Virus record (IMG/VR): IMGVR_UViG_3300022200_007400 | Span: 1 to 24,543 of that record | DNA from: a virus | Strand: one strand, 5' to 3' | DNA length: 24,543 bases | Part shown: positions 1 through 24,543 of the stretch, one piece after another | Position numbering within the stretch: the stretch's first letter is position 1 | How the letters are laid out: every line of letters starts with the position of its first letter | Position numbers and translations under genes: made by a program | Notes under the pieces: model-generated | The model's input: only the letters and a program-made list of their open reading frames with translations | What the model was told of the DNA's origin: nothing | The model's database searches: none

Positions 1-34
1 GTCTATAGGAGCACACGACCCCGAGCGGCCCCGA

Positions 35-439
35 TTATAAGAGTATTCGCTCCCAAGATTCCCAAGTATTCATAAGAATATTCGGTTCGAGTCCAAGATC
101 ATCTCGGACTTGATACCAGACATTATACTCGGCTTTCATGAGATCCGAGAACCCATTTCCCTCGAGGAGAATATAGAGTTCGTTCTCAGGTTCCATCGCG
201 AGCCTACCGATTAATCCCAGATGAGATCGAATACCGCGTTCGAACTGAGAAGGATTCTTCGGGGATCCGTAGCATCCAGCTAACCGATTGCAATGGTTCG
301 AGAGAACTGCGTATGGAGTATCTCCCATATTCTCTACCAGTCTGTTATGGATATAGATTATCTTCTCAGTCCATCCCTTCGGATTAGATTCGAAGGGTCC
401 GATAATCATCTTCGTGATTAGATGCTTCTCTTCGCTCAT
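35..439 (-). CDS. hypothetical protein (left-end small gene 1)
   Basis: Open frame of about 134 residues that I do not recognise. It is acidic and soluble-looking, has no membrane segment, and is rich in Trp, Asn and Glu. An ATG at 439 overlaps the upstream gene's stop by four bases (ATGA), the coupling used throughout this genome. An in-frame ATG at 457 would add six residues and overlap the upstream gene by 22 bases, and it has a weak GAGAAG-like binding site, so the start is not settled. It is the last gene of a four-gene minus-strand run at the left edge. Only 34 bases remain beyond its TAA stop. Confidence 0.6.
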   Translation of the reverse strand: MSEEKHLITKMIIGPFESNPKGWTEKIIYIHNRLVENMGDTPYAVLSNHCNRLAGCYGSPKNPSQFERGIRSHLGLIGRLAMEPENELYILLEGNGFSDLMKAEYNVWYQVRDDLGLEPNILMNTWESWERILL

Positions 440-618
440 TGTTTCGCTCGATACCATACTTCTCGGATTTCTACTGGAACCTCATGTTCTGGGATATCGA
501 TCGTATATCCCTGATACATACATAGAGCGATCGCTTGATTCTTATCTGCGTATACGTAATGGAGATCTCCGTTCGGGAGTTTCGTACTACACCATATATA
601 TTTTTTCGCTTGATTCAT
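436..618 (-). CDS. hypothetical 60-aa protein
   Basis: Short protein with several aromatic residues and no recognised family. The start is well supported: ATG at 618 is preceded by GAGGTACAAA, the same start cassette found before genes starting at 3517, 6372, 7304 and 7583. Its stop overlaps the next downstream start (ATGA at 436-439), so the two are probably translationally coupled. The N-terminal half reads like a small beta-rich domain (WCSTKLPNGDLHYVYADKN). The function is unknown. Confidence 0.65.
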   Translation of the reverse strand: MNQAKKYIWCSTKLPNGDLHYVYADKNQAIALCMYQGYTIDIPEHEVPVEIREVWYRAKQ

Positions 619-638
619 TTTGTACCTCTGAATATTGT

Positions 639-845
639 TTATCTTCTGCGAGTCCTCGATGGAGTTCTGCGAGTTCTCTTGGGAGTTACTCTGGGAGGCC
701 TCGAGGCTGGGAGGCTCCCTTGGAGTTCTCCTTCCTTATACATTCGGAACGCTATCGCTCGAGCTTGTCTAAGTTCGAATCCCTCTCTCTGGAGCTTGGA
801 AACCTTATACGAGATGAGAGCATCATCCTTTTTACTGCGAGCCAT
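639..845 (-). CDS. small basic protein with Arg/Pro/Ser/Thr tail
   Basis: 68 residues in two parts. Residues 1-42 are a charged helical segment (KKDDALISYKVSKLQREGFE, then an Arg/Ala-rich stretch). Residues 43-68 are a low-complexity Arg/Pro/Ser/Thr tail ending in RTRRR. GGAG lies seven bases upstream of the ATG, which supports the start, and the gene overlaps the end of the gene upstream by 14 bases. The strong positive charge suggests nucleic-acid binding, but this is inference only. The tail's DNA contains imperfect GGGAG/GAGTTCTC repeats, so the tail may have grown by slippage. Confidence 0.6.
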   Translation of the reverse strand: MARSKKDDALISYKVSKLQREGFELRQARAIAFRMYKEGELQGSLPASRPPRVTPKRTRRTPSRTRRR

Positions 846-1143
846 AGATCTTCTCCAGTTCTTTTATGATGATTAGAACCGTACCTAGTAATCCGAGGAT
901 GGGAAACGCTTCTGTGTGAGCTGCGCATTCGTATCCTCTGGGATTCCACTTGATATCTAAGTAAGGGATACCGTTTACAGTTATAATGGAAGTATCTCCG
1001 ATTCGAGTATGCTTAATACCTTCGGGATACTTTGCGATTCCTTCTGATAGGAGAGTAATCGCTTCTTCGATGGGTAGATCCCATCCAAGATCGATTCTCC
1101 CGAATACAGATTGGATTATAGATTCGTTCTCATTCATACCCAT
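832..1143 (-). CDS. hypothetical protein with C-terminal membrane segment
   Basis: 103 residues (fewer if the second ATG, two codons on, is used). The first ~75 residues look like a small soluble domain. Residues ~79-95 (FPILGLLGTVLIIIKEL) are a plausible membrane helix followed by a short charged end, so it may be tail-anchored. It is divergent from the plus-strand gene starting at 1167, with only 23 bases between the starts. I do not recognise the family. The single membrane segment invites a lysis or membrane-attachment role, but the lysis genes proper are at 8213-9117. Confidence 0.6.
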   Translation of the reverse strand: MGMNENESIIQSVFGRIDLGWDLPIEEAITLLSEGIAKYPEGIKHTRIGDTSIITVNGIPYLDIKWNPRGYECAAHTEAFPILGLLGTVLIIIKELEKIYGSQ

Positions 1144-1166
1144 AATATAACTCAGGATTTACCATT

Positions 1167-1514
1167 ATGCCTACTATAAACGTACCAAAGAACATCCAGC
1201 TCATAGCCCAAAGAGCTATCGATTATAACCTATCGCTCCCGATGAGTAAGAGAGCGGCCTATAAGGACTCCGAGAAGGGAGAGAGAGTTCCAGGAACTGG
1301 AATGAGAACCGCGAGAAGAATCGCATCTGGAGCGGTAGATCTTGAGCAGCTCCAATTAATGGATGCGTGGTTCGCTAGACATGGAGAAGCAGAGGAAGAG
1401 AGCCTCGCGCGAAGAGATCGAACCTCGAAGGCTGCTATCGCTTGGGCTTTATGGGGAGGAACTCCAGCTCGGAGATGGGTTAAGCAGGCTATCAAGAAGC
1501 TCGAAAACAGATAA
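1167..1514 (+). CDS. small phage protein of the 'WALWGG' type (unknown function)
   Basis: One of only two convincing plus-strand genes. The 115-residue protein reads as helical and basic. It has an internal GTGMRTARRIASG segment (~45-57), then DLEQLQLMDAWFARH (~59-73), and a conserved-looking IAWALWGGTPARRWVKQ end (~91-107). From memory, small phage proteins and phage protein extensions of the pattern 'ARDLSNG ... FFARH ... IAWLLWGGDAGRAWA' are common near packaging and head genes; this is clearly that type, but I know of no proven role. AGGA lies about ten bases before the ATG. The last codons (GAA AAC AGA TAA) contain the first ACAGAT box of the adjacent iteron array, so the coding end and the repeat share bases. 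Confidence 0.75.
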   Translation: MPTINVPKNIQLIAQRAIDYNLSLPMSKRAAYKDSEKGERVPGTGMRTARRIASGAVDLEQLQLMDAWFARHGEAEEESLARRDRTSKAAIAWALWGGTPARRWVKQAIKKLENR

Positions 1515-1564
1515 CCTCGCTCGAAATACAGATGAAAACAGATGAAATACAGATGAAAACAGAT
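1504..1564 (+). repeat. iteron array, left arm (five ACAGAT boxes)
   Basis: ACAGAT occurs at 1507, 1528, 1538, 1549 and 1559, with centre spacings of 21, 10, 11 and 10 bases, so all boxes lie on one helix face. The four inner boxes form two copies of a 21-base unit, GAAAT-ACAGAT-GAAA-ACAGAT. A mirrored array lies at 1751-1811. Helically phased direct repeats like these are typical binding sites for a replication initiator or a cooperative repressor. Confidence 0.85.
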
Positions 1565-1750
1565 ACCCGATTCTCCTATTACCTCGGAGTAGGCTTGGGA
1601 GTAGCGTGTTTTTTGGCTTCTTACGTTCTTCGGGCCTATATATAATATAATTACTTTATTTAAAAAAGTATTCTATTTATAGATTATAGCAGAAATATCG
1701 GTTTTTTGGGCTACACTTACGGAGATATCGCAGTTATACGAGATTAGGGT

Positions 1751-1811
1751 ATCTGTAATCATCTGTATTTTATCTGTAATCATCTGTATTTTGAACGGAG
1801 CTATCTGTAAG
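1751..1811 (-). repeat. iteron array, right arm (five ATCTGT boxes)
   Basis: ATCTGT occurs at 1751, 1761, 1772, 1782 and 1803 (spacings 10, 11, 10, 21), the exact mirror of the left arm. Read on the minus strand the flanks also match: AAAAT-ACAGAT-GATT-ACAGAT, twice. The arms are not simple copies, since spacer bases differ (GAAA versus GATT) while box positions are kept, which points to selection on box spacing. Confidence 0.85.
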
Positions 1812-1861
1812 AGCTGGTTCATTCTACGCGGTAGAACTCCATCGAGGATGCAGTTCCAGAG

Positions 1862-1902
1862 AAAAAAACAAACCCCAAGAGGAGAGAAGCCCTTGGGGTT
1901 TG
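1862..1902 (-). terminator. rho-independent terminator after the helicase gene
   Basis: CAAACCCCAAG (1869-1879) pairs perfectly with CTTGGGGTTTG (1892-1902), an 11-bp stem with a 12-base loop. Read on the minus strand the stem is followed by seven T (1868-1862). It sits about 87 bases past the stop of the 1989-3251 gene and would end the early minus-strand transcript before it enters the iteron region. Confidence 0.85.
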
Positions 1903-1988
1903 AAAAACAACATAATAACCGAATAGCCTGAAGCATTAATCAATCATTATTATTATAATCGCTTCGAGATACGAATCAAGTAAAAAAT

Positions 1989-3251
1989 TTATTTTAATCT
2001 CCAGATTCTACTCCCTTCAGATACTATCTGCTCATATCCATAATCCCTCGCGATCTGAGCTATTCTTCTCGCGTTCCCTGAGTGCTGTTGGGATACTGGG
2101 AGCTCGATATAAGTCATAATCTCGGAGGTAGTGTTCTTCCCTTGAACGATTGCTTCTCTGACCTTGAGAGCCCAAGGATCATCGATGATATAAGCCTGTT
2201 GGAGATGGGAGAGCATCGCTTGAGAATCTCGCTCGAGATGCCATATCTCTCTATCTCTGAGAGCCTCCATAGCTTCTGCGAATATCTGATCGCGCCAAGT
2301 TCGGAGATAATGAATATCGATTGATCCTGTGCATGTAATAGGCCATACTCTTCTCTCTGGCCCATCGGATAGGAACTGATAGTTATTCGAGGTTCCTGCG
2401 AATACGACTCTCCGAAGATAGCTCTTAGGGAACTGCTGATAAGAAGGCCTAAACTTATCGGATGCGCTCGAGATGAATGCTTTAAAGTTATCCGCGGTTC
2501 TCCCCTGTAGCGAATGGAGTTCCGCGAGTTCCCATAACCAAGTTTCGGAGGAATGAATCAGCTCGAGAGAATCTTTCTTCGAGATATCGAGCGGAGAATC
2601 TGCGAACCATGATTCTCCAATCAGAGTTCTTAACGCGGTAGATTTCCCCAATCCCTTCTCTCCACAGAGTACGAGGAACGTATCCATCTTACATCCTGGA
2701 TAGATGATTCGAGCTACCAGAGAGATTACCCACTTTCTACTCATTTCTCTAATGAGCTGATGAGAACCTGGTATCATCTGCGCTCGGAATACTACCTCGA
2801 AGAGATCATTAATCCGATTTATTCCATCCCACTTGAGGCCATTTAGATAGTCTTTGATGGGTTCCTCGATATTCTGATAGGCTACCCGTAGAACCGCTCT
2901 CTTAATATCATGAGATGGATATCTCACTCGATAGCATCGCTCCATATGTAATCCAATATCTTCGAGATGCGGATCCCAGAGTTCCTCCCCATTCCATTTG
3001 ATCTTATTCGCGTGATCATTGAAACATAGAGAAGCGAACTCGGGATCGTTCTCCAATATAACCGCGAGGTTATTCCGATTACAAAATGGTTTAATCGCTT
3101 TTTTGAGGTTCCCTTCCTTATCGTACTGGGGAGAAGGCTTCTCCAACATATCCCACGTATCGATATCCGCTCCCTCTGGAGCGTGTTTATATTCTGCATC
3201 GATCCCCATCTCGGATGCGAGCTGGAGTAGTTTTCTCATATTCTCATTCAT
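1989..3251 (-). CDS. VapE-family (SF3-like) replicative helicase / ATPase
   Basis: 420 residues. Walker A GEKGLGKST is at ~197-205. A Walker B-like WLWELAEL is at ~238-245, in the position where VapE proteins have 'WIVELAEL'. Next come KAFISSASDKFRPSY (~257-271), the GTSN sensor (~286-289) and the ERRVWP arginine-finger motif (~299-304). The C-terminal ~60 residues look like a winged-helix domain. These features fit the virulence-associated protein E family (PF05272), which acts as a replicative helicase in many phages and elements. The start overlaps the upstream stop by four bases (ATGA). With the separate primase at 3838-4695 it likely forms the replication machine, and it lies beside the putative origin. 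Family call is firm; activity is inferred. Confidence 0.9.
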   Translation of the reverse strand: MNENMRKLLQLASEMGIDAEYKHAPEGADIDTWDMLEKPSPQYDKEGNLKKAIKPFCNRNNLAVILENDPEFASLCFNDHANKIKWNGEELWDPHLEDIGLHMERCYRVRYPSHDIKRAVLRVAYQNIEEPIKDYLNGLKWDGINRINDLFEVVFRAQMIPGSHQLIREMSRKWVISLVARIIYPGCKMDTFLVLCGEKGLGKSTALRTLIGESWFADSPLDISKKDSLELIHSSETWLWELAELHSLQGRTADNFKAFISSASDKFRPSYQQFPKSYLRRVVFAGTSNNYQFLSDGPERRVWPITCTGSIDIHYLRTWRDQIFAEAMEALRDREIWHLERDSQAMLSHLQQAYIIDDPWALKVREAIVQGKNTTSEIMTYIELPVSQQHSGNARRIAQIARDYGYEQIVSEGSRIWRLK

Positions 3252-3517
3252 TTTTTACTTGCCTCGATTCGTTCTACTGCGTGATGATAGGATCTTGTAG
3301 ACTTGATAGCCTCTAATAGGAGCGAATGGAAATTCTCCAGATCTCCTCCCTCCTTCTCATTGATTATCTCACAGAATATCACCAGATTCGCGCTAGTGGG
3401 ATCGAATCTTTTCGCGGTGTTATAGGTTCCCTGTCCTAGTCCGTTCTCTGCTACGAAAGAGGTAACACTCTTTCCGATTTGTCGTATTTTTGTTACTGCC
3501 CATTTTGAATAATGCAT
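3248..3517 (-). CDS. small HTH-like regulatory protein
   Basis: 89 residues. The pattern KIRQIGKSVTSFVAENGLGQGTYNTAKRF followed by a hydrophobic helix (NLVIFCEIINEKEG) resembles an atypical phage Cro/repressor-type helix-turn-helix, though no family can be named with confidence. The start at 3517 has the GAGGTACAAA cassette and is preceded by a 21-base gap, so it starts a new translational block: 3517 is not coupled to the HTH gene upstream. It is coupled to the helicase gene downstream through ATGA. Confidence 0.6.
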   Translation of the reverse strand: MHYSKWAVTKIRQIGKSVTSFVAENGLGQGTYNTAKRFDPTSANLVIFCEIINEKEGGDLENFHSLLLEAIKSTRSYHHAVERIEASKK

Positions 3518-3538
3518 TTTGTACCTCTGATTATTCGG

Positions 3539-3841
3539 TTATTTTTGTTGTAATTGTTGTTCTGCTCTTCTCTTGTATCTTCTCGCAGCGAGCTGATATT
3601 CTACGATTGATTCTATGCTTCCCTTGATGATATCCTCGAACTCCTGTTCATTACTTGCGAGCGCATCGCAGATAGTTATCCACGCATCCAAGCGAGGTAG
3701 AGTTCTTCCCTGCATCCATCTCAGAATAGATGATCTTGGGATCCCTGATTTCTCCTCTAATATATCCAGATTCCATTTTCGAACCTCGATATATCTGAAG
3801 ATTCTCATACCCCAAGGGGTTAAGGTTTTCGGCATTCTCAT
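3539..3841 (-). CDS. Xre/Cro-type helix-turn-helix regulator
   Basis: 100 residues. A classic HTH_XRE layout fills residues ~10-68: a helix around WGMRIFRYIEVRKW, then NLDILEEKSGIPRSSILRWMQGRTLPRLDAWITICDAL, which has the turn (GIP), recognition helix and 'G.. P.ld..' signature. The C-terminal third is a charged helix with Gln and Arg. It overlaps the primase stop by four bases (ATGA). It is probably a DNA-binding regulator of the early module; candidate targets are the iteron boxes or the promoter at 7625-7653, but nothing in the sequence ties it to either. Confidence 0.8.
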   Translation of the reverse strand: MRMPKTLTPWGMRIFRYIEVRKWNLDILEEKSGIPRSSILRWMQGRTLPRLDAWITICDALASNEQEFEDIIKGSIESIVEYQLAARRYKRRAEQQLQQK

Positions 3842-4695
3842 AATAACAGATCCTCCAGTTTACCCCACCATCTACAGTTATTCGCGCGGTTACAGTGAGG
3901 CCATAAAACCGCGTGAGGAAGCGAAGGATCGATAGAAAAATAAACCTCATTCTCTCCGCAACCTGGGCAACGGATACCGCGAGCCATATTTCCCTCGATA
4001 TTCGCTCCAGATTTATTCGCTACTCCCATTCTAAATTCTGGATTATGGAATAGAGCCTCCATTCCCATTTTTTGTCCTTCTTTCCGCGATTCCCATCTCT
4101 GATATCTTCGAACGATCTTCGGAGCCTCGATAGGAATATGGGAGTAATCGAGATCCAGATAGTTCCCAGTATGATTATCGAATACCTGATGAATCTCCGC
4201 AGCTCCATTATAATCTGGATGAGCGTATCGATAATACATTCGAGCGCAATCCGTAAGAGCATTCGAATCGGGTTCTCCTACTGCGATAATAAGATCCCAG
4301 AACTCTTTCGCGGCCTTCGCTGCTCTCTTCCAATCCTGAGCAGGGATAGGATTCTCCAGAGGAAGGATTACTCGATATTTATGATGAGATTCGGTATGGG
4401 AGAATGAGGTATGGAATAGATAATCATAATCCAAGAAATTGTTATGAAATGCTATATCCGTACCATCATCCAGATCGAATACTAGGCATGAGATGAACCG
4501 CGCGTTCGCTCCAGATCTACTCCCATCGAAGATCGTGGGACTCCAGAGAGGGAGAGTATTCTTCTGGGTTACTGGATATGGTACCGCAGGCATAAGAAGG
4601 CCTCTCCCCAGATCTCTCCTGGATACCTCATGAGAGATGGGGATCCTCGCGTATCGATTGGAGAATAAAGATATCTTGAATCTCTTATCCATCAT
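3838..4695 (-). CDS. AEP-like primase with C-terminal zinc ribbon
   Basis: 285 residues. VFDLDDG (~72-78) supplies the acidic pair of an archaeo-eukaryotic primase fold. FHTSFSHTESHHKYRVILPL (~94-113) is the matching 'S.s.t....H.RvilpL' strand. SNALTDCARMYYRYAHPD (~144-161) matches the region that follows in phage and plasmid primases. The C-terminus carries CPGC (~243-246) and HCNRANNC (~267-274), a zinc ribbon usable for template binding. No helicase motif is present; that function is in the separate gene at 1989-3251. The coding start is either ATG of the ATGATG pair at 4695/4692; GGAGGAG fits the second better. It overlaps the methyltransferase stop by 11 bases. Confidence 0.8.
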   Translation of the reverse strand: MMDKRFKISLFSNRYARIPISHEVSRRDLGRGLLMPAVPYPVTQKNTLPLWSPTIFDGSRSGANARFISCLVFDLDDGTDIAFHNNFLDYDYLFHTSFSHTESHHKYRVILPLENPIPAQDWKRAAKAAKEFWDLIIAVGEPDSNALTDCARMYYRYAHPDYNGAAEIHQVFDNHTGNYLDLDYSHIPIEAPKIVRRYQRWESRKEGQKMGMEALFHNPEFRMGVANKSGANIEGNMARGIRCPGCGENEVYFSIDPSLPHAVLWPHCNRANNCRWWGKLEDLLL

Positions 4696-5314
4696 CTCCT
4701 CCGAATAATCTTAACTGTCTCGAATGCTTCTCGAAGCGTGCTACCGCTCTACCATGATAATCAGGATCGATCTCCCAAGCATCCAGAGAGAATCCTCCAT
4801 CATAGCAAGCGAGCGCGATACTTCCAGATCCTAGATGAGTATCTAGTATCTTATCCCCTTCCTTCGCGAATTTATCCAGTAGCCATCGATAGAGCTGGAT
4901 AGGCTTCTGAGTAGGATGGATCTTTCCTTTCGTTCGATTATCGAATCGGAAGATCGGAGCTGGTTTATTGTACGAAGTCCAAGCCATCTCCCATCCTGAA
5001 AAGTTCTCCCATGGTTGAACCTTATCCCAAGCGATTACGCATCGAGTAGGAGGAAGATCAAAATAGTTTCCTCCCCATATAATCTGCTCTTTACTCACTC
5101 GGAAGAGCTCCTCGAAGTATTCTGGAGGAGGAGCCATATCCCATTTAAAGATTTCTCCACGATTAAAAGCCCTATCCTTCATCTTTCCCCCTCCCTGAAC
5201 TCCTGCTTTTTTTAATCCATAAGGAGGATCTACGATAGCGAGATCGTACTGGTTATCCTGCATCTCTCTCATAGCTTCCAGAGAGCATCCGAGATTTAGA
5301 TTAATATTACCCAT
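4685..5314 (-). CDS. DNA methyltransferase, beta-type N6-adenine/N4-cytosine
   Basis: 209 residues. The catalytic motif DPPYG is at ~29-33, HPTQKP is at ~133-138, and the AdoMet-binding motif (ILDTHLGSGS) is at ~156-164. Catalytic before cofactor motif is the beta order (PF01555). DPPY favours adenine N6 methylation without excluding N4-cytosine. No restriction endonuclease neighbour is seen, so it is an orphan, most likely protecting phage DNA or marking it for replication control. It starts eight bases inside the RusA gene with GGAGGG just upstream, and its stop overlaps the primase gene. The target sequence cannot be told from the protein. Confidence 0.88.
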   Translation of the reverse strand: MGNINLNLGCSLEAMREMQDNQYDLAIVDPPYGLKKAGVQGGGKMKDRAFNRGEIFKWDMAPPPEYFEELFRVSKEQIIWGGNYFDLPPTRCVIAWDKVQPWENFSGWEMAWTSYNKPAPIFRFDNRTKGKIHPTQKPIQLYRWLLDKFAKEGDKILDTHLGSGSIALACYDGGFSLDAWEIDPDYHGRAVARFEKHSRQLRLFGGDDG

Positions 5315-5756
5315 CTTCCCTCCATTCGTGGATCGTGAATAGCGTATGAGGATCCTCCGATTTCGATGCGTAGTAATCCTCGCATGAGATGCAAACTACT
5401 CGATTATCATCCATCCAGATCTCGCTCTGAGTAATGATATCGAGTACCATCTTCAATAGATTATCGATATCGGGTTTCGTGGTTTTATAGATTCTCCCTT
5501 CTGGAGTATCCCCAGACTTTAGGAGAAGCCTCTTCGGTCTGGGAGATACGAACGTGATATTCACGCGGAGAGGCCCTTCGAGCGGCTTCCAGTCCTCTCC
5601 CTTCGCTGCTATGAGATTAATGATCTGAGTATTCTTATACTCCCTCGAGCTCTTTCCAGTATATGCTCTTCCGCTTCTGGTGAATCGCGGCCTCCCCATA
5701 GGAACGGGAGTTCCTTGGAGAATCCCCTGATATACTTGTAACCATCCCATAATCAT
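5307..5756 (-). CDS. rusA: RusA-family Holliday junction resolvase
   Basis: 149 residues, close to typical RusA length (~120-150). PVPMGRPRFTRSGRAYT (~17-33) is the N-terminal signature. KPDIDNLLKMVLDII (~94-108) holds the conserved acidic residues, with a third acidic cluster at WMDDNRVV (~114-121). RusA dimers cut four-way junctions in recombination and late replication, resolving branched phage DNA before packaging. The start overlaps the upstream stop (ATGA); a second ATG two codons on is also possible. The neighbours, methyltransferase and primase, form a usual phage replication and recombination cluster. Confidence 0.92.
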   Translation of the reverse strand: MIMGWLQVYQGILQGTPVPMGRPRFTRSGRAYTGKSSREYKNTQIINLIAAKGEDWKPLEGPLRVNITFVSPRPKRLLLKSGDTPEGRIYKTTKPDIDNLLKMVLDIITQSEIWMDDNRVVCISCEDYYASKSEDPHTLFTIHEWREDG

Positions 5757-6238
5757 CTCTCCAGTTCTATCATTTGAGATAGTTCCTCATATTTCTCGAA
5801 CCATCTTTCCTCGAATAGAATATGGCATATTCTCACCAGAGATGGAATATTCGGATACATTTCTCCCGAGATCCATTTCGCGATCGTTGCCTTCGTGAGA
5901 TCTGCGAGGCTTGCTAGATCCTCATGGGTAAAGTTCGAATCTGTAATATATTCTCCCAGAGTTCGAGCGAACTGCGGATTCGTTAGAGCATCGTTTTTCG
6001 CGAATAACCAGAGCTTCGCTTCCAGAGGATCGGTTCCAGTGAACTCTCGCTTATAGATTAATCCTCCGTTCATGAGCTGCGCTTCCCATACCCATTGACA
6101 ATATATCGGACTCCAATAACGACATACAAACCCATTATTTCCATTAATATCGAATCTCTGCTCATCTCTTCGCTGCCCAGAGTTCTCTCGATATTGAGTT
6201 CTCCCATTTCTGCGAATGTATGTTCTTCTGTAACTCAT
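5753..6238 (-). CDS. protein with C-terminal helix-turn-helix domain
   Basis: 161 residues. Residues 1-35 are basic and polar (many Arg, Asn, Gln). Residues ~37-90 are a Trp/Tyr-rich segment of unknown fold. Residues ~95-145 (FTHEDLASLADLTKATIAKWISGEMYPNIPSLVRICHIL) form a clear Xre-like HTH. The HTH at the C-terminus with an aromatic, possibly sensing or oligomerising, N-terminal part differs from the plain repressor at 3539-3841. It is coupled at both ends by ATGA overlaps to the small membrane protein and to rusA, so it belongs to the early operon. Confidence 0.7.
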   Translation of the reverse strand: MSYRRTYIRRNGRTQYRENSGQRRDEQRFDINGNNGFVCRYWSPIYCQWVWEAQLMNGGLIYKREFTGTDPLEAKLWLFAKNDALTNPQFARTLGEYITDSNFTHEDLASLADLTKATIAKWISGEMYPNIPSLVRICHILFEERWFEKYEELSQMIELER

Positions 6239-6372
6239 TGAACACCTCCCATAATAGCTACTGCGATTGCGTTAATCGCATGAAACATGGGGAACCAGAG
6301 CAACGCGGCCCCCATAACTACGAATCCGAACCCGATGTTCTTTCCGATTTGTTTAGCTGTTTTTCTTGTCAT
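6235..6372 (-). CDS. 45-aa small membrane protein
   Basis: The reading frame starts with MTRKTAKQIGKNIGFG and continues into a hydrophobic stretch (FVVMGAALLWFPMFHAINAIAVAIMGG), then stops. It has a basic N-terminus and one or two closely spaced membrane helices. ATG at 6372 carries the GAGGTACAAA cassette and the stop overlaps the next start by ATGA, so it is very likely translated. A membrane role such as superinfection exclusion or a holin-like protein is possible, but nothing shows which. Confidence 0.7.
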   Translation of the reverse strand: MTRKTAKQIGKNIGFGFVVMGAALLWFPMFHAINAIAVAIMGGVQ

Positions 6373-6529
6373 TTTGTACCTCTGATTCTTCTAGTTGTTT
6401 GATCATCTGTAAGTTAATCTCGATTATCATCCCGATTCTTCGAACCTCTGCAAAGTCCTTCGAGAGATAGGCTTCTACTGCTTTCTCCTCGAGCTGCGCT
6501 ATATTCTCTCTTAATAGTTTTATCTTCAT
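6353..6529 (-). CDS. 58-aa helical protein
   Basis: The frame starts MKIKLLRENIAQLEEKAVEA and ends with EESEVQNDKKNS. It is charged and leucine/isoleucine-rich with heptad-like spacing, so probably a small coiled coil. Its ATG overlaps the stop of the 166-aa gene upstream (ATGA at 6526-6529). Its own 3' end runs 20 bases into the next gene, so the binding site of that gene (GAGGTA) lies inside this frame. No family is recognised. Confidence 0.65.
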   Translation of the reverse strand: MKIKLLRENIAQLEEKAVEAYLSKDFAEVRRIGMIIEINLQMIKQLEESEVQNDKKNS

Positions 6530-7026
6530 TGCGATTCTCCATCTTCTTCTATTTCAATCCAAGAAATTCCGTTGTCTTCATCTGTAAAGATGGAGCAACC
6601 AACCCCAGATTCATTTAACTGTCTAATAGAGTGGTAACCGTTCCACTCTATTAGAGTGGAACATAGATCGCATGCAGGCCGATCCATGAATCGGCCCCAA
6701 CTATCTACAAATATTTTTTTGGAGATTTTTGGGGTGATTACTGGCTCATTGAGCCAGAATTCCAATTGTTTCCGAATTTGGAAATCGGAAACATTTTCCA
6801 AACCATTGACCCACGGCAACGTTATCAAAGTATAATTACGATAAATCGTTAGGGAATCTACTACCAGATACTCTTTCCCTTCGGGATATCGGTAATTGAT
6901 CATTACCGATATCCCACTTCCTCTTTTATATTCTCGTACAAGTTCATTATCTTGTACGAGTTCAAATCGCAATTCTTGAAGCAGGATGCTTAGATAGCAT
7001 CCATGCAAAGGTTGTTTCTCTAACAT
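6526..7026 (-). CDS. hypothetical 166-aa protein encoded by hairpin-dense DNA
   Basis: I do not recognise the family. It reads as a mixed alpha/beta soluble protein with a possible CDLC pair (~134-137). The start is well supported: AAGGAGGT sits three bases before the ATG, which overlaps the upstream stop by seven bases. The striking feature is in the DNA. Most of its length is a chain of perfect inverted repeats, so that paired protein segments are encoded by the two strands of one stem; for example LVQDNELVRE comes from a 10-bp stem and GISVMINYRYP from a 14-bp stem. Base composition is more AT-rich than the genes around it. Confidence 0.7.
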   Translation of the reverse strand: MLEKQPLHGCYLSILLQELRFELVQDNELVREYKRGSGISVMINYRYPEGKEYLVVDSLTIYRNYTLITLPWVNGLENVSDFQIRKQLEFWLNEPVITPKISKKIFVDSWGRFMDRPACDLCSTLIEWNGYHSIRQLNESGVGCSIFTDEDNGISWIEIEEDGESQ

Positions 7027-7274
7027 TCTACCTCCTTAATTTCAACAGAGAACTGTCGTAACTCTGTTTGATCTTCTGAGGGATACTCGAAATATTCGAG
7101 TACTGGAAGATTTAGAGACATGTTTTCATTCTCATTATTTTTTTCATGTATAGTTGCATTTATCCATGTATCTGTATCGAAATCTTGTTTCGATACATCG
7201 ATGGAATACCAAGTTCCATCGATTAAAATCGAATTCAATTCGCTTCTAATATAATCTGAAGATAAGTTATCTTC
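6571..7274. repeat. chain of consecutive short inverted repeats across two genes
   Basis: Perfect paired arms, on plus coordinates: 6623-6634/6643-6654 (12 bp), 6677-6683/6690-6696 (7), 6741-6747/6751-6757 (7), 6767-6775/6785-6793 (9), 6883-6896/6902-6915 (14), 6933-6942/6951-6960 (10), 6984-6990/6996-7002 (7), 7044-7050/7062-7068 (7), 7084-7091/7095-7102 (8), 7173-7182/7188-7197 (10), 7197-7206/7214-7223 (10) and 7258-7264/7268-7274 (7). Imperfect hairpins fill gaps: 6571-6599, 6695-6734, 6818-6850 and 6851-6880. Loops are mostly 3-11 bases. The stems have different sequences, so this is not one repeat copied many times. Confidence 0.9.
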
Positions 7275-7304
7275 GTTTGTGATTTTTATTTTTATCTGTT
7301 TCAT
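7020..7304 (-). CDS. hypothetical 94-aa protein encoded by hairpin-dense DNA
   Basis: An acidic, beta-looking protein (MKQIKIKITNEDN start, EIKEVEC end) with no recognised family. The ATG has the GAGGTACAAA cassette. Its 3' end overlaps the 166-aa gene by seven bases and supplies that gene's AAGGAGGT site. Like that gene it is built of inverted repeats; IDGTWYSID, for example, is one 10-bp stem with an in-frame near mirror of codons. The shared DNA property and the overlap suggest the two genes form one functional or evolutionary unit. Confidence 0.7.
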   Translation of the reverse strand: MKQIKIKITNEDNLSSDYIRSELNSILIDGTWYSIDVSKQDFDTDTWINATIHEKNNENENMSLNLPVLEYFEYPSEDQTELRQFSVEIKEVEC

Positions 7305-7323
7305 TTTGTACCTCGATAGATGA

Positions 7324-7345
7324 GGAGGAACCCGAAGGCTCCTCC
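7324..7345 (-). other. intergenic GC-rich hairpin
   Basis: GGAGG (7324-7328) pairs with CCTCC (7341-7345), with an inner CC/GG pair around a CGAA loop. It lies between the stop of the 76-aa gene (7353) and the start cassette of the next (7304). There is no T-run after it on the minus strand, so it is more likely an mRNA-stabilising or attenuating hairpin than a terminator. Confidence 0.5.
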
Positions 7346-7352
7346 AATAAGA

Positions 7353-7583
7353 TTATTTGTTTGAATGATATTGAAGGATATAATCTAGAGATACTCCCTC
7401 TGGGCATGTTTTCTCTAGTGTTATTAGAAAGTTCTTGAAGATCTCGAAGGCTGCTTCCATATCACCTGAAGCCATAGCAGCGAAGAACTTCGCGCGCGAA
7501 GGATGGTTCGGATTCTTCTTGAAGAATACCATTAGAGTATCGATTCCGTTATTAGCTAGGATTTGTAGATCTTGATTTGTCAT
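7353..7583 (-). CDS. hypothetical 76-aa protein, first gene of the early operon
   Basis: Starts MTNQDLQILANNGIDT. A longer frame reaching 7676 runs through the AT-rich promoter region, but ATG at 7583 has the GAGGTACAAA cassette, so 76 residues is the likely product. The sequence is helical with no membrane segment (DTLMVFFKKNPNHPSRAKFF, then MEAAFEIFKNFLITLEKTCP). Its DNA contains a perfect 14-bp palindrome (7488-7501) and a 7-bp-arm hairpin (7511-7526), an extension of the hairpin-rich zone downstream. It has no recognised family. Being promoter-proximal it is probably the earliest-expressed protein. Confidence 0.65.
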   Translation of the reverse strand: MTNQDLQILANNGIDTLMVFFKKNPNHPSRAKFFAAMASGDMEAAFEIFKNFLITLEKTCPEGVSLDYILQYHSNK

Positions 7584-7624
7584 TTTGTACCTCGTTGTTT
7601 TTATATCCTCATTGGATATATATA

Positions 7625-7653
7625 TATATACCATAGTTTTGTATACTATGCAA
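7625..7653 (-). promoter_or_regulatory. early minus-strand promoter with palindrome in the spacer
   Basis: On the minus strand TTGCAT (7653-7648) and TATATA (7630-7625) are separated by exactly 17 bases. The leader continues to the GAGGTACAAA start at 7583. The spacer and -35 edge hold the inverted repeat CATAG/CTATG (7632-7636 and 7646-7650), a plausible repressor site. The surrounding 7597-7670 is strongly AT-rich. This is the only intergenic region before the early gene run. Confidence 0.55.
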
Positions 7654-7716
7654 ACAAAAAAAATAAAATAATGCATCTTTTTTCGATTATACTGCTCTCA
7701 TCTCGGAGATATCGAT

Positions 7717-8241
7717 ATGAGTACGCAGTTCAGATTAAAAGAATCGGATCGATTATGGTTTGGATTCGTGGTTCCAACCATCTCAAAGCAGTATCCAGGA
7801 ACATGGAGTTCTACACTCGGGATGAGCATCGATACCGGTAATGGGATCGATTATCTCTACCAGTACAATGGAGAAGAGAAAACCATCTCCGCTCGACTCT
7901 GGAAGAGTAGACCGATGCAACATTTCTCAATGAGACATAGGAGGAGCGCGTTCCCCGAGAGAGGATTGGAGATCGCTTCGCGCTTGAGCTCCATCGAGAA
8001 GGGAGAACTCATATCCGATCTGACTATGGAAGGATTTCTCTATAAAGGGAGACTCTATATGGGTATCATCGATACGCGATTACTCTATACCACGATAGAA
8101 GGGATGGTTCCCTTCCTGAGTGAGTTCTGGGTTCATAATGATTCCCCAGAGGATCTAACTTTTTTCAAGCGCGCGCCTTTTAATCTGTTTCCTCAGGAGA
8201 GCATCCAGAAGATTATCGAACCGTTACGAACCGAGCCTTAA
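7717..8241 (+). CDS. hypothetical 174-aa protein on the opposite strand
   Basis: A lone plus-strand gene, divergent from the early operon and convergent with the lysis genes, whose last gene it overlaps by 29 bases at the 3' end. GGAG is about eight bases before the ATG, and a TATACT box lies at 7688-7693 with no good -35. The protein is rich in aromatic and positively charged residues (WFGFVVPTISKQYPG, WKSRPMQHFSMRHRRSAFPERG) and lacks signal or membrane segments. I do not recognise it. Isolated, self-promoted genes in phage genomes are often accessory genes such as host-takeover or exclusion functions, but that is inference. Confidence 0.65.
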   Translation: MSTQFRLKESDRLWFGFVVPTISKQYPGTWSSTLGMSIDTGNGIDYLYQYNGEEKTISARLWKSRPMQHFSMRHRRSAFPERGLEIASRLSSIEKGELISDLTMEGFLYKGRLYMGIIDTRLLYTTIEGMVPFLSEFWVHNDSPEDLTFFKRAPFNLFPQESIQKIIEPLRTEP

Positions 8242-8533
8242 TCTCATCTACGATCTTAAAGATATGCTCTATCTTAGTTTCCAGAGTAGTTACCTTACGC
8301 TCTAGATCATTTATCTCCGTTACCAGTTCTCTTCGAATGGTATCCTCGCGAGTTTGCATATCTGCGATTACACGATCATAACGATCACGAAGCTCCTTCT
8401 CTTTCTGCTCTTGCTTGGTTTCGCGATCATCTGCTCGCTTCTGGAGTTCTTTATTCTGCATATAGAGGAATAAACCGAACGCGATATTCGCTCCCCCATT
8501 TAGCATGAGATGGATTAGATTCTCTTCCATTAT
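8213..8533 (-). CDS. BhlA-like holin candidate
   Basis: About 106 residues. A short N-terminus is followed by one hydrophobic helix (~LMLNGGANIAFGLFLYMQ), then a long charged coiled coil (KELQKRADDRETKQEQKEKELRD through LERKVTTLETKIEHIFKIVDEI). This layout matches small BhlA/UviB-type holin-like proteins, which often sit beside an amidase in phage lysis cassettes. Its ATG at 8533 overlaps the amidase stop (TAATG); an upstream TTG at 8542 is less likely. The holin role is inferred from topology and position. A membrane-anchored coiled-coil protein of other function remains possible. Confidence 0.65.
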   Translation of the reverse strand: MMEENLIHLMLNGGANIAFGLFLYMQNKELQKRADDRETKQEQKEKELRDRYDRVIADMQTREDTIRRELVTEINDLERKVTTLETKIEHIFKIVDEIKARFVTVR

Positions 8534-9117
8534 AGCACCCAATCGAAGATCCCTACCGCGATAGCTTGAGCTATCGATTCGAGATGGGGGAGAGTTAAGT
8601 ATTCGCGATGGGTATCGATGAACATAGGTTCGCAGCAGATCGCTACGGGATCCGATACTCCGCGGATGGTGTAATATGCGTTTCTAGTCCAGTCATCAGG
8701 ATTCGCAGATTTAACGAGATATCGTTTGATATCTGGATATTTCTCTTGGTAACTCTCCATCCGAGCTGCGATCTTCTCTGCTAGATTCTTTCCATTCGTG
8801 GATAGATGATGATGGAAGAAACTCGCGTAATCTCCATTCCCTGCGTTGAGATGGAGGGAGAGATAGACTTGTGGCCCTTCGAACTGACTCGCGATATCAT
8901 TAACTCTGCGGTGTCTATCGCGATATTCTCCATCCGATACGGAGAAAACAGTAGCTCCCATCTCGAGTAAATTTTCCTCGATGAGGAGCGATAGATATCC
9001 TGTATAGATAGCTTCCATCCCCTTTCCGAACTCTGGAGATGGTTCTATAGTAGCTCCCCGATCCATAGGCTTCGAAGGCTTTCCACAGTGTTGTCTATCT
9101 AAATATACTGTTACCAT
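8530..9117 (-). CDS. N-acetylmuramoyl-L-alanine amidase (Amidase_3 endolysin)
   Basis: 195 residues, one domain with no signal peptide. All four expected active-site residues are present: H10 in DRQHCG (family DPGHGG), E35 in GKGMEAIYTG, H89 in YLSLHLNAG (family SIHaNa) and E163 in CCEPMFID (family vE.gF). The first three bind zinc and the last is catalytic. It would cleave the amide bond between MurNAc and the peptide stem at lysis. No cell-wall-binding domain is attached, as is usual for phages of Gram-negative hosts. AGGA lies upstream of the ATG. It is the first lysis gene, followed directly by the holin candidate. Confidence 0.92.
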   Translation of the reverse strand: MVTVYLDRQHCGKPSKPMDRGATIEPSPEFGKGMEAIYTGYLSLLIEENLLEMGATVFSVSDGEYRDRHRRVNDIASQFEGPQVYLSLHLNAGNGDYASFFHHHLSTNGKNLAEKIAARMESYQEKYPDIKRYLVKSANPDDWTRNAYYTIRGVSDPVAICCEPMFIDTHREYLTLPHLESIAQAIAVGIFDWVL

Positions 9118-9130
9118 GATATTATCCTAT

Positions 9131-9152
9131 CCGATATTTTATTGAATATCGG
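9131..9152 (-). other. intergenic hairpin between tail hub and amidase
   Basis: CCGATATT (9131-9138) pairs perfectly with AATATCGG (9145-9152) around a six-base loop. No T-run follows on the minus strand. It may be a weak terminator or a processing/stability hairpin separating tail and lysis transcripts. Confidence 0.45.
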
Positions 9153-9158
9153 CAAATT

Positions 9159-10853
9159 CTAATCTCGAAGATTCACCAGAGGATTATCCTCGAGCTGAAG
9201 AATGAATCTCCATCGGTTATTACTCCAGGATTTACTCATAATCTGACATTTATGAGAATCATATCCGATTCTCTCTGAGGTTAGAGAAACAATATCTCCG
9301 AGATCTAAATATCCATATTTTGGAGCTGCTGAGATCTCTATCGCGTAAGCTGGTAGAGCATGATATCGAATCTTATCTCTCGCGATGCGAACCGCAGTAT
9401 CCAGATCCCATACGAACGGAGCCTCGATAATCAGTTCACGAAGGCCATATCTCGAGAAGGAGATCTCCGCGAGCGCATCCGTATAAGTTAATCCGATCTC
9501 TTCTGATGCATCAGGATCGATTATTACCTTCGAGCGATAGTTCCCCTGAGAACCTTCATAACCGAATCGAACCGTTATCTTATTGTATATCTCCTGCTCG
9601 AGCGGAGTTAATGGAGAGATGATTTCTAGCTCTCCAGAGTCATAGAGATAATGAGTAGGTTCGATGGTTTGAGAGTACATATAGAGATCGAGATTCGGTT
9701 TGATTCCCTTCGGGCCATTCGTGATCTCGATGGGGAGTAACTCCCAGATATTATTCTGAATCCAATCGAGAGCAGATACCTCCAGATCGTTTACATATCC
9801 AGAGAACTTATATCGATTGAGAACTCCCTCGAGGCCTCTCCACGCTCCGATATCATAATCTAACCCCGAGAGCTCAAGAACGAATAGAGATAGATCTACT
9901 GCGGATTTGAGGGAACCATTCGAGAACGGATTCGGATGCGCTCCATTAGATTCTCCCCAAGATGCATAATAACCGAAGGAGAGCTCTGGGGAGGATAGTT
10001 GGAACCCATTATCCTCGAGATTCGTTCCCTCTGGGGATCCTACTCCTGTAATGTAGTAAGGAACATACGAGAGAGTTTTTCCTCGAGAATCGACCATCTG
10101 ATAGGCTGGATTCAACATATTTCCCCCATTTCCATCATATACTCGAACCCTCCCTCCGATAACTTCATGATAGGCTACGAGAAAGTATTGAGTAAGGAGA
10201 GTGGGAGTTCCTCCAGCTTGATAGGCTGGAGAGGTTGGGATTTGATTCTCCGTAGTGAGATCTCCATCTCGAGTTTCCAGAGTAGCGATTCCCAGATCCC
10301 CGAATACGAATGGAACGACCTTTCCCTTCGATTGCTCGATTATCCCGATAGCGAACTCCTCTTCTCGTATAATATGATGAGTTCCTACGAGCTTGATATC
10401 TCGAATATTCGTACTGTTCTCGATGGAGAAGGAGATAGATCCCATCTGAGCTGCTGGATCTCCGAAGATGGCATCCAATACGCGGCCCTTAAATATCCCG
10501 ATACGATCTTGGATGGTGAAACTCGTTTTCCCTTCGAATACGATAACCATCGAGAGCTCGCAGGGAGAATCGTTAAGAGTCCTCCCTCGCTTCCATTCTC
10601 GAATCCAATCTACCTCTTCGAATACAAGTTCGAGAGAGATCGTATTCGCTTCCAAATCTACTCCTACTCTCTGAGATTGGAGATTGACATCGGGATCGGA
10701 GAGGCCTCCTCGATATGGGATAATCTGATTCTCCGCGATATCTTCGATCTGAATCGGGATAGTAGAGAATCGATATGGAGTTCCATAATATTCGATCTCC
10801 AATAGGAAGCAGATATCTCCCTGGATTATATCGCTGCGCTTAATAGAATCCAT
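9159..10853 (-). CDS. tail tip / hub-like structural protein
   Basis: 564 residues, beta-rich. The N-terminal ~130 residues (RSDIIQGDICFLLEIEYYGTPYRFST onward) resemble the first hub domain of tail-tip proteins. Residues ~430-560 (EQEIYNKITVRFGYEG ... YLDLGDIVSLTSERIGYDSHKCQIMSKSWSNNRWRFILQLEDNP) match the pattern of hub proteins, in which a line on how lines are measured, 'GDiV.lt...g', precedes the C-terminal beta domain. It follows the receptor-binding-type gene with a TAATG overlap and precedes lysis, as tail-tip genes do. The call rests on position and fold pattern, not on a named family. A 268-codon antisense frame inside it is a codon-bias shadow. Confidence 0.6.
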   Translation of the reverse strand: MDSIKRSDIIQGDICFLLEIEYYGTPYRFSTIPIQIEDIAENQIIPYRGGLSDPDVNLQSQRVGVDLEANTISLELVFEEVDWIREWKRGRTLNDSPCELSMVIVFEGKTSFTIQDRIGIFKGRVLDAIFGDPAAQMGSISFSIENSTNIRDIKLVGTHHIIREEEFAIGIIEQSKGKVVPFVFGDLGIATLETRDGDLTTENQIPTSPAYQAGGTPTLLTQYFLVAYHEVIGGRVRVYDGNGGNMLNPAYQMVDSRGKTLSYVPYYITGVGSPEGTNLEDNGFQLSSPELSFGYYASWGESNGAHPNPFSNGSLKSAVDLSLFVLELSGLDYDIGAWRGLEGVLNRYKFSGYVNDLEVSALDWIQNNIWELLPIEITNGPKGIKPNLDLYMYSQTIEPTHYLYDSGELEIISPLTPLEQEIYNKITVRFGYEGSQGNYRSKVIIDPDASEEIGLTYTDALAEISFSRYGLRELIIEAPFVWDLDTAVRIARDKIRYHALPAYAIEISAAPKYGYLDLGDIVSLTSERIGYDSHKCQIMSKSWSNNRWRFILQLEDNPLVNLRD

Positions 10854-13800
10854 TATTCAATCTCCTCGAGATTCATAGTAGAAACTCGGAATAATTCATT
10901 CTCCAGCTCTTCACCCAATACGGACTCGATAGAGATCGCTCCAGTAGTTCTACAAAGGAGATGATCATATAATCGATTCTGAAGCTGCTCATCGGTTCCC
11001 TTCTTGATGAGAGGGAGATAAACGATTGGGAGCCTATTTTGGAGATATCGAACTATCCCTTGCATGAGGAATGGAGCATCCCCATAATTACCTACTGGAA
11101 GAGCTCCGCTAGTGCTGCTCATTTGCCAATAGTCTGGAGCTCTATCATATAAACGAGTAGTATCGATGGGTTCAGTCCACGCGATAGAGACTGTTCTACG
11201 GCCTTCGCTCATCTTTCGAGAAAAGAACATCCCATCCAACGTGCTCTCGGTTTGAATATTCGGTTCGTAAGAGATAACGCGGCCTCTCTGATATTGAGGA
11301 GCTGGGAACGCGATTGAACCCATCAGCATCGATCCGATCTGGAAATATCCCTCGAGAGTAGCTTGAGGAGGAATGGAGATCGCGAGAGCTCGGGTTCCCA
11401 AGTTGACTCCATCGAGCCTCGCCTTCGTGAAGGTGATACTCGGAGGGATGAGTTCGATCTTTCCAGTAGCTGGAATGGTAGAAGGATCGGTTAACTTGGT
11501 ATCATATACGAGAACCGCTTGCTTAGAGTCCGTATTATCTCCCCAGAGGCCCTCGCTATTCTGCACGATCTTAACGATTATCTCCGTATCCTCTCCGACT
11601 GAGAGTTTAGCTCTCCATCCTACGACCTCCCCATAATGAAGATAGAAATCGTTCCCTACTCCATTCGGTACAATCGTAGCTCCTCGAAGCGTGTAATCTC
11701 CTGCAAAGTCTCCAGCAGTATCGATGGAGGATAGAATATCCCACGCGCTACCGTTCCAGGATAGGAGATCGAATTTCTGGAAGTTGATATTCCCCAAGTA
11801 TAACCCGAGAACATCCGATAACCCCATCGTTTTTATCGCGCTCCCTACGTTCTCATCCATAAGAAGAGGGATTCGATTCGTAGCTGAATCGTTTTGAGAT
11901 CTCCACGTAATCCGAGGAGAGAGAGAGATTTGATGGAAGATATTATCGATGGGATAATCGTATCGAGCTTCGATCTTGTATATATCTTCTCCTCGAGCTG
12001 GAGAATCCTTCGCGGTTATATTGAGGCCTCCATCGAGATAGATATATTCCCCATAGTTTGGATAGAGAGCTCCTCGGAGGGAGGTATCATATAATCCAGC
12101 CTGCTCTCCGCTCGAGATGCTAACCTCTTGCCAGTGAGAGATATATTGATCAGTTCCAGTGAATGCTCGATGGCCCCATTCAATAGTATTCCCCAATCCC
12201 GTTCCGATTTTCGCGATATTAATGATCGATTCAAGATTCCATTTTTTGGAGCTTTTCAGATCTGCGGTTCTATAGTAGATCTTCGCTAGTGTATTATTCC
12301 AAAATATCACGATCTCTGTAGATACTGTCATATCATGAGAGATGGTAGCTTTCACTCCAGAGTTATCTCGTACTTGTATCGTAGTTTCAGAGAATCGAAG
12401 GATTAACTCCGCGCTATTGGTGGAGTCATCTTGGCTAGCTCTGAACGCGATATAATCATGGAGTAAACTTGTATTCTGATCTACTTGTAATCTCAATCGG
12501 ATAACCTGACCTTCCGAGAAATAGTTCCCAGAATGACTATATCGATATTCTCTGATATTCGTACTTGTATCGAGATTCAATCCCTCGCTATCGAGCTGCT
12601 GAGTTCCTGTTCCATTCGTGGCATATTGAGAGGAGGTAGCAGGAAGCATTACTGGGATATAGGTAGAATCCCATCTCATATACTGAGATCGGAGAGGCTG
12701 CTCTAATCGCTTCGGATAGTTGAAGGTAGAGAATCCAGAGAGCGCGAGATACCATACTGAGTTCGTATTATGAGCAAAGATCTTTGCTCTCCCTTCGTGA
12801 ACGCATGCAGAGAGAGCAGTCAATCGATCCGCATTCGAACCATAATCTAAGATAACCGCATCCGCGATAACTCCTCCAGCAGGAGAAGCGCGATACCAGT
12901 TATCCCCGAGATCATCTGAGTAGAACATAAGTAACCGACCATCTCCGTACTCTTGCGCTACTACGTAGATCTTCCCATCTTTATAGAATGAGCATACGTT
13001 CCCATCATAGAGAATCCCAGATACTATATTCCCATAGTTGAGAGTAGATTCGATGGTTTCTTCTCGAATATCTCTCCAATCGTTAGAGGTAGCTCGGATT
13101 CCTGGATTCGGGATTCGAGTCCATTTGAGATCCGCGGTAGAATTTACCCAAGCCAATCCGATAGAACCATCAGGAAGAGCGATCGGGGATGGTTCATGGA
13201 AATCACCTTCGGAGATCTGAGATCTTTGATCTTGAAGCTGGAAACTCGAACCAGCATCTCGAGAAACGAACTGATATACGGAGTTCCGATTACTGGTTAT
13301 GGTTTCGATGAATAGAACCACGCTCGAATCGATATTCACCATTCGCATCTTTCGAGGAGCTGCATCCGTAGAATCGATCGAAGATTTTAATCCTCGGTTC
13401 GAGATGCGATTCCACGTATCCCCATTATCGATGCTTCGTTCGATGATTATATTTACATCATCTTGAGTTACATACTGGAAGAAGGCTACGAGAAGATTCC
13501 CATCCTGAGTTCTCGTTATACATGGGAGGCCATTCGTGCTAAACGTTCCAGGAGTGGATACGAATGTTTTTACGAGAGTAATCGATCCGTTTTTCTCTTG
13601 TCTATGTAGTTGGATCGTATGAACGTTCGATAACGTAACTCGCTCCGATACTACCCATAATCGACCCTCGGTATCTGATACACAATCTGAATAAAAATAC
13701 TCTCCAGCAGATGCGCTCGCGCTATATTTCCATAACCCAGATTCGGTGATAATATGGTTCGCATCCTGTCCAAGATTGATCGAATCCTCTCCTCTCCATT

Positions 13801-14032
13801 TGAACTGCGCTTCTCCTGGTATCCCTCCCTCGATGGTTTCTACCTCGATATCCTCACCTTGAGAACCGATAGCGGATAATACGAGGCCAGTTCCGATATT
13901 CTGCGCTTCAGGGATACCGCTTCGGGGATTCGCTTGAGTAAAGTTCGATTGAGCATCCCATAACGCGCTCTTCTTGATTCCAATATACGGGATGAGAATC
14001 CCTCTCATATTGTCTGGGGTTATATTTGCCAT
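10853..14032 (-). CDS. large tail protein with Asp-box beta-propeller (receptor-binding candidate)
   Basis: 1059 residues. Three Asp-boxes (S-x-D-x-G-x-x-W/F) lie at ~200-207 SIDNGDTW, ~257-264 SRDAGSSF and ~372-379 SDDLGDNW, with strand-like repeats around them (DGNLLVAFF, DGSIGLAWV, DGKIYVVAQE), marking a sialidase-like propeller at ~100-440. Residues ~480-640 look like a LamG/concanavalin-type jelly-roll (YIAFRASQDDSTNSAELILRF, AKIYYRTADLKSSKKW). The remaining ~400 residues are beta-rich and unassigned. I see no FRIP motif or full sialidase active site, so glycan binding is likelier than cleavage. It lies between tape measure and hub genes, as expected for a tail-tip protein contacting the host surface. 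Confidence 0.7.
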   Translation of the reverse strand: MANITPDNMRGILIPYIGIKKSALWDAQSNFTQANPRSGIPEAQNIGTGLVLSAIGSQGEDIEVETIEGGIPGEAQFKWRGEDSINLGQDANHIITESGLWKYSASASAGEYFYSDCVSDTEGRLWVVSERVTLSNVHTIQLHRQEKNGSITLVKTFVSTPGTFSTNGLPCITRTQDGNLLVAFFQYVTQDDVNIIIERSIDNGDTWNRISNRGLKSSIDSTDAAPRKMRMVNIDSSVVLFIETITSNRNSVYQFVSRDAGSSFQLQDQRSQISEGDFHEPSPIALPDGSIGLAWVNSTADLKWTRIPNPGIRATSNDWRDIREETIESTLNYGNIVSGILYDGNVCSFYKDGKIYVVAQEYGDGRLLMFYSDDLGDNWYRASPAGGVIADAVILDYGSNADRLTALSACVHEGRAKIFAHNTNSVWYLALSGFSTFNYPKRLEQPLRSQYMRWDSTYIPVMLPATSSQYATNGTGTQQLDSEGLNLDTSTNIREYRYSHSGNYFSEGQVIRLRLQVDQNTSLLHDYIAFRASQDDSTNSAELILRFSETTIQVRDNSGVKATISHDMTVSTEIVIFWNNTLAKIYYRTADLKSSKKWNLESIINIAKIGTGLGNTIEWGHRAFTGTDQYISHWQEVSISSGEQAGLYDTSLRGALYPNYGEYIYLDGGLNITAKDSPARGEDIYKIEARYDYPIDNIFHQISLSPRITWRSQNDSATNRIPLLMDENVGSAIKTMGLSDVLGLYLGNINFQKFDLLSWNGSAWDILSSIDTAGDFAGDYTLRGATIVPNGVGNDFYLHYGEVVGWRAKLSVGEDTEIIVKIVQNSEGLWGDNTDSKQAVLVYDTKLTDPSTIPATGKIELIPPSITFTKARLDGVNLGTRALAISIPPQATLEGYFQIGSMLMGSIAFPAPQYQRGRVISYEPNIQTESTLDGMFFSRKMSEGRRTVSIAWTEPIDTTRLYDRAPDYWQMSSTSGALPVGNYGDAPFLMQGIVRYLQNRLPIVYLPLIKKGTDEQLQNRLYDHLLCRTTGAISIESVLGEELENELFRVSTMNLEEIE

Positions 14033-14034
14033 CG

Positions 14035-16050
14035 TTAATATCCTCTGATTCCTTGGAGTTTAGGAGATGAGATTCCGAGATCCTTCGCGAATCTTCCAAA
14101 GTGCTTAAAAGGTTGGATTACTACGGTTTGAGATGCGTTCGATCCTCCCTGCTGGAGATTTCGAACCCCTTGCTCTCCTCCGATTCTTCTTACTGTAGCT
14201 CTATCGAGAACCGCTTCCCCTTTCAATACTCGAGCGGTAGATTCATCCTGAGCGAGTCCACCCATGTGGAAGGAAGGCATCTGCTGAGACATAACGACCC
14301 CGAGCTGAGCGGCCCCGATACCAGTAGCGATACCAGCTTGAATAAAGTTGAATGGAGGGATTAATTTTTGAGCTGCGATAATCGCCTCTGCGGTTTTCAT
14401 CGCTACTTCAGCCATAGACATTCCCTTCTGGAATACGAATAGAGCTCGGAGCTGCTTTCGCTTCTTCTCATATGCATCGCGCTCGATATCGCTCATTTTC
14501 GCGAGTTCTTCGCGCTTCTTATCGCTCATATCGATCTCGAGCTGAGAGTTCTTAATCAGATTCTCCCCAAGCTCAGCAGCTACGGATCCGAACTCGATGA
14601 GCGATTCGAGATTCTTCTTCGCTCCCTCTTCTCGTAACTTCTGGAGATCCTCTTCGTTCTCCTTCTCTTTATCTTGATTTTCGATTTTCTGTTCATGCCT
14701 TAATGATTCGATGACCATCGCGGCCTCTGCTTCTCTACCAGTAGCGATACCCAATAGCTCAATATCTGCGATCTGCTCTTGGATTCGTTCCTTCGCTGCG
14801 AGTTTCTTTCGCCCTTCTTCGGAGATGAATGCTTCCGCGAGAGCCTTATCCATTTTCTTCTGTAGATCTAGCTCTTTCGATTGATCCTCTCCCATCGCGA
14901 GTGCTTCTTCCATCAGCTTATTATATTTCTCTTTCGCATCTACTGCGCGCTCATCTGAATCCGCTCTCTTAGAACTCTGTTTGGATGCTTCCTCAGTAGC
15001 CTCCGCGAGTTCGTTCTCAAGAGTAACCATTTCTCTCGCTAATCGAATCGCTTCTTCTTGAGCTACAGTTACTTTCTGGATATTTTGATTCTGCTTTGCG
15101 GCTTCTGCGGTTACAGATTTCTGGAGAATCATTAACGCAGCATGAACCCCATTTTGCTTACTGGTGAGATCTAGATTATTACTGATTAGATCGTTCTGCA
15201 ATTGTAATTGTCTTAATCTTTCGATCTCAGCATCCGAGAGAGCTAGCTTTCCAACCTCTGTATAATTACTGAGGAGAGCATTCACCATCTTGACATTATT
15301 CTCGGCTTCCTTCGCTGCTTCCTTCGCGAACTTGATATTCCCAAGGAACGCAACCTCAGCAGCCTCTCCAGCCTTCTCGAGATCGTATTCGTACTGGGTT
15401 ATTTGACCTGTAAGTAATTTATAATCTCTCTGGAGATCTCGAACCTTCGCTCCAGCATCTACGAGATTATCTTCCTGCTCTAGCTGAGAGGTAGCGAGAG
15501 CCTCTTGAGCATCCTTAAGCTCGAGAGTTAACTGTCTCGCTTTCTCGAGTTCCGCTTGATGCGCTACATATCCCAGAGTTAAGGCTCCAATCGCTACTCC
15601 AGCAGCTACTACAACAGGATTCAGAGCAGTAACGCTCATGGTTAAGCCTTCCACTACTGCGAACATATCCGCGAGGCCATCCGCGGCCTCTGCTACTTGA
15701 GGATTCACACCTCGAAGAGCCAATCCCACAGAGGAGAATCCGCGATCAATATCTCCAGATGATTCCGCTACACGTTCTAACCGTTCCTCGGCTCTCCTCG
15801 CGCTATCTGCTAAATCATCGAAATCCTTCGCTCCTCGCGAGGCTGCGTTCGCTGCTTCTCTCGCTGCCTTCTTTGATGCTTCAGCAGCTTGCTTCGATGC
15901 CTTCTCAGCTTGCTTGAGTTGCCTATCGAGAGCGGCTACCATCTTCCGAGCTTCCGCTTCGGTTACGTTGGGCATCTGTTTAAGCTTCGCGATTAGATCC
16001 TTGAGATCCGCTTTATACGCGATATTAATCGATCTTTTCTCTTCAGCCAT
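14035..16050 (-). CDS. tail tape measure protein
   Basis: 671 residues. Long Ala/Lys/Glu-rich coiled coil at ~40-110, a hydrophobic Gly/Val/Ala stretch at ~125-165 (VVEGLTMSVTALNPVVVAAGVAIGAL), more coiled coil to ~550, then a Gly/Ala/Ile segment (IIAAQKLIPPFNFIQAGIATGIGAAQLGVV). The end has the FHMGGLAQDESTARVLKGEAVLDR pattern typical of tape-measure C-termini. It sets tail length; at about 1.5 angstrom per residue it predicts a tail near 100 nm. It begins with a TAATG overlap of the gp10-like gene. Confidence 0.9.
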   Translation of the reverse strand: MAEEKRSINIAYKADLKDLIAKLKQMPNVTEAEARKMVAALDRQLKQAEKASKQAAEASKKAAREAANAASRGAKDFDDLADSARRAEERLERVAESSGDIDRGFSSVGLALRGVNPQVAEAADGLADMFAVVEGLTMSVTALNPVVVAAGVAIGALTLGYVAHQAELEKARQLTLELKDAQEALATSQLEQEDNLVDAGAKVRDLQRDYKLLTGQITQYEYDLEKAGEAAEVAFLGNIKFAKEAAKEAENNVKMVNALLSNYTEVGKLALSDAEIERLRQLQLQNDLISNNLDLTSKQNGVHAALMILQKSVTAEAAKQNQNIQKVTVAQEEAIRLAREMVTLENELAEATEEASKQSSKRADSDERAVDAKEKYNKLMEEALAMGEDQSKELDLQKKMDKALAEAFISEEGRKKLAAKERIQEQIADIELLGIATGREAEAAMVIESLRHEQKIENQDKEKENEEDLQKLREEGAKKNLESLIEFGSVAAELGENLIKNSQLEIDMSDKKREELAKMSDIERDAYEKKRKQLRALFVFQKGMSMAEVAMKTAEAIIAAQKLIPPFNFIQAGIATGIGAAQLGVVMSQQMPSFHMGGLAQDESTARVLKGEAVLDRATVRRIGGEQGVRNLQQGGSNASQTVVIQPFKHFGRFAKDLGISSPKLQGIRGY

Positions 16051-16523
16051 TATATCCTCCGCATGAGATCATCAGCGAGAGCGGAGATAACCTTCTTCGC
16101 TTCTTTATTCTGTGGTTTGATCATGAGCTCGGTAGCTACTCTTCTACCAGTAGGCTGGATAATCTCCCTTCCCTGATTATTCTCCGAATCGATCCCGAAC
16201 TTGATAGCCCATGAATAAGGAGCAGTATTTCGGAGATATCCCTCGAATCCCCCATCGGGAGTTATGCGATATCCACGCTCGAATTTCTTCCAAGATTCTT
16301 TAGTGGTTCGCTTGAAAAATACAATCTTCCCATCTCTATCGGTTCGAATCTGGGGTTGTCTTACTGGCCAATCTCGAATCGCTTCGCGTTCAATCTGCTC
16401 TAACGTTCCATCGATGATAGCTCTCGCGTTCGGAGCTACCTTATCGATGAAACCTGTATAGAACTGTTGGAGATCTGTATCAATCTCGATTCCAGCTCTC
16501 CCAGTGGTTATTTTTGTGCTCAT
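16050..16523 (-). CDS. HK97 gp10-like minor structural protein
   Basis: 157 residues. DWPVRQPQI (~54-62) followed by a Ser/Trp/Phe helix (KESWKKFERGYRI) and LRNTAPYSWAIKFG (~98-111) recall the 'aPvdTG.L..S' and 'v.N.apYA...E.G' pattern of HK97-gp10 head-tail or tail completion proteins. Its position between the tail chaperone and the tape measure is slightly unusual, since gp10-like genes usually come before the tail tube. The start shares an ATGA overlap with the stop of the chaperone's frameshifted extension, which independently supports that extension being translated. Confidence 0.6.
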   Translation of the reverse strand: MSTKITTGRAGIEIDTDLQQFYTGFIDKVAPNARAIIDGTLEQIEREAIRDWPVRQPQIRTDRDGKIVFFKRTTKESWKKFERGYRITPDGGFEGYLRNTAPYSWAIKFGIDSENNQGREIIQPTGRRVATELMIKPQNKEAKKVISALADDLMRRI

Positions 16524-17079
16524 CTTTTAGCTCTCCGAATCATCTCTTCCATTCTAGCCCTTTTTATCGCTTCTTGTCTATCCTTTCTTGATTCTGGAGA
16601 TTCATTGGATAATCGATATTCCGCGAGAACTGAGATTCGGAGATCTTCGGAGAGGCTATAGAACCATTCAGGATCCTTCCCCCATCGGAGAGCGATCTGG
16701 AGAGCTAGATAATCTAGCCATCCTCGGGAGCTTGCGTAAAATTTGCGCGCTCTTCGACCTCATCCTCTGAAGGGATAATCTTCATCATCTCCACCAGAAG
16801 AGAACTACCCATCTCATATACTGCGCTCGGAGCTACTCCGTTCTCCAGTAGTCTATCGAGAATCTTATGCCCATATGCGATCGGATCCCCAGAGGAGATC
16901 GGATAGGCTGGAAGGATTCGAGCGTGATCTACGCATAGAGCGATAGAAGCTGCGCATAATCTTCCAAGCTGAGCTCTATTAGGAGTACTCCCCCAGATGC
17001 TCACAAAGTCTAAACAAGTTGCGATAGAACTCGGGAGCCTTGATTCATGCTTCCCGAGTTTTTTCAAGTCTAATTCCAT
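16520..17079 (-). CDS. tail assembly chaperone GT fusion (programmed -1 frameshift)
   Basis: The same start as the 121-aa product, but ribosomes slipping -1 at 16744-16738 (A AAT TTT) continue into a second frame for 72 codons, giving a product of about 186 residues. The extension runs YASSRGWLDYLALQIALRWG, then KDPEWFYSLSEDLRISVLAEYR, then a charged helix ending RRAKR. It has no start codon and no binding site of its own, keeps clear protein-like composition to its TGA, and fills a 190-base stretch otherwise empty on this strand. Known tail chaperone pairs (lambda gpG/gpGT type) sit here, between tail tube and tape measure, and use the long form to recruit tape measure. Confidence 0.85.
16714..17079 (-). 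CDS. tail assembly chaperone, short (G) form
   Basis: 121 residues, mostly helical. It starts MELDLKKLGKHESRLPSS and ends TQAPEDG, with GGAGGTACGA immediately upstream of the ATG. It follows the tail tube gene by 21 bases. The zero-frame TAG lies eight codons after the slippery site, so unshifted ribosomes yield this abundant short form. Family assignment depends on position plus the frameshift architecture; primary sequence alone would not name it. Confidence 0.8.
   Translation of the reverse strand: MELDLKKLGKHESRLPSSIATCLDFVSIWGSTPNRAQLGRLCAASIALCVDHARILPAYPISSGDPIAYGHKILDRLLENGVAPSAVYEMGSSLLVEMMKIIPSEDEVEERANFTQAPEDG
16738..16744 (-). promoter_or_regulatory. -1 frameshift slippery heptamer A AAT TTT
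   Basis: On the minus strand codons GCA-AAT-TTT carry the heptamer A AAT TTT (X XXY YYZ) exactly in the zero frame. A hairpin at 16723-16699 follows 14 bases downstream: GCTAGA pairs with TCTAGC around a three-base loop, extended by GGA/TCC across an internal loop. It overlaps the zero-frame stop and could stall ribosomes. Confidence 0.8.
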
Positions 17080-17100
17080 TCGTACCTCCTATGGATTAGA

Positions 17101-17604
17101 TTAGGTTGGGCCTGTAACGGTTACTCCACCATAACAAGTAAAATTCAGAGTAAAGCTCGAAGGATCTCCCTCTGAGAAATCCAGAGAACATACACATTTA
17201 GCGAGAGTAACAGTATGATCCGCAGCATCTCCGAAATCCGTTCCTTCTGCGGTGTACTTAATATCTACGCAGTAATGCTCGATATAAGGAGTTCCAGTAG
17301 CACCAGTAGAAACATTAGTACTATATACTCCGCTTTTATTGATGAAATCACGAACTCCACCCACTTGAGTGGCATCTGTAAATTGTCGGAAATGGAATGA
17401 GAACGAACCTGTTTTCGCTTGCTCATCTTGCTTCCGAATCGCTGCGAAATTACCGCGATCCATTACTACCAGCTCCGAGAACTGTTGAGGATCGGAGAAG
17501 GTAAAGTTACCATCTTCGTAGGCTACATCGAGGGAAGCTGCTCCCCCATCGAGAAGAGTTATAAGACCATCGCGTTTAGTCTTGGGAACTACTGAATAAG
17601 CCAT
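17101..17604 (-). CDS. major tail tube protein
   Basis: 167 residues, beta-rich, starting MAYSVVPKTKRDGLITLLDG. A central FHFRQFTD segment (~70-77) and a C-terminal LDFSEGDPSSFTLNFTCYGGVTVTG match tube proteins, which end with strands of the form 'f.egd...tltf.cyG.v'. A strong AGGAGG six bases before the ATG implies high expression. The codons are more selective than in neighbouring genes, as in the capsid gene. It lies between the tail terminator-like gene and the chaperone pair, as expected. Confidence 0.8.
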   Translation of the reverse strand: MAYSVVPKTKRDGLITLLDGGAASLDVAYEDGNFTFSDPQQFSELVVMDRGNFAAIRKQDEQAKTGSFSFHFRQFTDATQVGGVRDFINKSGVYSTNVSTGATGTPYIEHYCVDIKYTAEGTDFGDAADHTVTLAKCVCSLDFSEGDPSSFTLNFTCYGGVTVTGPT

Positions 17605-17645
17605 CGCGGCCTCCTGTGTTATGATTTATATTCTATCCGAATATA

Positions 17646-18074
17646 TTAGATAGTGTGTAAGATATTGAAGGTTAATGAGATGATTATATATTCCTGAGAA
17701 TCGGTTACGACTCTTTGAGATTGGAGATATCGAATAGTAAACGCATTATCCGAACTATACGCTCCGAGGATTCCTTGGATTACCTCCTGCTCAGTATCGA
17801 GAGCGAGATCGTAATCAGTAGGATAGACATCGAGCGGCCTCAATCGATACGCGAAGGTAACGATCATCGGAGTAGACATATAAACCCCGATTCCTCTGCG
17901 TTGCCTCTCTTCCATCGCTACTGAGTTCGCTACTCCTACCGCGAAGGCCTTATTCGCGATAGTGTTTTCAGTTCTCCCGAAATAGTCTGGAGTATGATTG
18001 GATTCTTTAAATCCTGTAATCGTAGCGACCTTCGAAGCGATCTGCTTTCGAATACTCGAGAGGGATTGAGCCAT
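17646..18074 (-). CDS. tail terminator-like protein
   Basis: 142 residues. Starts MAQSLSSIRKQIASKVATI with a helix, then a beta sheet domain including GIGVYMSTPMIVTFAYRLRP and a final pair of strands (QRVVTDSQEYIIISLTFNILHTI). Length, layout and position just before the tail tube fit the gpU-like tail terminators that cap the tail and join it to the head. The start overlaps the upstream stop (TAATG). The call is from position and fold pattern. Confidence 0.65.
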   Translation of the reverse strand: MAQSLSSIRKQIASKVATITGFKESNHTPDYFGRTENTIANKAFAVGVANSVAMEERQRRGIGVYMSTPMIVTFAYRLRPLDVYPTDYDLALDTEQEVIQGILGAYSSDNAFTIRYLQSQRVVTDSQEYIIISLTFNILHTI

Positions 18075-18841
18075 TATCTTCTCCTACGGAAGGAACCGAA
18101 CCTTCCTGGATTGGATAAAAATATTACTGGTTGTTTAGCAATTCGGTTATTTGGCTGCTCAGATAAACCATTATGATCATGATCATAGATGAAATTAATC
18201 CGCTTCCATTCATCCTGATATTGTCTAAAATGCTCATTCGCGAGATCCAGATATCTTCCGTTCGATTGACCAAGAGAGGAATGGAAATCTCGGAAGATAT
18301 AATAGAGGGATAGATTCTGATGAGCAGATCGGAAGGCCTCTGGAGACATTACAAGATATTCCAATCCTCCTCCCTCTTGTCTCATTCTCTGGAGCATGGT
18401 ATACCATGCTTCATCGATATAAGATTGATAGGAGGATAGATTCGAAGGTCTAATATCTGCGAGCTGCGAATATGTAGCAGTAATATCAGCATCCGATACT
18501 ACTGGGTATAATCTTCGAAGGACTACGGAAGCCATTCTTCGGAAGATATATTCCTCTCCTACAATTGTAATCTTCCACTCTTGGAGGTAGCCTTCCCCGA
18601 GGATGAGCGAGTCACCCATAATCCCTGCTGAATGAACGTAAGTAGGAACATTAGCAGGATAGGAAGCAGTAGCATTATCGATTAACTTGGTTTGATCTGG
18701 TTTGTAGAGAGTATACCGAACCGCATCAGGAACTACGAGAAGGCCATCACGATAGATGGGGAGCGTACTCGTATTCGCTTTCCCTCGCTCGAGGAGCTCT
18801 GGGATCTTGATCTGGGGAGCGTATGGTATACTGGTAGACAT
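18074..18841 (-). CDS. head-tail connector / structural protein
   Basis: 255 residues with no named family. It begins with an extended Pro-rich segment (MSTSIPYAPQIKIPELLERG), then a beta domain (YRDGLLVVPDAVRYTLYKPDQ; EWKITIVGEEYIFRR), then a helical region with a Tyr-rich TYSQLADIRPSNLSSYQSYIDEAWYTMLQR, as in connector proteins that carry a helical bundle. It ends in a basic GRFGSFRRRR. It lies between a capsid-side gene and the tail terminator and is coupled to both by TAATG overlaps, so head-tail adaptor is the best guess. Confidence 0.5.
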   Translation of the reverse strand: MSTSIPYAPQIKIPELLERGKANTSTLPIYRDGLLVVPDAVRYTLYKPDQTKLIDNATASYPANVPTYVHSAGIMGDSLILGEGYLQEWKITIVGEEYIFRRMASVVLRRLYPVVSDADITATYSQLADIRPSNLSSYQSYIDEAWYTMLQRMRQEGGGLEYLVMSPEAFRSAHQNLSLYYIFRDFHSSLGQSNGRYLDLANEHFRQYQDEWKRINFIYDHDHNGLSEQPNNRIAKQPVIFLSNPGRFGSFRRRR

Positions 18842-19506
18842 TAGAATAACTCTCTATATATTTCGATTCCATTCGATTCGAATCGCTGAATACATTCTAT
18901 CATATCATCTTTGATTTGGTAGGCTTGATTCATCTCGATTTTAACTTCGGGGATATGCTGAGAGGATGCGAGCCTATCAATCGTTTTTTGATGAGTGATA
19001 GTTTGCAGTTCCCAGAAATGAGATTCGATAGGAGATAGAGTTCCATCGAGTACGAGTTTCGCGCTCCACTTTCGGAAGGCCTCGCGATCAAATTTCTTGA
19101 TAACTCGGTTCCCTACGGTTCGAACGCTCTCCCAGATTGGAGAATGGTATCTTCCTCCTCGTACTGGATAAACGTTAATGTATTGGAACCGCTCAGGATT
19201 TAGATATATCCATCCATCCTGCTGGAGCTTACCGATTCGAGAACCTGGATTCCCAAGCTCTCCAGAAACTTGATGGATACCATTTACTCCAGGAACGATA
19301 TATTCTAATCGAATATTCGGAAGGAAGAATCCCTTCTTAACTATCTTCGAGCTCTTTCCATTCTGTACTTCGAGATCAAAATAATGGAACATCCAGTTCG
19401 ATGGATGCCATTTATAATAGAATGGATGGTTCGGAGGCTCGGGGAGAACCTGTTGGGGATTCGCTCGCTGCGGAGCCCAAGGTTGGGGAGTGAATGTATT
19501 ACTCAT
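18841..19506 (-). CDS. hypothetical structural-module protein
   Basis: 221 residues, rich in Pro, Trp, His and Tyr at the N-terminus (PQPWAPQRANPQQVLPEPPN, then HPFYYKWHPSNWMFHYFDLE), with an alpha/beta remainder. I do not recognise it. It is the first gene after the capsid terminator. A GAGGTAC site lies upstream, though 14-15 bases from the ATG rather than the usual five. Position suggests a neck or connector component. Confidence 0.55.
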   Translation of the reverse strand: MSNTFTPQPWAPQRANPQQVLPEPPNHPFYYKWHPSNWMFHYFDLEVQNGKSSKIVKKGFFLPNIRLEYIVPGVNGIHQVSGELGNPGSRIGKLQQDGWIYLNPERFQYINVYPVRGGRYHSPIWESVRTVGNRVIKKFDREAFRKWSAKLVLDGTLSPIESHFWELQTITHQKTIDRLASSQHIPEVKIEMNQAYQIKDDMIECIQRFESNGIEIYRELF

Positions 19507-19535
19507 AATTTTTTGTACCTCATTGAAATTATAGG

Positions 19536-19561
19536 AAAAGAGGAGAGAGAAATCCCTCTCC
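19536..19561 (-). terminator. terminator after the major capsid gene
   Basis: On the minus strand GGAGAG (19561-19556) pairs with CTCTCC (19547-19542) and is followed by TCTTTT. A second small hairpin, CCCTT/AAGGG (19561-19574), precedes it. The stop of the capsid gene is ~30 bases upstream. The T-run is short, so read-through to the connector genes is likely. Confidence 0.6.
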
Positions 19562-19591
19562 CCTTAACCAAGGGAAAAATAATCGATTCGA

Positions 19592-20527
19592 TTATACGTT
19601 AGTAGCGATCTCTACTCCGCGATCGTTATCGATGATAGCCATACCAAGATAGCAGTGGCCTACGATTCGAGTCAATGCCTTCGTAGCATCGCGATCCATC
19701 TCTACCATAACCTCACCCATCTCCATAGTTTGAGCTGCACCTGGTAAAGCTGCTGGCATACCAGTAGCGTAACCGATAGCACCAGGAGCGAACATAGCTC
19801 CTTGATATGCTGAGGTATCATCCAAAACATAAGAAGAGGTATAGAGTTCAACACCCAAGAAAGAACCTTTATAATGAGATCCCTTCGCTGAGATTGCATC
19901 GTAAGAAGCAGGAATAAACTGGATAATCCCGTTCGTTTCGTTACGGATTGAATCTTGAAGCTCTGCGAACTGAGATGGATGCAATACGCATACATAAGGC
20001 CCAGGAGCTCCTTTATTTGTTCCAGCAGATTCCAGAGTTTGGATAGCATCTAACAAAACTGAAACGCTCATCGCAGCAGCAGCACCCACCTGAGCAGTAA
20101 AACCAGTAAAAACCGCAGCGGTTAACCTAGCGAAGAGAGCATCATAAGATTTAGCGATATGCTCAGCGATACGGAACGGATCGATATCACCAGCTCCCAT
20201 ACCAGTCATAGAAGCCATATCAGTGATCGAGTAAGCGAGAGCGTTTCGCTTAACTACGACATCTACGTGACCATCTACCAAAGCTTTATCAGATACTGCA
20301 TCACCTTCGGTAGCACCAGTGAACTGAGAGAAGTCTGATTCACCATCGAGGAACGCTTTTCGAACTCGAACGGTATCAGAACCGAGGCCATTAATAGAAC
20401 CTACAAAATCCATGAATGGAGTATTACGAAGGTTTACGCTATCCTTAAGGAGTAAGCGGATTTCTTGAGAGATCATTTGGGCTAGTCGAAGATCACCGAC
20501 TAAGCCATTATTTGTTATTGTTGACAT
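19592..20527 (-). CDS. major capsid protein (HK97-fold-like)
   Basis: 311 residues. Early helix LAQMISQEIRLLLKDS, then GSDTVRVRKAFL, the loop region VVVKRNALAYSITDMA, a spine-like helix (DPFRIAEHIAKSYDALFARLTAAVF), FVCVLHPSQF-type strand (VCVLHPSQFAELQDS) and a C-terminal RDATKALTRIVGHCYLGMAI. Size and order match HK97-fold capsid proteins, and it lies between scaffold and connector genes. No separate protease gene is seen; a scaffold is. Codon choice (GCA/GCT, CCA, GTA/GTT) is more selective than in neighbours, as expected for the most abundant virion protein. It has its own promoter and is flanked by terminators. The binding site is weak (GGTG). Confidence 0.85.
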   Translation of the reverse strand: MSTITNNGLVGDLRLAQMISQEIRLLLKDSVNLRNTPFMDFVGSINGLGSDTVRVRKAFLDGESDFSQFTGATEGDAVSDKALVDGHVDVVVKRNALAYSITDMASMTGMGAGDIDPFRIAEHIAKSYDALFARLTAAVFTGFTAQVGAAAAMSVSVLLDAIQTLESAGTNKGAPGPYVCVLHPSQFAELQDSIRNETNGIIQFIPASYDAISAKGSHYKGSFLGVELYTSSYVLDDTSAYQGAMFAPGAIGYATGMPAALPGAAQTMEMGEVMVEMDRDATKALTRIVGHCYLGMAIIDNDRGVEIATNV

Positions 20528-20605
20528 AGTAACACCATGAAAAGAAAGAATATTGGATTAGTTACGGGTTTTCTGCTATTACGGGAGCGACCCTACCCTT
20601 ATCAA

Positions 20606-20634
20606 AGTATAAACGAATCTGCGAGCATCCGCAA
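20606..20634 (-). promoter_or_regulatory. promoter of the major capsid gene
   Basis: On the minus strand TTGCGG (20634-20629) and TATACT (20611-20606) are separated by exactly 17 bases, right after the T-run of the preceding terminator. Transcription from here would give a leader of about 75 bases before the capsid ATG. TTATACTTTGATAA around the -10 recurs inside the hairpin-rich gene at 6822-6835. Confidence 0.5.
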
Positions 20635-20637
20635 GAC

Positions 20638-20664
20638 AAAAAAAACCCCCGAGAGGATCGGGGG
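20638..20664 (-). terminator. strong terminator before the capsid gene
   Basis: CCCCCG (20646-20651) pairs with CGGGGG (20659-20664) around a seven-base loop, and the minus strand continues with eight T (20645-20638). It lies ~50 bases after the stop of the fibre-like gene, so it ends that transcript and isolates the capsid gene. Confidence 0.9.
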
Positions 20665-20712
20665 AAAAGGAAGCGAGGTACGAACTCCCTTTATTATGGG
20701 AAACTTGAGGGA

Positions 20713-22089
20713 TTAGATAGATACTACGATCTCAGCACCAGTAACATTGATTACAGATTTGACCTTTACGTTATTACTATCTACGAGCTGAACATCCAAT
20801 TGGATTAGATTACCGCTTGAGTCATAAGCAGATACATGAACGATTTTCTTACCCAATCCATGATTCAAAGTAGCGAAGGTATTAGCAGTCAAGTTCTGAG
20901 GAGCGAACTCTTTACGAAAATCATTAATATCTACTAGGATCTCCCCTTTAGTATTATCGTACTGAGCCAAGTTATCCGAGCTAGCATCTGCGGAGATAGC
21001 TTGCTGAGCTCTTGCATTTGTGAAATACAGATTCGTTCCTTCGCTTACATCCGAGGTAGATGCACTCAATGAGAACTCACCAGCTCCATCCCAAGATAAA
21101 CCAGTACCAGCAGCGAACTCAGCAAAGATATCGCTCAAAGCTACTGAGAGATCATTATTTACATCTTTCGTTAGAAGTTGAACATCTGGAGCGGATAGAG
21201 TCTGGATACCGAGAGCGGCTTTCGCTCTTGCATTCGTGAAATACAAGTTCGAACCTTCCGCAATATCACCAGTATCAGCAGTTAACTGAATTACACCAGA
21301 AGAATAACTCAAACCAGCACCAGTAACCGAGATCGCTCCTTGAGCTCTTGCATCTGTGAACCATAGATTAGTGGCTCCAGCTTGCTCTACTACGTGATCG
21401 GTATCAACGGCTAATGAAATCGCTCCCGTTAAGCTATTGTAAGAGATACCGTTACCAGATACGCTAATCGCTCCGCGTGCTCTAGAATCTTTATAGTATA
21501 GATTATTGCTCCCTTCGGAGATGCCATCGGTATCGACATTCAAAGAGAATGCACCATTCGCGCTATCGTAAGACAAACCAGAACCAGCAGAGAAGAATCC
21601 GCGGATCTCAGCTTGATCAGCAGTAAAAACACCAGTAGAAGCATTATAATCGATACCGCTCGATGCGCTTAAAGCAGCTCTTACTTCTGCATTGCTTACG
21701 GTTTGACCTTCGATCTCAGTAAAATCAGTAGCATCAGCAGCAGAACCACCATTATGAATCCAAGTTTGAGCGCGACCAGTTACACCAGTCAAGATGATGA
21801 TATCACCTTCTTGTTTTTCATCTCCTACAGTATAGTTAGATGAAACCCAGTTCGAGATACTTGTAGCGGTAGTATCTACAGCTACATCGGTGATGGTGAG
21901 AGGCTTCAATTTTAATTGCTTCTCTCCGTTCACTGTTACGAGCTCAGCATAATTCGCGCTATCTGTAGCAATTCCGACTACTGCGTTCGCTTCCAAGTAT
22001 GCTCGGGTTACTGCGTGATTATCTGCGGTTGGGGCTTGGTTAAGTTGTACCACGCCTTCAAATACGTTTGTTGGGGCTAAAAAGTCCAT
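20713..22089 (-). CDS. fibre-like repeat protein of the capsid region
   Basis: About 458 residues from ATG 22089, which has GGAG at good spacing; an ATG at 22101 overlaps that site and is less likely. The middle holds four tandem units with the signature 'EGS-NLYFTNARA..AI' (variants NLYYKDSRARGAI, NLWFTDARAQGAI, NLYFTNARAKAAL, NLYFTNARAQQAI), each preceded by a 'G.G.SY.S..G.I.L.VDTD' strand set. This repeat is common in phage fibre proteins and builds trimeric beta-helical shafts. The end (NHGLGKKIVHVSAYDSSGNL ... INVTGAEIVVSI) is a separate globular domain shared with the small gene at 22149-22364. Being just upstream of the capsid gene it may be a head fibre rather than a tail fibre. Confidence 0.75.
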   Translation of the reverse strand: MDFLAPTNVFEGVVQLNQAPTADNHAVTRAYLEANAVVGIATDSANYAELVTVNGEKQLKLKPLTITDVAVDTTATSISNWVSSNYTVGDEKQEGDIIILTGVTGRAQTWIHNGGSAADATDFTEIEGQTVSNAEVRAALSASSGIDYNASTGVFTADQAEIRGFFSAGSGLSYDSANGAFSLNVDTDGISEGSNNLYYKDSRARGAISVSGNGISYNSLTGAISLAVDTDHVVEQAGATNLWFTDARAQGAISVTGAGLSYSSGVIQLTADTGDIAEGSNLYFTNARAKAALGIQTLSAPDVQLLTKDVNNDLSVALSDIFAEFAAGTGLSWDGAGEFSLSASTSDVSEGTNLYFTNARAQQAISADASSDNLAQYDNTKGEILVDINDFRKEFAPQNLTANTFATLNHGLGKKIVHVSAYDSSGNLIQLDVQLVDSNNVKVKSVINVTGAEIVVSI

Positions 22090-22145
22090 TTTGATCTCCA
22101 TGGAGTGTAATAATCTAGATTAGAGGAATGCTATCCTCGCTCTAA

Positions 22146-22165
22146 AGATTATCTCAAGATAATCT
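22146..22165 (-). other. hairpin across a stop codon
   Basis: AGATTATC (22146-22153) pairs with GATAATCT (22158-22165) around four bases, spanning the stop of the 71-aa gene. A further TTAGAG/CTCTAA pair (22120-22125/22140-22145) follows on the minus strand. No T-run; probably an mRNA structure before the fibre gene. Confidence 0.45.
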
Positions 22166-22364
22166 CTCCTGAGATTGAATTTTGGAAACTTATTCGAACC
22201 TCATTCGATGAGGTATGGGAAACCGTAGCGAGAGCGATCTCCCCATTTACAATGACTTGAACCATAGGTTTATACCCGAGATTATGAGTAATCACTACGG
22301 AAGCAACGTTCGAAAATGAATGAACTTGAGGCCTCGAGGAACCTGGAGCAAAGTATAGAGCCAT
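22149..22364 (-). CDS. stand-alone fibre C-terminal-type domain (71 aa)
   Basis: Short protein consisting of one beta domain: VVITHNLGYKPMVQVIVNGE followed by a NEVRISFQNSISGEIIL end. The same pattern (NHGLGKKIVHVSAYDSSGN ... VKVKSVINVTGAEIVVSI) forms the C-terminus of the neighbouring fibre-like protein, and domains of this type end many phage fibres. Here it is encoded alone, with GGAG nine bases upstream of its ATG. It may be a capsid decoration or a tip unit assembling on the fibre; this is inference. Confidence 0.65.
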   Translation of the reverse strand: MALYFAPGSSRPQVHSFSNVASVVITHNLGYKPMVQVIVNGEIALATVSHTSSNEVRISFQNSISGEIILR

Positions 22365-22367
22365 CTT

Positions 22368-22676
22368 TTAAGTCTCCTCGAATATGAGAGTTACATCCGC
22401 GGTAGAGCTGCTCTTGGTAGCGATATAGATTCGATTCGTTCGATTCGAACCTCTACCGACCTTAACCTGTTGTTTAGATCCTCCTGCGAGCCAATCTTTA
22501 TTCGTTCCGAGTACCTGTCCATGAGTTCCCTCATGACTCCAATAGATCTCATGTTGCTCGCATCCGATGGTTACGGTATTCGCGATGGGAGGAAGGATTA
22601 TTTCTGTAGCGGTTTGGTTTGCGGTGAAAACTCTCACAAATAGAGCGCGAGTTTCACTTCGTAGATCGATACTCAT
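22368..22676 (-). CDS. hypothetical small capsid-region protein
   Basis: 102 residues, beta-rich, starting MSIDLRSETRALFVRVFTANQ. It reads like a compact beta sandwich (TVTIGCEQHEIYWSH; RIYIATKSSSTADVTLIFEE) and could be a decoration or cement protein, given the position between scaffold and capsid genes. No family is recognised. GGAG lies ten bases before the ATG, and it ends three bases before the 71-aa gene, so the two are co-translated. Confidence 0.55.
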   Translation of the reverse strand: MSIDLRSETRALFVRVFTANQTATEIILPPIANTVTIGCEQHEIYWSHEGTHGQVLGTNKDWLAGGSKQQVKVGRGSNRTNRIYIATKSSSTADVTLIFEET

Positions 22677-22689
22677 CTCTCATACTCCT

Positions 22690-23331
22690 TTATACTCTGC
22701 GAGAACTGCGATACGCGGCCATAATAGCCTCGCGATTCTGCTCGTAGAACTGTAGATCGGTTAACCCTCGCTCGATGATATTCCCCGATTGTACTGGAGC
22801 TGGTTTCGCTGCGGTATTCGTTTTCGGAGGGAGAAGGGGAGCTTCCATCGGAGCTGCTTCCGCTATTACTAGAGCGGCCTCTCTGGATGCTTCGGGAGCT
22901 GCTTCGGGAGCTGCTTTCGATTGGAGATGGGGTTTCAGGATTGCAGGAGCGGCCTCGGGATTCTCTTTGATTCCCTTAATCCATTCTCCCATAGGAATTC
23001 GCTCTTCCTGTCCTTTCATCGCTCTCTCGTAGCTCCATTCTACCGCTTCTCGAATATCGGGATCGGTGAACCCAAGTTCGGAGAGCATCGATACGCGTGA
23101 GAAGCGACTCTCCGCATCCTGGAGAGATGATTCGAGAGTAGAGATCTGCTCTTGGAGCTTGGAGATCTTCTGGAGTTCTCCAGATTGATTATCGATCTGC
23201 TCTTGGAGTTGATTCGCGGCTTCTTCCGCTTGGATAGCTCGAGAGCTCAGCTTCGAGATTCGTTCTTTAAAAGCGGCTTCGATCTCGCTCTTGAGAACGT
23301 ATTCTTCGCCTTCGTGGTTAATGGTTTTCAT
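22690..23331 (-). CDS. capsid scaffold-like protein
   Basis: 213 residues. A coiled coil at ~20-85 (KERISKLSSRAIQAEEAANQ, then SKLQEQISTLESSLQDAESRF) follows a short beta start. A helical segment (LGFTDPDIREAVEWSYERA) comes next, then an Ala/Pro/Glu-rich linker at ~128-180, then a charged helix ending YEQNREAIMAAYRSSRRV. A coiled coil followed by a disordered linker and a basic capsid-binding end is the usual scaffold layout, and portal-scaffold-capsid is the usual order. GGAGGTACACC precedes the ATG. No protease motif is seen. Confidence 0.75.
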   Translation of the reverse strand: MKTINHEGEEYVLKSEIEAAFKERISKLSSRAIQAEEAANQLQEQIDNQSGELQKISKLQEQISTLESSLQDAESRFSRVSMLSELGFTDPDIREAVEWSYERAMKGQEERIPMGEWIKGIKENPEAAPAILKPHLQSKAAPEAAPEASREAALVIAEAAPMEAPLLPPKTNTAAKPAPVQSGNIIERGLTDLQFYEQNREAIMAAYRSSRRV

Positions 23332-23650
23332 GGTGTACCTCCATAAGTTGGTTTCTTTCAGTAATATATCGAATAAATGCGCTCTCTGCTAATCTCTTTG
23401 AATCCCAAGGCATCTCCCAAGCGATATCGAGTAGAGATTCGATATCGATGAGAGGAAGCCAATGATCGTTCGCATTGATATCCTCGAGGAGTTGCCTCTT
23501 CGATTTATAATAGCAGCATCCAGGATGAACTAATCGAATATAGAGCGCGATTCCCCAATCCTCATTCGAGAGCCATTCTACCATAGAATCTCGAATATTT
23601 GAGATGGGTTCGTTACACTCTTCGCAGCGAATATCGCATTCAGTAGGCAT
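23318..23650 (-). CDS. small Cys-rich (zinc-binding?) protein
   Basis: 110 residues. The N-terminus has CDIRCEECNEPIS (three Cys including a CxxC pair) and, ~30 residues on, HPGCC. The spacing suits one zinc site. The rest is helical and acidic (LLEDINANDHWLPLIDIESLLDIAWE). It is coupled by TAATG to the portal stop and overlaps the scaffold gene by 14 bases. I do not recognise the family. It could be a minor head protein or a regulator. Confidence 0.55.
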   Translation of the reverse strand: MPTECDIRCEECNEPISNIRDSMVEWLSNEDWGIALYIRLVHPGCCYYKSKRQLLEDINANDHWLPLIDIESLLDIAWEMPWDSKRLAESAFIRYITERNQLMEVHHENH

Positions 23651-24543
23651 TATAAGAACTCCGCTCTCTCTCTTCGAATCTGGAGGAGATATTCGCGAGC
23701 TTCTCTATCATCCATATCATCATACATCATCATAACCGCTTGAACGGGAGAGATTAATCCAGCCTGCATCTTCTGAACGATATCTTCTCGCTGCGCTCTC
23801 ATCTCATCTGGAGTTAATGGCATCGAATGGTAACTCACGCGATATCCATCCTCTGGAAGATTCGTTCCGAGGAAGCGATTCGAGAGCATAGCAGTTTTAG
23901 CGAGGAGTTCTTCATCTCCCATTCGGAATACTGGAGCGAATTTCTTCTGTGCTTCGCGTTGACCTGCTTTTGAGATTGCAAGGGAGTAACCGCTTCGAGG
24001 ATCTCCGCTCTGTCTGGAGATATCCGATGGAGATAATCCAGCAGCCAATCCGACTCGCATCTCGTATTTAGAGATCGATTCGAGAAGAGCATGAGGATCC
24101 GTAGGAATGGAGAAGGAACCGACTAGGGGTTGACCTTGAGCATCTGGATCTTGAGTGAATACGAGAATCGAACTCGGATCGGTAGCTATCGAAGATCTGC
24201 GAGCGATCTCATTCTGATCCATTTGCGAGAGTCCTGCTACAGATAGCCCAGCGACATATTTTTGACTCCAGCAGGCATCTCGAACCAGATGAACCCACAT
24301 TGAATATAGTACCGCGCTCGTTAGAGAACCGTATACCATCTGAGATGCATTATACGAATCCCATAGGAAACCAGTTTTCTCCGCATGATATAGGACTACT
24401 GGGAGGAATGGATTCCCCTTCGAATCTCGGTACGGATAATCCTCTCCGCGATGGGTAGGATGACCCATAAAATATTCTGAAACATCCATCCCGATGGAAC
24501 CATCCTTCTCGATGATGAACATCCCGAAGATAGGATTCGAAGC
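23650..24543 (-). CDS. portal protein, C-terminal part (cut by window edge)
   Basis: The frame stays open to the right edge (ASNPIFG precedes the first internal Met), so the N-terminal part is missing. About 297 residues are present: an FLPVVLYHAEKTG strand, long helices (YNASQMVYGSLTSAVLYSMW; LLESISKYEMRVGLAAG), an LSPSDIS...GDPRSGYSLAISKAG loop, and a C-terminal DEMRAQREDIVQKMQAGLISPVQAVMMMYDDMDDREAREYL typical of portal C-termini ('G.iS...a....y.d....eA'). It forms the dodecameric DNA entry ring. It heads the head-gene order seen here, so terminase genes should lie just beyond the edge. Confidence 0.8.
   Translation of the reverse strand, partial: ASNPIFGMFIIEKDGSIGMDVSEYFMGHPTHRGEDYPYRDSKGNPFLPVVLYHAEKTGFLWDSYNASQMVYGSLTSAVLYSMWVHLVRDACWSQKYVAGLSVAGLSQMDQNEIARRSSIATDPSSILVFTQDPDAQGQPLVGSFSIPTDPHALLESISKYEMRVGLAAGLSPSDISRQSGDPRSGYSLAISKAGQREAQKKFAPVFRMGDEELLAKTAMLSNRFLGTNLPEDGYRVSYHSMPLTPDEMRAQREDIVQKMQAGLISPVQAVMMMYDDMDDREAREYLLQIRRERAEFL

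Follow-up and report, generated by a model that had tools for sequence, protein, structure and literature searches.

The nearest described parallel to the locus presented here lies outside phages, in the mitochondrial genes of Nematomorpha, which harbor coding palindromes in the form of perfect inverted repeats and for which template switching has been discussed as the cause (PMC6649704). Template switching is also known to generate perfect hairpins and to keep them perfect (PMC8794818), and it can rewrite arms and codons in coding sequences (PMC8604942). The literature that we searched yielded no phage precedent, leaving uncontradicted the statement of a first-pass annotation of this DNA that it knew of no described phage gene family with such a property.

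Two overlapping genes packed with perfect hairpins

The window, i.e., the whole stretch of DNA analyzed here, comprises 24,543 bases of a tailed-phage record (a virus record according to the database listing). Its genes, most of which lie on the minus strand, include those for a VapE-type helicase, a DNA methyltransferase, RusA, and an HTH regulator. Among them are two overlapping minus-strand genes, delineated as open reading frames and subjected to a permutation test: B (7020-7304; 94 aa; GC 0.31) and, following it, A (6526-7026; 166 aa; GC 0.39). A ribosome-binding site, AAGGAGG, lies immediately 5' of gene A, and the stop codon of gene A overlaps the start codon of the next gene, C (6353-6529; minus strand; 58 aa). 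With a perfect hairpin defined by arms of at least 7 bp and a loop of 3-12, the pair contains 14 of them (arms 7-14, loops 3-11), nine in A and five in B, all within 6622-7274; six have arms of 10-14 bp. The first-pass annotation had already recognized a two-gene region of such density, and that stands, with its counts of at least 12 hairpins and five with arms of 10 bp or more raised to 14 and six, and its span of 6571-7274 replaced by the gene pair, 6526-7304, as the relevant unit.

The hairpins follow one another closely. At 6622-6662 lies an overlapping triplet of the form X-X'-X, in which a hairpin at 6622-6655 (arms 13, loop 8) excludes, and is excluded by, one at 6640-6662 (arms 10, loop 3). 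Perfect hairpins at 6677-6696 (arms 7, loop 6) and 6741-6757 (arms 7, loop 3) precede two interleaved and again mutually exclusive ones at 6767-6802, namely, 6767-6793 (arms 9) and 6777-6802 (arms 8); these two pairs are the only ones that clearly overlap. Then come the longest hairpin, GGGATATCGGTAAT (6883-6915; arms 14, loop 5), and those at 6933-6960 (arms 10, loop 8) and 6984-7002 (arms 7, loop 5). The stretch 7003-7043, which holds the start and ribosome-binding site of gene A, has no perfect stem, and larger stem-free stretches also occur inside the genes. Beyond it are hairpins at 7044-7068 (arms 7, loop 11) and 7084-7102 (arms 8, loop 3), two abutting ones within 7173-7223 (7173-7197, arms 10, loop 5; 7197-7223, arms 10, loop 7), and a last one at 7258-7274 (arms 7, loop 3). 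As had been noted earlier, imperfect hairpins occupy several of the gaps (e.g., 6695-6734, arms 17, 82% complementary), and every stem differs in sequence.

This density is confirmed to lie beyond chance. A scan of the entire window for inverted repeats recovers 44 perfect hairpins, seven with arms of at least 10 bp, of which the remaining 23.8 kb hold 30 and one, respectively; thus 3% of the window carries 32% of all its perfect hairpins and six of the seven long ones. Under synonymous-codon permutation, which preserves both the protein and codon usage, gene A would be expected to have 1.19 hairpins on average (maximum 5) and gene B 0.84 (maximum 4), and none of the 2000 permutations of either gene reaches the observed count; similar counts from such shuffles had been named beforehand as the outcome that would speak against the observation. 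A second-order Markov null gives 0.70 for the 779-bp region (maximum 6 in 4000) and 0.017 for arms of at least 10 bp, against the 14 and six found. Folding energy, likewise proposed as a check, deviates from dinucleotide shuffles with z-scores of -9.2 for the message strand and -9.8 for the other strand. Genes C and D (7353-7646), which flank the pair, have zero and one hairpin, so the excess coincides with the cassette defined below. The earlier claim that neighboring genes lack this density also holds for most of the 13 other window genes put through the same permutation test, which are near expectation. Among them, only a 564-aa gene, p564 (9159-10853), departs mildly, with an excess of short, 7-bp hairpins (five versus 1.8 expected; a count that high arose in 10 of 300 permutations).

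The same picture emerges from a broad, non-random survey of 2225 viral ORFs of at least 80 codons from 163 non-redundant viral loci (1.64 Mb), including segments of T4, Listeria P100, Flavobacterium 11b, Polaribacter P12002S, and P-SSM2. Ranked by the fraction of the ORF covered by hairpin arms, A comes first (0.319) and B second (0.291), the next ORF having 0.164 and the mean being 0.015; of the 50 hairpins in coding DNA whose arms reach 10 bp or more, six belong to the pair. The loci surveyed include those fetched with an 8-bp hairpin as bait, minus near-duplicates: it matched at least 119 contig stretches, local counts were inspected for 79, and among the matches listed only a second contig of the same phage (L004) was hairpin-packed. 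Another hairpin cluster (L143-L145) was considered as a similar gene and rejected, because it lies between genes and consists of a single motif repeated in an array. Two AT-rich (29-30% GC) large phage contigs, L279 and L196 (IMGVR 3300001487_000106 and 3300031760_006385), show numerous perfect hairpins of 12-20 bp, some within ORFs, and ORFs of L279 rank next in hairpin richness after the pair.

The signature is DNA-level, strand-symmetric, and nearly all-or-none. Enrichment in the 779-bp region is restricted to inverted repeats with loops of up to 20 and is absent at longer loops, and local direct repeats (1 versus 1.03 expected) and mirror repeats (0 versus 0.15) are at chance level under the Markov null. 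Stems of 8 bp without mismatch are 20-fold in excess (23 versus 1.15), against 1.5-fold with one mismatch (15 versus 9.8) and 1.2-fold with two (38 versus 31.6). Selection at the RNA level should make use of G-U pairs and favor the message strand. Here, G-U pairs are fewer than expected on both strands, and, relative to synonymous permutations, the antisense strand is as over-stable as the message (z -8.1 and -7.7 for gene A; -4.0 and -4.3 for gene B); the marks of a functional structured RNA, namely, tolerance of G-U and a more stable message strand, are thus not seen. No Rfam family matched the pair at its gathering score, the best match (E 0.05) being far below it. The proteins themselves predispose to hairpins: under random back-translation, that of A is more hairpin-prone than 160 of 160 control ORFs and that of B than 156 of 160. 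Hence, amino acids have changed too, and the hairpins shaped the protein rather than synonymous sites alone. The hairpin centers show no preference of codon phase (4:5:5 across the three phases, weak evidence given few and short repeats), so that protein constraint did not visibly steer their placement. Taken together, the perfect-stem excess, short range, strand symmetry, low G-U, phases, and protein effect speak for a process acting on the DNA and not for selection on the mRNA. GC is higher in the arms than outside them (0.44 versus 0.33), which fits stable fold-back and selection alike.

An exchangeable cassette and its surroundings

Contig L004, a second IMG/VR contig, is identical over 7747 bp; its sample may not be independent of that of the window, yet the identity shows that the sequence was not assembled just once. 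Both genes are missing from the closest relatives (L005, L008, and L007/L010), which have 92-97% identity in a neighboring 174-aa protein. In two of these, L005 and L008, gene C starts directly behind a leader, GGAGG..GCCTTCGGGTTCCTCCTCATCTATCGAGGTACAAA, that shows small differences. In the present phage, the same leader, GGAGGAGCCTTCGGGTTCCTCCTCATCTATCGAGGTACAAAATG (7302-7345; minus strand), leads into the start codon (ATG) of B, and the end of A falls on that of C, so that comparison with these relatives defines exact cassette edges, the leader upstream and gene C downstream. The same leader precedes yet other genes in L007 and L053. Judged from these comparisons, the slot behind the leader is exchangeable and accessory, with A and B as one cassette of it, and the two genes probably entered jointly, as a single block; the presence/absence pattern as such does not polarize gain versus loss. 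The relatives have RusA, VapE, and the remaining replication genes in common with this phage but no hairpin signature, which implies that neither RusA nor the phage's own replication explains A and B. The signature most likely arrived with the cassette.

The leader itself combines a UUCG-type hairpin with a GAGGTACAAAATG start in front of different accessory genes (L005, L007, L008, L053), as if genes were exchanged at it as a fixed docking edge. The same start, GAGGTACAAAATG, recurs at 628, 3527, 6382, and 7593, and the leader motif used as bait matched the already-known relatives plus L290, L294, and L296. At the DNA level, the region of gene D (7290-7593) shares 89% identity with L053/L054, although their VapE protein is only about 46% identical to that of this phage, which suggests a recent transfer between distant phages of the group.

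Downstream of the VapE helicase gene are arrays of a short motif, ACAGATG/A, in inverted orientation (1503-1568 and 1750-1810), with a counterpart array of the motif TATCTGTCAT in L144 (11121-11446). These look like an iteron-type replication origin whose position is conserved across distant relatives. The earlier suggestion that the hairpins of A and B form a single-strand origin or packaging structure is therefore unlikely, given origin-like iterons elsewhere and the absence of the cassette from close relatives.

No convincing homologue of either protein was recovered from Pfam, PHROGs, NCBIfam, PADLOC, PDB, phages, viral contigs, or 395 genomes of one phylum, nor of A from plasmids and genome contigs; searches of the contig collections relied on exact short peptides and miss proteins below an estimated 75% identity or so. 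A Listeria phage P100-type protein was rejected as a homologue of A (E 0.02-0.06 in the phage search; a gappy alignment of 111 residues). In the search for a host, only distant VapE relatives matched, and we name none. AlphaFold2 (AF2) gave an unusable model for A alone (pLDDT 36.7) and, from the single sequence, a fair one for B (mean pLDDT 68.6), for which a fold match was sought and none found. From the operon fit, the ribosome-binding sites, and the fair model of B, we infer that A and B probably still work as proteins.

Proposed fold-back copying and its rivals

We give a probability of about one-half to the reading that A and B were exchanged horizontally as a pair and that snap-back template switching in a donor replicon had rewritten their DNA. 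During DNA synthesis, the nascent strand would fold on itself and copy its own arm, making the second arm an exact reverse complement of the first, and repeated events of this kind could turn the coding DNA of both genes into a chain of perfect short hairpins. Such fold-back switching corresponds to what is known as quasipalindrome correction or sequence-directed mutagenesis. Most of the rewriting would have taken place in the donor before transfer, a placement suggested by the lack of the signature in the rest of the phage and in relatives with common replication genes. As expected of template switching, the excess is limited to perfect short-range inverted repeats, and pairing is of the strand-symmetric Watson-Crick type and not RNA-like; the X-X'-X triplet adds support. 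We count against it the GC enrichment of the arms, which is also expected from selection for stable stems, and the small number of clearly overlapping pairs. The loci surveyed included no source replicon with genome-wide hairpins. Neither did the collections searched hold a diverged homologue of A or B, the only other copy being the identical L004, and for this reason an individual event cannot be traced from an ancestor.

That same lack of diverged homologues keeps a serious, if less probable, rival in play, namely, that the hairpin chain itself was selected, with synonymous and tolerated amino acid sites tuned to it. Such a chain might act as a structured mRNA, be it a regulator, a decoy, or a means of nuclease protection or slowed translation, or as a structure of single-stranded DNA in the course of replication or entry. 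The extreme folding energy and the GC-rich arms agree with selection, as does the placement of the ribosome-binding site and start of gene A in the stem-free 7003-7043, yet larger free stretches lie within the genes. The near-chance number of near-perfect stems, the mutually exclusive hairpins, and the lack of an Rfam family tell against it, and the scarcity of G-U on the message strand together with the equally over-stable antisense disfavors the mRNA version in particular; a structure selected at the DNA level escapes the G-U argument. Of the four causes offered by the first-pass annotation, snap-back switching thus fits best, on account of its perfect-stem, hairpin-range, strand-symmetric, and protein-shaping signature, ahead of the structured mRNA and the origin or packaging structure.

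The remaining one of the four, that the hairpins are substrates for the phage's RusA resolvase, draws on the presence of the RusA gene (5307-5756) in the same gene cluster; it is contradicted by 54 matches to RusA among the relatives, at loci without hairpin-packed genes except in copies of this phage, and stems of 7-14 bp with single-stranded loops are not four-way junctions, which makes it highly improbable. Just as little credence attaches to chance or to a sequencing or assembly artifact, such as fold-back amplification chimeras: the DNA is of metagenomic origin, but the null models refute chance, and the identical L004 contig and the 14 different hairpins within intact reading frames speak against an artifact. 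Somewhat less improbable, though still unlikely, is that A and B are not conserved functional proteins but frames that fold-back copying of short stretches of DNA caused to grow or drift, still open because they are young. Their orphan status in every database searched, the poor model of A, and hairpins that do not avoid the most restrictive codon phase are compatible with this; good ribosome-binding sites, the ATG-to-ATG operon fit with overlapping stop and start codons, the model of B, and the improbability of two adjoining long frames in unconstrained DNA of 31-39% GC are not.

If template switching is the cause, the process can rewrite whole small genes, including their amino acids, and the pair offers a natural substrate for measuring it; if structure was selected, the pair represents a new kind of structured message. 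More speculatively, and we regard either as rather doubtful, the donor of the pair may belong to an as yet unseen lineage of replicons, be they phages, plasmids, or viruses, whose mode of replication converts genes as a class into perfect-hairpin chains, or the hairpin-chain message may be a selected phage weapon or shield.

Comparison with known palindromic and structured coding sequences

Among phages, a coding region with strong RNA structure, as here, is known from the structured RNA sensed by CBASS, which derives from terminase genes (PMC10686824); A and B, in contrast, include no structural gene, have no Rfam match, and are strand-symmetric in their structure. The Rickettsia palindromic elements (discussed in PMC6649704) likewise place palindromic DNA inside reading frames, but they are copies of repeat families, whereas no two stems here are alike and direct repeats do not exceed chance; the stems therefore do not belong to one or a few repeated families of the RPE, REP, or MITE-like kind. 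Template-switch hairpins in RNA genes (PMC8794818) and yeast coding DNA (PMC8604942) share with the pair the hairpin-scale perfect reverse-complement arms and the amino acid changes. Those events are scattered, single, and called against an ancestor, unlike the more than a dozen lying end to end in 779 bp here, for which no ancestral sequence is at hand.

The Nematomorpha palindromes resemble the pair most closely: in both, an excess of perfect inverted repeats lies in open, translated genes, perfection is nearly all-or-none, and some hairpins compete with each other. However, the nematomorph repeats average 43 bp, reach 142, and occur throughout mitochondrial genomes in conserved respiratory genes (PMC6649704), whereas the pair, two orphan genes in a single phage cassette, has stems of 7-14 bp, its longest arm of 14 bp being below the 15 bp or more, often tens of bp, that mark the former. 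Nematomorpha further avoid the most restrictive codon phase, in which third positions are paired together, and the 4:5:5 distribution shows no such avoidance, albeit from few short repeats that make for weak evidence. Set beside these systems, A and B appear to take the coexistence of coding DNA and palindromy to an extreme.
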